Assembly (NCBI GenBank): GCA_015222205.1
Contig: JADFUW010000028.1
Location: 1-59,833, forward strand
From: Chloroflexota bacterium
GTDB lineage: Bacteria; Chloroflexota; Dehalococcoidia; Dehalococcoidales; UBA5760
Direction: 5' to 3'
DNA length: 59,833 nt
Under the pieces are notes generated by a model, which saw only the letters and a list, made by a program, of their open reading frames with translations, was not told the DNA's origin and did not search any database. Made by a program: the position numbers and the translations under genes. Below, in pieces: positions 1 to 59,833 of this stretch (position 1 is its first letter; the number at the start of each line of letters is the position of its first letter).

Positions 1-363
1 ACCCTCCAACAAATAACCTAGTGGGATTATGTGGCCAGCAATCATACCTAAACCATAAAAACCATTGTGTAGTACGACACCTAGAATAAAGGCTCCTGCC
101 GTTAGCCACAACAGTAGCAAGAAATGCTTAGGCGAATACTTCTCCGGTATTTCAAGCCTGGCAAGAGCAATTCTGGCCCTCGGTATAGCTACTACAACAA
201 AGAAAGTAGCCATAATGATAGGGAAAGGCAAGAGGAACCAAGGCAGGCCATAAAATAATCTAAGGCCATCATCCATCGAGAGCAAAAAGGGAATGACAAT
301 AAGGGCTATGGTTGATATATACAGCAGTAGGAAAGACTGCTTGGGCGAAAGGCTTTTTGTCAT
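1..363 (-). CDS. Partial multi-pass membrane protein, C-terminus cut by window edge
   Basis: The frame is open from an ATG at 363 to the first base of the window (121 codons, no stop). The ATG follows a GGAGGTG ribosome site by four bases, so the start is well supported. The protein begins MTKSLSPKQ and then shows three strongly hydrophobic stretches, roughly residues 10-30, 38-62 and 80-118. Between the second and third lies a charged, arginine-rich loop (about residues 63-80). It should be an integral membrane protein. I do not recognise the family, and the rest of the gene is outside the window. Two small membrane proteins lie just upstream on the same strand, so these may belong to one operon. 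Confidence 0.6.
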   Translation of the reverse strand, partial: MTKSLSPKQSFLLLYISTIALIVIPFLLSMDDGLRLFYGLPWFLLPFPIIMATFFVVVAIPRARIALARLEIPEKYSPKHFLLLLWLTAGAFILGVVLHNGFYGLGMIAGHIIPLGYLLEG

Positions 364-441
364 TTCTCACCTCCAAAGAGCAAACTGGGTACTGGGTATA
401 ACTATTGGGCTGGCCCACATAGCTACTGCTTCCTTTGGCTT

Positions 442-728
442 AGCTTTAGCCCCCCTGTGTAAATAAAAAGGCTAAGCCAACAGAAATTGCCGCAATACCA
501 ATCCCCAGCAAAATGTATAAGGTGCGGCGCCGTTTATACTGTGGATTTGCCCAGTCGGGAACGTCTCCGAATTTTTCCATATTAAGTCTTTACTCTCCTC
601 TGTTTGTTTTCGCTCTTTTTGTATAACGACTTACTCAGCTTTAGCCCCCCTGTGTAAATAAAAAGGCTAAGCCAACAGAAATTGCCGCAATACCAATCCC
701 CAACAGGATATATAGGGTGCGGCGCCGT
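442..728. repeat. Direct repeat pair, about 92 bp each, offset 195 bp
   Basis: Positions 442-533 and 637-728 are near-identical direct repeats; the first 60-odd bases are identical and the rest differs at a few positions. They encode the membrane helix and tail of the two small paralogues on the minus strand. The strong nucleotide identity points to a recent duplication or to gene conversion. Confidence 0.8.
446..580 (-). CDS. Small single-pass membrane protein, paralogue A (44 aa)
   Basis: This ATG-to-TAA frame of 44 codons encodes a short polar N-terminus (MEKFGDVPDWANPQYKRRR), then one hydrophobic helix (about residues 20-41) and a short tail ending TQGG. The positive RRR stretch before the helix predicts a cytoplasmic N-terminus. 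Its last 29 residues are almost the same as those of the gene just upstream (641-817), so the two arose by tandem duplication. A GAGGAG motif sits about 14 bases before the ATG, a longer spacing than usual. I do not recognise the family. The place next to a larger membrane protein suggests a small accessory subunit, but that is only inference. Confidence 0.5.
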   Translation of the reverse strand: MEKFGDVPDWANPQYKRRRTLYILLGIGIAAISVGLAFLFTQGG

Positions 729-817
729 CGCTTATCATTAGTTCCCAATTCCCTCTCCCTCAAATCTTTGTGCTTGTTACTTATGGAAACGCTAGCGCGG
801 TGCTCTTGCCCATTCAT
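641..817 (-). CDS. Small single-pass membrane protein, paralogue B (58 aa)
   Basis: This 58-codon frame has a longer charged N-terminus (residues 1-33, rich in Arg, Lys and Glu) than paralogue A, followed by the same RRRTLYILLGIGIAAISVG helix and the same FLFTQGG tail. The last 29 residues match paralogue A closely while the N-termini are unrelated, so the duplication covered only the membrane half, or the N-terminus was replaced later. No strong ribosome site is visible before the chosen ATG, so the start is uncertain. It lies 60 bases upstream of paralogue A on the same strand, probably in one transcript. Function unknown. Confidence 0.45.
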   Translation of the reverse strand: MNGQEHRASVSISNKHKDLRERELGTNDKRRRRTLYILLGIGIAAISVGLAFLFTQGG

Positions 818-935
818 TATTGGCCCTTCACTTTCTTCTGCTTATTTTCACTCTTACTATATAACGAACTTTTAAACCTTTTGATAGCCCGGCCTGACTT
901 AAATCTATTCAGGTTGACAAAGCCCTTGGTTCGAT

Positions 936-1901
936 TCATCGGCTATCTGCCTCCTCGCCTCGTGTTTCAGCATTCCCTTCTGGCAGTTTCTCAGAGGGAG
1001 TCCTACTGGTAAGTTCCAGTTTGTCCTCAAACCTGGCTAGTTTTCGGCTTGCCTCATCATATTTATTAGCTGCGTTTCGAATGTGGGTACCAATTACCCG
1101 GTAATCATCCTGAAAATCCACAAGGTCACCCTGCAGACGCTCCAGATGTCCAAGGATTTCATGGGCCGTCTGCTCAATGTGTAGCCCCTTTAATCCTTGG
1201 ACAATAACCTGCAAATAGGCATAAAAGCTATTTGGCGATACCGGGATAACCCTCTTTTGGAGGGAGTAGGAATATATCTCCCCTTCTTCAGCCTGACCGC
1301 GAAGTATTGTCTCATAATAGACATTTTCTGCCGGAATATACATTAGGGCAAAGTCAAATGTGTTTTCATCAGGCAGTATATATTTGGTCACATTATCAAT
1401 ATGATTCTTAATCGTACGCGTAAATTGTCGTCGTAAGGCTTTCTGCTCTTCCTCAGGTTCTGCCTTGAGTATTCGCTCAAAATCTTCCAAGGGGAACTTA
1501 GAATCAATAGGGACTAGATGCCCGCCAATATGAATGATTGCATCTATAGTTTCACCATTCTTAAATTTATACTGGAGGGAGTAATTATCTCGGGGCAAAA
1601 TATCGGCTAATAATCTCTCCAGCAGAAGTTCTCCAAAACCACCTCTAAATTTTGGTGCTCGTAGGAGCTCTTGCAGATTGGAGATATTCTTACCAACTTC
1701 CTCAACAATTTTTGTTCTTTGGGTTAGGGCTCCTAATCCCTCTTTCACCTCACCAAAGACCTTAATCTTCTCATCAAGTCTTTCGCCCATCATCTGTAGT
1801 AGAGCATCACCTTGCTCTTTCTGCCTCTGCCGCTCTCGGAGCCTATCCCAGAGAGAGACACCAACTAAAGCCGCTAGGATAATAATTATTACGGTTTCCA
1901 T
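936..1901 (-). CDS. rmuC: RmuC family protein (DNA recombination / inversion limiting)
   Basis: A 321-residue protein with the RmuC layout: an N-terminal membrane helix (residues 1-19), a coiled-coil stretch rich in Glu, Arg and Gln (about 20-80), then the RmuC domain. That domain contains FRGGFGELLLERLL, the IDSKFPLEDFERIL segment and ALMYIPAENVYYE. RmuC of E. coli limits DNA inversions between short repeats and is related to restriction-endonuclease-fold proteins. The conserved VPIDSKFP motif is part of that nuclease-like core. The protein is shorter than the E. coli version, as is common in this family. The C-terminal tail is polar and poorly conserved. It is a single gene with no obvious operon partner. 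Confidence 0.85.
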   Translation of the reverse strand: METVIIIILAALVGVSLWDRLRERQRQKEQGDALLQMMGERLDEKIKVFGEVKEGLGALTQRTKIVEEVGKNISNLQELLRAPKFRGGFGELLLERLLADILPRDNYSLQYKFKNGETIDAIIHIGGHLVPIDSKFPLEDFERILKAEPEEEQKALRRQFTRTIKNHIDNVTKYILPDENTFDFALMYIPAENVYYETILRGQAEEGEIYSYSLQKRVIPVSPNSFYAYLQVIVQGLKGLHIEQTAHEILGHLERLQGDLVDFQDDYRVIGTHIRNAANKYDEASRKLARFEDKLELTSRTPSEKLPEGNAETRGEEADSR

Positions 1902-2314
1902 CGTTTTCCCTAAGTACTTTAAACAGGCTTACTGTCAGTAGCTACTTAGTCTCATTATACATCAAGGACAGATAAATAAATATAAATAATCAGTTAGAGA
2001 GAAGCTGGGATAGGATAGTCATAGGGGCTGTGGATTATTAACGCTACAAAGACTGAGCTATTAAGTCCATCATATAAGACTAATAAGACTAAAGGTAAGG
2101 GTAAAAGTTCTGTCTACTGTACGCGTTGGCCCACCATGTCAGCAGTTTACATAATGGTGAGCTGGCGTTAGTGGTTCCTTTTTGTATATCTCTAGTAGAT
2201 AATCTTAACTTCCGGTACCTTATTCTAAATATGCCCTAAGCTTGAAGTGCTAAATAACGCCGAACGATGCTTGAATGTTACCTTTGCTGTCTTCGCTCAG
2301 ATGTTAAAGAAGGC
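1902..2314. other. Intergenic region, no gene recognised
   Basis: About 410 bases of AT-rich sequence between rmuC (minus) and the small plus-strand unit starting at 2315. All frames are broken by stops. I see no tRNA and no clear hairpin terminator. Confidence 0.5.
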
Positions 2315-2344
2315 TTGACAACTGCCGGTTAAAAATGGTTAAAT
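2315..2344 (+). promoter_or_regulatory. Sigma70-type promoter of a small transcription unit
   Basis: A perfect TTGACA at 2315-2320 is followed after 17-18 bases by a weak AT-rich -10 (GTTAAA/TTAAAT, 2338-2344). Transcription would start near 2350 and run into the short ORF at 2399. Confidence 0.45.
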
Positions 2345-2398
2345 AAAGATTGAAAGGTCGCGTAGGACCCGAATGAATTTTACTTCAGGAGGTGTGCT

Positions 2399-2458
2399 AT
2401 GAGCCTTCATAAGATCTACGAGGTGTGGCAAGTTGACAATTGGTGCCCCGCCGTATGA
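2399..2458 (+). CDS. 19-codon ORF with consensus ribosome site, ending in TGA
   Basis: The ATG at 2399 stands six bases after a near-perfect ribosome site (AGGAGGTG, 2386-2393) and about 50 bases after a TTGACA promoter, so translation is likely. The peptide is MSLHKIYEVWQVDNWCPAV and ends at a TGA (2456-2458). Reading through that TGA would add 30 codons (to 2551) rich in Arg and Gly that do not look like a folded protein. The sequence from 2443 on is strongly folded, so the ORF may be a leader peptide, or a gene start interrupted by an inserted RNA element. The organism decodes UGA as Sec elsewhere, but the hairpin after this UGA lacks a guanine early in its loop, which argues against Sec here. 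Confidence 0.35.
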   Translation: MSLHKIYEVWQVDNWCPAV

Positions 2459-2596
2459 CGGGGCAGGCAAAACTCGAACCTGACTCGAGTTAGTGAAATG
2501 GGCAGTATCTTAAGAAGAGATGCCCGGTGCGGCGGAGGTAACCGCAAGTGAGTTGGGGACGAGGGTATGATGGGTAATGAAGTTAGGGTGGATTAG
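2443..2596 (+). other. Highly structured segment of unknown class
   Basis: Several hairpins follow one another: GCCCCG/CGGGGC (2445-2464 area), AACTCGA/TCGAGTT (2471-2477 with 2485-2491), GGGCA/TGCCC enclosing TCTT/AAGA (about 2500-2525), and GCGG/CCGC. The block lies between a translated start and a terminator. The GTGCC start and the run of hairpins recall the 5' domain of a group II intron, but no reverse transcriptase or domain V is seen nearby, so this is a weak guess. It could equally be a regulatory or small RNA. Confidence 0.3.
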
Positions 2597-2634
2597 AAAG
2601 TGGAGGGTGCTTGAGAGAGTGCCCTCCACTTTTT
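2597..2634. terminator. Strong intrinsic terminator (11-bp stem, T-run)
   Basis: AAAGTGGAGGG (2597-2607) pairs perfectly with CCCTCCACTTT (2622-2632), and the T-run continues to 2634. It ends the small plus-strand unit. The A-run on the 5' side could let it also act for the minus strand. Confidence 0.75.
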
Positions 2635-2693
2635 GTGGAATATGACTAACCTGAGGATGCAAAAAGGCTTTCTCTTCAATAATTTGGGTACAG

Positions 2694-3338
2694 CTATTCG
2701 CAGGTGGTTGTATGTTGGTCGTCTTCTGATTTAGCCTTGTAGTCTCTGAGCCAGCGTCCAATATCATCCAGTGCTGGTGGAGACACATAAAATACCTGTA
2801 TATCTTGCGGGAATTGAATCTGATGTCCCTCTCTCATAAACAGTATGCCAATTTCATCCGTCTTGAGTGTCTCATCTATCTGCCGGGTAATATATTCATT
2901 TCTCTTTTTGCTTACTTCCGTGTAGGACTCATAAATCTGGGTAAGTACTTTTTGGTTTTGTAAACCTGTGGCTAAGCATCTACCCCAGTCCATTAGTTCT
3001 GTCATCAGTTCACCCTCTTCAATGGCTTCAAGTTGTGCCCCTTTGTCTAATCTGTCCTTGACAATTTCATAGCTTTTATCGTTAAGCTCTTTTATTGTCT
3101 TGACTCCGTCTTCACCACTCACCGGGATTAGTTCATGGTATATTTTATCTATCTTACCCAGCTTTAGCTCCAAAGCACTCATTTGATTTTCGACCTGGTT
3201 CCAATACTGATTAAATTTCTCAAGATACTCTTCTGGAGACTCTATCCCGCGGTAAATAAGGGGAATAAAATATAGCTTTCTTCCCTCCTTAAACTCTGAA
3301 GTCTCTGGCTTTTCAATTTTTCCGAGCTTCTCAGACAT
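2694..3338 (-). CDS. Conserved-looking hypothetical cytoplasmic protein
   Basis: A 214-residue soluble protein with no signal peptide or membrane helix. Long charged stretches (about residues 35-75 and 95-160) predict mostly helical structure, with a more hydrophobic segment near residues 165-190 (DEIGILFMREGHQIQFPQDI). I recognise no catalytic motif or family. The gene stands alone, transcribed on the minus strand and downstream of the nucleotidyltransferase gene with a 90-base gap. Its C-terminus ends near a terminator that converges from the plus strand. The start is the ATG at 3338, preceded by GGAG at a fair distance. Function unknown. Confidence 0.6.
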   Translation of the reverse strand: MSEKLGKIEKPETSEFKEGRKLYFIPLIYRGIESPEEYLEKFNQYWNQVENQMSALELKLGKIDKIYHELIPVSGEDGVKTIKELNDKSYEIVKDRLDKGAQLEAIEEGELMTELMDWGRCLATGLQNQKVLTQIYESYTEVSKKRNEYITRQIDETLKTDEIGILFMREGHQIQFPQDIQVFYVSPPALDDIGRWLRDYKAKSEDDQHTTTCE

Positions 3339-3428
3339 CTAATCCTCCGGTAGATAAATATTGCTGGCTTCATGTACTTGGCTAGCCCAGATGCCGGTGT
3401 TCTCCTTGATATTTCACCGACCTTTTGG

Positions 3429-4523
3429 CTAACCAGCTTCGTCAGCTCTTAGACAGGACTCGCCTGGCAATCCTGTGTGGTCAAGAGTGACTATACGATT
3501 GGTAACCTGTTTGCCTTCTTCAATTCTGATGTTGCTGCCAATAATACACCCTTTAAGGCTGGCACCGGCACCAATGCTAATTCCCTGCCACAGCATAGCC
3601 TTCTCTATGCTTGTGTCCTCTCCGACATAGCAATCTTCGCCAATAATTACCGGTCCCTCAATACGTGCTCTTTGGTCTATCTGGCATCGGCTGCCGATTA
3701 CTGCTGGCCCCATTATTTTGGCAGAAGGGTGGACAGTAGCATCCTTCTCACAACAAACGCTGTTCTGGCCCAACCCCGGAGTAAGGGGGCTACTCATCTT
3801 TGCCAATAAAAGGTCGCAGTTCAGGCATAAGTATTTCTCCGGTGTTCCCATATCAAGCCAGTAGCCCCTGAAGGGATAGCCGTAAACCGGTTCGTTTAGC
3901 TTGAGGAGTAGGGGGAAAAGCCCCCTCTCAAACATGTAGTAGCTACTTACTGGTATATGCCTTAGGATTTCCGGTTCAAGGATGTAAATGCCAGCATTTA
4001 TCCAGTGGGTAGTAACTTTATTAGTGTTTGGCTTTTCGGTAAAGCGTCTCACCCTGTCCTCACTATCGGTTTCCACTACCCCAAAGGCGCAGGGGTTATC
4101 TACCCAGGTTAGGGCTATGGTCACCTTTGCCTTTTTATGCTGATGAAAGGCAAGCATATCAGCGATATTAAGGTCGGTGAAGATGTCGCCGTTTAAGACA
4201 GCAAAGGTGCTATCCAGATATCGGTTGGCATTCTTTACTGCCCCGGCGGTGCCTAGTGGACTATCCTCCACTGTATAGTGAAGCTGTACTCCTAGGTTGC
4301 TACCGTCACCCAGATGGCTCCGGATAAGCTCGGGGAGATAGCTCAGCGCCAGGGTGATGTCGGTAACCTTGAATTTAGCAAGATAAGCGATGATGTGTTC
4401 CAAGAAGGGGCGGTTCAGTAATGGCATCATGGGCTTGGGCATGTAATATGAGAGTGGCTGGAGTCGCACTCCATGACCGCCAACGAGGATAACTGCCTTG
4501 GTCAGCGTGCTTGAACTTGGCAC
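3429..4523 (-). CDS. NDP-sugar pyrophosphorylase (mannose-1-phosphate guanylyltransferase-like)
   Basis: A 364-residue two-domain protein. Residues about 8-240 are a nucleotidyltransferase domain with the signature VILVGGHGVRLQPLSYYMPK, which binds the NTP phosphates, and the metal-binding NGDIF motif near residue 112. Residues about 260-345 are a left-handed beta-helix of hexapeptide repeats (VIGSRCQI, VIIGEDCYVG, IIGSNIRI). This layout fits GDP-mannose pyrophosphorylases and glucose-1-phosphate nucleotidyltransferases, which make activated sugars for glycan or glycolipid synthesis. The second G of the usual GGxGTRL motif is kept, but T is replaced by V. The gene lies four bases after the COG1497-like regulator, so the two are likely co-transcribed. 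The exact sugar cannot be told from sequence. Confidence 0.8.
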   Translation of the reverse strand: MPSSSTLTKAVILVGGHGVRLQPLSYYMPKPMMPLLNRPFLEHIIAYLAKFKVTDITLALSYLPELIRSHLGDGSNLGVQLHYTVEDSPLGTAGAVKNANRYLDSTFAVLNGDIFTDLNIADMLAFHQHKKAKVTIALTWVDNPCAFGVVETDSEDRVRRFTEKPNTNKVTTHWINAGIYILEPEILRHIPVSSYYMFERGLFPLLLKLNEPVYGYPFRGYWLDMGTPEKYLCLNCDLLLAKMSSPLTPGLGQNSVCCEKDATVHPSAKIMGPAVIGSRCQIDQRARIEGPVIIGEDCYVGEDTSIEKAMLWQGISIGAGASLKGCIIGSNIRIEEGKQVTNRIVTLDHTGLPGESCLRADEAG

Positions 4524-4527
4524 CAGT

Positions 4528-5325
4528 TTAGCTTTCCTTCCGACTAGCCCTCAGGTCCAAGAGCTTATGTTTAATGCCGGCTTCATCCAGCCTCTTGATA
4601 AGCATCGGTATTTCTTCGTCATTGCAAACTATTGCCGGGGACAGCCCACTACTGGCGGCTTCAATTACTGCTTCCCTGGCTCCATAGCTGTAGTCAGGCT
4701 GGATGCCTACCCGTTTTAGGGTGGTGAGTGCCTCAACACCCACAGCAGCGATTGGTTTTTTGTCCCGGATGACCCTCTGTAACCTGTTTAGGTTGACATT
4801 TTTTGAGCCACCTTTTTGCATATTGGGTACTGCTATAACGGTGACTTTGCCTATCTCTAGACTTATTATTCCTTGGACATTGATAATACCGACATCATTA
4901 CCGCTAGCGGCGTCGGAAATGGCTACGCCTGTTGCTCTGGTGCTGAGGTCGGGAGTAGCCACCAGTAGACCTTCCCTCATTATTAGTCCTACCGTTTGCC
5001 CTCGTGATAAATCGCCACTGGCAATAGCGCCCGTGACCTTAATATCACTTACTGTTTTCTCCACCGACTTTAAGTACCCCTGAATCTCCTTCAGCTGTTT
5101 TAGTATCCAGTCGACACCTTCGTTAGTGACTTTGTATCGGGAACGCCCATCAGTGGTGAGCAATCTCTCTCTTAATAGCTGTTTTATATAGTCGGATACT
5201 GCCTGGGGGGTAATGTTGAGCGTCTTAGCAATATGCCTCTGCTGGATATTGGGCTGCTTGGCGGCTATCTCAACCAGTATCTGAAATCTTGTTGTCATAT
5301 TCTTGTTTCGTAGTATTTCTACCAT
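4528..5325 (-). CDS. Winged-helix transcriptional regulator, COG1497-like
   Basis: A 265-residue protein with an N-terminal winged-helix domain (residues about 12-75, with the recognition helix in NITPQAVSDYIKQLL). A long C-terminal domain (about 95-255) shows no metal site and may bind a small ligand. The layout resembles the predicted regulators of COG1497, known mainly from archaea; this family call comes from memory of the pattern. A perfect inverted repeat sits between its promoter and its start (5352-5367) and is a natural autoregulatory operator. It is followed after two bases by the nucleotidyltransferase gene, which it may also control. The start could be the first ATG or the ATG of MTTRF nine codons later. 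Confidence 0.65.
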   Translation of the reverse strand: MVEILRNKNMTTRFQILVEIAAKQPNIQQRHIAKTLNITPQAVSDYIKQLLRERLLTTDGRSRYKVTNEGVDWILKQLKEIQGYLKSVEKTVSDIKVTGAIASGDLSRGQTVGLIMREGLLVATPDLSTRATGVAISDAASGNDVGIINVQGIISLEIGKVTVIAVPNMQKGGSKNVNLNRLQRVIRDKKPIAAVGVEALTTLKRVGIQPDYSYGAREAVIEAASSGLSPAIVCNDEEIPMLIKRLDEAGIKHKLLDLRASRKES

Positions 5326-5351
5326 GACTTCAGCCCATCTACAAAATAATC

Positions 5352-5380
5352 AAGTAAACCTTTACTTTACTAGTATTATA
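5352..5380 (-). promoter_or_regulatory. Promoter -10 and palindromic operator of the COG1497-like gene
   Basis: On the minus strand TATAAT (5375-5380) lies 17 bases after TTACTT. Seven bases downstream of the -10 is a perfect inverted repeat, AAGTAAA-CC-TTTACTT (5352-5367), which would cover the transcription start. This is the classic place for a repressor site. Confidence 0.5.
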
Positions 5381-5685
5381 ACAACTTTTGTCTTGAAAAG
5401 TAATGGTTGGCCTAAGACTAGATGGGGTAGGGTAGTGCATTACTAAGAAGTTGAAGGCAGGATAAGAAATCGGTCGTGAGGCTAAGGGTCTCAGTATTTT
5501 GGTAGAACCGGTCTTCGGTTTCGGGGAGGGATTTAGTCTAGTGGAGTGAACAAAAACTTAAAGTGATCTGAAATAACAAGACTTATGGTCAACACTATAT
5601 CCTGGGGTCTTACCAAATATAGGATCTAAGTAGCAATGACCAGCCCGATGTCTCCGTAACTACTCTTGTCCTTTTACAAATCTTT
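5381..5685. other. Intergenic region, no gene recognised
   Basis: About 300 bases between the divergent regulator promoter and the end of the SDR gene. It has a small hairpin (ACCGGTCTTCGGT region near 5507) but no open frame with a ribosome site. Confidence 0.4.
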
Positions 5686-6465
5686 CTATCTTGCTATATA
5701 ACCTCCATCGGCTACAAATTCTGAGCCGGTAACCCATCTGGATTCATCGGAAGCAAGATACAGACTCACATAAGCGATGTCAATTGGTTCACCGATGTGG
5801 CCGATTGGATGCATTTTCCCTACTTTTTCAAGATACTGCTCTGTTGGCAATCCTGAATCTTGAGCCTCCTTTTCGGTAAGCTCGGTGTGAATATAGCCGG
5901 GGTGTACGGAGTTGACCCGAATATTATACCCTTCAGCTGCACAATGGAGTGCTGCTGATTTAGTAAGAGACCTTACCGCACCCTTAGAGGCACAATATGC
6001 GGCTAACTCTGGTTCGCCTATCATCGCGTCGACAGATGAGATATTTACTATTGAACAGGGCTCGCCATTTTTCTTCATGGCCCCAATCGCACATTTACAA
6101 CCCAAGAAAACCCCGGTTGAGTTTATACCCATTAAGAAATTCCATTCATCAAGGGTAGTCTCTTCTATTGTTTTCCCTAACGAGATGCCAGCATTATTCA
6201 CGAGGATGTTCAGCTTACCATATTTCTTAATTACTTCGTTGGTTACCTCTTTCCATCTACCTTCCTGTGATACATCAAGCTGGATAAAAGTAGCTTCTCC
6301 CCCCTCCTTTTTGATACTTTCAGCCAATGCTGTTCCTTCAGCCACCTTCTTCCGTGTCGTAATGATAACCTTAGCTCCTTCCTTAGCAAACAGCTGGGCA
6401 TGTGCCTTGCCGATACCAGTAGCCCCTCCAGTTACCATCGCAACCTTACCCTCTAGTCTTCCCAT
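5686..6465 (-). CDS. Short-chain dehydrogenase/reductase (SDR), classical type
   Basis: A 259-residue classical SDR. The cofactor-binding glycine motif TGGATGIG is near residues 12-19, NNAG near 89-92, the catalytic Ser in NISSVDA near 144, and the YxxxK pair in YCASK near 157-161. The end of the protein has the usual VTGSEFVADGG. R or T residues after the second beta strand (IITTRKK) suggest NADP(H) rather than NAD(H), but this is uncertain. The substrate is unknown; relatives act on sterols, 3-oxoacyl groups, sugars or alcohols. The gene stands alone downstream of the ABC importer with a 430-base gap, so it is probably transcribed separately. The start has a GGGTGT/AAAGGGG-type ribosome site. 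Confidence 0.85.
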   Translation of the reverse strand: MGRLEGKVAMVTGGATGIGKAHAQLFAKEGAKVIITTRKKVAEGTALAESIKKEGGEATFIQLDVSQEGRWKEVTNEVIKKYGKLNILVNNAGISLGKTIEETTLDEWNFLMGINSTGVFLGCKCAIGAMKKNGEPCSIVNISSVDAMIGEPELAAYCASKGAVRSLTKSAALHCAAEGYNIRVNSVHPGYIHTELTEKEAQDSGLPTEQYLEKVGKMHPIGHIGEPIDIAYVSLYLASDESRWVTGSEFVADGGYIAR

Positions 6466-6893
6466 TTTTACACCCCTTTCTATTTTTACTCTTTAGTTAC
6501 TAACACTAAGTACCCATTTCCTACCTATATTTTCCAGTGTGTTGACTTACCCCCATTTTTAGTACCGTATGTTCTTCCGTGGTGGAATCAGTTTCTTGAT
6601 TGATGTCTCAGGCGAGACGGGTTTTGCCCTTGTCTCTGCTTTTACAGGGACTTAACGGCGAGAACACTAAATTTTGGGGTCAAGTTGCTACCCAGCGCTT
6701 GAAACGCACCTTACTTATATCATGGATACATCTTAAAGTAGATATTAAAGCACCTGAATATATACTACGCTAAGTAGGATAGTTAAGCACATAGAGGAGA
6801 GAAAGACAGCAAGTAGAATTACGAAACCATGTTCTACATTCGGGAAAAGCTGACAGCTTAGTGTTTGGTCATCAACTCTGTGACATCTAGCAG
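6466..6893. other. Intergenic region, no gene recognised
   Basis: About 430 bases between livF and the SDR gene, both on the minus strand. No frame longer than about 30 codons has a ribosome site, and no tRNA or terminator with a T-run is clear. It probably holds the SDR promoter. Confidence 0.4.
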
Positions 6894-7601
6894 TTAGACA
6901 CCGAAGTATGTTTTGCTAATGTATTCCTCGCCCCTTAATTCTTCAGGGGTGCCTCCCATCGTTAACTGTCCCCTCTCCAAGAGATAGAGCCTTTCCGCAT
7001 GTGTCATAGTGAAAGTTACGTTCTGCTCAGCGATGACAATAGTAATGCCTGTCTTTTTCAAATTCTCCAATACATCGGCTATTCTAGAAATTACAATAGG
7101 GGCAAGGCCTAAGGTTGGCTCATCTAGTAGCAGTAGCTTGGGGTCTGTCATAAAGGCTCTCCCCAAAGATAGCATTTGTCGCTCCCCTCCGCTTAGTGTC
7201 TCAGCTTGCTGCTTTTGGCGTTCTTCAAGGCGAGGGAGCATTTCAAATACCTCTCCGAGGTTTTCATCTATCTTTTCCCGTGCCAAGTAGGCTCCGACTA
7301 GTAGGTTGTCTTTCACGTCCATATAGGTGAAGAGGTTTCCCCTCTCCGGGGCATAGCCGATTCCTAGCTTAACTATTGCCCTCGGGGTTAGCCGATGCAG
7401 GTCAACACCATTAAAGATAATTTGACCTCGCCAATCTGTTAACCCGATGATGGAATCTAGCAGTGTTGATTTCCCGGCACCGTTGGGGCCAATTATGCCT
7501 ATACATCCTCCCTTTTCAACATTAAATGAAACGCTCTTTAAAGCTTGAGCCTTACCATAGTAGGCTTCAAGGTCTTTAACCTCTAGAAAAGCCATTGTCA
7601 C
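6894..7601 (-). CDS. livF: Branched-chain amino-acid-type ABC transporter ATPase LivF
   Basis: A 235-residue ABC ATPase with Walker A GPNGAGKST (about 38-46), Q-loop region, signature LSGGERQ (about 137-143), Walker B LLLLDEPTLGLAP and the switch histidine replaced in the usual LivF way by AEQN. Phrases such as GIGYAPERGNLF and TLGLAPIV are typical of LivF rather than LivG. It would power uptake together with LivG on the cytoplasmic side. It is the last gene of the livK-H-M-G-F order, 39 bases after livG. The start MTMAFLEVKDLEAYYGK has GGAGG a few bases upstream; the second ATG (MAFLE) is an equally possible start. Confidence 0.9.
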   Translation of the reverse strand: MTMAFLEVKDLEAYYGKAQALKSVSFNVEKGGCIGIIGPNGAGKSTLLDSIIGLTDWRGQIIFNGVDLHRLTPRAIVKLGIGYAPERGNLFTYMDVKDNLLVGAYLAREKIDENLGEVFEMLPRLEERQKQQAETLSGGERQMLSLGRAFMTDPKLLLLDEPTLGLAPIVISRIADVLENLKKTGITIVIAEQNVTFTMTHAERLYLLERGQLTMGGTPEELRGEEYISKTYFGV

Positions 7602-7640
7602 CTCCCCTCTATTACCTTGAGACAGGGTATGATATTTTAA

Positions 7641-8369
7641 TTATCCAAAATATGCTGCTTTAACCCTCTCGTCGTTAACGATTTTGTCGAAAGGTCCCTC
7701 AGCAATAAACTCGCCAAAGTGAATAACCACGACTCTATCTACTAAAGGAGCTAGGGCCTTTAAATCGTGACTGACAACGATGAAGTTCAGGCCTTTCTTT
7801 CTTCTCTGTTGAAGTAGTGTATCTAATTCACCAATCTCTGCCACCGTTAACCCAGCGAAGATCTCATCTAGCAAGACGATTTTGGGGTTAGTAGCTAATG
7901 CCTTGGCTAACTCCACCCGTCGAAGGTCTCCCATAGTTAGCTCACGGGGGTACATTGAAAGGTGCTCCTTAAGCCCAACATCCTCTCCAATTTTCGCTAC
8001 CTTTTCAAGAGGCATTGCTCTTCCCCTGAAACTCCCCATTATAGAATCTGGTATAGTGCTCATTTGGATGTCTTCAATGACCGGCAATTCCTGGAACGGC
8101 CTCGGTACCTGGTATGTCCGAGCAATACCTGCCTTTACCCTTTGGTAGGTTGGATAGTTAGTAATGTCTTTTCCTTCAAAGATGATTTCCCCTGAGTCTG
8201 GCTTTAAGTCTCCCATAACTAGGTTAAAAACGGTGGTTTTGCCAGAGCCGTTGGGCCCCATAAGACCCAGGGCCTCTCCCTTCTCTACATGAAAGCTGAA
8301 ATCGTTAACTGCGACTAGGCCGCCGAATTTTTTGGTAAGCCCCTTTATCTCAATTAACTTAGTAGCCAT
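7641..8369 (-). CDS. livG: Branched-chain amino-acid-type ABC transporter ATPase LivG
   Basis: An ABC ATPase of 242 residues from the ATG of MATKLIEIKGL. I prefer this start to a GTG three codons earlier because GGAG lies eight bases before the ATG. Walker A is GPNGSGKTT, Walker B IVLLDEIFAGLT, and the switch His is in VVSHDL. The C-loop reads LTMGDLRRVE instead of the usual LSYGQQR, a noticeable departure but within the degenerate range known for this group. The end KIVNDERVKAAYFG is typical of LivG. The gene overlaps the end of livM by 11 bases, which indicates translational coupling. Confidence 0.88.
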   Translation of the reverse strand: MATKLIEIKGLTKKFGGLVAVNDFSFHVEKGEALGLMGPNGSGKTTVFNLVMGDLKPDSGEIIFEGKDITNYPTYQRVKAGIARTYQVPRPFQELPVIEDIQMSTIPDSIMGSFRGRAMPLEKVAKIGEDVGLKEHLSMYPRELTMGDLRRVELAKALATNPKIVLLDEIFAGLTVAEIGELDTLLQQRRKKGLNFIVVSHDLKALAPLVDRVVVIHFGEFIAEGPFDKIVNDERVKAAYFG

Positions 8370-9348
8370 ATTGTGCACTCCTTCTCTTTCTTGTCTGGAA
8401 CCAGCTAGCTACATCCTGGGCTATACCGTAAAATCCCTTGGGTTTATAAATAACCATAAATATTGCCACCAGGGCATAAGCAAGCAGCCTCCACTGCCCG
8501 AAGAGATAGGGACGCAAGTACTCTAGGATAAAGGTCAGGAAGTAGCCGCCAAACATCGGCCCGACAATGGTGCCCATACCGCCAATCACTGCCGAGATTA
8601 TTATATCAAGGAGCAAGATGGCGCTGAAAGCCCGTCGCGGGTTTATCGATGCCAGATAGTGGGTGTAGAAGACTCCTCCGAGTCCTGCTGTCACTGCGCT
8701 CAGAAGGAAGGCGAACCTCTTAAACCGGTAGGTGCTGATGCCACTGGCTTCTACCACATCCTCATCCATGCGTATTGCCTTTAGAACGTTCCCCACATTA
8801 GACCTTGACACATACCACAAGCCGATGGCGGTGGCAAACATGAGGCCAAGGGAAAGATAATAGTTGGGAATTGCTCCCATAACTACTGATGGTAGGTTAG
8901 GCAGCCCTCTATCCCCACCGGTGAACTCCGGGCGTACGGCTATTATCAAGCGGTGCAATATCTCCATGAAGGCGAGGCTGACCAGGGCAAAGTAGGGACC
9001 TCTTACCCTCATGCTGGGGAAGAAGAAGAGCATTCCCCCTCCCACCGCCGCTGCTACACCTAGAGGCAAAGTTACAGCAAGTGGCAGGACAATATGTGGC
9101 GGCTGGAAGCCTTCCTGGTGAGATAAAAACGCGGTAACATAGCCGGCCAAGCCAATTAGGAAGGGATGCCCGAAACTGATATAGCCGGTATGCCCTGACA
9201 TCATATCCCAGCTCATGGCAAAAATCGCCAGGTAGCTACCCATGACAAGAAGCCTGATGACACTAACAGGAAAGCCAAGGGGGACGAAGAGCGGTAGGAC
9301 ACACATCACCGCTATAGCAATTAGCCACCAGCGTAATCTTCTAATCAA
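8359..9348 (-). CDS. livM: Branched-chain amino-acid-type ABC transporter permease LivM
   Basis: A 329-residue membrane protein with about eight to ten hydrophobic helices. It carries the LivM landmarks SGHTGYISFGHPFLIGLAGY near residues 51-70 and the cytoplasmic ATPase-contact loop around AIRMDEDVVEASGI (EAA-like). The segment IIISAVIGGMGTIVGPMFGG near residues 250-270 is the conserved permease core seen in LivH and LivM. It forms the channel with LivH. It follows livH after 37 bases and overlaps livG. The C-terminus is short and basic. Confidence 0.9.
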   Translation of the reverse strand: MIRRLRWWLIAIAVMCVLPLFVPLGFPVSVIRLLVMGSYLAIFAMSWDMMSGHTGYISFGHPFLIGLAGYVTAFLSHQEGFQPPHIVLPLAVTLPLGVAAAVGGGMLFFFPSMRVRGPYFALVSLAFMEILHRLIIAVRPEFTGGDRGLPNLPSVVMGAIPNYYLSLGLMFATAIGLWYVSRSNVGNVLKAIRMDEDVVEASGISTYRFKRFAFLLSAVTAGLGGVFYTHYLASINPRRAFSAILLLDIIISAVIGGMGTIVGPMFGGYFLTFILEYLRPYLFGQWRLLAYALVAIFMVIYKPKGFYGIAQDVASWFQTRKRRSAQYGY

Positions 9349-9385
9349 GGTTATCCTCTCGCTTTAAAGTATTTTTACCCATTAT

Positions 9386-10228
9386 TTACCTGCCAAACAA
9401 ACCCTTAGGCCGGGCAAGTAGCACAATAATCATAATCACCAAGCCGGGCACGCTCCTCAATTTATCGTTAATCGCCAGGACGGTGGCAGTTTCCATAAAG
9501 CCGACTATATGAGCTGCGGCAAGGGTGCCCTCAATACTGCCCAGCCCTCCTATTACCACTATGGCAAAGGACATTATCAGTGGTAACACCCATAGCGACG
9601 GTACCAGAAAAGTATAGCTACCCCAGAATACCCCAGCGACCCCAGCTAGTGCCCCGGATATAGCCCAGGTTGTCAGATTCACCATATCAGGGTTTATCCC
9701 CGAGATTATCGCCCCTCTCCTGTCCATAGCCAGGGCACGCATAGCCCTCCCCATGTGAGTCTTTCTCACAAAAAATAATACCGCTCCTATACATGCCCAA
9801 CTTGCAATCACTGCCGCAACGAGGTTATTGGAAACAGGACATCCCATAACCTGGGTCATTCCTACCACGATGGGCGGGACGTTTATGTTTTCCCTGAAGA
9901 AGGCAAGGGTCATAACATGCTCCAGTATTAAAGCGAAGATGAAGGTGGAGACAAAAACTATGGTGGGGTCGTTCAGGAACCGTCTCACCCAACCCAGATA
10001 GGTGCCCACAGCAAGTCCGGTGCTAACAGCGATGGCGATGGCGAAACCTGCAACTATGGGTAACCCCATCATGTATGTTGCCCAGAAGTAAGAATAACCG
10101 GCAACCATAACATACCCGGCATGAGCTAAATTGAGCACCCTTCCCACACCAAATATCATGGTGAAGCCCATGGCTATTAGGGCATATAGTCCACTGAGGA
10201 GAGCGCCTTGAATGAGTATTTGCTCCAT
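9386..10228 (-). CDS. livH: Branched-chain amino-acid-type ABC transporter permease LivH
   Basis: A 280-residue permease with about eight membrane helices. GALLSGLYALIAMGFTMIFG near the N-terminus, NLAHAGYVMVAGY, and FAIVVIGGLGSIEGT near residue 222 are hallmark LivH segments. ARPKGLFG at the C-terminus is also typical. It pairs with LivM. A GC-rich hairpin separates it from the binding-protein gene upstream (10269-10303), so the binding protein can be made in excess over the membrane subunits. Confidence 0.9.
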   Translation of the reverse strand: MEQILIQGALLSGLYALIAMGFTMIFGVGRVLNLAHAGYVMVAGYSYFWATYMMGLPIVAGFAIAIAVSTGLAVGTYLGWVRRFLNDPTIVFVSTFIFALILEHVMTLAFFRENINVPPIVVGMTQVMGCPVSNNLVAAVIASWACIGAVLFFVRKTHMGRAMRALAMDRRGAIISGINPDMVNLTTWAISGALAGVAGVFWGSYTFLVPSLWVLPLIMSFAIVVIGGLGSIEGTLAAAHIVGFMETATVLAINDKLRSVPGLVIMIIVLLARPKGLFGR

Positions 10229-10268
10229 GCTGCTAATTTGTCCTTATTTAGAAAATCTACTCCCCTAT

Positions 10269-10303
10269 TAAGGGGGGGGGTGGAGGTTTTTCCACCCCCC
10301 CTA
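10269..10303. repeat. GC-rich hairpin between livK and livH
   Basis: GGGGGGGTGG (10274-10283) pairs with CCACCCCCCC (10292-10301) around an AT-rich loop. There is no T-run on the minus side, so it is more likely an RNA-stability or partial-termination element than a full terminator. A related G-rich sequence (ATTAAGGGGGG) also occurs near 16366-16376, so it may belong to a dispersed repeat. Confidence 0.6.
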
Positions 10304-10362
10304 ACCTCCCCTCCAAGGGGAAGGTTGTCTCAAGCCTTTGTCGAATGCTGAGAATCAGGGCG

Positions 10363-11748
10363 TTACTTCTGGATCCTCTTCTCCTCTGGAATCCAGGGTA
10401 CGAAGACGAACTCCGTGTTGCGCCATCTCTCTGGATGGATGATGCCGACCGTCGCCTCTAGCGGATCCTGCTTCTCCAGCTTCCACTGCATGACCATACC
10501 GCCGGGGCGTCCATGCTCACCGGTCTGGTCTAGCACGCAGGAGTGGGTGTAGTCATGGTCCGGTCCGTAGTACATGTAGTACTGCCACTTTATATCCTGT
10601 CCGGTGGGTGACAGGTCGTCACGGCGCTCATGTCCACCATACCTCCAGAGGATCTGATCTGTCTTCTCCATCTCCTTGACCCATTTATCTAGAGGTTCAA
10701 ATCCGCCGGCACGCTCGGCTGCCTCCACCATGTGGTATATGCCCTGGTAGGCATTGAACCCGTTAAAGTGGGGGAAGATGGGGCGATCGGTCCACCTTGC
10801 CTTATACTTGTCGATGAGGGCCTGGCTGACCGGATCCCACTCCAGTCCAATAGTTGGTGGTGGCATGGTGGCGTTAAAGCCTCCTGCCATGCCTCCCATG
10901 TCATCCCAGAACTCGGCACTGCAAGCGGCTACGTTTACTCCGAAGATGGGTATCGGAATTTCCATCTCTACATAGGCAGCGCTGGGTGGCACGCAGTTAA
11001 CCGAGCAGATGTGGAAGATGAAATCGGGGTCATACGCTACTATCTTGGAATACACCGGAGTAAAGTCAAACGTACCTATATCGTAACAAACTTCTCCTAG
11101 AGTCTCTATACCGGCACCGGGTCCTATCTCATCTCTAACCCATTCAGCAACCCCGCAGCCGTAGGCGGTATCCTCATAGTAGAGAACCATGGTATCCCAG
11201 CCCATCTCGGCAGCGAGGAGATCGTTGGCAAAGGCGACATACTCGGCGCCCTGGTCATAGTCGTTCATGTGGGGCATGAAGTAGGCCTTGCCGCCGGCTT
11301 CATAGTCATCATGAACAATCTCGATACACCTGATTGCCGAGGTCCAGGTATCCAGCGTGGGGATCTTGTATTCTAGTAAGCGGGGCATCCAGCCCAGGCT
11401 GACATCATCTATACACCCGGAGACTATGAAGTCGACTTTGTGATGCTCCGCAAGGTATTCGTATGCCTTTACCCCTTCTAAGGGCTCTTCTGTGGAATCA
11501 GCTTCTACGTACTCTATTTGGCGTCCCAGGAGCCCGCCAGCGGCGTTTATCTCATCTATGGCGATTTGGGTTGTCCTCTGGCTACTCCGACCAACATCAG
11601 TAGCCAGGGCGCCAATATAGCCGCATTTCCATGGCTCTTCCGGTGCCGGGGCTCCGGCAGTACAGCCACCCGCTAGGGGAAGGACTATCGCCAATGCTAG
11701 CACCACCGAGATAAGCACACCTAGTTTTTGTAATCCTTTCTTCTTCAT
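10363..11748 (-). CDS. livK: Branched-chain amino-acid-type ABC substrate-binding lipoprotein
   Basis: A 461-residue periplasmic-binding-type (type I fold) lipoprotein. The signal peptide has a basic start (MKKKGLQK), a hydrophobic core and a lipobox LAGG-Cys at residue 29. The mature part opens with the family phrase CGYIGALATDVGRSSQRT, and AIDEINAAGGLLGRQIEYVEAD is the classic LivK-like segment. It would sit anchored outside the membrane and deliver the ligand to LivHM. Ligands of this family range from amino acids to urea, amides and aromatic compounds; it cannot be assigned here. It is the first gene of the operon and has a strong ribosome site (AGGAGG). A start-stop mini-ORF with its own ribosome site lies 46 bases upstream of the start. 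Confidence 0.88.
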   Translation of the reverse strand: MKKKGLQKLGVLISVVLALAIVLPLAGGCTAGAPAPEEPWKCGYIGALATDVGRSSQRTTQIAIDEINAAGGLLGRQIEYVEADSTEEPLEGVKAYEYLAEHHKVDFIVSGCIDDVSLGWMPRLLEYKIPTLDTWTSAIRCIEIVHDDYEAGGKAYFMPHMNDYDQGAEYVAFANDLLAAEMGWDTMVLYYEDTAYGCGVAEWVRDEIGPGAGIETLGEVCYDIGTFDFTPVYSKIVAYDPDFIFHICSVNCVPPSAAYVEMEIPIPIFGVNVAACSAEFWDDMGGMAGGFNATMPPPTIGLEWDPVSQALIDKYKARWTDRPIFPHFNGFNAYQGIYHMVEAAERAGGFEPLDKWVKEMEKTDQILWRYGGHERRDDLSPTGQDIKWQYYMYYGPDHDYTHSCVLDQTGEHGRPGGMVMQWKLEKQDPLEATVGIIHPERWRNTEFVFVPWIPEEKRIQK

Positions 11749-11788
11749 CTAAAACCTCCTTTAGAATTTCTGTTGCTAATATTATGCA

Positions 11789-11806
11789 TCACACGACAAC
11801 ACCTCC
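11789..11806 (-). promoter_or_regulatory. Start-stop mini-ORF with ribosome site in the livK leader
   Basis: On the minus strand GGAGG (11802-11806) is followed after seven bases by GTG (11792-11794) and at once by TGA (11789-11791). The spacing is ideal for initiation, so ribosomes could load and stop immediately. The dctP leader has the same arrangement at 45894-45911. Confidence 0.5.
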
Positions 11807-11907
11807 TATTTATATTTTATAGATGGGTTCTTTTTGAGGATAAAATCCTTAGAAGATTATTAGACTATTCCTTCCCATATCTCTATATTTATAGTTTATG
11901 GTAACGC

Positions 11908-12043
11908 ATAGAATTGGTTCATGCACCAGCAAATATAATGCACCGAATTGTGAATGTCAATAGGTTGGTAGTTGAGTGGTAGCACATGGAATTGGTTCAT
12001 ATGCGGTAAGTATAATTCGTCAGATGACGAATGTCAATAGGTT
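11908..12043. repeat. Two direct repeats of a promoter-like module, about 57 bp each
   Basis: Copies at about 11908-11966 and 11986-12043 share GAATTGGTTCAT at the left, a TATAAT in the middle and GAATGTCAATAGGTT at the right. Each has GAATTG then TATAAT 16-17 bases later on the plus strand. In copy two an 8-bp inverted repeat (ATTCGTCA/TGACGAAT, 12015-12032) follows the TATAAT. No plus-strand gene lies close downstream. They may be minus-strand regulatory sites or remnants. Confidence 0.55.
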
Positions 12044-12114
12044 AACGAGTTTTTCGATTTTTGTAATTCTGCATAGCCCGAATCGGTAGTGCGCCCCTGT
12101 TAAACACGAAAGGG

Positions 12115-12191
12115 TGGGGTGAGTGGAGGGATTCGAACCCTCGATCTCCAGGGCCACAACCTGGCGCCTTATCCACTGGGCGACACTCACC
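12115..12191 (-). tRNA. tRNA-His (anticodon GTG)
   Basis: The minus strand folds as a complete tRNA: a seven-base acceptor GTGAGTG pairs with CACTCAC, and the extra 5' G (position -1, at 12191) typical of tRNA-His faces discriminator C. The anticodon loop TTGTGGC gives GTG, and the T-arm is GAGGGTTCGAATCCCTC. CCA is encoded (12115-12117). It stands alone between livK and the Smr gene. Confidence 0.93.
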
Positions 12192-12281
12192 ACAAAAGTA
12201 TAAATATTATAGCTAAAAATCCTTGTCCCTGCAATGTGTTGAGGGACGGTTGTCAATCTATCGTTAACATGCTCACGGTTC

Positions 12282-12551
12282 TTAGGTCAGTTCTACTATC
12301 GTAACCCCGCTGCCTCCCTCCCCGTAACCACCGGGTCGGTATGATTTGACCAGGGGATGGCTGGCAAGGTGCTGTCTAGCTGCTTGGCGTATGGTCCCGG
12401 TCCCCTTGCCGTGAATTACCCTGACCTGATATAAACCAGCCATAAAGGCATCGTTCAGGTATTTATCTAGCTTTAGTATAGCCTCATCTACAGTAAGCTG
12501 GCGAAGGTGTACCTCGTCTGTTACCGATGTTATATGTTTACCCTTGTACAT
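12282..12551 (-). CDS. Stand-alone Smr-domain protein
   Basis: An 89-residue protein that is a single Smr domain. Visible are the LDLHG-like start (DEVHLRQLTVDEA), the core motif VRVIHGKGTGTIR (residues about 64-76) and the final GGSGVTIVEL. Smr domains are found at the C-terminus of MutS2 and as separate small proteins; many cut RNA or branched DNA. The usual first LDLHG motif is changed to EVHLRQ. The family call is secure, the substrate is not. There is no mutS2 body just upstream, so it is either a true small Smr protein or a fragment kept after loss of the rest. The next gene upstream on the same strand starts about 90 bases away. Confidence 0.75.
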   Translation of the reverse strand: MYKGKHITSVTDEVHLRQLTVDEAILKLDKYLNDAFMAGLYQVRVIHGKGTGTIRQAARQHLASHPLVKSYRPGGYGEGGSGVTIVELT

Positions 12552-12645
12552 TGTGACTAATACTCCTAGGCTAATTTTAACACTGTGACTTACGGGAGGG
12601 CAATGTATTGTTCTCCGCTATAGATACCCGTGTGCTATGGGAAGT

Positions 12646-13878
12646 CTACTTCAGGCTATCTATCAGGTCTTGGCGGTTGGTCATTACGGTAACCCTGTTG
12701 AGGAAGTCCTTCAGTGAGCTGCTTTGCTCTCTCAGCTGCTTTAACTCAACCCCTATCGGGCTAATCGAGGTTGGGCTATCAGCATAGGTACCATGAAAAG
12801 CGAAATAGGCTTGATTCAGCTTTCTGATATGATAGCCATTTGAGGCTAGGTATTGCCGTTTCTGTTCCATGAATTCTTCCGCCTGCTTGATTTTCCCTTG
12901 AGCCAAGTATTCATCAACCGCCCGCCTTATGTCTCTCATCTCCTGGTTAAAGTCAAAACCTGATTCGTCCGCTTGGCTTTGGTTGTTACTACTTTCATAT
13001 TGAGAGTAGTATTTTTGGCAGACAGTGCTGCCAATTTCCTTGCTGACCATACTGGCTACGGTCTCATTCATGGTGGCAATTTCATAATTTCGGGATACAC
13101 CGGTTAAATCTAGCGTGTATAGAATTCCCAACGGCTTGAAGAACAGATATTGATGTACCCATTCTTCTGTGGCAGCATCAATGGTAAACCGCAGGCTTGC
13201 CTTATTAGTAACAAAGCTGGGATAGAGTGCAGCTAGGCCACCGAGCTCTACCACCACCGAAGAAACCCCTAATTTGTCAACCTCATCCTCAATAGCCTCC
13301 ATCTCCTCTAGACTAATGTTCTGATTTAGGGTAACCTCCCTTATGCTATCTATTCTGTCTCGGGGCGAAACCACCAGTAAATGCGGTGGCTTCTCCAGTC
13401 TAAAATTTAGCGGTGGCAGGTTGATTTTTAATCCTATATAGTTATCCAGGGGATTATAGATATCCTGTTCGGCCAGTACTGTCTTTATTTGCTTTTCTAG
13501 TATCCTCTCTGTGGCATTCGCTAAAGCCAGTTTTCTCTCTTGTAGCGTGTGTAATTCGGCTTCAAGTGTGGCTAGGTCACCCTGTCCAGGATTGTTGGTA
13601 GCTTGAATTTGAGACTTCAGGATTTTTATTTGCTCGGCGGCGGAAAAATACTCGGTAACCGTATAAATCTCGTCATCAATCTTTTTCCATTGGCTGGAAA
13701 CCAACTGATTCATCTCATGGGGTATAGTTTTGGACTCCCATAACGCGGTACTGAAGCCGTATGGCTTTACTATTGTGCTCAGACGCTTATCAAAGTCCTG
13801 AGCTGTGGCACAACCAGCACTGCTTACCCCAAGCATCAATAAAATCAGGCTAACAATAATAAACAGCTTTATTTTCAA
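12646..13878 (-). CDS. Uncharacterised lipoprotein, 410 aa
   Basis: The protein starts with MKIKLFIIVSLILLMLGV and has a lipobox-like SAG-Cys at residue 23, so it is probably a membrane-anchored exported protein. Residues about 85-130 are a Glu/Gln/Leu-rich coiled coil. A hydrophobic patch follows (SSVVVELGGLAALYPSFV) and the C-terminal third is again helical and charged, with NQAYFAFHGTYADSP near residue 365. I do not recognise the family. No zinc-protease HExxH is present in the part I checked. It is a single gene, with 280 bases of non-coding sequence upstream and the Smr gene downstream. Confidence 0.65.
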   Translation of the reverse strand: MKIKLFIIVSLILLMLGVSSAGCATAQDFDKRLSTIVKPYGFSTALWESKTIPHEMNQLVSSQWKKIDDEIYTVTEYFSAAEQIKILKSQIQATNNPGQGDLATLEAELHTLQERKLALANATERILEKQIKTVLAEQDIYNPLDNYIGLKINLPPLNFRLEKPPHLLVVSPRDRIDSIREVTLNQNISLEEMEAIEDEVDKLGVSSVVVELGGLAALYPSFVTNKASLRFTIDAATEEWVHQYLFFKPLGILYTLDLTGVSRNYEIATMNETVASMVSKEIGSTVCQKYYSQYESSNNQSQADESGFDFNQEMRDIRRAVDEYLAQGKIKQAEEFMEQKRQYLASNGYHIRKLNQAYFAFHGTYADSPTSISPIGVELKQLREQSSSLKDFLNRVTVMTNRQDLIDSLK

Positions 13879-14160
13879 TCTTTATCCTTAATTAATGATT
13901 CATCCTAGCTGTGGAGGCCAGAAATGCCAGCTACTGCTTTTTAGAAGTCTGGTAATGCCAATCTCAGTGCTGTGATAAACGGTCAGTTTTTATTTTAAGG
14001 ATAAGCTAAAAGTGTTGGCTTGGCAAACACTCTCTATATAATAAGCCCAATCAGACTTAAAGCAATGGGTATGGTAAAGGACAAAAAGTCTGGCGACCTT
14101 TATTTACATGTGAGGGTTAAGAAGTAGTTACTGTTAGGGATTAGGCTTAGCTTTAGATGT

Positions 14161-14808
14161 CTAGTCTACCCTCGCCGCAATCTTGGCTAGTTCCCAGGAG
14201 TACTCATAGAGGTGCATGCCCTTACTCATGGCGATAATCTCACCATCGCTAACCCCTATCTCTCCTGCCATATATTCTTTTAAGAGCTGAATTGCTGCCA
14301 GGTTGGAGGGAAAGCCAGCCCACAGGTCCCACGACCGAAAATAGACAACGAAATTGAGCTGACTGTCACGGATTCTAGTATCTATGGCTCTTAGGCACGG
14401 GGGGTCTGAGAGAAAAATAGACTGGGCATCACCGACGGCCATAAAGGCCTGGTTGGTATTGTAGCCATCTTCCTTATACATTTTGATTACCTCGTCTATC
14501 TGCTTCTCCAGATACTGGCCGTAGGTATACTGCTCTCCCTTAGCTCTATGGGCAGTCATAAGATAGGGGAGATAGCTTTCGATATACTCCATAGTGGTTG
14601 GTGGGGGCACACCCTGGGGTACATCTGGAGCCAGAGGTCTTGTTCCGGGACACCTGATGTTGACAACAACAAAGTCAAGCTCTTTCCGACGCTGGCCGGC
14701 ATAGCTGCCACGGTCAATTTTGTATTCATAGCCTTCAGCCAGGGTCTGACGCAGACATAGAAACCAGGCTTCCGAAAGGTCTCTGGCCATAATTTTTGAA
14801 ATTTCCAT
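14161..14808 (-). CDS. thyA: Thymidylate synthase, archaeal-like short form
   Basis: A 215-residue protein whose C-terminal half carries the thymidylate synthase signature. DPPCLRAID places the nucleophilic Cys after PP, YFRSWDLWAGFPSNL matches the RSxDxxxGxPxN dUMP-binding stretch, and SKGMHLYEYSWELA matches the HLY motif. The enzyme would methylate dUMP to dTMP with methylene-folate. It is shorter than bacterial ThyA (about 264 residues) and closer in size to methanogen enzymes, and the usual His after the catalytic Cys is Leu. That change and the short N-terminus leave some doubt about the cofactor. It follows two conserved hypothetical genes on the same strand and could be translationally coupled to the frame described at 14821. 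Confidence 0.75.
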   Translation of the reverse strand: MEISKIMARDLSEAWFLCLRQTLAEGYEYKIDRGSYAGQRRKELDFVVVNIRCPGTRPLAPDVPQGVPPPTTMEYIESYLPYLMTAHRAKGEQYTYGQYLEKQIDEVIKMYKEDGYNTNQAFMAVGDAQSIFLSDPPCLRAIDTRIRDSQLNFVVYFRSWDLWAGFPSNLAAIQLLKEYMAGEIGVSDGEIIAMSKGMHLYEYSWELAKIAARVD

Positions 14809-14885
14809 AATACCAACTGGTTAAGTGGTCCTCCTCATCTCCTCCAGCTCTTTATCTACCTCTGCTATCTTTCGTTGATAAATGA

Positions 14886-15596
14886 TTACCGTTTTTTCTG
14901 GAAAAGGGTAAAGAATCTGTCCTCGTAGTCCCCAAACAGGTCCCAGCGGTCAAGCTCATCTTTTAGCTCGCGGGGTTCAACCTCACCCGTAGTAGCCTTT
15001 CTAAAGAGTTCCTCAATCTTAACCCTAGCATCAACTGGGACACCCTTGGAGTCCATACTTAGAAGCCCTCTAGCCCCCATTTGCCGCAGGTTATTGTATA
15101 CTGAGCTTTCGGTTATTTCGGCGATAAACTTCATTAATGACACATCCCAAAGCTCATCCTCGCCCTTAATTATAGAGGTTAATGGGTCACCACGCTTATC
15201 AATCTGAGTATTTAGTTTTTCTACCACCGAGAGTAGACTATTAGACACAATGTTGAGTTCTTTAGGCTCATTCCGATAGCTATAAAACAGCCCAGCAATA
15301 TTAGAGCCGTGCTTCTCAATTAGCATCTCAAAATATCTTCTAGCCTCGGTGCTAAATCCTTCAAGCCGGGAAAGATAATAGGGGGTTACCACCTTGGGTC
15401 TCTCGGCAATGACTCTGCCTTCTCTAATCACGGTCTCAGTCGTGTCCTTTACCAGTTCCGTGTAAGCTGGTTTGGTAACCAGATAGTAGTAGATATTTGT
15501 CGTGCCGAAGGTGGCCAAACTCTGCTTCGGTGGCCTCAATATCTCAGTATGCCTGACGGCATCTCTAATCCTTTTGTCATCGGTATCCATATTCAT
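14886..15596 (-). CDS. Conserved-looking hypothetical protein, possible -1 frameshift at 3' end
   Basis: A 236-residue soluble protein with no recognised motif, rich in charged helices, with no signal peptide. It starts MNMDTDDKRIRDAV and has a region IYYYLVTKPAYTEL near residue 35. The zero-frame stop comes right after a run of six A (14892-14897): the codons are CAG AAA AAA CGG TAA. If the ribosome slips back one base on that run, the frame stays open for 23 more codons (T V I I Y Q R K I A E V D K E L E E M R R T T) and ends at 14821, 12 bases before thyA. That tail is a good amphipathic helix, so either a programmed shift or a sequencing error in the A-run is possible. It follows 15606-16208 closely (nine bases). 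Confidence 0.6.
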   Translation of the reverse strand: MNMDTDDKRIRDAVRHTEILRPPKQSLATFGTTNIYYYLVTKPAYTELVKDTTETVIREGRVIAERPKVVTPYYLSRLEGFSTEARRYFEMLIEKHGSNIAGLFYSYRNEPKELNIVSNSLLSVVEKLNTQIDKRGDPLTSIIKGEDELWDVSLMKFIAEITESSVYNNLRQMGARGLLSMDSKGVPVDARVKIEELFRKATTGEVEPRELKDELDRWDLFGDYEDRFFTLFQKKR

Positions 15597-15605
15597 TACA
15601 CACCT

Positions 15606-16208
15606 CTAAGGTATAGCGGCTAACTCCTGCTTATATTCATCTAAAAGCTTAAGGTATGTTGCATCTAGCTGAGTCTGTCTGCGTCGCCACTCCGCTTGGA
15701 ACTGGGGCTGCTTTTCCACATCTATTTTAATTCCCATAGATGAGCCTAGCTGCTGCTCCAGTGACTGCCTTACCTGCGCTTCGGATTCAGCCTTTAGTGA
15801 CGCATAAGCCTGCTTTCTCTGTTGCTTACCCTCTCCAGAATAATGGTCAAAGATATGTCTCATCTTGCTGTAGACATTCTCCAGACGTACTTGCTCACTC
15901 TTTACAATCTTTAAGCCATCCATGGCCCGTTTATTATTTCTTTTGGCTGAATCGCTATCGGGGAGGCTAATATTCCTGATTAGTACCTGAGAGACCCCGG
16001 CTATGACATAATTTCTCATGTTCTCATTATACTGACCCAGTTCAACCAATAAATTACTATCTTCCTTAAGATATCTGGCGGCTAGCTTTTCTCCCTCGGG
16101 GGTATATTCCCATCTTAGACGCTCTTCGTCAGTCACCTCGCCTAGCTTGTCCACTTTCTCAATCGCTATCTCACGAGCGCTCTTTATCTCACCCATCTGA
16201 GTCTCCAA
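15606..16208 (-). CDS. Hypothetical protein, helical, first gene of the thyA operon
   Basis: A 200-residue soluble protein beginning METQMGEIKSAREIAIEKV. The whole protein is predicted helical, with charged and Gln-rich stretches in the last third (about residues 130-195) that look like coiled coil. I see no catalytic motif. The start could be the ATG at residue 1 or the one at residue 5. It is the first gene of a minus-strand set with 14886-15596 and the thymidylate synthase. Divergent from it, across 268 bases, is the archease-rtcB pair. The operon partners hint at a nucleotide or RNA role, but nothing in the sequence proves it. Confidence 0.6.
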   Translation of the reverse strand: METQMGEIKSAREIAIEKVDKLGEVTDEERLRWEYTPEGEKLAARYLKEDSNLLVELGQYNENMRNYVIAGVSQVLIRNISLPDSDSAKRNNKRAMDGLKIVKSEQVRLENVYSKMRHIFDHYSGEGKQQRKQAYASLKAESEAQVRQSLEQQLGSSMGIKIDVEKQPQFQAEWRRRQTQLDATYLKLLDEYKQELAAIP

Positions 16209-16321
16209 ATCTTATACAGTTATACTTGAATTATATCAAATCCACGGGAAAGCTTAAACTCCTCCCAAATGTAGGATTGATTATGGGCCTCTCGGTTAGA
16301 GGTTTTTAGTAGAGGGAGTTT

Positions 16322-16376
16322 AGAGGGGCGCTAGCCCCTCTTCTCAAAACGTCCCCCTTCACCTTATTAAGGGGGG
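16322..16376. repeat. Two GC-rich hairpins in a divergent intergenic region
   Basis: AGAGGGGC-GCTA-GCCCCTCT (16322-16341) is a perfect 8-bp stem. CCCCCTT (16353-16359) then pairs with AAGGGGG (16369-16375). The second hairpin shares the TTAAGGGGGG core with the livK-livH hairpin, suggesting a dispersed intergenic repeat. Confidence 0.5.
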
Positions 16377-16421
16377 ATACAGGGGATAGGGTTTACAGAT
16401 ATTCTATAGTTTATGTTCACT

Positions 16422-16450
16422 TTAACAGATGATATAATAGATGATATAAT
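16422..16450 (+). promoter_or_regulatory. Promoter of archease-rtcB
   Basis: TTAACA (16422-16427) is followed after exactly 17 bases by TATAAT (16445-16450). A second TATAAT at 16433-16438 comes from a 12-bp tandem repeat (AGATGATATAAT twice). The first gene starts 27 bases downstream, so the leader is very short. Confidence 0.55.
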
Positions 16451-16476
16451 TTATTCTATAGATTCGAGCTTATTAA

Positions 16477-16908
16477 ATGGGTGGAATGTTCTTGGAGAAG
16501 GATTTTGAGTTCATAGACCATACCGCTGATGTTGGCATTGTTGCCTATGGTGGTAGTATAAGCCAGGCTTTTAGCAATGCCGCGAGAGCCTTGTTTAGCT
16601 TGATAACCGAGCTTGATTCGGTTAAGGAGGTTCTGTACCGAGATATAGAACTAACCGCCTCTGATGAAGAAAATCTGCTGGTAGAGTGGTTAAATGAGCT
16701 TATTTATCTATTTGATACTGAGTATATTGTCTTTAAGCGGTTTGATGTTAGCGTGCTTAACAATTCACGGCTTAGAGCAAGAAGCTACGGCGAGAAGGTA
16801 GATAGCTCCCGCCACCAGCTAAAGACAGGGGTTAAGGCAGCTACTTACCATATGCTGGGGGTTAGTAAGGGTAATGGCTACCGGGTTCAGGTAATATTTG
16901 ATATCTAA
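16477..16908 (+). CDS. Archease (RtcB activator)
   Basis: A 143-residue archease (MTH1598/TM1083 family). The N-terminal FEFIDHTADVGIVAYG is the family signature with the metal-binding Asp and His; LLVEWLNELIYLFD and the closing KGNGYRVQVIFDI are also typical. Archease helps RtcB RNA ligase to form its guanylated intermediate and to turn over. It lies 15 bases before rtcB, so the pair is an operon. Several starts are possible: the ATG at 16477, the ATG of MFLEKDFEF three codons later, or the TTG two codons after that. The family usually starts just before EFxDHTAD, so a short N-terminus is expected. Confidence 0.9.
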   Translation: MGGMFLEKDFEFIDHTADVGIVAYGGSISQAFSNAARALFSLITELDSVKEVLYRDIELTASDEENLLVEWLNELIYLFDTEYIVFKRFDVSVLNNSRLRARSYGEKVDSSRHQLKTGVKAATYHMLGVSKGNGYRVQVIFDI

Positions 16909-16923
16909 GAAGGGAGATGGGTA

Positions 16924-18384
16924 ATGGCAGTACCCTGGCAGGAAGTAGTAAACAGGATAGATGACTATCGCTGGGAAATCCCGTCTAGCTATAAGCCGGG
17001 CATGCGGGTGCCGGGTCTAATCTATGCCAGCGAATCTATGCTTGGGCATATCTTCCAGGAGCAGGTTTTCCAGCAGGTAGCTAACGTAGCCTTCCTGCCG
17101 GGTATTGTCGGCTACTCACTGGCTATGCCTGATATTCACTGGGGCTATGGCTTTCCTATAGGTGGTGTAGCTGCTACCAGGATAAGAGACGGGGTCATAT
17201 CGCCCGGGGGCGTTGGTTTTGATATTAATTGTGGCGTCAGGCTGCTTAGAACCAATCTTACCCTGGAAGAGGTAAAGCCTAAGATTGAACGGTTAATCAA
17301 TGAACTTTTTGTTAATATCCCCTCGGGACTTGGTTCTGAGGGTAAGATAAGGGTGAATGAGAAAGAGCTGAACCAAGTCTTGTTAAGGGGTAGTCGGTGG
17401 GCGTTAGATAAGGGTTTCGGTAATACCGAAGATATTCTAGTTACTGAAGAGTCAGGCTGCATGAAAGGGGCTAACCCGGATAAGGTGAGTAGCAAGGCTA
17501 AAAAACGGGGCATCCCGCAACTGGGGACCCTGGGTTCCGGTAATCACTTTCTGGAAGTAGAAGTGGTGGATGCAATCTATGACTATAAGTCAGCCCGGGC
17601 TATGGGTATCGCTGAAGTGGGGCAAGTACTGGTCCTGATTCACACCGGTTCCCGGGGCTTTGGGCACGAGGTCTGTGGCGACTATGTAAGACTGCTGGGA
17701 GAAGCGGTAAAGAGATATGGCATCAACCTACCAGACCGTCAGCTTGCCTGTGCTCCTTTAGACTCGCCGGAGGGACGAGACTACCTGGCGGCTATGTCGT
17801 GTGCTGCTAACTACGCCTGGACTAACCGACAATGCATTACTCATTGGGCGAGAGAGTCTTTCGTTAAGGTCTTAGGCAAAAGCCAGATGGAAATAGGTCT
17901 GGAACAGATATACGATGTGTGCCACAATATTGCCAAGATAGAGGAGCATACTATTAACGGCAAAAAACGAACCCTTTGTGTTCACCGCAAGGGGGCAACT
18001 AGGGCTTTCCCAGCAGGACATCCCGATGTTCCCGATATTTACCGTGATGTAGGTCAGCCGGTTCTCATCCCCGGTGATATGGGACGTTGCTCCTATATCG
18101 CTGTAGGTACCGAAGGAGCTATGAAAGAGTCCTTTGGTTCTACCTGCCATGGTGCTGGCCGGGTGCAGAGTCGGGCGGCGGCTAAGCGTAGCCTTAAAGG
18201 AGCTGAGGTGGCTAGGGAACTAGCCGACAGGGGGATTACCGTTAAAACGGGTAGTATGGGTTCACTGGCGGAAGAGGCCTCCCAAGCCTATAAAGATGTG
18301 AACGAGGTAGTTGACATAACCGATAAAGTCGGCATCTCCCGTAAGGTAGCCAGGGCAGTACCTATAGGTGTGATTAAGGGGTGA
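16924..18384 (+). CDS. rtcB: RNA-splicing ligase RtcB
   Basis: A 486-residue RtcB. The Mn-binding and guanylylation residues are in place: PGGVGFDINCGVRLLRT (Asp, Cys), GTLGSGNHFLEVE (His in the SGNH motif), HTGSRGFGHEVC, and the GMP-accepting histidine in GSTCHGAGR. HRKGATRAFPAG is also conserved. The enzyme joins RNA ends bearing 2',3'-cyclic phosphate or 3'-phosphate to 5'-OH, using GTP. With archease next door it is a functional pair; the target RNA is unknown in bacteria of this type. It ends 46 bases before the convergent end of a thioredoxin-like remnant, with no clear terminator between. The start ATG has GGGAGATGG eight bases upstream. Confidence 0.95.
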   Translation: MAVPWQEVVNRIDDYRWEIPSSYKPGMRVPGLIYASESMLGHIFQEQVFQQVANVAFLPGIVGYSLAMPDIHWGYGFPIGGVAATRIRDGVISPGGVGFDINCGVRLLRTNLTLEEVKPKIERLINELFVNIPSGLGSEGKIRVNEKELNQVLLRGSRWALDKGFGNTEDILVTEESGCMKGANPDKVSSKAKKRGIPQLGTLGSGNHFLEVEVVDAIYDYKSARAMGIAEVGQVLVLIHTGSRGFGHEVCGDYVRLLGEAVKRYGINLPDRQLACAPLDSPEGRDYLAAMSCAANYAWTNRQCITHWARESFVKVLGKSQMEIGLEQIYDVCHNIAKIEEHTINGKKRTLCVHRKGATRAFPAGHPDVPDIYRDVGQPVLIPGDMGRCSYIAVGTEGAMKESFGSTCHGAGRVQSRAAAKRSLKGAEVARELADRGITVKTGSMGSLAEEASQAYKDVNEVVDITDKVGISRKVARAVPIGVIKG

Positions 18385-18429
18385 GGTCGGAATAATATTC
18401 TTCCATGCCTTCTTTACCCTTGGTAAACC

Positions 18430-18678
18430 TCACTGCATTCCCGCCTCTTTCAGCGCTGAAAGCAACGATTCTTTACTGGGACAGACCCCCATTGTCCTAA
18501 CCAGCTCTCCGATAACTAACGCCGGTGCTGCGGTCAGGTTATATTTCTCAAATAGCTCATGGCGTCCCTTGTAGGTTATCACCTCTACTCTATTGCCAAA
18601 TTCCTCCTGGATTTCCTGTAGCAGTCTCGATAGATTGACTCCGCCGGCACTTTGAACTCTGCTTGAATTAGTTCCATT
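18430..18678 (-). pseudogene. Thioredoxin-like gene remnant, no start in frame and no CxxC
   Basis: After the TGA that ends the unknown gene (18679-18681) the same frame is open for 82 codons to 18430. It reads RLLQEIQEEFGNRVEVITYK, then LFEKYNLTAAPALVIGELV and GVCPSKESLLSALKEAG, which lines up along its length with the two thioredoxin-like proteins upstream in the operon. In this frame there is no ATG, GTG or TTG start. An ATG at 18675-18677 in the next frame begins MELIQAEFKVPA, and a one-base shift near 18640 would fuse it to the thioredoxin-like part. The CxxC active site is missing. I take it as a frameshifted or decaying third copy; read-through of the TGA is a less likely alternative. 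Confidence 0.5.
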
Positions 18679-19629
18679 TCATAAGATGCGGCGGACGAAT
18701 TCGAATTTATTGTGGTGGAAATCCTTAGCCTCTCCGGTGGTACCTAACCGGAAAATAACTGGTGAAGTAGTAGCACCAGTCAAAACTGGCAAGGGGGCAA
18801 AGTGCTTGACCTCTTTGTTGATATAGATAACGACACCTCGTGGGACGTAGAATAGTTCGCCGTTAAAGTAGGGTCGCGACTCGGCGGCAGACATATCTAC
18901 TTGCAGGATCGTTGGTTTATCAGGAACAAGGACCTCTTCTGTATTACGATGAAAGTCTTCAATGTAGACAGAGAAAGGCCTATTCTTCATAACAATCCGC
19001 CCGGCTTCCCAAACGCCCTCAGTTCCTATTCTCAGACCTGTGATCTGTCCGTTAACATAGAATACTGGTGCCGAGTTCAATCTGAAAAATTCTGCCACCT
19101 CCTCATCTGGTAGTTCGAGTATCACTCCATACTTCTTGAATCTTGGAGATGCCCCCGACCAGATTCTTATGGGATTTAGTGCAAGTGGCGATCCCGAGGT
19201 AATAACGGACCTATACTTATCCTGAGCGATCTTCAGTCTGCTGACACCATCGGTGAAAGGTACATAGCTTTTCGTTACTGGAGTTATGGGCATAAACTCT
19301 CTGAGTGAAGCACCAGTGCACACCGAGTCCATGGTTTCCTTTAATCCGGCAGTGCCTTTCTCAGCAAGGGAGCTGTCGTCTCTGATGATATTGGCGAGCA
19401 GGAGCTCATACGTCGTTAACCATGCGCTAAACCGACTGCGTCTGAGACCGGTCTCCGGAATATTAATGATTTTTTCCAGTGCTTCATCAACGATTTTGAT
19501 TAGATCCTGCTTCGCCTCGAAAAGAGAACTGAGTTCTTCTGGCTCCTCCAAGACTTTTTCCGTTTCGTAGATGAGTTTGGTGTGATCAAATTTTCCCATA
19601 CCTGAGTCTTCTACCATAACCTTGTCCAT
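18679..19629 (-). CDS. Hypothetical protein in the ArsR-permease-thioredoxin operon
   Basis: A 316-residue soluble protein from the ATG of MDKVMVEDSG. I choose this start over a longer one because AGGGAGGG lies seven bases upstream and because the longer form would overlap the thioredoxin-like gene much more. Residues about 20-110 are helical and charged; from about 125 on the protein is richer in beta strands (VTKSYVPFTDG, KYGVILELPDEEVAEFF, FSVYIEDFHRNTEEVLV). There are no conserved Cys pairs and no signal peptide. I do not recognise the family. It overlaps the upstream thioredoxin-like gene by 19 bases, so its translation is coupled to it, and it separates two thioredoxin-like genes from a third remnant. 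Confidence 0.55.
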   Translation of the reverse strand: MDKVMVEDSGMGKFDHTKLIYETEKVLEEPEELSSLFEAKQDLIKIVDEALEKIINIPETGLRRSRFSAWLTTYELLLANIIRDDSSLAEKGTAGLKETMDSVCTGASLREFMPITPVTKSYVPFTDGVSRLKIAQDKYRSVITSGSPLALNPIRIWSGASPRFKKYGVILELPDEEVAEFFRLNSAPVFYVNGQITGLRIGTEGVWEAGRIVMKNRPFSVYIEDFHRNTEEVLVPDKPTILQVDMSAAESRPYFNGELFYVPRGVVIYINKEVKHFAPLPVLTGATTSPVIFRLGTTGEAKDFHHNKFEFVRRIL

Positions 19630-19889
19630 AGTCCACCCTCCCTTAGTGCGTTGTCTAGAGTAGTTCGACTGGGGCATATACCTTCGATTCTAATCTTCTC
19701 ATTAATGACCACCGCCGGCACACAACCAAGCTTATATTCCTCAAATTTGGTCATCGCCTCCTCTCCAACCAGCTTAATTACCTCTAGTTTGCCCTTATAT
19801 TTCTTGGCAAACTCATCGGCAAGTGCCAACACAGCCACGCATCCAGGGCAGGGTGGGTCGCCACTGAATACCTCCATCCTTACTTTCAT
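19611..19889 (-). CDS. Thioredoxin-like protein, CPGC active site
   Basis: A 92-residue thioredoxin-fold protein. The redox motif is PPCPGC near residues 12-17, followed by a helix (ADEFAKKYKGKLEVIKL) and the cis-Pro strand GCVPAVVINEKIRIEG. CPSRTTLDNAL is the last helix. The small size fits the glutaredoxin-like or redox-active disulfide protein group rather than full thioredoxin. It lies two bases after a paralogue (19892-20149) and overlaps the next gene. GGAGG is placed eight bases before the ATG. It could reduce a thiol or disulfide of the permease substrate or act on a metal; the operon suggests a shared task. Confidence 0.75.
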   Translation of the reverse strand: MKVRMEVFSGDPPCPGCVAVLALADEFAKKYKGKLEVIKLVGEEAMTKFEEYKLGCVPAVVINEKIRIEGICPSRTTLDNALREGGLWTRLW

Positions 19890-19891
19890 GA

Positions 19892-20149
19892 TTAGACCTC
19901 CAGTTCTTTTTTAATCGCTTTGTCTATTTCGTCCTCAGGAATAACCTTCCCCACTGCCACCACCTTATCATTTACTACTACCGTTGGTGTTAGCATCACG
20001 CCGTATTTGTCCCCTTCCTCAGAGAGAGCATCAAACTTAGCTACCTCTACCTTACCAGGATATTTTTTGGCGACATTATTGGCTCTCCTCTCTACCTCTT
20101 TGCACTTAGCACAGGGTGGGGTAGAACCGAAGATTTTTATCCTTATCAT
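19892..20149 (-). CDS. Thioredoxin-like protein, CAKC active site
   Basis: An 85-residue thioredoxin-fold protein with PPCAKC near residues 11-16. Then come a helix ERRANNVAKKYPGKVEVAK and the cis-Pro strand MLTPTVVVNDKVVAVGKV, and a final helix EDEIDKAIKKEL. Compared with its neighbour it has a different CxxC pair but the same length and layout, so the two come from one duplication and may have diverged in partner. It follows the permease by 17 bases on the same strand. Such small thioredoxins commonly accompany permeases of this family in bacteria and archaea. Confidence 0.8.
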   Translation of the reverse strand: MIRIKIFGSTPPCAKCKEVERRANNVAKKYPGKVEVAKFDALSEEGDKYGVMLTPTVVVNDKVVAVGKVIPEDEIDKAIKKELEV

Positions 20150-20166
20150 AATTGCCTCCGGCTTAT

Positions 20167-21198
20167 TTATGTTACCAGTCCGAACACATACCCTGTAATG
20201 GTGGCCATGGCTACTACCAGGGCAATATAGGTCAGGGTCTTCTTGTTACCTATAATACTTCTAATGGCCAGCATATTGGGTATCGATAATGCTGGGCCAG
20301 CCAGAAGCAGTGCCAGCGCCGGTCCATTGCCCATACCAAGGTCCATGAAGGTCTTGATGATAGGGACCTCAGTTAGGGTAGCAAAGTACATCAGTGCCCC
20401 CATGAAAGAGGCAATAAAGTTAGCCAGTATGCTGTTTCCTCCGACGTAGCTACTAATGACGGATTCTGGAACAGCCACCCCTAGGATTCCAGCGATAAAG
20501 ACGCCGACCAGGAGCCAGGGTACGATGAGACGTACGAATCTAAGTGTCTCCTTCATCCATTGCTTTAGCTCAGGACGGGTAAACCAGCTTTGCAGGGTAA
20601 TGCCTAGAACAGCCAGCAGGATGCCGGCGGCAATCCAGTTCTTTGTGGCGGCGGTAATGAGAATGCCTACCAGCGTGCCGAAGAATACTATATACTGCCA
20701 TGGTTTCTTGCTGCTTGAGTCATCTTCCGGTATGGCAAAGGCTTGAGCCGTCTTTTGTATCTCCTCTTTCCTGAAGATGAAAGCCATGATGAGGCCGATG
20801 CCCGCAGCAAAGGTAATGGCACCAATAGCTCGGGCTGCTCCCAGGTCATAGCCTAGGAGCCTGGCGGTGTAGACAATGGCGAGTATGTTGATAGCGGGTC
20901 CGGAGTATAAGAAGGCAATTGCTGGGCCCAGTCCGGCCCCCCTCTTATAGATACCGCCGAAGAGGGGTAGCACAGTGCAGGAACATACTGCCAGAATAGC
21001 CCCTGAGACTGAAGCTACGCTATAAGAAAGTACTTTCTTTGTCTGAGGGCCGAAGTATCTGAGTACTGCTGCCTGTGAAGCAAGCGCCGAAATAGCCCCA
21101 GCGATAAAGAGGGCGGGTACCAGGCAGGCGAGTACGTGTAAGGATAGGTATTCGGTTAAGCCGTTAAGCCCACCGTGCAGGAGTTCTATTGCTGTCAT
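20167..21198 (-). CDS. Permease of the DUF318/ArsP-like family
   Basis: A 343-residue membrane protein with about eight to ten helices. Two related halves are visible: LHVLACLVPALFIAGAISAL near residue 23 and IVPWLLVGVFIAGILGVAVP near residue 225. Each is followed by a conserved Gly/Pro-rich segment (VCSCTVLPLFGGIYKRGAGL; LTEVPIIKTFMDLGMGNGPA). The CSCTVLP cysteines are characteristic of this permease family, some members of which export organic arsenicals (ArsP). The substrate here is inferred, not shown. It follows the ArsR gene after about 65 bases and is followed by thioredoxin-like genes, so a metalloid, metal or thiol substrate is plausible. Confidence 0.82.
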   Translation of the reverse strand: MTAIELLHGGLNGLTEYLSLHVLACLVPALFIAGAISALASQAAVLRYFGPQTKKVLSYSVASVSGAILAVCSCTVLPLFGGIYKRGAGLGPAIAFLYSGPAINILAIVYTARLLGYDLGAARAIGAITFAAGIGLIMAFIFRKEEIQKTAQAFAIPEDDSSSKKPWQYIVFFGTLVGILITAATKNWIAAGILLAVLGITLQSWFTRPELKQWMKETLRFVRLIVPWLLVGVFIAGILGVAVPESVISSYVGGNSILANFIASFMGALMYFATLTEVPIIKTFMDLGMGNGPALALLLAGPALSIPNMLAIRSIIGNKKTLTYIALVVAMATITGYVFGLVT

Positions 21199-21263
21199 AT
21201 TCCTGAGTATCCTTCCCTATATACGCACTTACGCATCATAGTAAGATAAAAAAATTAGCTTTA

Positions 21264-21623
21264 CTATCTCAGTTGCCGGACATGGCTAGGGCCGACACGC
21301 TCAGCCTTCATAAGGCGTTTCTTGTCCTGAGTGACTACTTTATTGCCCTTCAGTGCCTTTCTCACTGCCTCAACTAGAGTGGGGGAATAATATTCTTCCA
21401 TGCCTTCTTTATCTATCGAGTACAGTGACCACAGCCCATCTTTCCTGAGCTTGAGAAAGCCAGCCTCGTACAGGATGCTTAGATTACGGGAAGCCCGCGT
21501 CTGGGAGATATTGAGTGCCTGCATGACTTCACACACGCAGCACTCCCTCTCCAGAAGCAGGTTCAGTATCCTAAGCCTGGTCTCATCAGATAGGGCTTTT
21601 AGTGCCTTTATCAGGTCGTGCAT
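21264..21623 (-). CDS. ArsR-family transcriptional repressor
   Basis: A 119-residue winged-helix protein. The N-terminal part IKALKALSDETRLRILNLLL and the DNA-recognition helix around LNISQTRASRNLSILYEAG are ArsR-like. The ERECCVCEVMQAL motif carries a Cys-Cys-x-Cys set that matches the arsenic/antimony or cadmium-binding loop position (ELCVCDL in ArsR). It should repress its own operon and be released on metalloid binding. A palindrome (21640-21651) lies right between its promoter -10 and its start. The C-terminus is basic and short. Confidence 0.88.
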   Translation of the reverse strand: MHDLIKALKALSDETRLRILNLLLERECCVCEVMQALNISQTRASRNLSILYEAGFLKLRKDGLWSLYSIDKEGMEEYYSPTLVEAVRKALKGNKVVTQDKKRLMKAERVGPSHVRQLR

Positions 21624-21639
21624 TTATAGTCTCCAATAT

Positions 21640-21684
21640 GCGTATATACGCTTATAGTGTAAGTCATTTCTGGGATTTTGTCAA
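21640..21684 (-). promoter_or_regulatory. Promoter and palindromic operator of the arsR operon
   Basis: On the minus strand TTGACA (21679-21684) is followed after 17 bases by TACACT (21656-21661). The perfect palindrome GCGTATATACGC (21640-21651) lies just downstream of the -10, at the transcription start, as expected for an ArsR site. A similar half-site arrangement (ATACGCACTTACGCAT, about 21221-21236) lies between arsR and the permease. Confidence 0.6.
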
Positions 21685-21866
21685 GGGATATCTCGGAAAT
21701 ACCAGAGAGAATGCATTATGCTTGCTTGACCGAATCTGCTTGGTGCTTTGGGTTCTTTGTCTTCTCGGATGTTGTTGACTGAATTGGTCAGCTTAGTCTA
21801 GAATATGCACATTGACAATTAGGAGGTTATGGACTATATTTTTGCTCTCCAGTATTTACCGAGGCC

Positions 21867-21983
21867 GTGGAAGTGATGGGCACGGATATGAAAGCTCTTG
21901 GCAGTGAGCTTGATGCTCTAAAAACAGCTACGGGTATGGGAAACAAAGCTTATGATTACTGTAAAAAACAGGATGGTGGCTGA
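21867..21983 (+). pseudogene. Short ORF or gene remnant upstream of sufC
   Basis: From GTG 21867 the frame reads VEVMGTDMKALGSELDALK and continues to KAYDYCKKQDGG, ending at TGA 21983. The composition looks like coding sequence. No good ribosome site is placed before it, and a 15-codon ORF from an ATG at 21829 after AGGAGG ends in overlap with the ATG at 21876. It may be the tail of a lost gene, or a tiny gene of sufC's operon. Not recognised. Confidence 0.3.
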
Positions 21984-22010
21984 ATAAATGAAAGTAAGGG
22001 GTATGGGAAT

Positions 22011-22793
22011 ATGCTGAAGATTAAGAATCTAGCTGTAGCCGTGGGGGACAAGGAAATCCTGCATGATGTGAGCTTGACAATAAGGAGGGGTGAAACCCAT
22101 GTCCTTTTCGGCCCTAACGGCAGTGGCAAAACTACATTGCTGGCGACAATAATGGGTTTTCCCAAGTACCGAGTAATCAGGGGTAGTATTAGCTTTAAGG
22201 GTAAGGATATAACTGGGCTGTCGCTGGACGAGAGAGCCCGCTTTGGCATTGGTATGTCTTTTCAGCGACCGCCAGTGGTTCGGGGGGTAGAGACACGCGA
22301 TATGGTTGCCGCTTGTCTTAAGGAGCCAGAAAGCGAGGAAACTATCAATAAACTGGCTAGCAGAACTAATCTGGCTGACTTTCTGCATAGGGAGATAAAC
22401 TATGGGTTTTCCGGCGGGGAGATAAAGCGTTCTGAGATGATGCAGCTTATGGCACAAAAACCAGAGCTGGCCTTGTTGGATGAACCAGAGTCTGGGGTTG
22501 ACCTGGAAAATATAGCCCTGATTGGTAAGCTGATAAACGAGTTACTGGAGAAGGATTGTCTCATAGTTAATCGAAAATGCATGGGGCTTATCATTACTCA
22601 TACCGGTCATATTCTGGACTATGTCAATGCCCGCACCGGCTATGTTATGTGTGATGGCGTAATAGGCTGTGAGGGGGACCCCCACGAGATTCTGGCGGTC
22701 GTTAGAGAGAAGGGATATGAAGAATGTATCAGGTGTCTCATGAAGAGAAGGGGTATGATGAGTAGGCCTGAGGTTAATAAGGAGGTTCCCTGA
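22011..22793 (+). CDS. sufC: SufC-like Fe-S assembly ATPase
   Basis: A 260-residue ABC ATPase of the SufC type. Walker A is GPNGSGKTT, the signature is FSGGEIKRSE (the lysine-rich SufC form), Walker B is LALLDEPESGVDLE, and switch His is in IITHTGHILDY. ESGVD is diagnostic of SufC rather than of importers. It would drive the SufB/D scaffold for iron-sulfur cluster building. The gene overlaps sufB by one base (TGATG), so they are translationally coupled. No sufD, sufS, sufE or sufU is adjacent, so the two-gene form (as in archaea and many anaerobes) is likely. Confidence 0.92.
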   Translation: MLKIKNLAVAVGDKEILHDVSLTIRRGETHVLFGPNGSGKTTLLATIMGFPKYRVIRGSISFKGKDITGLSLDERARFGIGMSFQRPPVVRGVETRDMVAACLKEPESEETINKLASRTNLADFLHREINYGFSGGEIKRSEMMQLMAQKPELALLDEPESGVDLENIALIGKLINELLEKDCLIVNRKCMGLIITHTGHILDYVNARTGYVMCDGVIGCEGDPHEILAVVREKGYEECIRCLMKRRGMMSRPEVNKEVP

Positions 22794-24028
22794 TGCGTGA
22801 TGTGAAAACTTCTAAGACGTATAAGGATAGAGCTAAAGTAGCTGCTAACAAACCAGCTGCCTTGGGTGAGGATATTGATTTAAGTACTTATGTTAGCTCT
22901 GCCGAGGAACAGCCATATCAGGCTGACCCGTCACAGCTTCCAGCCGAGGCTAAAGAGCAGATGCTGGGGGCAGGAATCATTTTGGATGATGTAGACCGGC
23001 GGTCGGGGACCTTTATCCAGATGGATAACGTATCAGTTCACAGTTCCACTAGACAAGAGGGCATAGAAGTAATGCCGGTGGGCCAGGCTCTGGAGAAGTA
23101 TGACTGGATGGCGGACTACTGGTGGCGGGCGGTAGCTGTGGATACCGATAAGTACACCGCCAACGTAGAACTGAGCCAGCACGATGGTTATTTCATTAGG
23201 GCTCTTCCTGGCTATAAGACTATTCTACCGGTTCAGGCTTGCCTTTATCTGTCAAAAGTGCGGCTGGCTCAAAATGTACATAATATCATCATTGCTGAAG
23301 AAAACTCGGAAATGCATATCATTACCGGATGTACCACTGCCTCCCGGGAGGAACCCGGTTTGCACCTAGGGGTTTCAGAGTTTTACATAAAGAGAGGAGC
23401 CAAGGTTACCTTTACTATGATACATAGCTGGAACCCGGAGGTGGCGGTTCGCCCCCGTACTGTTGCCATTGTGGAGGAGAATGGTCTGTTGCTTAGTAAC
23501 TATGTGCTTATGAAGCCGGTTCACTCCTTGCAGATGTACCCTGCCGCTAGGTGCGTGGGGGAGAATGCTAAGGTCAGGTATAACAGTATTCTGATGGCTG
23601 CCAAGGGGTCATCACTTGATGTTGGTTCTCGAGTAATCCTGGGTGCTAAGGGTGCCGGGGCAGAAATCGTATCGCGGGCTATAACTACTGGCGGTAACAT
23701 TATTGCCCGGGGTTACATAGAAGGCAGTGCTCCTGAGGTAAAGGGGCACCTGGAGTGTCGGGGGCTGATTTTGCACGGCAAAGGTACGATTCATGCTATA
23801 CCTGAACTTAAGGGTAATCTGGCTGGCGTTGACCTGTCCCACGAGGCGGCGGTAGGTAAGATTGCTGAAGAGGAGGTAGAGTATCTGATGGCGCGAGGGC
23901 TTAGCCGAACTGAGGCTACAGCTACCATAGTCAGGGGCTTTCTCCGGGTAGATATTGAAGGGTTGCCTCCGATGCTCAGTGCTGAACTACAGCGGGCGGT
24001 GGAAGCCAGCGAAAAAGACCTCATGTAA
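22793..24028 (+). CDS. sufB: SufB/SufD-family Fe-S scaffold protein
   Basis: A 411-residue SufBD-domain protein. The core is a right-handed beta-helix with typical repeats such as KVTFTMIHSWNPEVAVRPRT and the conserved HNIIIAEENSEMHIITGC. In the C-terminal part GVDLSHEAAVGKIAEEEVEYL is the family signature, with the catalytic/ligand His, and GLSRTEATATIVRGF follows. One SufBD gene next to sufC, instead of separate sufB and sufD, is the minimal system of archaea and many anaerobic bacteria. With SufC it should form a C2B2 complex that assembles clusters for the many Fe-S enzymes of an anaerobe. Confidence 0.9.
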   Translation: MRDVKTSKTYKDRAKVAANKPAALGEDIDLSTYVSSAEEQPYQADPSQLPAEAKEQMLGAGIILDDVDRRSGTFIQMDNVSVHSSTRQEGIEVMPVGQALEKYDWMADYWWRAVAVDTDKYTANVELSQHDGYFIRALPGYKTILPVQACLYLSKVRLAQNVHNIIIAEENSEMHIITGCTTASREEPGLHLGVSEFYIKRGAKVTFTMIHSWNPEVAVRPRTVAIVEENGLLLSNYVLMKPVHSLQMYPAARCVGENAKVRYNSILMAAKGSSLDVGSRVILGAKGAGAEIVSRAITTGGNIIARGYIEGSAPEVKGHLECRGLILHGKGTIHAIPELKGNLAGVDLSHEAAVGKIAEEEVEYLMARGLSRTEATATIVRGFLRVDIEGLPPMLSAELQRAVEASEKDLM

Positions 24029-24102
24029 ATAAATATAAAGGGATGTTAATTAGTGAACCCTTGCCTAAGACTGCCTCTATCAAAGCCTAAAGACTGCCTC
24101 TG

Positions 24103-24936
24103 TCAATCAGAGGGCTGTTCGGCGAGCTTGAACCGATGTCGCATGCGAACCAGCAAGGCAATAGATATGGCTAGTACCACTATGGAGATGAGCTGAGCCT
24201 GGCTTAGACCAAGGGACGTAAACTGTATATTGGTGCGCAGGTAACCGACAGCTATACGCCATGCTGAGTAGATAATAAGATAGACTAGAAACAGTGAGCC
24301 TTCTAAAGGCTTGAACCTTTTTCTTAGTTTAAGCAATACGGCGAAACCAATCAGGCAGAATATAATTTCGTAGGGCTGTGTGGGATAAAGAGCTGTGCCT
24401 AGAGGGGCACAGCTGTTGGCATAGCTGTTAGGGTGAGTATAAACTATGCTCCAGGGGAGCCAGTCTGGGGCTGGCTTACCGCAGCAGCATCCATTTATGG
24501 TGCAGCCTATCCTGCCTATAGCTTGAGCTAATATAATACCCGGTGTTACCAGGTCAATGAAGAAGCCGAAATGCTTAAGTGATTTGTCTTGGTGAGTGAG
24601 CTTAAGATAAATCCATATACCCAGGGTGGCACCGAGAACACCACCGTATATCGCTAAGCCACCAGGGTTGAAAATCTCCGCTGGATTTTGGATATAGTTG
24701 TTCCACCTCTCCAGAACATGGACTAATTTAGCGCCGATTATTCCAGATATAATACCAACGGGTGCTATCACGATGTCAGGAAAGGCAGGCAGCTTCCCTT
24801 TTATTCTTAATGGTTCTATCTGTCGGTATCCCCACAGGACAACGGTTCCTACTGCTATGGCGATAAGGATGCCATACCATCTGATTTCATGTGAGCCTAT
24901 GGTAAAGGCTACCGGGTCTATGCTTATAGTAATCAT
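24103..24936 (-). CDS. lgt: Prolipoprotein diacylglyceryl transferase Lgt
   Basis: A 277-residue membrane enzyme with about seven helices. AIGRIGCTINGCCCGKPAPD matches the Lgt signature, with the essential Arg before the loop. The periplasmic head and HEIRWYGI near residues 17-24 are also typical. It moves diacylglycerol from phosphatidylglycerol to the lipobox cysteine of prelipoproteins, which fits the several lipoproteins in the window. It overlaps the upstream helicase gene by four bases, so they are co-transcribed. Confidence 0.93.
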   Translation of the reverse strand: MITISIDPVAFTIGSHEIRWYGILIAIAVGTVVLWGYRQIEPLRIKGKLPAFPDIVIAPVGIISGIIGAKLVHVLERWNNYIQNPAEIFNPGGLAIYGGVLGATLGIWIYLKLTHQDKSLKHFGFFIDLVTPGIILAQAIGRIGCTINGCCCGKPAPDWLPWSIVYTHPNSYANSCAPLGTALYPTQPYEIIFCLIGFAVLLKLRKRFKPLEGSLFLVYLIIYSAWRIAVGYLRTNIQFTSLGLSQAQLISIVVLAISIALLVRMRHRFKLAEQPSD

Positions 24937-27224
24937 CTTTCTCTTAGCAGCCCTTCAAGCAGAAACTGGGCGGCTTGTTTATCCAGAGGCTTATTGTTAT
25001 TGCCGCACTTGGGTGACTGAATACAGCTGGGGCAGCCTTCCTGGCAAGGGCACTCTTTAATAGCTTTCAGTGTAGTCTGCCATAATTCTCTAATCAAGTC
25101 AAAGCCCTTCTCGGCAATGCCAATGCCGCCGGGATAAGCATCATAGATAAATATCTGGGCTCTTCCGGTGTCGGGGTGGATGGGGGTAGATACACCACCG
25201 ATGTCATTACGGTCACAAAGGGCAAATAGGGGAAGGATGCTAATAGCAGCGTGCTCAGCAGCGTGCAGTCCACCAGCCAAGTCCAACTGCTCTCTATCTA
25301 GCCGAGCTATAGTCTCTGAGGGCAGGTCAAACCATAGAGCCACCGTGGGAAAGTGCTGTGGTGGCAGGTTAAGTGGCTCCTCACCGATTACCTCATCAGT
25401 GAATTGTGTCTTCTTCTTAAAGCCAACCACCCTAGTCGTAACCTCGACTTCACCCAGGTATACCTTTACCTGCCCGCAGTATTTATGTTGGGTCACCTTA
25501 ACAATATGTAAATCGGTGAGGTCTCTGGCTTGAGTATAGTAGGCGGCGGTGGTTGGCTCAGCATAGGCGGTGTGGCTGGTGAGGTCAAGCCTGGTGACTA
25601 GATAGGATTCTCCCTGATGGAGGTAGATGGCACCGGGGTGTATCTGAAAGAAGGCAACACTTGCCTCTACTGTCTCCAGTAAGGAGCCGGTTGAGGTGTC
25701 TAGTAAGGCAAAGCTCTCCCCAGAGGTGGCACGAATGTTGATGCTTTGAGCTGGATAGGCAATAGTCGGGGAAAGATACCACTTACCTCTGCGCTCCCGG
25801 AGCAAGCCCTGTCTCTCCAGCTCGGCTCGTTCCTGGCTAAAGGTAGGGCCGAAGAAGTTCTCGTCACTATCGTTTAGGGGTAACTCCCAGGCAGCACACA
25901 GCAGATGGGCTCTTAAAATATAGGGATTGGCAGTGTTAACTAAGGCATTCTCAAAGCTTTTCTGAAAAAAGTAGTCAGGGTGATGCATGAAATACTGGTC
26001 TAGAGGATTATCTAGGGCAATAAGAAAGCTCAGTGATTTACCCCTGCCCCGGCCGCTTCTGCCTGCCTGCTGCCAGGCGCTGGCAATGCTCCCCGGATAG
26101 CCGGTGAGCACCGTAGCCTCCAGGTTGCCAATATCTATACCCAGCTCTAGGGCGTTGGTAGCCACCACGCCTCGAAGCTCACCGCTAAACAGCTCGTGCT
26201 CTATTTGGCGGCGGTCTTGAGGGAGGTAGCCAGCCCGATAGGGCTTTATCTTCTCAGCCAGGGCTGGACTAGCCTGAGCTAGTCGTCGTTGTGAGTAGAT
26301 ATAAATAAGTTCGGTCAGCCGACGGCTGCGGGCAAAGGTTAGGCTACGGATATCCTGACCCACTAGGTCAGTAAATATGTTTGCTGCTTCACTATTAGCA
26401 CTATGACGGATGCCCTTTGCCTTATCTATTAGCGGAGGGTTCCAGAGGATAAAGTCCTTCTCTCCTTGGGGTGAGCCATCGCTATTCACTATGGTAAAGG
26501 GTAAGCCTACCAGTTTTTCTACATGCTCACCGGGGTTAGCTAGGGTAGCCGAACAGCAGATAAACTGGGGGTTTGACCCATAGAGCTGGCACAGACGGCG
26601 CAGGCGGCGCAGCACACCGGCGACATGGGAGCCAAAGACACCGCGGTAGGTATGGGCTTCATCTATTACCACATACCTCAGGTGGCGCAGTAACCTTGAC
26701 CAGGACCTGTGATTGGGTAGTATGCCAAGGTGAAGCATATCAGGATTGGTCAGTATTACCCTAGCCTGTTTTTTTATCTCCGCTCGCTCTGCTTGAGGTG
26801 TATCACCGTCAAAGGTGTCGAACTGCTCTACGCTAAATAGACTAGGGCAAAATAGCTCCCGTAGATTATGCAACTGGTCCTGAGCCAGCGCCTTGGTTGG
26901 GAACAGGTAAAGGGCACGACTGTACTTCTCGGTTAAAGTTGTCTCTAAGACGGGAATGTTATAGCACAGGGTCTTACCGCTGGCACTTGAGGTTGACACC
27001 ATCACATTCCTGCCGGCTCGAGCATAGTTTATGGCTTCGGCCTGGTGAGTATAAAGAGGTAATAACCTGTGTTCATTAAGGCAATCCTGAAGAGTGCTGA
27101 CTAGAGGTTTATCTAATTCAGCGTAGCTGGCTTTGCGGGTGGGGATATGCTCAATGTGAGCAATCTGGCCGCTATAAATGGGTTGAGCGGTAAGATAATT
27201 AACAAAGGCTGAAGTATCCATCAC
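24933..27224 (-). CDS. DEAD/DEAH helicase with DUF1998 domain (MrfA-like)
   Basis: A 763-residue superfamily 2 helicase. Motif I STSSASGKT near 76-84, motif II DEAH near 188, motif III CSATLANP, then the second RecA domain with GVVATNALELGIDIG and QQAGRSGRG. The C-terminus has a DUF1998 domain with four cysteines in CPCQEGCPSCIQSPKC (about 725-740), which binds zinc. This is the MrfA/Hrq1-like group involved in DNA repair, for example mitomycin-C repair in Bacillus. It is followed by lgt with a four-base overlap and preceded by the DUF503 gene. Confidence 0.9.
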   Translation of the reverse strand: MMDTSAFVNYLTAQPIYSGQIAHIEHIPTRKASYAELDKPLVSTLQDCLNEHRLLPLYTHQAEAINYARAGRNVMVSTSSASGKTLCYNIPVLETTLTEKYSRALYLFPTKALAQDQLHNLRELFCPSLFSVEQFDTFDGDTPQAERAEIKKQARVILTNPDMLHLGILPNHRSWSRLLRHLRYVVIDEAHTYRGVFGSHVAGVLRRLRRLCQLYGSNPQFICCSATLANPGEHVEKLVGLPFTIVNSDGSPQGEKDFILWNPPLIDKAKGIRHSANSEAANIFTDLVGQDIRSLTFARSRRLTELIYIYSQRRLAQASPALAEKIKPYRAGYLPQDRRQIEHELFSGELRGVVATNALELGIDIGNLEATVLTGYPGSIASAWQQAGRSGRGRGKSLSFLIALDNPLDQYFMHHPDYFFQKSFENALVNTANPYILRAHLLCAAWELPLNDSDENFFGPTFSQERAELERQGLLRERRGKWYLSPTIAYPAQSINIRATSGESFALLDTSTGSLLETVEASVAFFQIHPGAIYLHQGESYLVTRLDLTSHTAYAEPTTAAYYTQARDLTDLHIVKVTQHKYCGQVKVYLGEVEVTTRVVGFKKKTQFTDEVIGEEPLNLPPQHFPTVALWFDLPSETIARLDREQLDLAGGLHAAEHAAISILPLFALCDRNDIGGVSTPIHPDTGRAQIFIYDAYPGGIGIAEKGFDLIRELWQTTLKAIKECPCQEGCPSCIQSPKCGNNNKPLDKQAAQFLLEGLLRER

Positions 27225-27232
27225 AGCTTCGG

Positions 27233-27526
27233 CTACAGGGCCGACAGTATCTCGATTTCATAGTCAAGTATCTCTATCTCAAACCGATTACCAGCAATGA
27301 AGTCCACTACTTTTGACAAGACCTCGTTAGTGTGTCGCTTGCTGTTGCTGACACAGCATACCCCCAGCGTGGCTAGTTGCCATAAATCTTGGTTGTCAAC
27401 CTCAGCCACGGAGACATTAAACCTGTTTACCACTCTGGTAGTAATGGATTTTAAAACTTGTCTCTTACCCTTGAGGGACAAGTTTTCCGGTAAACGGAGG
27501 TTAATCTTACAGACGCCAACATTCAT
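27233..27526 (-). CDS. DUF503 (YlxP-like) protein
   Basis: A 97-residue protein of the DUF503 family. It starts MNVGVCKINLRLPENLSLKG and has VAEVDNQDLWQLATLGVCCV in the middle, which is the typical hallmark. It is a small alpha-beta fold protein often found near ribosome-assembly genes; function unknown. Here it precedes the helicase gene by eight bases on the minus strand. The start ATG at 27526 is the family start. Confidence 0.85.
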   Translation of the reverse strand: MNVGVCKINLRLPENLSLKGKRQVLKSITTRVVNRFNVSVAEVDNQDLWQLATLGVCCVSNSKRHTNEVLSKVVDFIAGNRFEIEILDYEIEILSAL

Positions 27527-27623
27527 GGTATTATATAGCTTCTACTATAATCCGCATAGTTTCTTGAGTCAACGCTAAAAATGGTCCCTTAAAAAATTAT
27601 TACCGGCTGTCACCTATTATAAA

Positions 27624-27652
27624 TTTACAGCTATCCCTAGTTGTGCTATAAT
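27624..27652 (+). promoter_or_regulatory. Promoter of rpsO-pnp
   Basis: TTTACA (27624-27629) is followed after 17 bases by TATAAT (27647-27652). Transcription would start near 27660, about 65 bases before rpsO. Confidence 0.65.
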
Positions 27653-27726
27653 TTCCTAGATTTTAATAAAGTGGTGGTTTAAAATAAATAGCTTTTTACT
27701 TATTACTAAGGAGAGTGGGGTATACT

Positions 27727-27990
27727 TTGGAAAAAGAGAAAAAGGCAGACATCATAAAAAACTTTAAACTTAATGAAGGAGATAGCGGTTCTACTGAGGT
27801 TCAGGTGGCGTTGCTTACGGAGCGGATAAATCAATTAACCGGGCACATGGCGGCTAATCGGCATGATTACCACTCACAGCGTGGCTTGCTCAAGCTGGTA
27901 GGGCAAAGAAGAAGGTTACTGGCTTACCTGAGTAGGGAGGATAAAGACCGATATCACAAATTGATTTCGCAGCTTGGACTACGTAAGTAA
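27727..27990 (+). CDS. rpsO: 30S ribosomal protein S15
   Basis: From a TTG start the protein has 87 residues, close to the family length. TGSTEVQVALLTERINQLT-like (here SGSTEVQVALLTERI) and the C-terminal GLLKLVGQRRRLLAYL with YHKLISQLGLRK are the S15 hallmarks. It binds 16S rRNA early in small-subunit assembly. An upstream GTG (27715) in frame would add four residues but stands only one base after AAGGAG (27708-27713), so TTG is preferred although its spacing is a little long. A non-ATG start and possible feedback control by S15 on its own leader, known in other bacteria, fit low translation here. pnp follows closely. Confidence 0.92.
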   Translation: MEKEKKADIIKNFKLNEGDSGSTEVQVALLTERINQLTGHMAANRHDYHSQRGLLKLVGQRRRLLAYLSREDKDRYHKLISQLGLRK

Positions 27991-28010
27991 ATTCTTTGGG
28001 AGGAGGATTA

Positions 28011-30218
28011 ATGATAAACGCTCAGCTTTTTGAGTGCGAAGTGGGGGGAAGAACCCTCAGTATAGAGACCGGGAGACTCGCCGGGCAAGCCAGTGGTGCC
28101 GTAACCGTTCGCTACGGGGACACTGTAGTCTTGGTTACGGTCTGCGTCAGTGATGAGCCACGGGAAGGGGTGGATTTTCTACCGCTAACCATTGATTACG
28201 AAGAAAGGCTATATGCTGCCGGTAAAATTCCCGGCGGCTTCATTAGAAGAGAAGGGCGTCCTAGCCAGGAGGCAATTTTAGCCTGTCGACTTACTGACCG
28301 CCCACTGCGTCCACTTTTGCCTAAGGCATGGCGTCGGGACATTCAAGTTATAGTCACCGTTCTTTCTGCTGACCAAGAAAACGACCCTGACATCCTGGCA
28401 GTTATTGGTGGCTCAACGGTGCTGGCAATGTCAGAGGTGCCATTCTATGGCCCGGTGAGTGCTGTCCATATCGGCTATATCAACGGCGAGCTGATATTAA
28501 ACCCAACACTAGCCCAGCTTGAAGATAGTCAGCTTGATCTCGTGGTGGCTAGTACTAAAGAAGCCATAGTAATGGTGGAAGCCGGCGCCCGAGAGGTTTC
28601 CGAAGATGTTGTTATTAAGGCAATAAGGTTTGGGCATGAAGCCAACCAGGATATTATTAGGCTCCAGGAGCAGCTGGTGGCTGCTTGTGGTAAGCCTAAG
28701 GTAGAAATCCCGGCCGCTGAGATTAGTTCTGAACTAGAACCCCAGGTTTCTGAAATTGTAGGCGAACGACTTACCCAAGTCCTAAGTGGGTCAGATAAAC
28801 CTCAGCGGGAGAAGGCTTTTAGTGCTCTGAAAGAAGAACTCCTGGAGCGTCTGGGGGGATCATTCCCAGAAAGGGATATACTCTCTGTCTTTGATACCAA
28901 GGTTAGGACTGAAATAAGAACTAACATCATTGATAGGGCACAGCGTGTAAGTGGTCGCCGTCTAGATGAAATCCGTCCCATAAGCTGTGAATTAGAACTC
29001 CTGCCGCGTACCCATGGTTCGGGTTTATTTACCCGGGAGCGGACACAAGTACTGACCATTACTACTTTGGGTTCGACCCGGCAGGAGCAGCAACTTGATG
29101 GCTTAGGCATTGAGGAATCTAAACGATTCATTCACCACTATAATTTCACCCCCTTTTCCAGTGGTGAGGTTAAACGTATTGGTACCCCTGGCCGTCGTGA
29201 AATTGGACATGGTGCCTTAGCCGAACGAGCCATCATACCGATATTACCTAAGAGTGAGGACTTCCCGTATACTATTCGCCTGGTATCGGAGGTTTTGAGT
29301 TCTAGTGGCAGTACATCTATGGCCAGTGTTTGTGCCTCAAGTCTGTCTCTAATGGATGCCGGGGTGCCCATAAAGAGAGCCGTCGCCGGGATAGCTATGG
29401 GCTTGGTTACTGATGAGAAAGGCAACTACGCAATTTTAACCGATATTGAGGGCATAGAGGATGCTTATGGTGATATGGACTTCAAGGTAGCGGGCACCAC
29501 GGAAGGCATAACCGCCCTTCAGTTAGATACTAAGCTCAGGGGCGTAGGCTTTGAAATCCTGGAAAAGGCGCTGGCCCAAGCCCGAGAGGCTCGCCTGTTT
29601 ATTCTGAGTGTGATGCAGCGGACTATTGCTTCCAGCCGACCGGAAATCAGCCCCCATGCACCTAGAATCTATAAAATAACGGTTAGCCCGGATAAGATTG
29701 GCACTGTAATCGGCCCGGGAGGGAAGACAATCAGGGCAATTACTGAGGAAGCCAAAGTCACTATTGATATTGATAATGATGGTGTCGTGCTTATCGGTTC
29801 ACCTGACGAGAAATCAGCCCGTAGAGCTATCGAAATCATTGAAAATCTAACCAGGGATGTGGAGGTTGGTGTCATATATACGGGGAAGGTAATGCGTATA
29901 ATGAATTTTGGTGCTTTTGTGGAAATTCTCCCCGGTAAAGAGGGGTTGGTTCATATTAGTGAACTAGCTGACTATCGGGTGGCTAATGTCGAGGACGAGG
30001 TTAAGGTGGGCGATGAGATTACGGTTAAAGTGATTGAAATCGACCATATGGGCAGGATAAACCTGTCGCGGCGAGCCGTGCTTGATGACTCGTCTAAGAT
30101 GCCAGAGACAAAGATAAGAGGTACCGAGGTTTCTAAATACCCACCCCGAAAACGACCTGAGGTTCGCCATAATCAGGGCAGAAATCCTATCAAACGTCCC
30201 CCTAGTAAGAGGTATTAG
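28011..30218 (+). CDS. pnp: Polyribonucleotide nucleotidyltransferase (PNPase)
   Basis: From the ATG of MINAQLFECEVGG the protein has 735 residues; GGAGGAG lies seven bases before it. Two RNase PH domains (about 12-230 and 320-545), with the catalytic Asp in GDMDFKVAGT near 483, are followed by a KH domain (KIGTVIGPGGKTIRAI) and an S1 domain (GKVMRIMNFGAFVEILPG). It degrades RNA 3' to 5' with phosphate, and it may be part of a degradosome. The C-terminal tail is basic. It is next to rpsO, as in most bacteria, and its stop is two bases before dapB. Confidence 0.96.
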   Translation: MINAQLFECEVGGRTLSIETGRLAGQASGAVTVRYGDTVVLVTVCVSDEPREGVDFLPLTIDYEERLYAAGKIPGGFIRREGRPSQEAILACRLTDRPLRPLLPKAWRRDIQVIVTVLSADQENDPDILAVIGGSTVLAMSEVPFYGPVSAVHIGYINGELILNPTLAQLEDSQLDLVVASTKEAIVMVEAGAREVSEDVVIKAIRFGHEANQDIIRLQEQLVAACGKPKVEIPAAEISSELEPQVSEIVGERLTQVLSGSDKPQREKAFSALKEELLERLGGSFPERDILSVFDTKVRTEIRTNIIDRAQRVSGRRLDEIRPISCELELLPRTHGSGLFTRERTQVLTITTLGSTRQEQQLDGLGIEESKRFIHHYNFTPFSSGEVKRIGTPGRREIGHGALAERAIIPILPKSEDFPYTIRLVSEVLSSSGSTSMASVCASSLSLMDAGVPIKRAVAGIAMGLVTDEKGNYAILTDIEGIEDAYGDMDFKVAGTTEGITALQLDTKLRGVGFEILEKALAQAREARLFILSVMQRTIASSRPEISPHAPRIYKITVSPDKIGTVIGPGGKTIRAITEEAKVTIDIDNDGVVLIGSPDEKSARRAIEIIENLTRDVEVGVIYTGKVMRIMNFGAFVEILPGKEGLVHISELADYRVANVEDEVKVGDEITVKVIEIDHMGRINLSRRAVLDDSSKMPETKIRGTEVSKYPPRKRPEVRHNQGRNPIKRPPSKRY

Positions 30219-30220
30219 TT

Positions 30221-31012
30221 GTGAAGCTAGTCAAGGTAGTAGTTCAAGGTGCATTAGGTAGGATGGGTAGGGAGGTGGTTAACGCTATCTGCCGGGAATC
30301 TGAATTGCAACTAGTGGGTGGTGTAGACCTACAGGCCAAAGAGGACTACCTGTCTTTGCCTGACGGCTCTGGTACTGTACCCCTTTCTTCCAAGCTGGAG
30401 CATATCCTTACCGGTTGTCAGCCTGATGTGCTGGTAGATTTTACTATTGCTCAGGCTATCATGCCGACGGTACACTTGGCCACGCAAAAGGGCGTTAACC
30501 TGGTGATAGGAACCACGGGTTTAACCACCGATGAACTTAACGAGATTGACCGGTTATCGCAGGCTCACCAGGTAGGGGCAGTAGTCGCTCCCAACTTTGC
30601 CCTTGGAGCTGTGCTTATGATACACTTGGCTAAATTAGCCGCCAGGTACTTTGACTATGCTGAAATCATAGAGTTGCATCACCACTTGAAGGCTGATTCG
30701 CCGTCTGGAACTGCCTTGTCTACGGCTAGGGATATGGTTGAAGCCAAGGGTAAGCCATTTTGTTTGCCAGAGCAGAAGCAACCCTCGAATAGTCGGGGAG
30801 AGCAGGTTGATGGCATTACTATTCATAGTGTACGTCTGCCTGGGCTTCTAGCCCACCAGGAGGTAATGCTGGGTGGGCTAGGGCAAACACTAAGCATACG
30901 GCACGATACTATTAGCCGGGAATGTTTTATGCCTGGCGTTATACTGGCGGTTAAGAAGGTAGTCGGGTATAATGGGCTAATCTATGGGCTTGATAACCTA
31001 CTCGGGCTGTAA
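30221..31012 (+). CDS. dapB: 4-hydroxy-tetrahydrodipicolinate reductase
   Basis: A 263-residue DapB. It starts with GTG (MKLVKVVVQGALGRMGREV), and the NAD(P)-binding GxxGxMG motif is GALGRMG. VVAPNFALGAVLM and ELHHHLKADSPSGTAL hold the catalytic His pair and Lys. It reduces the product of DapA to tetrahydrodipicolinate in the lysine/diaminopimelate path. The ribosome site lies inside the end of pnp, and asd and dapA follow in the next positions, so the genes form one operon. Confidence 0.95.
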   Translation: MKLVKVVVQGALGRMGREVVNAICRESELQLVGGVDLQAKEDYLSLPDGSGTVPLSSKLEHILTGCQPDVLVDFTIAQAIMPTVHLATQKGVNLVIGTTGLTTDELNEIDRLSQAHQVGAVVAPNFALGAVLMIHLAKLAARYFDYAEIIELHHHLKADSPSGTALSTARDMVEAKGKPFCLPEQKQPSNSRGEQVDGITIHSVRLPGLLAHQEVMLGGLGQTLSIRHDTISRECFMPGVILAVKKVVGYNGLIYGLDNLLGL

Positions 31013-31021
31013 GAGGAAGAT

Positions 31022-32056
31022 ATGACAGGGTATAGAGTAGCCATCGTTGGTGCCACTGGGCTTGTCGGTCAGGAGTTCATCAGGGTATTGGAGCAGCGTG
31101 ATTTCCCTATGACCTCAATTGAGCTTCTAGCCTCAGACCGTTCTGCTGGCAAGAAGTTACCCGTTGCCAATCGGGAGATTGAAGTTAAAGAGACTACTAG
31201 CGAATCCTTCGAGGGAATAGATATTGCTCTATTTTCGGCTGGCGCTGAGATTAGTCGTTACTTCTCACCTATGGCGGCTAAATCAGGGGCTGTAGTTATT
31301 GATAATAGCTCCGCCTTCAGAATGGTGCCGACAGTCCCACTAGTAGTACCTGAGGTTAATCCTGAGGATATTAAATGGCACAATGGTATTATAGCTAACC
31401 CCAATTGCTCTACCATTCAGATGGTAGTTGCTCTATACCCACTACATAGAGTTAATCCCATTAAGCGTGTTATCGTCGATACCTATCAAGCAGTGTCAGG
31501 CACTGGTTCTGCTGCTGTAGATGAACTAACCAAACAGGCTAAACAGGTCTTGGACGGGCAAAATACTATCCCTCATGTTTACCCCCATCAAATTGCCTTT
31601 AATGTGCTACCTGAGATAGATGTTTTTTTGGATAATGGTTATACTAGAGAAGAGTGGAAGCTGGTGGAAGAGACGAGGAAGATAATGCACGCTGATGATA
31701 TTGCCATTTCGGCTACTTGTGTGCGGGTTCCAGTATTTACGGGACACAGTGAGGCAGTCCATGTAGAGTTCTCTCAGCCTATGCTCCCTGATGAAGCCGA
31801 GCGCATTCTTGCCCAGGCCCCAGGGGTTAAGATATTGGATGACCCGGCCATTAGTCTCTATCCTCAGGCTTGGTCAGCCGTTGGTACCAATGAGGTATTT
31901 GTGGGACGTATTCGTCGAGATACGTCTCATCCCAATGGTTTAACGATGTGGGTTGTGGCTGACAACCTGCGTAAGGGAGCGGCGCTAAATGCTGTTCAGA
32001 TTGCTGAGGAGATGGTGGAAAGAGCCTGGGTACATCCAGTGGAGGCAAGGGAATGA
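31022..32056 (+). CDS. asd: Aspartate-semialdehyde dehydrogenase
   Basis: A 344-residue enzyme. The N-terminal YRVAIVGATGLVGQEFIRVL is the NADP-binding Rossmann motif, and IIANPNCSTIQMV carries the catalytic Cys. HSEAVHVEF has the catalytic His. It makes aspartate semialdehyde from aspartyl phosphate, shared by lysine, threonine and methionine synthesis. The stop overlaps the dapA start (ATGA). No aspartate kinase is present in this window. Confidence 0.95.
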   Translation: MTGYRVAIVGATGLVGQEFIRVLEQRDFPMTSIELLASDRSAGKKLPVANREIEVKETTSESFEGIDIALFSAGAEISRYFSPMAAKSGAVVIDNSSAFRMVPTVPLVVPEVNPEDIKWHNGIIANPNCSTIQMVVALYPLHRVNPIKRVIVDTYQAVSGTGSAAVDELTKQAKQVLDGQNTIPHVYPHQIAFNVLPEIDVFLDNGYTREEWKLVEETRKIMHADDIAISATCVRVPVFTGHSEAVHVEFSQPMLPDEAERILAQAPGVKILDDPAISLYPQAWSAVGTNEVFVGRIRRDTSHPNGLTMWVVADNLRKGAALNAVQIAEEMVERAWVHPVEARE

Positions 32057-32943
32057 AAGAATTAGGACGACTGCTAACGGCAATGGTAACCCCTTTTAAT
32101 GAAAAGGGGGAGGTTGATTATGAGCAGACCAAAAAGTTAGCCTTGGCTCTACTTGACTCGGGGAGTGATGGGGTAGTGCTTGTGGCTACCACCGGAGAGT
32201 CTCCTACCCTACTCCGAGAGGAGGAGGTACGTCTTTTGGCTGAGGTAAAGTCAGCGGTGGGTGACCGGGGTTCTGTGGTAGCATATACAGGCAGTAACAG
32301 TACTGTTGAAGCCCTGGAGGCAACCAAAAAAGCCGAACGAATTGGGGTTGATGCCTGCCTCCTAGTTGCTCCCTACTATAACAAACCTACTCAGGATGGC
32401 TTATACCAGCACTTTAAGATTATCGCCGAAGAGACTAGTCTGCCCTGTATCCTGTATAATGTGCCGTCACGGACGGTGGTTAATCTATCTGCGGATACGG
32501 TTATCAAACTAAGCCAAATTGATAACATTATCGGAATAAAAGAAGCCAGCGGCAATCTGGGCCAAATTTCTAAGATTATTAGCGGCACTGGAGAAGACTT
32601 CTTGGTCTGGAGTGGTAACGACGGCGATATCCTGCCCATATTAGCTATCGGCGGTTATGGTGTTATCAGTGTTGCCTCTCACCTGGTTGGTAATCAGATT
32701 AGGGAAATGATTGATAGCTTTACCGGTGGCAAGATAGATGCTGCGGCTGGGATACATCGTTGCCTTCTCCCCTTGGTTGATGCTCTATTTATCGTCTCCA
32801 ACCCCATTCCGGTTAAGTATGCCCTTAACCATATTGGCTTTCGGGTGGGTAAACCACGGCTGCCGCTTACCGAGCCTGATGAGAAATCAGCCGCTGTTAT
32901 CAGGGACACCCTGAAAGACTATACGATTGACCTGCCGGTATAA
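32053..32943 (+). CDS. dapA: 4-hydroxy-tetrahydrodipicolinate synthase
   Basis: A 296-residue TIM-barrel lyase. LTAMVTPFNEKGEVDY, TTGESPTL (phosphate/Thr motif), YNKPTQDGLYQHF and LYNVPSRTVV are signature segments, and IIGIKEASGN holds the Schiff-base lysine. It condenses pyruvate with aspartate semialdehyde. It is the last gene of rpsO-pnp-dapB-asd-dapA and converges on purA, 27 bases away. Confidence 0.96.
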   Translation: MKELGRLLTAMVTPFNEKGEVDYEQTKKLALALLDSGSDGVVLVATTGESPTLLREEEVRLLAEVKSAVGDRGSVVAYTGSNSTVEALEATKKAERIGVDACLLVAPYYNKPTQDGLYQHFKIIAEETSLPCILYNVPSRTVVNLSADTVIKLSQIDNIIGIKEASGNLGQISKIISGTGEDFLVWSGNDGDILPILAIGGYGVISVASHLVGNQIREMIDSFTGGKIDAAAGIHRCLLPLVDALFIVSNPIPVKYALNHIGFRVGKPRLPLTEPDEKSAAVIRDTLKDYTIDLPV

Positions 32944-32970
32944 GATAGGGTTTCCTTGCTTTTGTATTCC

Positions 32971-34290
<1,320 letters not shown>

Positions 34291-34347
34291 TTAGTTTAAA
34301 TAAAATAGGGATGGCTAGAATATGGTGTTTATATTAACGTCTCCAGT

Positions 34348-34947
34348 CTACTTTTTAGTTTGCTTCAGTACATGAGATAACCTCTGCCCGGCGGTAATAA
34401 AGCTGAAGATTGCTATAATGGCTAGGGCAATGATTAAGGCATAGCCAGTGTGGCTTAGCAAAAGGCCCACTGCCAGCACAATCACCCGCTCGGCTCGAGT
34501 AAACAGGCCTACTTGACACTCAAGCCTGGTTGCCTCTGCCCTTGCCCTGATATAGCTTACTAGTGTTGAGCTGATTAGGGCAAGGCAGACAAGCAGTATA
34601 CCAATGGTGGGTTGATTAGCCAAGAACAGGTAGAAGATTAAAACACCCAGCAGTAGCACTGCCTCGGATATGCGGTCAAGTGTGGCATCAAGGACAGCGC
34701 CGAAGTGGGTAACTTGGTTAGTATAGCGAGCCAGGGCTCCATCCAGCATATCAAAAAAGCCGCTAGTAAGCACCACGAAGCCAGCAATGAAGAGGTGTCC
34801 GGTGGCAATAAGGACAGCCCCGCCAAGGGCTATAGAAAAGCCTACCCAGGTTAGGGTAGAAGGGGTAATATGGGTCTTCACCAGACGCTGCACTATTGGC
34901 TGGGTAAGGAGATAGGCGGACTTACGGGTTTGAGTTAGTTTTGCCAT
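34348..34947 (-). CDS. CDP-alcohol phosphatidyltransferase (likely phosphatidylinositol-phosphate synthase)
   Basis: A 199-residue membrane enzyme with about six helices and the full CDP-alcohol motif DGALARYTNQVTHFGAVLDA, which continues to the last Asp (D1xxD2G1xxAR...G2xxxD3xxxD4). Such enzymes join a CDP-lipid and an alcohol at the membrane. The neighbouring genes are inositol-1-phosphate synthase and a GT4 glycosyltransferase, which points to inositol phosphate as acceptor, as in actinobacteria and archaea, rather than to glycerol phosphate. This is context inference. It overlaps the glycosyltransferase gene by 26 bases, so the two are coupled. Confidence 0.82.
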   Translation of the reverse strand: MAKLTQTRKSAYLLTQPIVQRLVKTHITPSTLTWVGFSIALGGAVLIATGHLFIAGFVVLTSGFFDMLDGALARYTNQVTHFGAVLDATLDRISEAVLLLGVLIFYLFLANQPTIGILLVCLALISSTLVSYIRARAEATRLECQVGLFTRAERVIVLAVGLLLSHTGYALIIALAIIAIFSFITAGQRLSHVLKQTKK

Positions 34948-36145
34948 TAACCCTTACTTTTCTAGAAAACAGGTTGCCCAGGTCTTCGGCTATCATTTTT
35001 CTTAGCGAGAATGTTTCTCTCTGCGGAGCTTTCTTAAGCACTTCAGTATAGTAATCCATTACCTGCCGGGTAACATGTTTCCAGTCGTACTTCGCCGCCT
35101 TGAGTATTCCCTTAGCCCCCATTTCCTGCCTGAGTGTTTCATCAGTCAGCAGGGAAATTAGGGCTTGGGCTAGTTTTTCATCGTTTTTTGGTGGTACCAG
35201 TAATCCCTCAACACCGTGAGTTAATATACTGGCGTAACCGTCTATATTTGAGGCAACGACCGGCTTGCCCACTGCCATAGCCTCAAGTAGAATAATGCCA
35301 AAGCTTTCCCAACCGGTTGCTGGGGCACAGAAAACATCGGCTGTCTTGTAGTATCTGGGTAATTCGTCATAGCTGGTGAAACCAACAAAAACAACATCCC
35401 TTAAGTTGCTTCGCTTAACCCTTTTCTCGTATTTACTGCGCAGTCTGGTGCCTGGACCTACTATAATGAGCCTTGAGTTAGGAATATCGCGTTTAACCTG
35501 CTCGTAGGCTTTAAGCAGATAGTCGGCGCCCTTTCGTTTCTCTAGACGACCAACAAACAGAATATTCAGTTTTCCGTCGCAGAAATCATCAATTGGTGCC
35601 ACATTGGGAGAAAAGTGTTTGGTATCCACGCCGTTGGGGATGATGTTATAGTCTGCCGGGAAATACTTGTTGGCAAACTCCATAGCTGGCTTAGATACAG
35701 CGATTCTACCGTCAAGCTTACTGAACCATCTCTTGAAAAACAGAGTGGCAAAGGGCTTGGCAAGGTTATATCCCTTACCGTCAAAGGCGTGGAATGTACC
35801 CACATTAGCCGTACAGGACATGCGTAGTACCGTGGTACACAACATCGGCATCAAGGGTTCATGAAGGTGGATAATATCAAATTTTTCTTTATTAAGCATA
35901 GTAGTTATGGTTGTTGATAACATAGGCGATATGTCAATGCGGGCGATAGAACCACTGATAGGAATGGGCTGCGGTTTGCCAATGGGTATAAGCTTATCGC
36001 CAAGGGTAGTAATAGGACTAGAGACCGGAGCAATGAATTTCACCTCGTGACCCAGCTGAGTTAGTTGATGCCCTAGCGAGATAATATGATTAGCAACTCC
36101 ACCGGGGTAAGCAAAGTCATAAGGCGAGACTAACGCTATTTTCAT
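34922..36145 (-). CDS. GT4 glycosyltransferase, PimA-like
   Basis: A 407-residue GT-B glycosyltransferase. The N-terminal KIALVSPYDFAYPGGVANHI is the GGVxxH acceptor-side loop typical of phosphatidylinositol mannosyltransferases, and the GT4 nucleotide-sugar site is ILFVGRLEKRKGADYLLKAY with EAMAVGKPVVASNIDGY (E-x7-E region). It likely adds a sugar (mannose or another hexose) to a phosphatidylinositol lipid. Gene order with inositol-phosphate synthase and the phosphatidyltransferase supports this. The donor sugar cannot be read from sequence. Start MKIALVSPYDF is secure. Confidence 0.85.
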   Translation of the reverse strand: MKIALVSPYDFAYPGGVANHIISLGHQLTQLGHEVKFIAPVSSPITTLGDKLIPIGKPQPIPISGSIARIDISPMLSTTITTMLNKEKFDIIHLHEPLMPMLCTTVLRMSCTANVGTFHAFDGKGYNLAKPFATLFFKRWFSKLDGRIAVSKPAMEFANKYFPADYNIIPNGVDTKHFSPNVAPIDDFCDGKLNILFVGRLEKRKGADYLLKAYEQVKRDIPNSRLIIVGPGTRLRSKYEKRVKRSNLRDVVFVGFTSYDELPRYYKTADVFCAPATGWESFGIILLEAMAVGKPVVASNIDGYASILTHGVEGLLVPPKNDEKLAQALISLLTDETLRQEMGAKGILKAAKYDWKHVTRQVMDYYTEVLKKAPQRETFSLRKMIAEDLGNLFSRKVRVNGKTNSNP

Positions 36146-36184
36146 TATATAGCTGCCTAATCCTTCATCAACCTACTCTGGCTA

Positions 36185-37288
36185 TCACTTAGAAGAATTG
36201 CTTTTCTGCTTAGCTTGCCGGCAACTGGTGATAAACTCTTCTATCATGCGGCGGGCTTCGTCATCGGTATATTGAATAGGTGGGGATTTCATAAAGTAAG
36301 CAGAGGGGGCTGTCAGTGACCCCTTGAGTCCACAGTCTAGGGCAAGCTTACAGCATCTTATAGCGTCAATAACCACTCCTGCTGAGTTGGGACTATCCCA
36401 TACTTCAAGCTTTAGCTCCAGGTTCAGGGGGACATCGCCAAAGGTTCGCCCTTCCATCTTGATATGGCAGAACTTGCGGTCCAAAAGCCAGGGGACGTAG
36501 TCGCTGGGGCCAACATGAATATCATCGGGGTTAAGCTGATAATCTAACTGCGAGGTAACAGCGTTGGTTTTAGATATTCTCTTGGACTCAAGACGTTCAC
36601 GCTCTAACATATTGAGAAAGTCGGTGTTACCGCCAAAGTTTAGTTGATAGGTTCGCTCTAGCTTAACCCCGCGGTCTCTAAAGAGGCGGGTAAGTACACG
36701 GTGAACAATGGTGGCTCCAACCTGAGATTTTACATCATCGCCGATAACCGGCAGCCCTTTTTCCTCAAAGCGCTTTTGCCAGTACTTCTCGCGAGCGATG
36801 AAGACTGGGATACAGTTAATATAGCCACAACCTGCTGTCAGCACCTGCTCAACATACCACTTAGTTGCTTCCTCACTACCGACAGGCAGGTAGTTAAGTA
36901 CCACGTGAGTCTGCGTTTCTTTAAGGATTCTAACAATATCGGCTGTGGGACCGGATGCCTTTTCTATCTTTTGTGAGAGGTACTTACCTAAGCTATCATG
37001 GGTCATACCCCGTTGCACCTTAACCCCCGTAGCCGGTACATCAGTGAACTTAAAGGTATTATTAGGCGGGGTAAAAATCGCCTCGGCTAAGTCCTTACCT
37101 ACCTTGTTCTTATCAATATCAAAGGCGGCTACAAAATTGATGTCGCTTATATGGTAACCACCCAGATTAACATGCATGAGCCCTGGCACAAACTCAGTCT
37201 CTTTTGCCTTCTTATAATAATGAACACCCTGCATAAGGGATGAAAAACAGTTGCCCACTCCTATTATAGCTACATTGATATTCCCCAC
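36185..37288 (-). CDS. ino1: Inositol-3-phosphate synthase
   Basis: A 367-residue member of the myo-inositol-1-phosphate synthase family, with the NAD motif [16 protein letters not shown] at the N-terminus. [20 protein letters not shown] is the central active-site segment with the catalytic Lys, and [12 protein letters not shown] follows. It turns glucose-6-phosphate into inositol phosphate with NAD. It is first in the lipid operon, 40 bases before the glycosyltransferase. The length is typical for the bacterial/archaeal short form. The start has AAAGGAG a few bases upstream. Confidence 0.93.
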
Positions 37289-37402
37289 CGTTTGGTTTTC
37301 TCCTTTCTAGCGACGGCAAGTCACTGTAAAAGACCTATTAGTTAGTCCGCTCTACCCCCTCACTCACTACCATACCTTCGACACTGTAAAGTAGGCTAAT
37401 AG

Positions 37403-37543
37403 TTAACCTTTGCCAATTCTAAATACTTTAGTCCCACACACCGGGCAGACCCCCCGCGTGGCTGGTTTTCCATTCTTCAGGGTAACACGCTCGGCATTTT
37501 TAATGTCTACCTTCTTTCTGCACTTAAAACAATACGCTTGCAT
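37403..37543 (-). CDS. Small zinc-ribbon protein (DUF5679-like), 46 aa
   Basis: A 46-codon ORF with two CxxC knuckles: YCFKCRKKVDI near residues 4-14 and VCPVCGTKVFRIG near 32-44. Between them lies KNGKPATRG. This is the pattern of the DUF5679 zinc-ribbon proteins, which often sit beside topoisomerase or ribosome genes. The ATG has GGAGG ten bases upstream. It stands alone between truB and the inositol operon on the minus strand. Zinc binding is inferred; the function is unknown. Confidence 0.75.
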   Translation of the reverse strand: MQAYCFKCRKKVDIKNAERVTLKNGKPATRGVCPVCGTKVFRIGKG

Positions 37544-37709
37544 TCTTTAGTCGCCTCCTTTTTTGATGTTGGTCTAGCTATGCTTCTCCTCTATTACTAC
37601 TATAATTATATGTAAGCTGTCAAGGCTTTTTAAATATACTTCACTTAACAACCCTGCCCTGGGGTGTTTGAGTGTTCTATTTGTCAAAACCATACTTAGT
37701 GTGGAATGG

Positions 37710-38639
37710 CTACACAAGAACCTTCTCCGGTTGCCACTGCCTGCTTTCCGGGTTGAAGCGTAACACCCCCAGGAAGCAACCGTCAAGATTATAGACACGG
37801 CAACGATTTTCAAAAGAAGAGCCAGCTACGGAGTATACTCTGGAATAATCGATTTCCCTACCACTAACACTACCCTCCAAGGTCAAGGGGCGTCCGTTCT
37901 TGATAAGCCGGCCCGTCTCATCGTTAACAATGATAGCTGCCCAATCTAGAAGTACAATATCTATGGGATGAACGAAATACTGCCAGTAGCCGTGGCGGCT
38001 GGCGTCCTCAAGCTGGGTTAGTGAAACGGTATCCTTTATATCAAAAGGGCCGCACCTTAAACGGATCAGGTTTTTTAGATTGGCTCCGCAACCTAAGATT
38101 TGTCCTAAATCATGAGCTAGGCAACGGATATAGGTGCCCTTACCACAGACTACTTCTATAGTGACCACCGGCGGTTGCCAGTCTATAAGCTCGAGATGAT
38201 AGATTTTAGCTGGTCTACTTCTCCTCTCAACCTTGATGCCAGCTCGCGCCAATTCGTAAAGCCGCTTGCCCTGGTGTTTCACGGCACTATACATTGGTGG
38301 AGTCTGCTGTATCAGACCGCAAAAAGAGGTAAGCGCTGACTTAAGTTGCCGATGAGTAACCTCAGAAGGGTCTCCCTGCTGGGTAATCTGACCACTACTG
38401 TCGTAGGTATCTGTTGCCACACCCAGTTCAATCTGAGCACGGTAAGCCTTAGTAGTATCTACTAGGAACTCAACAACACGGGTTCCCTGACCCAGGCAGA
38501 TAGGCAAGACCCCTTCGGCTTCTGGGTCAAGGGTGCCGGCATGCCCGACACGTCGTTCCCCGGTCAACCGCTTTACCGTAGCCACGATGCTAAAAGAGGT
38601 CTTACCCCGCGGCTTATTAATATTTAATATACCATTCAT
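37710..38639 (-). CDS. truB: tRNA pseudouridine(55) synthase TruB
   Basis: A 309-residue TruB. The start MNGILNINKPRGKTSF is the family's, and GHAGTLDPEAEGVLPICLG holds the catalytic Asp. KGTYIRCLAHDLG is motif III. It isomerises U55 in the T-loop of tRNAs. The C-terminal domain (about 230-305) is less conserved. Its start overlaps the rbfA end by four bases, and it closes the nusA-ylxR-infB-rbfA-truB operon. Confidence 0.96.
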   Translation of the reverse strand: MNGILNINKPRGKTSFSIVATVKRLTGERRVGHAGTLDPEAEGVLPICLGQGTRVVEFLVDTTKAYRAQIELGVATDTYDSSGQITQQGDPSEVTHRQLKSALTSFCGLIQQTPPMYSAVKHQGKRLYELARAGIKVERRSRPAKIYHLELIDWQPPVVTIEVVCGKGTYIRCLAHDLGQILGCGANLKNLIRLRCGPFDIKDTVSLTQLEDASRHGYWQYFVHPIDIVLLDWAAIIVNDETGRLIKNGRPLTLEGSVSGREIDYSRVYSVAGSSFENRCRVYNLDGCFLGVLRFNPESRQWQPEKVLV

Positions 38640-39010
38640 AATGAATCTTTATACTGGTTATTAGTGCTATCTTCAGTAATCTGGTCGATTAACTGCAAGA
38701 TGTGGTCTCCCTGCTTAATAGAATCGTCCCAGCGAAAGTTCAGTTCGGGGATACGCCGTAGCTTAAGACGCCGTGCCAGCTCATTACGCAAGAAACCCGA
38801 GGCAGCCGTAAGTGCCCTCAGTATTTCTTGCTTTTCTGCTTCATTACCGATATGGCTGACGAATACCTTGGCATATTTCAGGTCGGGCGAAGCAGAAACC
38901 TCGGTCACCGTAACGAAGGTATTAAGTCGGGGGTCTTTGACCTGACGCTGCAGTAGCTCGCTGATTTCACGGCGGATAAGCTTATTCACCTGCTCGATGC
39001 GATGCGTCAT
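38636..39010 (-). CDS. rbfA: Ribosome-binding factor A
   Basis: A 124-residue RbfA from the ATG of MTHRIEQVNKLIRREI. I prefer this ATG to one two codons earlier because GAGG stands about eight bases before it. RLNTFVTVTEVSASPDLKYA is the KH-like core and RIPELNFRWDDSI is the usual C-terminal end of the fold. It helps mature the 30S subunit and bind 16S helix 1. It lies between infB and truB with short spacing. Confidence 0.93.
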   Translation of the reverse strand: MTHRIEQVNKLIRREISELLQRQVKDPRLNTFVTVTEVSASPDLKYAKVFVSHIGNEAEKQEILRALTAASGFLRNELARRLKLRRIPELNFRWDDSIKQGDHILQLIDQITEDSTNNQYKDSL

Positions 39011-39035
39011 AATCATTGCCTCGGTTAGGGACGGT

Positions 39036-40871
39036 CTAGTGCTGAATTTCCTTCCGGAAAAACTCTAATATATCACCAACTTGAAATTCATTAAAATCTT
39101 TAATGCCCACACCGCACTCGTAGCCTGCGGCTACCTCTTTGACGTTATCCTTAAAGCGCCTGAGGCTGCTCACGGTAGATTCAGCCAACACCTCTTTCCC
39201 GCGCCGTAGCCTAACTAAGGCACCACGACTCACCTTACCCTCAGTAACATAGATACCGGCTGCTTTTTCCTTCTTACCAGCGGTAAAAATAGCTCGTACC
39301 TCAGCCCGTCCTTCGATGACCTCAACCTCGGATGGCTCTAACATACCCTTGAGGGCATTGTCCACATCGTTTGTCAAATCGTAAATCACATCGTAGGAGT
39401 GGATGCTTATGCCTTCTCTCTCGGCTAGTCGCCGTGCTCCTGGCTGAGAACCAATACCAAAACCAATAATTATTCCCCTGGAAGCAATGGCTAACATAAC
39501 ATCACTTTCCGTAATATTACCCGTGCCGCTATGAATAACCCTCACCCGGACTTTCTCTGTGCCTAGTTCTTGTAAAGAACTCCTTATCGGCTCAATGCTG
39601 CCTTGAACATCGGCTTTGAGGATAATATTAAGCTCCTTTACCTGTCCGGCACTGATGTGGGCATAGAGATTGCTGAGATTAACTGGTTTTGGCTCTTGTT
39701 GCTTTTCGGCTAGCCGCTTTTGTATTAGTTTCTGCGCCTGACTTTCGCCACCTACAGCTGTTAGGACGTCTCCCACCTGGGGGATTTTACTTAAGCCCAG
39801 AATTTCAACCGGAGTAGCTGGTTCAGCCTTTCTCACTCTTTTACCCACATCGTTAAACATGGCCTTTACCCTACCCCAGGTGTTACCAACTACTATGGTA
39901 TCACCCAGCCTTAGGGTGCCTTCGTGAACCAGTGCGGTGGCTAAGGGTCCCTTGGTCTTGTCTAGCTTAGCTTCAATAACTACGCCGAGTGTCGGCTGGG
40001 AAGGATTGGCTCGGAGCTCTTCCATCTCAGCTACGACCAAAAGGTTCTCCAAGAGCTCAGGTATACCTATTCTCTCTTTAGCAGAAACTGGAACACAGAT
40101 TATATCACCTCCCCACTCTTCAATAAGCAAACCGGCGTCAGCTAGCTGCTGTTTAGCCATCTCAGGATTAACACCGGGCTTGTCAATCTTATTGATAGCC
40201 ACTACTATAGGCACGCCAGCAGCCTGGGCATGGTCTATAGCCTCCAAGGTCTGCGGCATTACCCCGTCATCAGCGGCGACTACTAGGATAACGATGTCGG
40301 TTACCTGAGCACCGCGGGCTCGCATAGCCGTAAAGGCTTCATGACCCGGCGTGTCTAAGAAGGTAACCCTTTGTCCGTTGACCTCTACTTGATAAGCCCC
40401 AATATGCTGAGTAATGCCGCCGGCTTCAGCCGCCATTATATTAGTCTTACGAATAGCATCTAGAAGTCTGGTCTTACCGTGATTCACATGGCCCATGATA
40501 GTGACTACCGGGGGACGTGGCTTTAGGCCTTTGAGTTCCTTACCCTGGAGATGCTGACCCTTCTTAATCTCACTAATAGCGCTAGCCGATTTTCGGGTCA
40601 CTTGGGGCTTCGGGCACACCTTATAACCAAGGCCTGAGGCTACGGTAACCGCAGCTTCATAGTCAATGACTTGATTAATATTGGCCATAATGTCGTTCCT
40701 CATGAGTTGCTTAATGATGTCTACAGCACTAACCTGCAAAAGGTCAGCTAGTTGCCGCACACTTAGGGTAGACGGAACCCCAATTGGGGGCGTCTTTACT
40801 GATGGAGAGCTATTACTCTGCCCTTTGCCAGCAGGATACAAGGTGTCACCCGACTTACTTGTTCTTACCAT
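39036..40871 (-). CDS. infB: Translation initiation factor IF-2
   Basis: A 611-residue IF-2, shorter than E. coli's because the N-terminal linker is reduced. G1 is [14 protein letters not shown] (about residues 131-144), G2 is in ITQHIGAY, G3 is DTPGHEAF and G4 is NKID. The C-terminal domains II-IV follow, ending in [17 protein letters not shown]. An N-terminal IF2-N domain is visible ([20 protein letters not shown]). It delivers initiator tRNA to the 30S subunit. It overlaps the ylxR end by 17 bases. Confidence 0.97.
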
Positions 40872-41163
40872 CGTTTGACTCTCCTAGCAGTTCTTTGCCA
40901 TATCTCACGAGTCGTTCCCGGTTCTCTTTAGTAATATTGGTTCGTAGAGTATAATCTAGTCGATTCCCTCTTAAACCAGCTTCCCAACACTCCGGATTCT
41001 TACATAAGTAAGCACCACGCCCTAGCTGCTTACCGCTAGTATCAACCTCGATGCCCCCGTTGTTAATGCGAACTAGGCGGATTAACTCCCGCTTAGGTCT
41101 TACCTGGTGGCAAGCCACACAGGTCCGCTGTGGTATATACTGACTAATACTCTTCCTCTTCAT
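40855..41163 (-). CDS. ylxR: YlxR-like (DUF448) RNA-binding protein
   Basis: From the ATG of [16 protein letters not shown] the protein has 102 residues. The DUF448 motif is [20 protein letters not shown], and [16 protein letters not shown] is also typical of the family. In other bacteria YlxR binds and modulates RNase P. Upstream in-frame ATGs exist, but the first would overlap nusA by about 80 bases; the chosen start gives a 20-base overlap. It is always found between nusA and infB. Confidence 0.88.
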
Positions 41164-42541
41164 CAACATCCTGGGTTTCTGGTGTTCGGCGTAATTTCTT
41201 GATCTTGATACCGTCCTCAGCATTCCCCTTACCGTGAGGGCCCTTCTTTTTCACCTTCTTTAATTTGGCATCAGGCTTGAGTGACTTCGGAATCATAACA
41301 TCTTCAGCAAACCTAATCTGGACTTTTGGTACCACAGCCTGTGGTTCAATGGGAATGGGTGATGGTGCAGACTCGGTATCGACGATTGCTGATGGCTCGG
41401 TGGCTTCTTCAGCTGCCTCTTCGGCACCTGCGGAAACTAAGGTTGGCTCCTTAATGGCTGTTGTTTCGGCAGGAATCTCTTCACTAACCGTAGCTGTCTC
41501 TTCTGCCTCGGCCTCTGAAACACTCTTAATATCAATTCGCCTTCCGGTGAGTTTAGCGGCCAGTCTAACATTCTGTCCTTCTTTCCCGATGGCTAATGAA
41601 AGCTGGCTGTCCGGGACGACTATAGTAGCCGTCTCCTCCTCATTATTCAGTTTAACGTTTGATACCTGGGCAGGGCTAAGGGCATTAGTGATAAAAGTGG
41701 GGGTGTCTGGGCTCCACATGACAACGTCTATCTTTTCCCCATTTAGCTCGTTGACAATATTTTGTATCCTGATGCCACGTAGTCCGACACAGCAACCAAC
41801 CGGGTCAATGCCATCTTGGCGTGCGGTGACAGCTACTTTACTCCGATAGCCAGCTTCGCGGGCGATTGATATTAACTCGACCGTGCCGTTAAGGATTTCC
41901 GGAACTTCGAGTTCAAAAAGGCAGCGTAGCAGATTGGGGTGGGAACGTGATACCACCACTCGGGGACCTCTATTAGTCTGAGCTACCTCTAAAAGGTAAA
42001 CCCTGAGTCTCTGACCGACTCGATATCTTTCATTGTGCATCTGCTCAACTGTCGGCAGTATCGCCTCTGTTCTACCCAAATCAATAAAAATCTGCCTGGG
42101 CTCGATACGACGCACCATCCCGGTGATAATATTGCCTTCCTTGTCAGCGTATTCCTCAAATATGGCGCTATGCTCAGCTTCATGAAGTCGCTGGAGAATA
42201 ACCTGTTTGGCTGTTTGAGCGGCAATACGGCCGGCATTATGGGGGGTGGCTTCTACCTCTAGGGTGTCTCCAATCTGCGTATCTGGCTTAATTTGACGTG
42301 CCTCAGCTAGTGATATCTCGCGCCGAGGATCCGATGGCATCTCAACTACAGCTTTCTCAGCCCATACTTGAACGCCACCGGTACCAGGATTAATCTTGAC
42401 CGAGATATTCTGGTTAGCCGCAAAGTTATCCTTCTTATAGGCTGATACCAGCGCCGTCTCGACAGCTCTAATAACCACCTCCCGAGGTAGGTTCTTCTCC
42501 GCCGAGAGTTGCGTAAGAGCAAGCATAAAGTCGCTTTTCAT
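41144..42541 (-). CDS. nusA: Transcription termination/antitermination factor NusA
   Basis: A 465-residue NusA. The N-terminal RNA-polymerase-binding domain (1-125), an S1 domain (about 130-200; EGNIITGMVRRIEPRQIFID) and two KH domains (about 205-350; VGLRGIRIQNIVNELNGEKI) are visible. The C-terminus is an acidic tail rich in Ala, Glu and Thr followed by a basic stretch (KKVKKKGPHGKG). The usual rimP gene is not upstream; a PfkB kinase gene lies there instead, separated by a strong terminator. Confidence 0.95.
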   Translation of the reverse strand: MKSDFMLALTQLSAEKNLPREVVIRAVETALVSAYKKDNFAANQNISVKINPGTGGVQVWAEKAVVEMPSDPRREISLAEARQIKPDTQIGDTLEVEATPHNAGRIAAQTAKQVILQRLHEAEHSAIFEEYADKEGNIITGMVRRIEPRQIFIDLGRTEAILPTVEQMHNERYRVGQRLRVYLLEVAQTNRGPRVVVSRSHPNLLRCLFELEVPEILNGTVELISIAREAGYRSKVAVTARQDGIDPVGCCVGLRGIRIQNIVNELNGEKIDVVMWSPDTPTFITNALSPAQVSNVKLNNEEETATIVVPDSQLSLAIGKEGQNVRLAAKLTGRRIDIKSVSEAEAEETATVSEEIPAETTAIKEPTLVSAGAEEAAEEATEPSAIVDTESAPSPIPIEPQAVVPKVQIRFAEDVMIPKSLKPDAKLKKVKKKGPHGKGNAEDGIKIKKLRRTPETQDVDEEEEY

Positions 42542-42580
42542 CTTTGACTAAGCCCCAAATTTTATTGTCCTCCGTAGAAC

Positions 42581-42605
42581 AAAAAAGTGGGAGTCATACC
42601 CACTT
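42581..42605 (-). terminator. Intrinsic terminator between the pfkB-type gene and nusA
   Basis: On the minus strand AAGTGGG and CCCACTT form a 7-bp stem with a 7-base loop (42585-42605), followed by a run of six T (42581-42586 as A on plus). It would end the kinase transcript and separate it from nusA. Confidence 0.75.
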
Positions 42606-42790
42606 CACAACTCAATCTTTACCTAGTAAAAGTATATCATAGTCGGTTTTGGGATGCAATAGCATACCCTCACCCTTATATAATCAGTGATACGTAATTC
42701 TATCTTTAATTTTCTGTCTGCGTCTTAAAGACTTTGGCTGTATTATGCAGTTTTTTGGTTTTAGGTAGTCTTATTAAGGGCATTGTGCTG

Positions 42791-43738
42791 CTAACCCTGA
42801 TGGCTCAAGTGCTCGCTGGAGTATTTATCGAGCCTCTCCTTGAACTCCTCGGGACTGAAATAGTATCCCTGAGTACCATAGCACTCGATGGCAAAGGAAG
42901 CACATACACTTGCCATTATAGCACACTGTTTGATGCTCTTACCTTGGGCTAAACCCTTGATTAACCCGGCTCTATAGGCATCGCCAGCACCGGTTGGATC
43001 CACTATTGATTTCGGTTTGACGGCGGGTATATCTATTTCGCAGTCCGGTATCAGGACCTGGGAGCCTATTTCCCCCAACGTGGTAACAATAATCTTGGTT
43101 TTCTCTAGTAGCTTCTTTTTGTCTAGTCCTGTGGTACTAATAATCAGCCCCAGCTCGTAGTCGTTGGAGACCAGAATCTTGGAGCCTTCTATGCATTGGA
43201 TAAGGTCTTGTCTATTCCACATTGGTAGGGATTGGCCGGGGTCAAAGATGTAGTTGATACCTCTAGACTTGCAGGTGCGGGAGTAGTTCATCATATCCGT
43301 AAGATTTCCGGGGGCAATAATAGCGATGCTTTCTTTGGGGTTGACCCTATCAAAGTTGAAAGAAGAAGGGTGTTTCATAGCCCCGGGGTTGAACCCGGTA
43401 ATCTGGTTGTCGGCTCGATCGGTGGTGATGTAGGCGCTGGCGGTGAGTTCCTCCTCGATTATCTTGATACTGTCGGAGGCGATATGGTTTTTTGCCAGCC
43501 ATTCAAAATATCTGTGGTAATCGTGGCCAACGGTAGCCAGGATTATCGGTGTTTCCCCTAATAGGGATAGGGCGTAGGCAATATTACCGGCGGTACCGCC
43601 GAGTTTCTCTATCATACCGTTGACAGTGAAAGAGACATTCAGAACATGTATCTTCTCGGGCAGGATATGGTCAGAGAACTCTCCGGGAAAGTCCATAATC
43701 CTGTCGTATGCTAGTGAGCCGGAAACAATAATATTCAT
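42791..43738 (-). CDS. PfkB-family carbohydrate/nucleoside kinase
   Basis: A 315-residue ribokinase-fold protein. The N-terminal IVSGSLAYDRIMDFPG and GGTAGNIAYALSLLG are the substrate side, and SIVDPTGAGDAYRAGLIKGL holds the catalytic Asp and anion hole (GAGD). The pattern resembles archaeal-type nucleoside/adenosine kinases more than fructokinases, but the substrate is not certain. It phosphorylates a sugar or nucleoside with ATP. It stands alone, upstream of nusA with a terminator between. Upstream of it is a gene-free stretch of about 700 bases. Confidence 0.85.
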   Translation of the reverse strand: MNIIVSGSLAYDRIMDFPGEFSDHILPEKIHVLNVSFTVNGMIEKLGGTAGNIAYALSLLGETPIILATVGHDYHRYFEWLAKNHIASDSIKIIEEELTASAYITTDRADNQITGFNPGAMKHPSSFNFDRVNPKESIAIIAPGNLTDMMNYSRTCKSRGINYIFDPGQSLPMWNRQDLIQCIEGSKILVSNDYELGLIISTTGLDKKKLLEKTKIIVTTLGEIGSQVLIPDCEIDIPAVKPKSIVDPTGAGDAYRAGLIKGLAQGKSIKQCAIMASVCASFAIECYGTQGYYFSPEEFKERLDKYSSEHLSHQG

Positions 43739-43829
43739 TGATGTCTCACATCACCTCAAAACTATCATTGGACAGAGCACCAGGAGCAAGGAAAGCAGGA
43801 AGCATTAGCACATCGGCTTGAAACAGATA

Positions 43830-43877
43830 TCGGGGTGAGAGGATTTGAACCCCCGACTGCCTGAACCCCATTGAGCC
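43830..43877 (-). pseudogene. 3' fragment of a tRNA, probably tRNA-Pro
   Basis: The minus strand reads like the 3' half of a tRNA-Pro: TGGGGTTCAGG (anticodon loop with GGG), a CAGTC variable region, the T-arm GGGGGTTCAAATCCTCT and an acceptor end CACCCCG plus A. The 5' half (CGGGGTG acceptor and D-arm) is not present upstream, and no CCA follows. Integrating elements often leave such a piece as an attachment site, so it may mark an old insertion. Confidence 0.45.
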
Positions 43878-44168
43878 TGCCTAAAAGGCAGAGACTGCTT
43901 GCCTTTTTCCATGAGACATAATAGCACCATACGAATCGCAAATCAATAATATCTAAGCTTGCTCCTTTACTTTCCTTATCACTTCTAAGTTGTTACAAAA
44001 AGCGATAACCTTAGCCTTAATAATTCCGAGGTTTGTTAAGGTGCTGGGGTGTACCTGAGAGACCTACTTTGCTTTGAGTTTTGTTACCCAAGGGCTACAG
44101 GGGTCAGCGAGTGCTTTTCAATTATCCAGTTTCACACTAAGTAGTATAGGACCAAAATTGTTAATTTA
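43878..44168. other. Non-coding stretch upstream of the aminotransferase
   Basis: Together with the tRNA fragment and the promoters that follow, this makes about 700 gene-free bases (43739-44456). A small hairpin CTGCC/GGCAG lies near 43876-43895. No open frame with a ribosome site is seen. Confidence 0.4.
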
Positions 44169-44197
44169 TTGACATTTGCAATTTGGCAAATTATACT
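44169..44197 (+). promoter_or_regulatory. Distal promoter of the aminotransferase-TRAP region with inverted repeat
   Basis: TTGACA (44169-44174), 17 bases, TATACT (44192-44197). The spacer holds an inverted repeat ATTTGC/GCAAAT (44174-44191), exactly between the two boxes, a good place for a regulator to act. Confidence 0.6.
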
Positions 44198-44250
44198 TGC
44201 TGATAGAGATACTGGCTCTATATGCCAATACATAAAATTATTTGTCTATT

Positions 44251-44295
44251 TTGTCATTTTGAATCTTGTGAAATATACTTACTTGGAACTAGTTC
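44251..44295 (+). promoter_or_regulatory. Proximal promoter with palindrome downstream
   Basis: TTGTCA (44251-44256), 17 bases, TATACT (44274-44279), then the perfect palindrome GAACTAGTTC (44286-44295) at the expected transcription start. The gene begins 160 bases further on. Confidence 0.5.
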
Positions 44296-44456
44296 TGTGT
44301 AGTGTTGCCTTATGGTAGGCATTAATTGAAAAGTCGACGGGGGTAGCGGGTTTGGTAATTTTGAAGTAGGAGGTGTAGAGGTATACCAATTTTAAGAGAA
44401 CAAAGATTACAGAAGCGAAAATTAAGGAGCGAAAATAAAAGGAGGATAGATAATAG

Positions 44457-45818
44457 ATGGTTTCTAAACAAGAGCTTGTGAAAAAGGACTTGGCTCATGT
44501 CATCCATCCTTTTGGGGTAATGGGAGCCGAGCCGAAATTCATTTTTACTGAGGGTGAAGGTGTCTACCTGCGGGATATAGATGGTAATAAGTATATGGAT
44601 ATGACCTCGGGTGGTGTACACCTATGTAATTTGGGTCACTCTCCGAAGGCGCTAGTCGATGCCCTTGATGAGCAGATGCACAAGTTAGCCTATTTCTCAG
44701 CGGGGGCGCCCAATGTTGCCACTGAGCAATATATTGAGTACTGTACCGAGCTGGCTGAGGTTCTCCCTGGTGACCTTAACCGTGTCTATATGACCTGCTC
44801 CGGTTCGGAGACTACCGAGGTCTCCACACAGATAGCCAGGCACTATTGGGACTCCGTTGGGCAACCAGGGAAGTATAAGATTATCGCCATAAATCGTGCC
44901 TATCATGGCGGCACCCTTCTCAGCAGAAGTCTCACCGGGAGTCAGGTTGGCATGGGTTCCTTTGGGCGCCGGGTTCCTGAAGTGGTTAGGGCACCCAATT
45001 ATATGTGCCCTCGGTGTGCCTTCGGTCTCACCTACCCCGATTGTGATATGGCCTGTGCTAAATTCCTTGAGAGTGTTATTGAGCAGGAGGGAGAGGACAC
45101 TATATCCTGTATGATAGCTGAGGTGGCACTGGGTAATGGCGGTGTATACTGGGCCCCGGATGGGTGGTGGCAGAAGGTAAGGGAGATAACCAAGGAGCAC
45201 AACATTCTATTGATTGCTGACGAGGTGCAGACTGGCTTTTGCCGCTCAGGCAAGTTCTGGGGGGTAGACCACTTTAATGTTGTCCCCGATATGCTGAATA
45301 TGGGTAAGGGGATTAACAGCGGGTTCCTACCCTGTGGGGCGGTAGGGGTCAGTGACAAAATTGTTAACGCCTTCCCCAAGGGCCAGCCGTTTAAGGGTTA
45401 TGTTACTCAGGATGCCAATGCTCTCGTTGTCGCCAGCGCCAGAGCTGCGTTAAAGGCCTATAAGGGCGGCATGGCAGACAGGACGGCTAAGCTGGGAGCA
45501 CATCTCAGTAAGCGCTTCGCAGATGAATTTCAACCCCTTCCCTGCGTAGACGATATTTCGGGTTTGGGTAAAGGTCTATACCAGTCCTTTGCTATTAAAC
45601 TCAATAAGACTACGGGGAAGCCCTATGATGTAGCGGCAACAGCCAAGGCTAGAGATTTCCTGGCCGGCGAAGCTCTAAAGCAGGGCGTTCTGCTAGGCAC
45701 CTGCGATGGCTATCCCAGGCGAGAGCCTATCGTTCCTCCCTTCATCATAACTGAGGCGGAACTGGACCAGGCGCTTGATGTTACACTCAGCTTAATGAAG
45801 GAGATTAAGCCAGTATAG
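44457..45818 (+). CDS. Class III (PLP) aminotransferase
   Basis: A 453-residue fold-type I aminotransferase of class III. Visible are the small-domain start (YLRDIDGNKYMDMTSGGVHL), SGSETTEVSTQIAR, the cofactor Asp in LLIADEVQTGFCRSG, and the Schiff-base Lys in MLNMGKGINSGFLPCG. Members move amino groups of omega-amino acids and amines such as GABA, beta-alanine or taurine, giving an aldehyde. The downstream genes are a TRAP importer and an aldehyde oxidoreductase, so an imported amine may be turned into an acid. That is inference. The start has AAAGGAGG ten bases upstream. Confidence 0.85.
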   Translation: MVSKQELVKKDLAHVIHPFGVMGAEPKFIFTEGEGVYLRDIDGNKYMDMTSGGVHLCNLGHSPKALVDALDEQMHKLAYFSAGAPNVATEQYIEYCTELAEVLPGDLNRVYMTCSGSETTEVSTQIARHYWDSVGQPGKYKIIAINRAYHGGTLLSRSLTGSQVGMGSFGRRVPEVVRAPNYMCPRCAFGLTYPDCDMACAKFLESVIEQEGEDTISCMIAEVALGNGGVYWAPDGWWQKVREITKEHNILLIADEVQTGFCRSGKFWGVDHFNVVPDMLNMGKGINSGFLPCGAVGVSDKIVNAFPKGQPFKGYVTQDANALVVASARAALKAYKGGMADRTAKLGAHLSKRFADEFQPLPCVDDISGLGKGLYQSFAIKLNKTTGKPYDVAATAKARDFLAGEALKQGVLLGTCDGYPRREPIVPPFIITEAELDQALDVTLSLMKEIKPV

Positions 45819-45893
45819 TTGCTACTTTAATAAACTAAAATAAACTAAAGATTTTATCCTCCAGAGGGGTTATATATTATATAGATGTAAGAG

Positions 45894-45911
45894 GGAGGTG
45901 TTATTATGTAG
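45894..45911 (+). promoter_or_regulatory. Start-stop mini-ORF with ribosome site in the dctP leader
   Basis: GGAGG (45894-45898) is followed after seven bases by ATG (45906-45908) and directly by TAG (45909-45911). The arrangement matches the one before livK. The real gene starts 60 bases after this ATG with its own ribosome site. Confidence 0.55.
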
Positions 45912-45965
45912 TGTGTAATTTTGGCTGATATTGCTGAAAAGCGAAATCTTAGAGGAGGTTTATAG

Positions 45966-47057
45966 GTGAAAAAGAAAGGGTTATTAAAACTAATCGTTGG
46001 TGTTAGCTTGGTAGCCGTGTTGGCAGTAGCTATACCGTTGATAAGTGGCTGTGCTGCTCCAGGACCGGCGCCGACCCCGACACCAACCCCAGAACCAACC
46101 CCAGAGGCAACATGGCATCTCAGGGGTATATCCCCCCAGTGTCGGTCCATTGTGGAAAGGGACTCAATAGCCCAGTGCTGTGATGTTATCACAAAGATGA
46201 GCGGCGGACGAGTTACCTTTGATTGGTATGCCGGTGGCGAGCTGATGCCCTCTGAGGAGGAGATACCTGCCCTCAAGGCTGGCACTATTCAGATGCTTCA
46301 ATGGTATCCCCTTATGGGTACGGTCACCGAGTTGAGGACAATTGAATGCGGCGCTCCCTTCGCTACTAAAAATGCCCTGGAGTTCAGGTCGCTAATCTAT
46401 CACCGGGGGCTGATGGAGCTTTTCGCCGAGTCCTATGAGGAGCAGGGTCTTTACTATATCGGACCCTCACTACACGACCCTCTAGAGACCTGTTCCCGAT
46501 TACCAGCCTACTCCCTTGATGACATGAAGGGGCAAAGAATACAGCTCCTGGCTGAGCACGCTTATCCCTATACACAAGTCGGCGTTGCCTGTATGCCCAC
46601 TCCCCCAGCAGATGTCTATCTAGCTATTCAGACGGGCGCTATGGACGGGTTTGGCTGGTCTGGCGCCGATGAGATCGTCATGTTCGGCATGAATGAGGTT
46701 GCCCCATACCTTTGGGACCCGCCCTTTGTTGATGTGTGCAATGTTGCCTACCTGCTAAATAAGGATGTGGCGGATTCTATGCCGGAAGAAATACTGGAAA
46801 TTATCAGGGTTGGCGTTCTTCACCTCGATGTGTGGAATGAGACGGTAAGGTGTAATGGTGAATTCAAGTGCCGGACCGACGGCTCCTTTAAGGAGGTCTG
46901 CTACCTTCCGGAGGAAGATGTCAAGGTGCTACAGGGATATGGGATGGAGTATCTGGAGAACGATGTGGCTCTGAGAAATGCCAGGTGTGCTGAAGCAGTT
47001 AGAATAATCAAGGAATTTCGCGCTGAAGTGGACGAAGCTGACTGGTATGGCCATTAA
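45966..47057 (+). CDS. dctP: TRAP transporter substrate-binding lipoprotein DctP-type
   Basis: A 363-residue lipoprotein starting with GTG. The signal peptide MKKKGLLKLIVGVSLVAVLA is followed by lipobox LISG-Cys near residue 22 to 26, then a Pro/Thr linker (PTPTPTPEPTPE). The binding domain has family features such as LTAIQTGAMDGFGW-like (LAIQTGAMDGFGW) near residue 220 and VAYLLNKDVADSMPEEI. It would catch a carboxylate-type solute outside the cell. The first residues match those of livK (MKKKGL). A hairpin follows before dctQ, so the binding protein may be made in excess. Confidence 0.87.
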   Translation: MKKKGLLKLIVGVSLVAVLAVAIPLISGCAAPGPAPTPTPTPEPTPEATWHLRGISPQCRSIVERDSIAQCCDVITKMSGGRVTFDWYAGGELMPSEEEIPALKAGTIQMLQWYPLMGTVTELRTIECGAPFATKNALEFRSLIYHRGLMELFAESYEEQGLYYIGPSLHDPLETCSRLPAYSLDDMKGQRIQLLAEHAYPYTQVGVACMPTPPADVYLAIQTGAMDGFGWSGADEIVMFGMNEVAPYLWDPPFVDVCNVAYLLNKDVADSMPEEILEIIRVGVLHLDVWNETVRCNGEFKCRTDGSFKEVCYLPEEDVKVLQGYGMEYLENDVALRNARCAEAVRIIKEFRAEVDEADWYGH

Positions 47058-47088
47058 TGGAGCCAGTTAACAGTCTAATTTGAGACGG

Positions 47089-47124
47089 TTCCTGTCCCTA
47101 GTCCGGTTGGGCTAGGGACAGGAA
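47089..47124 (+). promoter_or_regulatory. Strong hairpin between dctP and dctQ
   Basis: TTCCTGTCCCTAG (47089-47101) pairs perfectly over 13 bp with CTAGGGACAGGAA (47112-47124); there is no T-run. It is the kind of element that stabilises the upstream RNA or halts some transcripts, so dctP would exceed dctQM. Confidence 0.65.
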
Positions 47125-47157
47125 GTATATGTAGTGTTAATTCTTAGGAGACTTTGA

Positions 47158-47667
47158 ATGCCTAAACCGCTGACTGCTTATGTAAAGGCTATTGAGCTCT
47201 TTGTGGCGCGGCTGTGGACGGGGCTAAGATGGGTTACTGTATTTATCATAGCCGTCTTGGCCTATGCGGTGGTGGTTAGGCATGGTTTAGATACACCCAG
47301 TATTACAGCCTACGAGTTGGCCATGTTTGCGATGACGGTTGGGTTCTTTCTTGCCGGGGGACCTCTTCTTCTTCAAGAGGAGCACGTGAGAATGGATGCC
47401 TTTTACACCCGGTGGTCTCCCAGGAGAAGAGCCATTATGGACGCGGCTACCTTTGCCCTCTTCGTTTATATTATTGTCATGCTAACTACCAGTGTTTCCG
47501 CTACTATAGACTCGTATGTTACAGGGCAACATACCAAAAGTATATGGTCACCTCCTCTCTGGCCTCTTAAAGCTGGTATGGCAGCCGGGTGTCTCATAAT
47601 GCTTCTTCAGGCAATAGCTAATCTTATCCGGGACATCGCTACTATCAGGGGGAAGCCCTTGTCATGA
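47158..47667 (+). CDS. dctQ: TRAP transporter small permease DctQ-type
   Basis: A 169-residue membrane protein with four helices. The segment TAYELAMFAMTVGFFLAGGP and LQEEHVRMDAFY (helix two to the conserved loop) are DctQ-like. It joins the large subunit to build the membrane part of the TRAP system, which uses an ion gradient rather than ATP. It overlaps dctM by four bases (ATGA). Start MPKPLTAYVKAIEL has a GGAG ribosome site. Confidence 0.87.
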   Translation: MPKPLTAYVKAIELFVARLWTGLRWVTVFIIAVLAYAVVVRHGLDTPSITAYELAMFAMTVGFFLAGGPLLLQEEHVRMDAFYTRWSPRRRAIMDAATFALFVYIIVMLTTSVSATIDSYVTGQHTKSIWSPPLWPLKAGMAAGCLIMLLQAIANLIRDIATIRGKPLS

Positions 47668-48989
47668 ATGTAACGCTTATTACTATTATGATGTTTGCCA
47701 GCATGATGGCGTTACTTACCACCGGGCGCCAGATCTTCCTCATCGTAGGCGCCGTTGCCACTGTCAGCTGCCTAGCCCTGTGGGGCACTGGTGGTGTAAT
47801 GATGCCGCACTTTAACGCTGTTAACATGATATATTGGGATGTCATGCTATCCTTCCCGGCGTTTATCTTTATGGGATACATGCTGGCTAGGTCAGGGATG
47901 GCTGATGCCCTTTATGACATGATATACAAGTGGATGGGTGGCGTTAGGGGCGGGCTAGGTATGGGAAGCATTGGCATCTGTGCCTTAATCGGGGCGGTAC
48001 AGGGAACCTGTGTATCCGGGCAGGTGGCTATGGGGCTTATCGCTTTACCCTCTATGCTCAAGCGGAAATACTCTAAGTCAATAGTAACCGGCCTCATCCA
48101 GGCTGGTGGTGGCCTGGGCTACCTTATTCCACCTAGCCTGGTTTTCGTTCTCTATGGTTACCTGGCTAAGGTACCCATTGGACACCTGTGGCTGGCTGGG
48201 GCGATACCCGGTTTGATATTAGCTGGTATGTACATTGCCTATATTGGTATCCGGTGTCAGCTTCAGCCGCATATTGGCCCACCAATACCCCTTGAAGAGC
48301 GGGCTAGCTGGAGAGAGAAATTTATTAGCATGAGGGCTGGAGTAGCACCTCTCGTCCTTCTTTTTGTGGTCATGGGGTTATTGATAGTGGGGGTGACCAC
48401 GGTAACAGAAAGCTCCGCTATTGGGGCTATAGGTTCTATAGTGGTTGCTGTTGTTTACCGCAGATTTAACTGGGCGGATTTTGTAATGGTAGTAGACCAC
48501 ACCTGGCGGCTTACCAGCATAATTATGTGGATTTTTGTGGCTGCCATTCTTTTCGGCGCCGTCTACCAAGGTCTTGGTGCAGCCAAGGCTTTTGATGTGT
48601 TGGTCACGGGAGTAGTAGGTCAGAACCCAACGCTGATAGTGGCTATGATGGTGGGTATCTATTTATTGCTGGGGATGGTTATGGATGACTTTGCCATGCT
48701 TATCGTCACTGCTCACATGTTCATACCGGTACTAGTAGGACTAGAGGTAAACATGGTTTGGTTTGGGGTTCTCTACTGCGTCACCGTCTTGGTAGCCCTG
48801 CTGACGCCTCCCTTTGGCTTTGCCCTGTTTATTATGAAGGGGCTGGTGCCAAAGGACTCAGGGATAACGATGGTGGATATCTACAAGTCAATCATACCTT
48901 TTGTGGCTTTGAACGGTATCCTTCTGGCTGTGTTAATATTTAACCCGCAGATTGCCCTGTGGCTGCCCGCTAAAGTCTTTGGGGGCTAA
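47664..48989 (+). CDS. dctM: TRAP transporter large permease DctM-type
   Basis: A 441-residue protein with about twelve helices. GAVQGTCVSGQVAMGLIALP, then GYLIPPSLVFVLYG near residue 150 and GMVMDDFAMLIVTAHMFIP near 340 are DctM signatures. It carries solute and Na+ across the membrane. Its start lies within dctQ's end. It ends 135 bases before the aldehyde oxidoreductase, with hairpins between. Confidence 0.9.
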   Translation: MNVTLITIMMFASMMALLTTGRQIFLIVGAVATVSCLALWGTGGVMMPHFNAVNMIYWDVMLSFPAFIFMGYMLARSGMADALYDMIYKWMGGVRGGLGMGSIGICALIGAVQGTCVSGQVAMGLIALPSMLKRKYSKSIVTGLIQAGGGLGYLIPPSLVFVLYGYLAKVPIGHLWLAGAIPGLILAGMYIAYIGIRCQLQPHIGPPIPLEERASWREKFISMRAGVAPLVLLFVVMGLLIVGVTTVTESSAIGAIGSIVVAVVYRRFNWADFVMVVDHTWRLTSIIMWIFVAAILFGAVYQGLGAAKAFDVLVTGVVGQNPTLIVAMMVGIYLLLGMVMDDFAMLIVTAHMFIPVLVGLEVNMVWFGVLYCVTVLVALLTPPFGFALFIMKGLVPKDSGITMVDIYKSIIPFVALNGILLAVLIFNPQIALWLPAKVFGG

Positions 48990-49009
48990 CTTTCGGAAGT
49001 AATAGAACT

Positions 49010-49110
49010 ATCACTGGTAATGACAGTCACCAGTGATAAAGGGAGCTAGGATAAACGGGGGTAATTCAAAAATAAGACAGGAGGGTTGCCCCCTTAAATA
49101 ATTTTAAGGG
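49010..49110 (+). promoter_or_regulatory. Leader of the aldehyde oxidoreductase with three hairpins
   Basis: Hairpin one: ATCACTGGT/ACCAGTGAT (49010-49018, 49029-49037). Hairpin two: GGGGGTAA/TTGCCCCC (49057-49064, 49086-49093). Hairpin three: CCCTTAAA-TAAT-TTTAAGGG (49091-49110). Hairpins two and three share CCC (49091-49093), so only one can be complete at a time. The ribosome site AAAGGAGG lies directly after hairpin three. An attenuator or ligand-sensing leader is possible. Confidence 0.5.
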
Positions 49111-49124
49111 AAAGGAGGATTATC

Positions 49125-51008
49125 ATGGTATTAAAAGGAGGCTACTGGGGGAAGATTTTATGTGTAGATTTGTCCCGTGGAGAAACGAGTGTCAGCACAT
49201 TTGATGAGGGCTTTGCCAGGAAGTATCTGGGGGGAGTTGGTCTGGCTACCAGAATAATCTACGAGAGCGTGACCAAAAATACTAATCCTCTCGGGCCGGG
49301 TAATGTGCTTGTTTTTGCCACTGGGCCGTATCAGGCAGCGAACATTGCCAGCTCCGGAAGGTGTAGTGCTGCCGCCAAGTCACCACTCACCGGCTATTGG
49401 GGGGAGGGTCTGGCGGGAGGTCATATGGGCCCGGAGCTCAAACGAGCTGGCTTTGATGCTGTGATTATCACTGGAGGAGCCAACAAGCCGGTTTACTTAT
49501 GGATTAGCGATGGTAAAGCCGAGATTAGAGATGCCAGCAAGTTGTGGGGGATGGAGACCTGTGATGTGGTGGATGCGCTTAAAGAGGCGGTTGGCGATGC
49601 TAAGGCTACGGTAAGTTCCATAGGTCCGGCTGGTGAGAAGCTGGTGAGATATGCTGCCATAGTGAATGACAAGCACGGGCTTTTCGGCCGCTGTGGACTG
49701 GGAGCGGTGATGGGGTCAAAGAAACTGAAGGCAGTGGTGGTGAGGGGAACGCTTAAACCGCCCATCGCTGACCCTGACAAGCTTAAGAATATCTATCAAG
49801 ATGTTATAAAGAGGGCTAAGGAGGTGCCGTTCACCGAGCTAAACCGGGTACATGGTCAGGCGGCATCAGTTGTCCCTAGGGAAGAAAACGGGCTGCTACC
49901 CATGAAAAACTGGGCTATAGATAACTGGACTGAAGGGGCAGCTAAGATAGGAACCCCAAGGATGACCGAGGAACTCCAGATTAAGCCGTGGGCTTGTCCG
50001 TTTTGTATTATGGGGTGCCATAGACGGATTACCAACCCCAAATACCCATCCAAGACAGGTGGCCCAGAGTATGAGACTGCGGCTATGCTTGGCTCAGACC
50101 TCTTGATAGATGACCTGGGAGCGGTTGTTAAAGCCAATGACCTCTGTAACCGTTACGGGATGGACACAATCGAGCTTGGTGCGGTATTAGCCTGGGCATT
50201 CGAGTGCTATGAAAACGGCTTGATAACCAAAGAGGATACCGATGGCATAGAGCTTAAGTGGGGCGATGCAGATGCCTTAGTTAAACTGACAGAGAAGGTG
50301 GCTAAGCGGGAAGGCATTGGAGACCTGCTGGCTGAGGGGCTAAGACCCTGTGTCAACAAAATACCAGAGTCTAAGCTCTATTCTGTGGAAGCCATGGGGC
50401 AGGCGGTGGCGGCACATGACCCAAGGGCTTTCTTCAGTGAAACAATAACCACTATTGCTTCAACAAGGGGCTCATGTCACGTACACGGGTTTGCCGAATC
50501 GGTAGAGCTGGGTGCTCTCCTCCCTGAATTGGGCATTGACGAGACACTGGATAGGTTCGACGCCAACAAGAAGGGATATGTTGGTGCTATCTACCAGGAC
50601 ATCGCCCAATTCTGGAACAGCCTTACCTGGTGCATGTTCTACTTCTTCTCTGGTGTGACGCTGACCGATGAGCTTAATCTACTAAATGCCATAACCGGCT
50701 GGGATGTAACCCCACAAGAGGCTCAGGAGATGGGGGAGCGTATAGTGTGCTTGCAGCAGATGTTCAATATAGAAAACGGAATGATTCCAGCGAAGGAGAA
50801 CGTGATGCCAGAGCGCCTTGATGTCCCGCACAAAGGGGGCGGGGCTGCTGGCAAGGTGGTACCGTGGAAGGATATCCTGAATGAGTACTGGGACACGAAA
50901 GATTGGCCCAAAGGTATTCCAGCAAAGAGTAAACTGGCAGGGCTAGGACTCGCTGACCTAGAAGCCAAGAAAGTTCCCAGCTTCAAGTGCCAGGATTACC
51001 GGGAATAG
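49125..51008 (+). CDS. aor: Tungsten-type aldehyde:ferredoxin oxidoreductase
   Basis: A 627-residue AOR-family enzyme. The N-terminal domain has KILCVDLSRGETSV and YLGGVGLATRI, typical for AOR; GPYQAANIASSGRCSAAAKS is the pterin-side loop. The 4Fe-4S cysteines are in CPFCIMGCH near residue 290, and a fourth Cys follows later. The enzyme oxidises aldehydes to acids and reduces ferredoxin, using a tungsten bis-pterin. It lies after an aminotransferase and a TRAP importer, so its aldehyde may come from that pathway. A MoaD/MoeB-like pair for pterin sulfur follows nearby. A strong ribosome site (AAAGGAGG) precedes the ATG. Confidence 0.92.
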   Translation: MVLKGGYWGKILCVDLSRGETSVSTFDEGFARKYLGGVGLATRIIYESVTKNTNPLGPGNVLVFATGPYQAANIASSGRCSAAAKSPLTGYWGEGLAGGHMGPELKRAGFDAVIITGGANKPVYLWISDGKAEIRDASKLWGMETCDVVDALKEAVGDAKATVSSIGPAGEKLVRYAAIVNDKHGLFGRCGLGAVMGSKKLKAVVVRGTLKPPIADPDKLKNIYQDVIKRAKEVPFTELNRVHGQAASVVPREENGLLPMKNWAIDNWTEGAAKIGTPRMTEELQIKPWACPFCIMGCHRRITNPKYPSKTGGPEYETAAMLGSDLLIDDLGAVVKANDLCNRYGMDTIELGAVLAWAFECYENGLITKEDTDGIELKWGDADALVKLTEKVAKREGIGDLLAEGLRPCVNKIPESKLYSVEAMGQAVAAHDPRAFFSETITTIASTRGSCHVHGFAESVELGALLPELGIDETLDRFDANKKGYVGAIYQDIAQFWNSLTWCMFYFFSGVTLTDELNLLNAITGWDVTPQEAQEMGERIVCLQQMFNIENGMIPAKENVMPERLDVPHKGGGAAGKVVPWKDILNEYWDTKDWPKGIPAKSKLAGLGLADLEAKKVPSFKCQDYRE

Positions 51009-51094
51009 TAAAGTGGTGTCTTAAGTGTCCTTGGGAAACTAGATTTCCCTCTGAAATGGTATCATAGGGAAGCGAATTAGGGTTACCTCTTACT

Positions 51095-51140
51095 AAGAGG
51101 AGAAGTTATTGGGTTTAATTTGTGGCTTCTCCTCTTTAAT
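51095..51140. terminator. Bidirectional intrinsic terminator between aor and the rhomboid gene
   Basis: AAGAGGAGAAG (51095-51105) pairs with CTTCTCCTCTT (51126-51136) in an 11-bp stem with a 20-base loop. A/T-rich flanks allow use in both directions by the convergent genes. Confidence 0.65.
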
Positions 51141-51143
51141 TTG

Positions 51144-51848
51144 TCATAATGAGGGGAATCTCTGGCTTAATCTAAATAAAGAAGTCCCTTCCCGCCTTCT
51201 AAAGAAGTAGCCTGTCACTAGACCAAATACGAGACCGCCCAGATGAGCCTGCCACGCCACATTTGGGAAAAAGGAGATTACAACAAAGCCGCCAATTACA
51301 GCTGCCCAAAGAGGTACCGGAATAGGTATCGGGAAAACAAGAACCCTTAGCCTTGGTCTCATCACTGCCAGTACCCCTCCCACGGCAAAAACGGCTCCTG
51401 AGGCGCCAATAGCTATAGAGATGGGAGGTGCTAGGAGTATGTAGAAAATACTCCCCAGTATTCCACCAATAAAGTAAACGATGAGGAATTTCTTGTCTCC
51501 AACCAATGAGCACAAGTATCTACCAAAAAAGTAGAGGGTAATCATGTTGCCTAGGATATGTCCAATACTGCCATGTAGGAAAAGGCTGGTTAGAATAGTC
51601 CATGGCCTTACCATGAAGCTTGCTGGAATTAACCCGAGAGATACAATAAGTGAGGGTGTTGCCAGAGTAACTATAAATGATATTACATTTAGCCCTATTA
51701 AGACCCATGTCGGGTTTAGATTAGATCTTCTGTAACTCCTGTGCGTACTCAAGTCATTTAGCTTTGGATATGTATTAAACGTTTGGTTTTTATCCGAAAG
51801 CCCTCCCTTCTTGCTACTATAATAACTTGAGAATACCGAGCATGGCAA
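51144..51848 (-). CDS. Rhomboid-family intramembrane serine protease
   Basis: A 234-residue membrane protein with about six helices after a polar N-terminus of about 45 residues. The catalytic Ser is in GASGAVFAVGG near residue 148 and the catalytic His in AWQAHLGGLVFGLVTGYF near 204; LHGSIGHILGNMITLYFFG is the conserved loop and helix two with the HxxxN residue pattern. It would cut membrane proteins within the bilayer. It converges with aor and is divergent from the ThiF/MoeB-type gene. A later ATG could be the true start, because the first 15 residues look unusual. Confidence 0.88.
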   Translation of the reverse strand: MPCSVFSSYYSSKKGGLSDKNQTFNTYPKLNDLSTHRSYRRSNLNPTWVLIGLNVISFIVTLATPSLIVSLGLIPASFMVRPWTILTSLFLHGSIGHILGNMITLYFFGRYLCSLVGDKKFLIVYFIGGILGSIFYILLAPPISIAIGASGAVFAVGGVLAVMRPRLRVLVFPIPIPVPLWAAVIGGFVVISFFPNVAWQAHLGGLVFGLVTGYFFRRREGTSLFRLSQRFPSL

Positions 51849-52031
51849 TAAGGATTTTAATACACAAGGATAAAAGTCTTAAGCAGGTCATTCTTTTAAA
51901 TACCTAAATTTCATAATTTGGTAATCTCCCTTGTCTCATAGTATACTTAATTATTATGATAATTTTAGTTAACAATACTAAGGGTGAGAAAATACCCTGG
52001 CGCCTATATCTTGGTTTGGAAGGCATTTGAT

Positions 52032-52766
52032 ATGTTGACAAAGGCTGAAGTTGAGAGATATAGAAGGCAGATAAGCATATTCGGCGAAGAGGGTCAGAGA
52101 GAGCTCAAGAAGGCAAAGGTCTTTATTGCTGGTGCTGGTGGCCTTGGTTCTTCGATATCAACATATCTTACGGTTGCTGGGGTTGGGAGGCTGAGGATGG
52201 TTGATCATGATATCGTGGCTCTGGGGAATCTAAATAGACAGATACTGCACTGGGATAGTGATATAGGTAAGAAGAAGTTAGAGTCGGCTGAAGAAAAACT
52301 CAGGAGGATGAATCCTAATATTGAGGTAGAAATCATATCAGAAACAATAGATAAAAGTAATGTTGATGAACTTGTTGGTGATTTTGATGTGATTGTAGAT
52401 GCGATGGATAACTTTGACGCCAGGTATGTGCTGAACAAAACAGCATTAACGAAGAAAACCCCGTTATTTCATGGTGCGGTTCATGGGTTTTATGGACAGG
52501 CGACCACGATAATCCCTGGTAAGACGGCTTGCTTAAGGTGCATATTTCCTGAAGCTCCTCCACCAACCGTCCCGCCTGTAATTGGTGTAACCCCTGGTAT
52601 CATAGGCTGTATTCAGGCTACCGAGGTTATAAAATATGTCCTCGGCATCGGTAGACTCTTGGAGAACCGACTCTTAGTCTGGGATGGGCTTAATTCTCAG
52701 ATTGACGAGGTTCCACTGGCGAAAAATCCAGGGTGTGAGGATTGTGGCCGGGGAGCTAGATTATGA
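52032..52766 (+). CDS. ThiF/MoeB-family E1-like adenylyltransferase
   Basis: From the ATG of MLTKAEVERYRRQISIFGEE the protein has 244 residues. VFIAGAGGLGSSISTYL is the ATP-binding loop, DNFDARYVLNKTALTKK holds the conserved Asp, Arg and Lys. Two CxxC pairs bind zinc (CLRCIFPEAPPPT, CEDCGRGA). No rhodanese domain follows, so it is MoeB-like rather than the long form. It would adenylate the C-terminal Gly of the MoaD-like protein encoded next, for pterin sulfur transfer. An upstream in-frame ATG adds 16 residues but lacks a ribosome site; the chosen ATG has GGAAGG. Confidence 0.85.
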   Translation: MLTKAEVERYRRQISIFGEEGQRELKKAKVFIAGAGGLGSSISTYLTVAGVGRLRMVDHDIVALGNLNRQILHWDSDIGKKKLESAEEKLRRMNPNIEVEIISETIDKSNVDELVGDFDVIVDAMDNFDARYVLNKTALTKKTPLFHGAVHGFYGQATTIIPGKTACLRCIFPEAPPPTVPPVIGVTPGIIGCIQATEVIKYVLGIGRLLENRLLVWDGLNSQIDEVPLAKNPGCEDCGRGARL

Positions 52767-52786
52767 AAGTGGAAAGGAGCTAGTTT

Positions 52787-53068
52787 ATGAGGATAAAGGT
52801 GAAGTTCTTGGCCACCTTGAAAGAGTTATTTGGTGGTGAGGAAAAGGAAATTGAGGTGGCGGCGGATGGGTCTAATATCCTAGACCTGTTAAATCTTTTA
52901 TGTGATTCACCCCAGCGCCGTCAGAAGATATTTGAGCACACTGATAAGCCCAGAAGTTATATACAAATATTTAAGAACCGCAGACCTATCCAGTCTCTTG
53001 ATGGGATTCATACCAAACTTGCCGAGGGGGATGTAATTGTAGTTGTACCGCCTGTGTTTGGTGGTTAA
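52787..53068 (+). CDS. MoaD/ThiS-family sulfur carrier, C-terminal GG
   Basis: A 93-residue ubiquitin-like protein. KVKFLATLKELFGGEEKEIE is the first strand pair and helix, and the C-terminus ends VVPPVFGG, so the Gly-Gly needed for adenylation and thiocarboxylate formation is present. It follows the MoeB-like gene by 20 bases. MoaD delivers sulfur to precursor Z in molybdopterin synthesis; here it may serve the tungstopterin of the oxidoreductase next door. moaE is not in this window. Confidence 0.88.
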   Translation: MRIKVKFLATLKELFGGEEKEIEVAADGSNILDLLNLLCDSPQRRQKIFEHTDKPRSYIQIFKNRRPIQSLDGIHTKLAEGDVIVVVPPVFGG

Positions 53069-53133
53069 GCAGTTAAAATCTTAGAAAAGGGCTTCTTAGT
53101 TCATTATTTGGCTGAAGAGAGGAGGTGAAGGAA

Positions 53134-53289
53134 GTGAAAATCGTAGTCTTGTGTCGAGAAGGTTCGTGTTGTCCGGTAGTCAAGATAACTGACGAACACG
53201 TCGAGATAGGGGAGAAGGACAACCTCTGCGTTTTGACCAAGGGTGAATGGGAGACTCTGAAAGAGAAGATTGTAAACGGAGAGGTCTAG
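53134..53289 (+). CDS. Small cysteine-containing protein, 51 aa
   Basis: The GTG at 53134 stands eight bases after GGAGG (53121-53125). The product reads MKIVVLCREGSCCPVVKITD and ends KGEWETLKEKIVNGEV. It has four cysteines (residues about 7, 12, 13 and 32). An upstream GTG in frame (53125) is inside the ribosome site and less likely. It lies between the MoaD-like gene and selC on the same strand. I do not recognise the family. A metal-binding or redox role is possible. Confidence 0.5.
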   Translation: MKIVVLCREGSCCPVVKITDEHVEIGEKDNLCVLTKGEWETLKEKIVNGEV

Positions 53290-53352
53290 GAGCTAATAGC
53301 CTCCGATGAGCATGTGAATCCGGCCGGTGCTTAGCTCGGCTCAAGTATTATG

Positions 53353-53361
53353 TGGTATAAT
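53353..53361 (+). promoter_or_regulatory. Extended -10 promoter of selC
   Basis: TGGTATAAT is an extended -10 (TGnTATAAT) at 53353-53361, 13 bases before the tRNA 5' end. No good -35 is visible, which is common for extended -10 promoters. Confidence 0.5.
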
Positions 53362-53374
53362 CTGCTTGGGTTTA

Positions 53375-53470
53375 GGGGGCGGCTGAGTCCCGGTGGGCTT
53401 CGCGGACTTCAAATCCGTTGGGGGGCATTAGAATGTCTCTGGTGGGTTCGACTCCCATGCGCTCCCGCCA
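53375..53470 (+). tRNA. selC: Selenocysteine tRNA (anticodon TCA)
   Basis: A 96-base tRNA-Sec. It has an eight-position acceptor (GGGGGCGG opposite GCGCTCCC, last pair G-G), a six-base-pair D-stem (GAGTCC-CGGT-GGGCTT) with the four-base loop seen in E. coli selC, and the anticodon loop CTTCAAA in a GCGGA/TCCGT stem. There follow a long variable arm and T-arm GTGGG-TTCGACT-CCCAT; CCA is encoded. The long acceptor+T stack and six-pair D-stem are the features SelB and SelA recognise. It sits 24 bases from the convergent selB end. Confidence 0.95.
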
Positions 53471-53493
53471 AAGTCCAGTGTGAACCAAGTTTC

Positions 53494-55347
53494 CTAATAC
53501 AGAACTCGCTCATCACCGGTGCGGCGGGTTACTTTTTCTCCATCCAGGTATTCCATGAGAGCTACGGTATACTTGCGGCTGGTCTTAAACATGTCCCGCA
53601 CCTCAGCTAGGCTTATCTTACCATTGGCTTTTAGGTAGGAAGTAACCCTTTCTACCATCTCATCATAGGCTGAAGTAGAGAAAACTACATCATCACTTAC
53701 CTTGATTACCTGCTTTTGTTCGAGGAGCAGATTGAGCAAATCAGGTTCTGGGATAAAGTCGCTGGGTGGAGCATAAGGGTTTTCGTTTAGTGACTTCAGA
53801 AAGATATCTATCTTTGCCTGCTGAGCCTGAGTTAGCTGGATATGGTGGGTAGGGAGACGAATAGCAATGCCAGCCTCGGTGATAGTGCCATCTTGGAGAA
53901 GTTTTTGTAGAATTGCCGAACGATGTGTCCCCATCTTGAGTCGGCTACTTAGTTCTGCCTTGGGCATACCTAATCGGATGGGGAATCTTTGGTGATAATC
54001 TTGGAGGGTGCTGGTTACTCGTTTAGCCAGATGCTCCCAGCCGAGTGTTGTTAATAGAAGGCAATGCTTCCCCTTGCCTATGCTAATTATCTTGCCTTGC
54101 TTGATGAGCGATTCTATCGCTGGCTCAACTTGAGTGACTGGTAAGCCACTTTGAGCGGAGATGCCTGGTAATTCCAGTGGTTGTTGTGTCTCCAGTATTG
54201 CCATGAGCACCTCTTCAGCTGTACCCTGTGCCTTGACTTTAAGACTCTGAACGGTGGCTGGGTGAAAGCGGCGGTATCGTTGGGCATGGGATTCAACAAC
54301 TTCACCACCCCCCAGGGTTTCCATTGATGAGCGGATAATAAAATGGTCACCCTTGACCAGCGCCGCTGGTTTAGCCAATGATAAATGAGCCAAGGTAGTT
54401 TCATCGGGCTTAAGCTCCTCTTTTTCCAGCAAACGGACTTTGGCCAGCGTCTGGGTAGACCCGACATGAAAGTTGACAGTGGTATTATGGGACAGGGGGT
54501 GGTGGAGATATGCAAGTAGGCGGAGCTGCACAATTAATAGCTTAGTGGGTGTGAGCCATCCTGGCTTGGTGAGCACATCCCCACGCTGTAGCTGAGATGT
54601 GGCAATACCGACTAAATTGGCACCAACTCTGCTTCCGGGGGTAGCCGTATCTACCTGAGCCTTATGCGTTTGTAACCCCCGTATACGGGACCTCAGGTCA
54701 GAGGGGATAATTTCTACATCCTGTCCCACAGTTAGTGAGCCATCAATCAATGTGCCGGTAACTACGGTGCCAGAACCAGCTATAGTGAACACCCGGTCTA
54801 TCGGGAGTCTGGGCCGGCCAATATCCTTCTTGGGCGGGGTAGAGCCTAAGAGTTTATCGATAACCGAAACTAAACCAGGTAAACCTTCCCCAGTTAGGGC
54901 CGAGACGGAGACAATCGGTGCCTGGGATAAGGCAGTTGGGGAGAGTAGTTTCTCTACCTCTATCTTGACTAAGCTCAGCCACTCATTATCTACCAGGTCT
55001 TTCTTAGTGATGACGGCTACTGCCCTTTTTATGCCGAGCATGTTCAGAATGGCTAAATGCTCCCTGGTTTGGGGCATCACTCCCTCACTAGCATCGATGA
55101 TAAGTAGGGCTAGGTCGATGCTGCCCACTCCAGCCAGCATGTTTTTAATCAGTCGTTCGTGCCCTGGGACATCAACAATGCCCACCTCTTGGCCGCTGGG
55201 TAGCCTTAGCCAGGCGAAGCCCAGGTCAATAGTCATGCCCCGTTCCTTCTCCTCACGCAATCGGTCCGGGTCTATCCCGGTTAAGGCACGCACTAAAACC
55301 GACTTACCGTGGTCTATGTGTCCCGCAGTACCCAGCACAAACATCAA
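53494..55347 (-). CDS. selB: Selenocysteine-specific elongation factor SelB
   Basis: A 617-residue SelB. G1 is GTAGHIDHGKSVLV, G3 DVPGHERLI and G4 TKKD; the EF-Tu-like domains follow to about residue 340. The C-terminal region (about 380-617) has the winged-helix repeats that bind the SECIS hairpin of the mRNA. It brings Sec-tRNA to UGA codons. It starts 23 bases after selA ends, so selA-selB form an operon. Its end converges on selC. Confidence 0.96.
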   Translation of the reverse strand: MMFVLGTAGHIDHGKSVLVRALTGIDPDRLREEKERGMTIDLGFAWLRLPSGQEVGIVDVPGHERLIKNMLAGVGSIDLALLIIDASEGVMPQTREHLAILNMLGIKRAVAVITKKDLVDNEWLSLVKIEVEKLLSPTALSQAPIVSVSALTGEGLPGLVSVIDKLLGSTPPKKDIGRPRLPIDRVFTIAGSGTVVTGTLIDGSLTVGQDVEIIPSDLRSRIRGLQTHKAQVDTATPGSRVGANLVGIATSQLQRGDVLTKPGWLTPTKLLIVQLRLLAYLHHPLSHNTTVNFHVGSTQTLAKVRLLEKEELKPDETTLAHLSLAKPAALVKGDHFIIRSSMETLGGGEVVESHAQRYRRFHPATVQSLKVKAQGTAEEVLMAILETQQPLELPGISAQSGLPVTQVEPAIESLIKQGKIISIGKGKHCLLLTTLGWEHLAKRVTSTLQDYHQRFPIRLGMPKAELSSRLKMGTHRSAILQKLLQDGTITEAGIAIRLPTHHIQLTQAQQAKIDIFLKSLNENPYAPPSDFIPEPDLLNLLLEQKQVIKVSDDVVFSTSAYDEMVERVTSYLKANGKISLAEVRDMFKTSRKYTVALMEYLDGEKVTRRTGDERVLY

Positions 55348-55370
55348 ACACCCCTTTAGCTTTGCTCCTA

Positions 55371-56762
55371 TTAGGACTGCTCCAGGGCAGTGGTATCCCC
55401 AAGGGCTTTAAGCATAATCTCATCCTCTTCAGGGGGCACAGAACGCGGGTCGAGAAGCAAAACATTGCCACTAATCCGGCCTATAACTGGTATTTCTTGG
55501 TGGTGGAGTCTCTGGCTTATGGCTTGAGCTATAGTTGGCTGTTTTTTCTTGTCCTCCCCTCCAATGGCAACGAGCTTTGTCGGCAGGGTACCGCCGGGCA
55601 GACTACCGCCCCCTATCATTGTCTCTCCTTCTACTACCCTGGCCAAGCCTCCGAGAGACTGAGCCCACAGCCTGGCTCGCTGGTCAATCTCTTCCAGTGG
55701 CGCTGAAATCATACGCCATACCGGGACCTTAGTTACTGCCTCGCCTTTTAAGTAGTGAATTAGGGTAGCTATTAGGCCAGCCAGTCTTACTTTGTCAATT
55801 CGTACCGCCCGTGCCAGTGGGTGTCTCTTTAGCCGGTCAACAAGCGGTTTCTTGCCGACAATAATCCCGGCTTGAGGGCCACCCAAGAGCTTATCACCCG
55901 AGGAGAAGACCAGCCCGGCGCCAAGGCTGATGCTCTGCTGTATCATTGGCTCCGGCTCAAGACCAAATCTACTTGTATCTAATAGGCAGCCACTACCGAG
56001 GTCATCAAATACGGGGAGGTTGTGCTGGTTACCCAGCCTGGCTAAGTCATCAAGGGTAACAAAGTGGGTGAAACCCATTAGCCTGAAGTTGCTGGAATGA
56101 ACACGCATCAAGGCGGCTGTCCTCGGGTTGATAGCCGCTTCGTAGTCGGTAATATATGTACAGTTGGTAGTCCCTACCTCAATTAGTTTAGCCCCACTTT
56201 GGCGCATGACATCGGGGATGCGAAAGCCACCGCCAATCTCCACGGCTTGGCCCCGGGAAACAATCACCTCTTTCCTCTTGGTTAGCGCCGTGAGGGCTAG
56301 TAGCACTGCTGAGGCATTATTATTTACCACCAGTGCTGCCTCAGCCCCGGTTAACTGGCATAAGAGCTGCTCAACGTGGGTGTGGCGCGAACCCCGCCGA
56401 CCGCTATTGAGGTCGAGCTCCAGATTGCAATAGCCTTTGGCGACAGCATCCATAGCGGTTATTGCCTCTTTACTGAGCGGGGCACGACCCAGATTAGTGT
56501 GAAGTATTACCCCGGTGGCATTGATTACCGGACGCAGGCTGAGGTTTGTTAAGGTAGATACCTGGGAGCAAATAGACTCTACTAACTCATCAGTTGAGGG
56601 GCAGGGATTGCCAGCGGCGATAGATAAGCGTTCTTGCTGGAGATGTTGTCGCACCAACTCTACTAGTAGTGTGTGAGGATAGTTCTCCTGAAGCTGCTTA
56701 ATCCTCTCTTCGGAGATTAGTTTATCCACACTGGGTAGAAAGCGATACTCATTATCCATCAT
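55371..56762 (-). CDS. selA: L-seryl-tRNA(Sec) selenium transferase
   Basis: A 463-residue SelA of the bacterial type. PVINATGVILHTNLGRAPLS is the N-terminal signature, and the PLP Lys is in VFSSGDKLLGGPQAG near residue 290. It turns Ser-tRNA-Sec into Sec-tRNA with selenophosphate. It is divergent from selD across a 190-base region that holds the selD promoter. The start is the double ATG MMDNEYRFLPS. Confidence 0.96.
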   Translation of the reverse strand: MMDNEYRFLPSVDKLISEERIKQLQENYPHTLLVELVRQHLQQERLSIAAGNPCPSTDELVESICSQVSTLTNLSLRPVINATGVILHTNLGRAPLSKEAITAMDAVAKGYCNLELDLNSGRRGSRHTHVEQLLCQLTGAEAALVVNNNASAVLLALTALTKRKEVIVSRGQAVEIGGGFRIPDVMRQSGAKLIEVGTTNCTYITDYEAAINPRTAALMRVHSSNFRLMGFTHFVTLDDLARLGNQHNLPVFDDLGSGCLLDTSRFGLEPEPMIQQSISLGAGLVFSSGDKLLGGPQAGIIVGKKPLVDRLKRHPLARAVRIDKVRLAGLIATLIHYLKGEAVTKVPVWRMISAPLEEIDQRARLWAQSLGGLARVVEGETMIGGGSLPGGTLPTKLVAIGGEDKKKQPTIAQAISQRLHHQEIPVIGRISGNVLLLDPRSVPPEEDEIMLKALGDTTALEQS

Positions 56763-56870
56763 GCTTGAGAGTATTTTAATATATCTGGGCTCTTTTTCAA
56801 AGCTTACTCACCTATCCGCAACTTAGTATGAGATAAAGTTAGCACCAAAGGCCAATAATCAACAGAGGCT

Positions 56871-56900
56871 TTGCACTTTTACTTTACAGAATGATAGAAT
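56871..56900 (+). promoter_or_regulatory. Promoter of selD
   Basis: TTGCAC (56871-56876), 18 bases, TAGAAT (56895-56900). It lies 53 bases before the selD ATG at 56953. Confidence 0.5.
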
Positions 56901-56952
56901 ACCGAATGAAGGTGAAAACTGAATCTCCAGCTTCTCGTAGCGGAGGAGTTAT

Positions 56953-58005
56953 ATGGATAAGAAGAGGATAAACCCTCGTCTGACCGAAAGTGTCCGAGGG
57001 GCGGGCTGAGCTTCTAAGATGGGTCCGGGAGACCTAAACAAGGCTATATGTGATTTGCCCCAGATGTCTGACCCCAACCTGGTCCGAGGTTTGGCTAGTC
57101 CAGACGATGCTGGTGTCTACAAGCTAACCGATGAACTGGCTATCATCCAGACCATTGATTATTTCACCCCTATAGTTGATGACCCTTACACCTTTGGTCA
57201 GATTGCGGTGGCTAACGCCTTGAGCGATGTCTACGCTATGGGTGGTAAGCCGTTAACAGCCATGAATGTGGTCTGCTTTCCGGTAAAGTCTCTGGATATT
57301 TCTGTCTTGAAGGATATACTCAGGGGTGGAGTGGATAAGATACTTGAGGCAGGGGCGCTGCTGGTCGGGGGACACAGTATAGAGGATACTGAACTCAAAT
57401 ATGGGCTTTCTGTTACCGGCACCGTGCATCCCAAACGGCTGGTGACCAATTCCGGGGCCAGGGTAGGGGATAAGCTGATACTTACCAAACTGCTGGGGAC
57501 CGGCATTATAAGTACCGCGGTAAAAGCAAAGATGGCCAGTGAGGAAACGGCAGCGCAGGTGGCAAAGTGTATGGCAACCCTGAATAGTAAAGCCTCGGAG
57601 CTGATGCAGGAAATAGGGGTTCATGCCTGTACTGATATTACTGGTTTTGGACTTCTTGGCCATATTTGTCAGCTAGCTCAGAATAGCCAAGTAGGCATCA
57701 ATATCTTTTCGGCTTCGGTTCCCTTCTTTCCGGAAGCAGGGGAGTTTGCTAATCAGGGGCTGTGCCCAGCGGGCTTATACCGGAATAAAGAGTTTTACTC
57801 TGCTTCAGTAGCAATTGCCGGCAGGGTGCCGGCGCATATGCGAGATATCCTTTTTGACCCGCAAACCTCTGGGGGTTTGCTAATCTCTCTAGCTCCTAGG
57901 AAAGCCAAATTATTACTGGATAGATTACAGCAGGCTGGCATGGAAGATGCGGCTATCGTTGGAGAGGTGGCTAGCAAACCGGAGGGAATGGTTATAGTAA
58001 GATAA
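56953..58005 (+). CDS. selD: Selenophosphate synthetase, itself a selenoprotein (Sec at UGA 57007)
   Basis: The true start is the ATG at 56953, six to seven bases after GGAGGAG. The frame then meets an in-frame TGA at 57007-57009, giving MDKKRINPRLTESVRGAG-Sec-ASKMGPGDL. This places Sec (residue 19) exactly at the catalytic Cys/Sec of SelD (GxGC/UxxK), with the catalytic Lys in ASK. The total is 350 residues, the normal SelD length; starting at the ATG at 57019 would lose the active site. Further motifs are DDAGVYKL, TIDYFTPIVDDPYTFGQIAV and NALSDVYAMGG. It makes selenophosphate from selenide and ATP. A SECIS-like hairpin follows the UGA (57020-57036). Confidence 0.95.
57007..57036 (+). promoter_or_regulatory. 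Sec codon and SECIS-like hairpin in selD
   Basis: After UGA (57007-57009) the sequence TGGGTC-CGGGA-GACCTA (57020-57036) folds as a six-pair stem with a five-base loop that has G at its second position. The loop begins 16 bases after the UGA, at the short end of the distances I recall for bacterial SECIS elements. Confidence 0.6.
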
Positions 58006-58013
58006 TCTTGCTT

Positions 58014-58030
58014 GTGGCATTCCATGCCAC
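58014..58030. terminator. Hairpin between selD and the PKD lipoprotein gene
   Basis: GTGGCAT-TCC-ATGCCAC (58014-58030) is a perfect 7-bp stem between convergent genes. The T-rich stretch after it is weak, so terminator strength is uncertain. Confidence 0.5.
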
Positions 58031-58044
58031 ATTCTTGCTTAGCC

Positions 58045-58944
58045 TCAGCCGGGCGCTTTTACTTTGAGGCTTAGCTCTTTACTTGCTTCGCCGCCCCTAG
58101 CATCGATTACGGTAACCGTAACCACATAGCTCTCACAGGTGTTGGGGGCTGTCCAAATAACAGCAGAACCTTCGCCTGAGATATCCCCGCCGGTTGCTGT
58201 CCATAGGTAGCTAAGTTCATCCTCATCTGGGTCAGAAGCAACACACTCAATAGGGGTGGATTTACCCTCGCTAACCACCGAGTGCTCAGGGGTCAGGCGT
58301 TCGATAATCGGAGAGTGATTGACCAGTACATCTATGGATAGTTGCCCTGTTATCTCACCATCCCGGCCATCTGTTACCGTAACAGTAATCACATAGGTGC
58401 CTGTCTTAGCAGGTGCCATCCAGGCAACAATCGAACCTGGGGCAGGAAAGGTGCCTCCGGTGGCTGACCAAGCATAGGTTAAGTTGTCGCCGTCGGCATC
58501 AGAGGCAGCACATGCGATAACAATGGACTCATCTGGATTAGCCACTAGTCGCTCGGCAGTCAGGCGCTCGATGACTGGCGGGCGATTGACCACTACATCT
58601 ATGGGTAGTTGCCTTACTACCTCACCACCCCGGCCATCTGTTACCGTAGCAGTAATCACATAGGTGCCTGTTTCGTCAGGTGCCGTCCAGGTAGTAATCG
58701 GGCCTGGGGCAGAAAAGATGCCTCCGGTAGCTGACCAAGTGTAGGTTAGGCTATCGTCGTCAGCATCAAAAGCGACACAACGAACTTCACAGCTGCCCGA
58801 TACGGTGACCCGATCTTCTGTTGTCTCCAGGCTGCTGATGACAGGGTCGTTATTGAGCAAGCCACAGCTGCTGCCAAGAATCGTACATAGAATTAAGGCT
58901 ACCAAGCTAAGGTGCCATTTTTTCTGACCTAGGGGTGATTTCAT
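58045..58944 (-). CDS. Lipoprotein with three PKD-like repeats
   Basis: A 299-residue exported lipoprotein: a signal peptide (MKSPLGQKKWHLSLVALILC) with lipobox LGSS-Cys near residue 27. It then has three repeats of about 90 residues (about 33-118, 119-206, 207-296), each with the PKD-like core DADDDSLTYTWSATGG / DADGDNLTYAWSATGG / DPDEDELSYLWTATGG and an end like VTVTDGRGGE. PKD domains are beta-sandwiches in surface proteins used for binding or spacing. No catalytic domain is attached. The second and third spans differ in their linkers, so the repeats are old. It converges with selD. Confidence 0.85.
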   Translation of the reverse strand: MKSPLGQKKWHLSLVALILCTILGSSCGLLNNDPVISSLETTEDRVTVSGSCEVRCVAFDADDDSLTYTWSATGGIFSAPGPITTWTAPDETGTYVITATVTDGRGGEVVRQLPIDVVVNRPPVIERLTAERLVANPDESIVIACAASDADGDNLTYAWSATGGTFPAPGSIVAWMAPAKTGTYVITVTVTDGRDGEITGQLSIDVLVNHSPIIERLTPEHSVVSEGKSTPIECVASDPDEDELSYLWTATGGDISGEGSAVIWTAPNTCESYVVTVTVIDARGGEASKELSLKVKAPG

Positions 58945-59126
58945 ATTGCTTTTCCTTCTTCGTCTGGTAAACTAAATTTGGAGCGCTTTTGAATCGGTGT
59001 CAAACAATCTGTGCCTGCTCAGAGGAGCAGATAATCATAACATAATTTTAGATGTCTTGTAAACTGTTAAACAAAGGAGCCGTATATCGTCGTAGCCTGA
59101 CTGACAGTATGTTGTCCTTGGGGTGT

Positions 59127-59175
59127 TTGACAATTCCTGCGGGTTAGGATATATTTGTTATTATTATGATAATAA
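59127..59175 (+). promoter_or_regulatory. Promoter and inverted-repeat operator of the Rrf2 gene
   Basis: TTGACA (59127-59132), 17 bases, TATATT (59150-59155). Right after it comes TTATTAT-TATG-ATAATAA (59158-59175), a perfect 7-bp inverted repeat over the transcription start, fit for autoregulation by the Rrf2 protein. Confidence 0.6.
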
Positions 59176-59199
59176 AATTCATGTGTTGCTGAGGAAGTC

Positions 59200-59634
59200 A
59201 TGAATATCTCAACCAGGGGACGTTATGCAGTACGGGCAATGCTTGATTTGGCGCTCCAGTCCGGAGGAGGTCCTACCCTTGTTAGAGACATTTCTAAGAG
59301 GCAGGGGGTCTCGGACCTATATCTGGAGCAGTTGTTTACGCGGCTCAAGACAGCTGGCTTAGTTAGGAGTACCCGTGGGCCTAAGGGGGGATTTATGCTG
59401 GCTAAGCTACCGTCACAGATAAGGCTTGCCGATATTCTGCAGGTTATGGAGGGTTCAATGGCACCTGTGGAATGTGTAGATGATGCGATGCTGTGTCCAC
59501 GTGCTGACTCCTGTATAACCCGTAAGGTATGGGTAGATGTGAAGAAAGCACTGAATGGAGTGTTGGAGTCTACCACTCTACAAGACTTGGTTAAGCGGGA
59601 TGAGCGGGATGAGGTTGGAACACGTGAAGTGTAA
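59200..59634 (+). CDS. Rrf2-family transcriptional regulator (IscR-like)
   Basis: A 144-residue winged-helix regulator. The N-terminal MNISTRGRYAVRAMLDLALQ and SDLYLEQLFTRLKTAGLVRS with GPKGGFMLAK are Rrf2 signatures. Three cysteines in ECVDDAMLCPRADSC (C-x6-C-x5-C) match the Fe-S cluster site of IscR-type members, so it may sense iron-sulfur status or redox. The promoter just upstream carries a candidate operator. The gene is followed after 24 bases by the secreted protein cut by the window end. Confidence 0.88.
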   Translation: MNISTRGRYAVRAMLDLALQSGGGPTLVRDISKRQGVSDLYLEQLFTRLKTAGLVRSTRGPKGGFMLAKLPSQIRLADILQVMEGSMAPVECVDDAMLCPRADSCITRKVWVDVKKALNGVLESTTLQDLVKRDERDEVGTREV

Positions 59635-59658
59635 GCTAGGATAAGGGGAGAGAAAGAC

Positions 59659-59833
59659 ATGAAAAGTAAACTGGTAAAAGTCGCCTTGCCGTGGTTGGTC
59701 TTGGCAATGTTACTGCCGGTGATGTCGGCAGTGCTATTGATGGCCAAGCCAGTCGGGGCGAGCTGAGGGGGAGGTGGTAATGGCGGGTCGTCAGGTTCGA
59801 CGACCGTGACAGTTAGCGTGGATGTCAGCCCAG
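59659..59833 (+). CDS. Secreted protein with in-frame UGA, possible selenoprotein, cut by window end
   Basis: The ATG at 59659 follows GGGGAG after ten bases. The first 35 codons form a clear signal peptide (MKSKLVKVALPWLVLAML, then a hydrophobic core and KPVGAS). A TGA follows at 59764-59766. After it the same frame continues GGGGNGGSSGSTTVTVSVDV to the window end, with a flexible Gly linker and then beta-strand-like sequence. The sequence right after the TGA folds into a SECIS-like hairpin (59786-59805). So the TGA may encode Sec near the mature N-terminus. A Cys-to-stop mutation or sequencing error (TGC or TGT to TGA), or a natural stop of a 35-residue peptide, are the alternatives. Confidence 0.5.
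59764..59806 (+). promoter_or_regulatory. In-frame UGA with SECIS-like hairpin
   Basis: GGTCGTC (59786-59792) and GACGACC (59799-59805) form a perfect 7-bp stem with loop AGGTTC, close to the AGGUCU loop of E. coli fdhF as I recall it. The loop starts 26 bases after the UGA (59764-59766), within the range I recall for bacterial SECIS elements. Confidence 0.45.

Follow-up and report, generated by a model that had tools for sequence, protein, structure and literature searches.

A truncated gene at the edge of a sel cluster

The window (the whole stretch of DNA analysed, 59,833 nucleotides long) ends within a gene that sits in a cluster of genes for the synthesis and insertion of selenocysteine (Sec), as collected in Table 1. 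A frame opens at ATG 59659-59661 with MKSKLVKVALPWLVLAMLLPVMSAVLLMAKPVGAS and reaches a TGA at codon 36; beyond it, 22 codons, GGGGNGGSSGSTTVTVSVDVSP, remain in frame up to the final base. An earlier note had described this signal-peptide frame and its continuation past the UGA, together with a 7-bp hairpin with loop AGGTTC starting 20 nt after that codon, and had placed selA, selB, selC and a Sec-type selD in the same region; all of these are indeed present in the sequence.

Table 1. Features of the sel cluster and of the truncated gene at the end of the window
Feature	Position	Strand	Basis
selC, tRNA-Sec (UCA anticodon)	53375-53470	+	ARAGORN; Rfam RF01852, 69.9 bits
selB	53500-55338	-	TIGR00475, 356.7 bits
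selA	55371-56762	-	TIGR00474, 558.6 bits
selD, with its own Sec codon (TGA 57007-57009) in GAG-U-ASK (GUASK motif)	56953-58005	+	
Lipoprotein with PKD-like repeats, beside the rrf2-selenoprotein gene pair	58045-58944	-	
Rrf2/IscR-type regulator with three spaced Cys, directly upstream of the candidate selenoprotein gene	59200-59634	+	Pfam Rrf2, E 2.8e-40
Shine-Dalgarno-like AAGGGGAGA, upstream of the ATG	59643-59651	+	Sequence
5′ part of the candidate selenoprotein gene, which the end of the contig truncates (signal peptide, putative Sec codon, Gly-rich linker, start of first InlB-type repeat)	59659-59833	+	Sequence, homologues
Signal peptide region, 35 codons, ending ...AKPVGAS directly before the UGA	59659-59763	+	Sequence; alignment with 13 Sec and 4 Cys homologues
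In-frame TGA, codon 36, very probably read as Sec	59764-59766	+	TGA in 45 of 45 family loci, TGC in 4 homologues
SECIS-like hairpin: GGTCGTC (59786-59792), AGGTTC (59793-59798), GACGACC (59799-59805)	59786-59805	+	

The Rrf2 neighbour is kept in six congeners. Its three cysteines (C-x6-C-x5-C) are spaced as in members of the Fe-S type, and the regulator may tie expression to redox or iron-sulfur state. As to the lipoprotein on the other side, similar lipoprotein starts (..SVGCGLINKPPVI..) recur in congener loci of two paralogues (L072 and L074), and the pairing of lipoprotein with selenoprotein may be meaningful.

A family of UGA-containing genes in Dehalococcoidia

The contig (G000:C22) stops exactly at position 59833, so that the source genome cannot lengthen the frame, and relatives are needed to decide how the gene is read. 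With the Rrf2 protein as query, the same locus was located across the genus. In six congeners the gene that follows rrf2 has a signal peptide, reaches a TGA at the equivalent position and remains open past it; where the contig is long enough, the open part runs on for about 390 codons and closes with a TAG. Those counterparts that bear a name, UBA5760 and STD1_192 among them, are Dehalococcoidia or Dehalococcoidales assembled from metagenomes. Across seven pairs, pN/pS computed over the whole protein lies between 0.41 and 0.54: the frame after the UGA is under purifying selection.

Searches with profiles of the N-terminus were used to find further TGA genes in the order and in the class (for a contig scan a genus-level profile worked, whereas one built from all groups was too diverged). 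They gave 45 distinct TGA loci in 28 genomes, most of them metagenome-assembled, from eight families of Dehalococcoidia: eight genomes from the genus, 15 from the rest of the order and five from other families of the class. The stop codon at the family position is TGA in every one of the 45 loci, TAA or TAG in none. Among 400 sampled genomes of the phylum, no TGA match lay outside the class. A distant candidate, L050 in G070, was rejected, its single TGA being unrelated to the signal peptide.

The members fall into three groups. Group 1 is the genus, with a ...G-U-G-G/C-rich linker. Group 2, drawn from the order's other families plus a single further genome of the class, reads ...[AG]-U-PG..LTVDVSP. 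Group 3 comes from a single family that belongs to the class but not to the order; most of its members have a Cys one to three residues after U, followed by ..LTVVS. Two family genes lie in tandem within 1 kb (L126, L128) in G295 and in G334. On contig G295:C26, some 2 kb separate a group-3 gene from tRNA-Sec (17149-17241); linkage to sel genes is thus also found outside the order. Judged from sequence, what we have at hand is a multi-copy, paralogous family across Dehalococcoidia, a larger finding than the one first stated.

The hairpin downstream of the UGA codon

Taken alone, the hairpin of the window, which has its loop at +27, is but weakly above chance. Its fold z is -0.7, 53 of 200 shuffles are at least as stable, and when the codon shuffles of all loci are pooled, about 3% attain stem scores of its level (at least 18). 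As folding does not separate it from shuffles, we dropped the argument from the energy of a single sequence in favour of comparison, and it is from the relatives that significance comes. In most loci, a simple stem scan finds the apical loop 18-27 nt downstream of the UGA. A stem score of at least 15 is found in 82% of the 45 loci, against 8% of segments taken farther along these genes and 10% after codon shuffling. Three genus members (L061, L062 and L015) have weaker or less regular hairpins.

The stem of group 2, GCTGAC/GTCAGC, also occurs as GCTAAC/GTTAGC, ACTGAC/GTCAGT and ACTGAT/ATCAGT; among 18 sequences, four of the seven pairs have undergone double-sided changes and 90.5% of the cells pair. 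Covariation amounts to 0.283, versus 0.144 after shuffling (0 of 500 shuffles), and the paired share drops to 17-50% when the register is slid. The loop cores are G-GU-C or C-GU-G, and A-GGU(C/U)-C in most of group 1. A published rule for the loop of bacterial SECIS elements, N1-G[G/U]-N-N2 with N1 and N2 paired (PMC13188914), leads one to expect just such an exchange between G-GU-C and C-GU-G. The bSECIS model further asks for an apical loop of 3-9 nt located 16-37 nt after the UGA, a stem of at least 4 bp, a G within the first two loop positions and a folding energy of -7.5 kcal/mol or below (PMC13188914). By the simple stem scan, 43 of the 45 loci meet the criteria of loop, distance, G and stem; in L062 and L086 the best scan match is without an early G. 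The energy criterion is met by the 50 nt of the window from the UGA on (-12.9 kcal/mol).

No Rfam model matches the hairpin of the window. Its loop is like that of the SECIS of Escherichia coli fdhF, which we take to begin with AGGU and to lie at a comparable distance from its UGA; the fdhF stem is unrelated, however, and sits in a different coding sequence.

Cysteine homologues and the presence of the Sec machinery

Four full-length Cys homologues, the only such ones found, belong to two other families and carry TGC exactly at the UGA codon, in the contexts ...PVEAG-C-P-C, ...GAAG-C-C, ...PVEAG-C-S-C and ...VEAG-C-P-C. Their four genomes have no selA, no selB over cut-off and no full-scoring tRNA-Sec: true ones score 69-78 bits, and these genomes reach 54 at most. 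As for the genomes with TGA, selA, selB or tRNA-Sec was seen in 27 of the 28. G135 (locus L143), 83% complete, has the TGA gene with a good hairpin, yet no selA, selB or full-scoring tRNA-Sec, and the missing genes are probably a matter of assembly incompleteness. The one congener without the selenoprotein gene, G004, 98% complete, is also without selA, selB and a full-scoring tRNA-Sec. Within the order, 92 of 156 genomes contain selB, whose presence alone is therefore not rare. In one of the Cys homologues, L063 (at about 2979 in G069, a genome without Sec genes), the TGC is still followed by GGSS codons and by a weak hairpin, GGTGG-GTCATCA-CCACC; this is possibly the relic of a former SECIS.

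How is the UGA codon read?

That the UGA is decoded as Sec is close to certain in our judgement, while it has not been shown by experiment. The idea put forward in the earlier note, a secreted selenoprotein, is supported by the open frames in congeners after the same TGA and by the Cys homologues, both of which the note had asked to look for, and further by the 45 TGA loci, the covarying hairpin at SECIS distance and the co-occurrence with the Sec machinery. Three other readings have been considered.

UGA might have been reassigned, or be read through unspecifically as Trp, Gly or another residue, and the frame alone admittedly demonstrates no more than a conserved, readable UGA. Yet TGA is the ordinary stop of 10 of the 36 long frames in the window, the homologues carry Cys rather than Trp or Gly, the hairpin that follows is of SECIS type and covaries, and the occurrence of the gene tracks that of the Sec machinery: this reading is very improbable.

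We give still less credit to a genuine stop, with the first open reading frame making a short secreted peptide or being the remnant of a decayed gene. UGA is formally a stop codon, through which standard annotation would not read, and the window displays only 22 codons beyond it; the 45 loci, however, are open on both sides and interrupted exclusively by TGA, selection purifies what follows, and the Cys homologues are uninterrupted, all of which already contradicts it.

Equally hard to credit is a pair of frames, the UGA closing a leader peptide and the second part beginning at an internal codon, for while some members have a GTG soon after the UGA and the open reading frames of L015/L145 and L013 can start there, no start codon is positionally conserved across the family, the second part would have a membrane anchor at its C-terminus yet no signal peptide, and the Cys homologues are single proteins.

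Predicted anatomy of the protein and a possible cysteine partner

Decoding of the UGA as Sec thus retained, what kind of protein would be made? The fragment in the window is too short for Pfam. Its congener L015 matches a Flg_new_2/InlB B-repeat (E 5.3e-9; PF18998, 36.4 bits for a gathering score of 23.6) and a CARDB domain (2.8e-5), and then has a hydrophobic stretch followed by RWWRRR. The structure predicted for group 2 (pLDDT 91) consists of beta repeats and one C-terminal helix. Nothing beyond generic beta-domain surface proteins came out of a fold search, and TM-scores were low, so that no function can be read from it. Sequence and model together describe a predicted surface stalk, made of a signal peptide, one or several InlB-type repeats and a C-terminal membrane anchor. 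With the signal peptide in front and the anchor behind, the Sec end is inferred to lie outside the cell, distal to the membrane.

The residues preceding Sec (AYG, AAG, EAG, EAR, GAS, VAA and the like, as judged by eye on alignments) suit signal peptidase I, from which we infer that the mature protein has Sec at about its fourth residue or earlier. A lipobox, [LVI][ASTVI][GAS]-C, was envisaged for the same place and rejected, the residues before Sec or Cys not fitting it.

Every one of the 44 ectodomains open to inspection (that of the window, being cut, was left out) has a cysteine at +1 to +4, +25 to +38 or +69 to +73 from Sec. This cysteine is the sole Cys of the mature protein in many members, and in group 2 the Cys at +73 is nearly invariant. 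Of the family's 44 first repeats, 17 have Cys at the group-2 partner column, as against 1 of 101 repeats from ordinary Flg_new_2/InlB B-repeat surface proteins (PF18998, TIGR02543), which share the repeat domain but have no UGA; the members being related, a p-value would mislead here. It is because the position of the cysteine shifts between lineages while its presence is constant that a Sec-Cys pair is suggested. Whether this makes a redox pair is, to us, a matter of even odds: the proposal rests on residue patterns only, there is no catalytic domain, and a clasp or a metal site are the alternatives.

Indeed, Sec could be decoded and yet serve as a point of attachment for a lipid or a metal, or as a non-catalytic Se-S clasp, rather than as a redox centre. 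It stands where a lipoprotein would have its Cys, no enzyme domain accompanies it, and a single Cys partner is enough for a static crosslink. Against this, AYG, EAG, EAR and GAS before Sec do not fit a lipobox, the C-terminal anchor makes a lipid needless, and a static bond is not obviously in need of Sec. We regard this role as possible, if rather unlikely.

A proposed mechanism

In our preferred explanation, which as a whole we consider highly probable, a Sec-decoded stalk stands at the cell surface with a Sec-Cys tip. SelB and tRNA-Sec, encoded 4-6 kb away, would read the UGA of codon 36 as Sec, directed by the bacterial SECIS hairpin some 20 nt downstream (for which there is support from comparison, none from biochemistry). 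The signal peptide would export the protein and be cut off at the motif of small residues that precedes the UGA, so that Sec would end up at about position four or earlier of the mature chain. Behind it, an InlB-type beta-repeat stalk, with further domains in some members, is predicted to be held by a C-terminal transmembrane helix and a basic tail. The N-terminal Sec may then pair with the one conserved Cys, which lies either nearby or within the first repeat. Their bond, probably a reversible selenenylsulfide, would make a redox-active or self-clasping tip outside the cell; this last step is inferred. As to the broader claim, namely that Dehalococcoidia possess a stalk family, encoded by paralogous and partly sel-linked genes, in which the mature N-terminal Sec and a lineage-shifting Cys form an extracellular redox or metal-binding tip, we are evenly divided.

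Relation to known selenoproteins

A known decoding system is used here in a new kind of protein, and the family is absent from the catalogues searched. A 2026 review enumerates 119 families and subfamilies of prokaryotic selenoproteins (PMC13188914); its list has no InlB-repeat stalk with Sec just behind a signal peptide, and its text mentions neither signal peptides nor Chloroflexota. In NCBIfam (June 2026) only a generic repeat model scores over cut-off, the NF models not having been inspected individually. The GUxG motif of hypothetical protein DG, a listed family found in Desulfosediminicola (PMC12013277), also occurs in some of our members, but no such model matched. Such published work on Sec in this class as we came across concerns formate dehydrogenases (PMC5736913), and searches of an open-access library, preprints and subscription papers being outside our scope, gave no report of the UGA stalk family.

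Within the same cluster, SelD likewise has its Sec near the N-terminus and depends on the same decoding apparatus, but it is a cytoplasmic enzyme, unrelated in sequence to the stalk protein. A UGA codon with a bacterial SECIS is also common to the exported or envelope selenoproteins already catalogued, for example DUF1573 with its UGC motif, PCYCxC/OS_HP4, the TonB-dependent receptor FCYXU and the multiheme ExtKL. All of these presumably operate outside the cytoplasm, some with U-x-C motifs. Their domains and the position of their Sec differ from those of the stalk family (PMC13188914, Table 1).

A possible use of selenium outside the cell

The family adds a multi-copy selenoprotein to a widespread, mostly uncultured class of anaerobes, and extends the use of Sec in these cells beyond formate dehydrogenase and SelD. 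Such genes would be broken at the UGA or dropped altogether by standard annotation, and methods that require many Cys homologues could miss them. An exposed N-terminal Sec on a non-enzymatic stalk, with a Cys partner that moves, makes the role of selenium outside the anaerobic cell amenable to test. If true, selenium chemistry would here take place at the cell surface and in no known enzyme fold.
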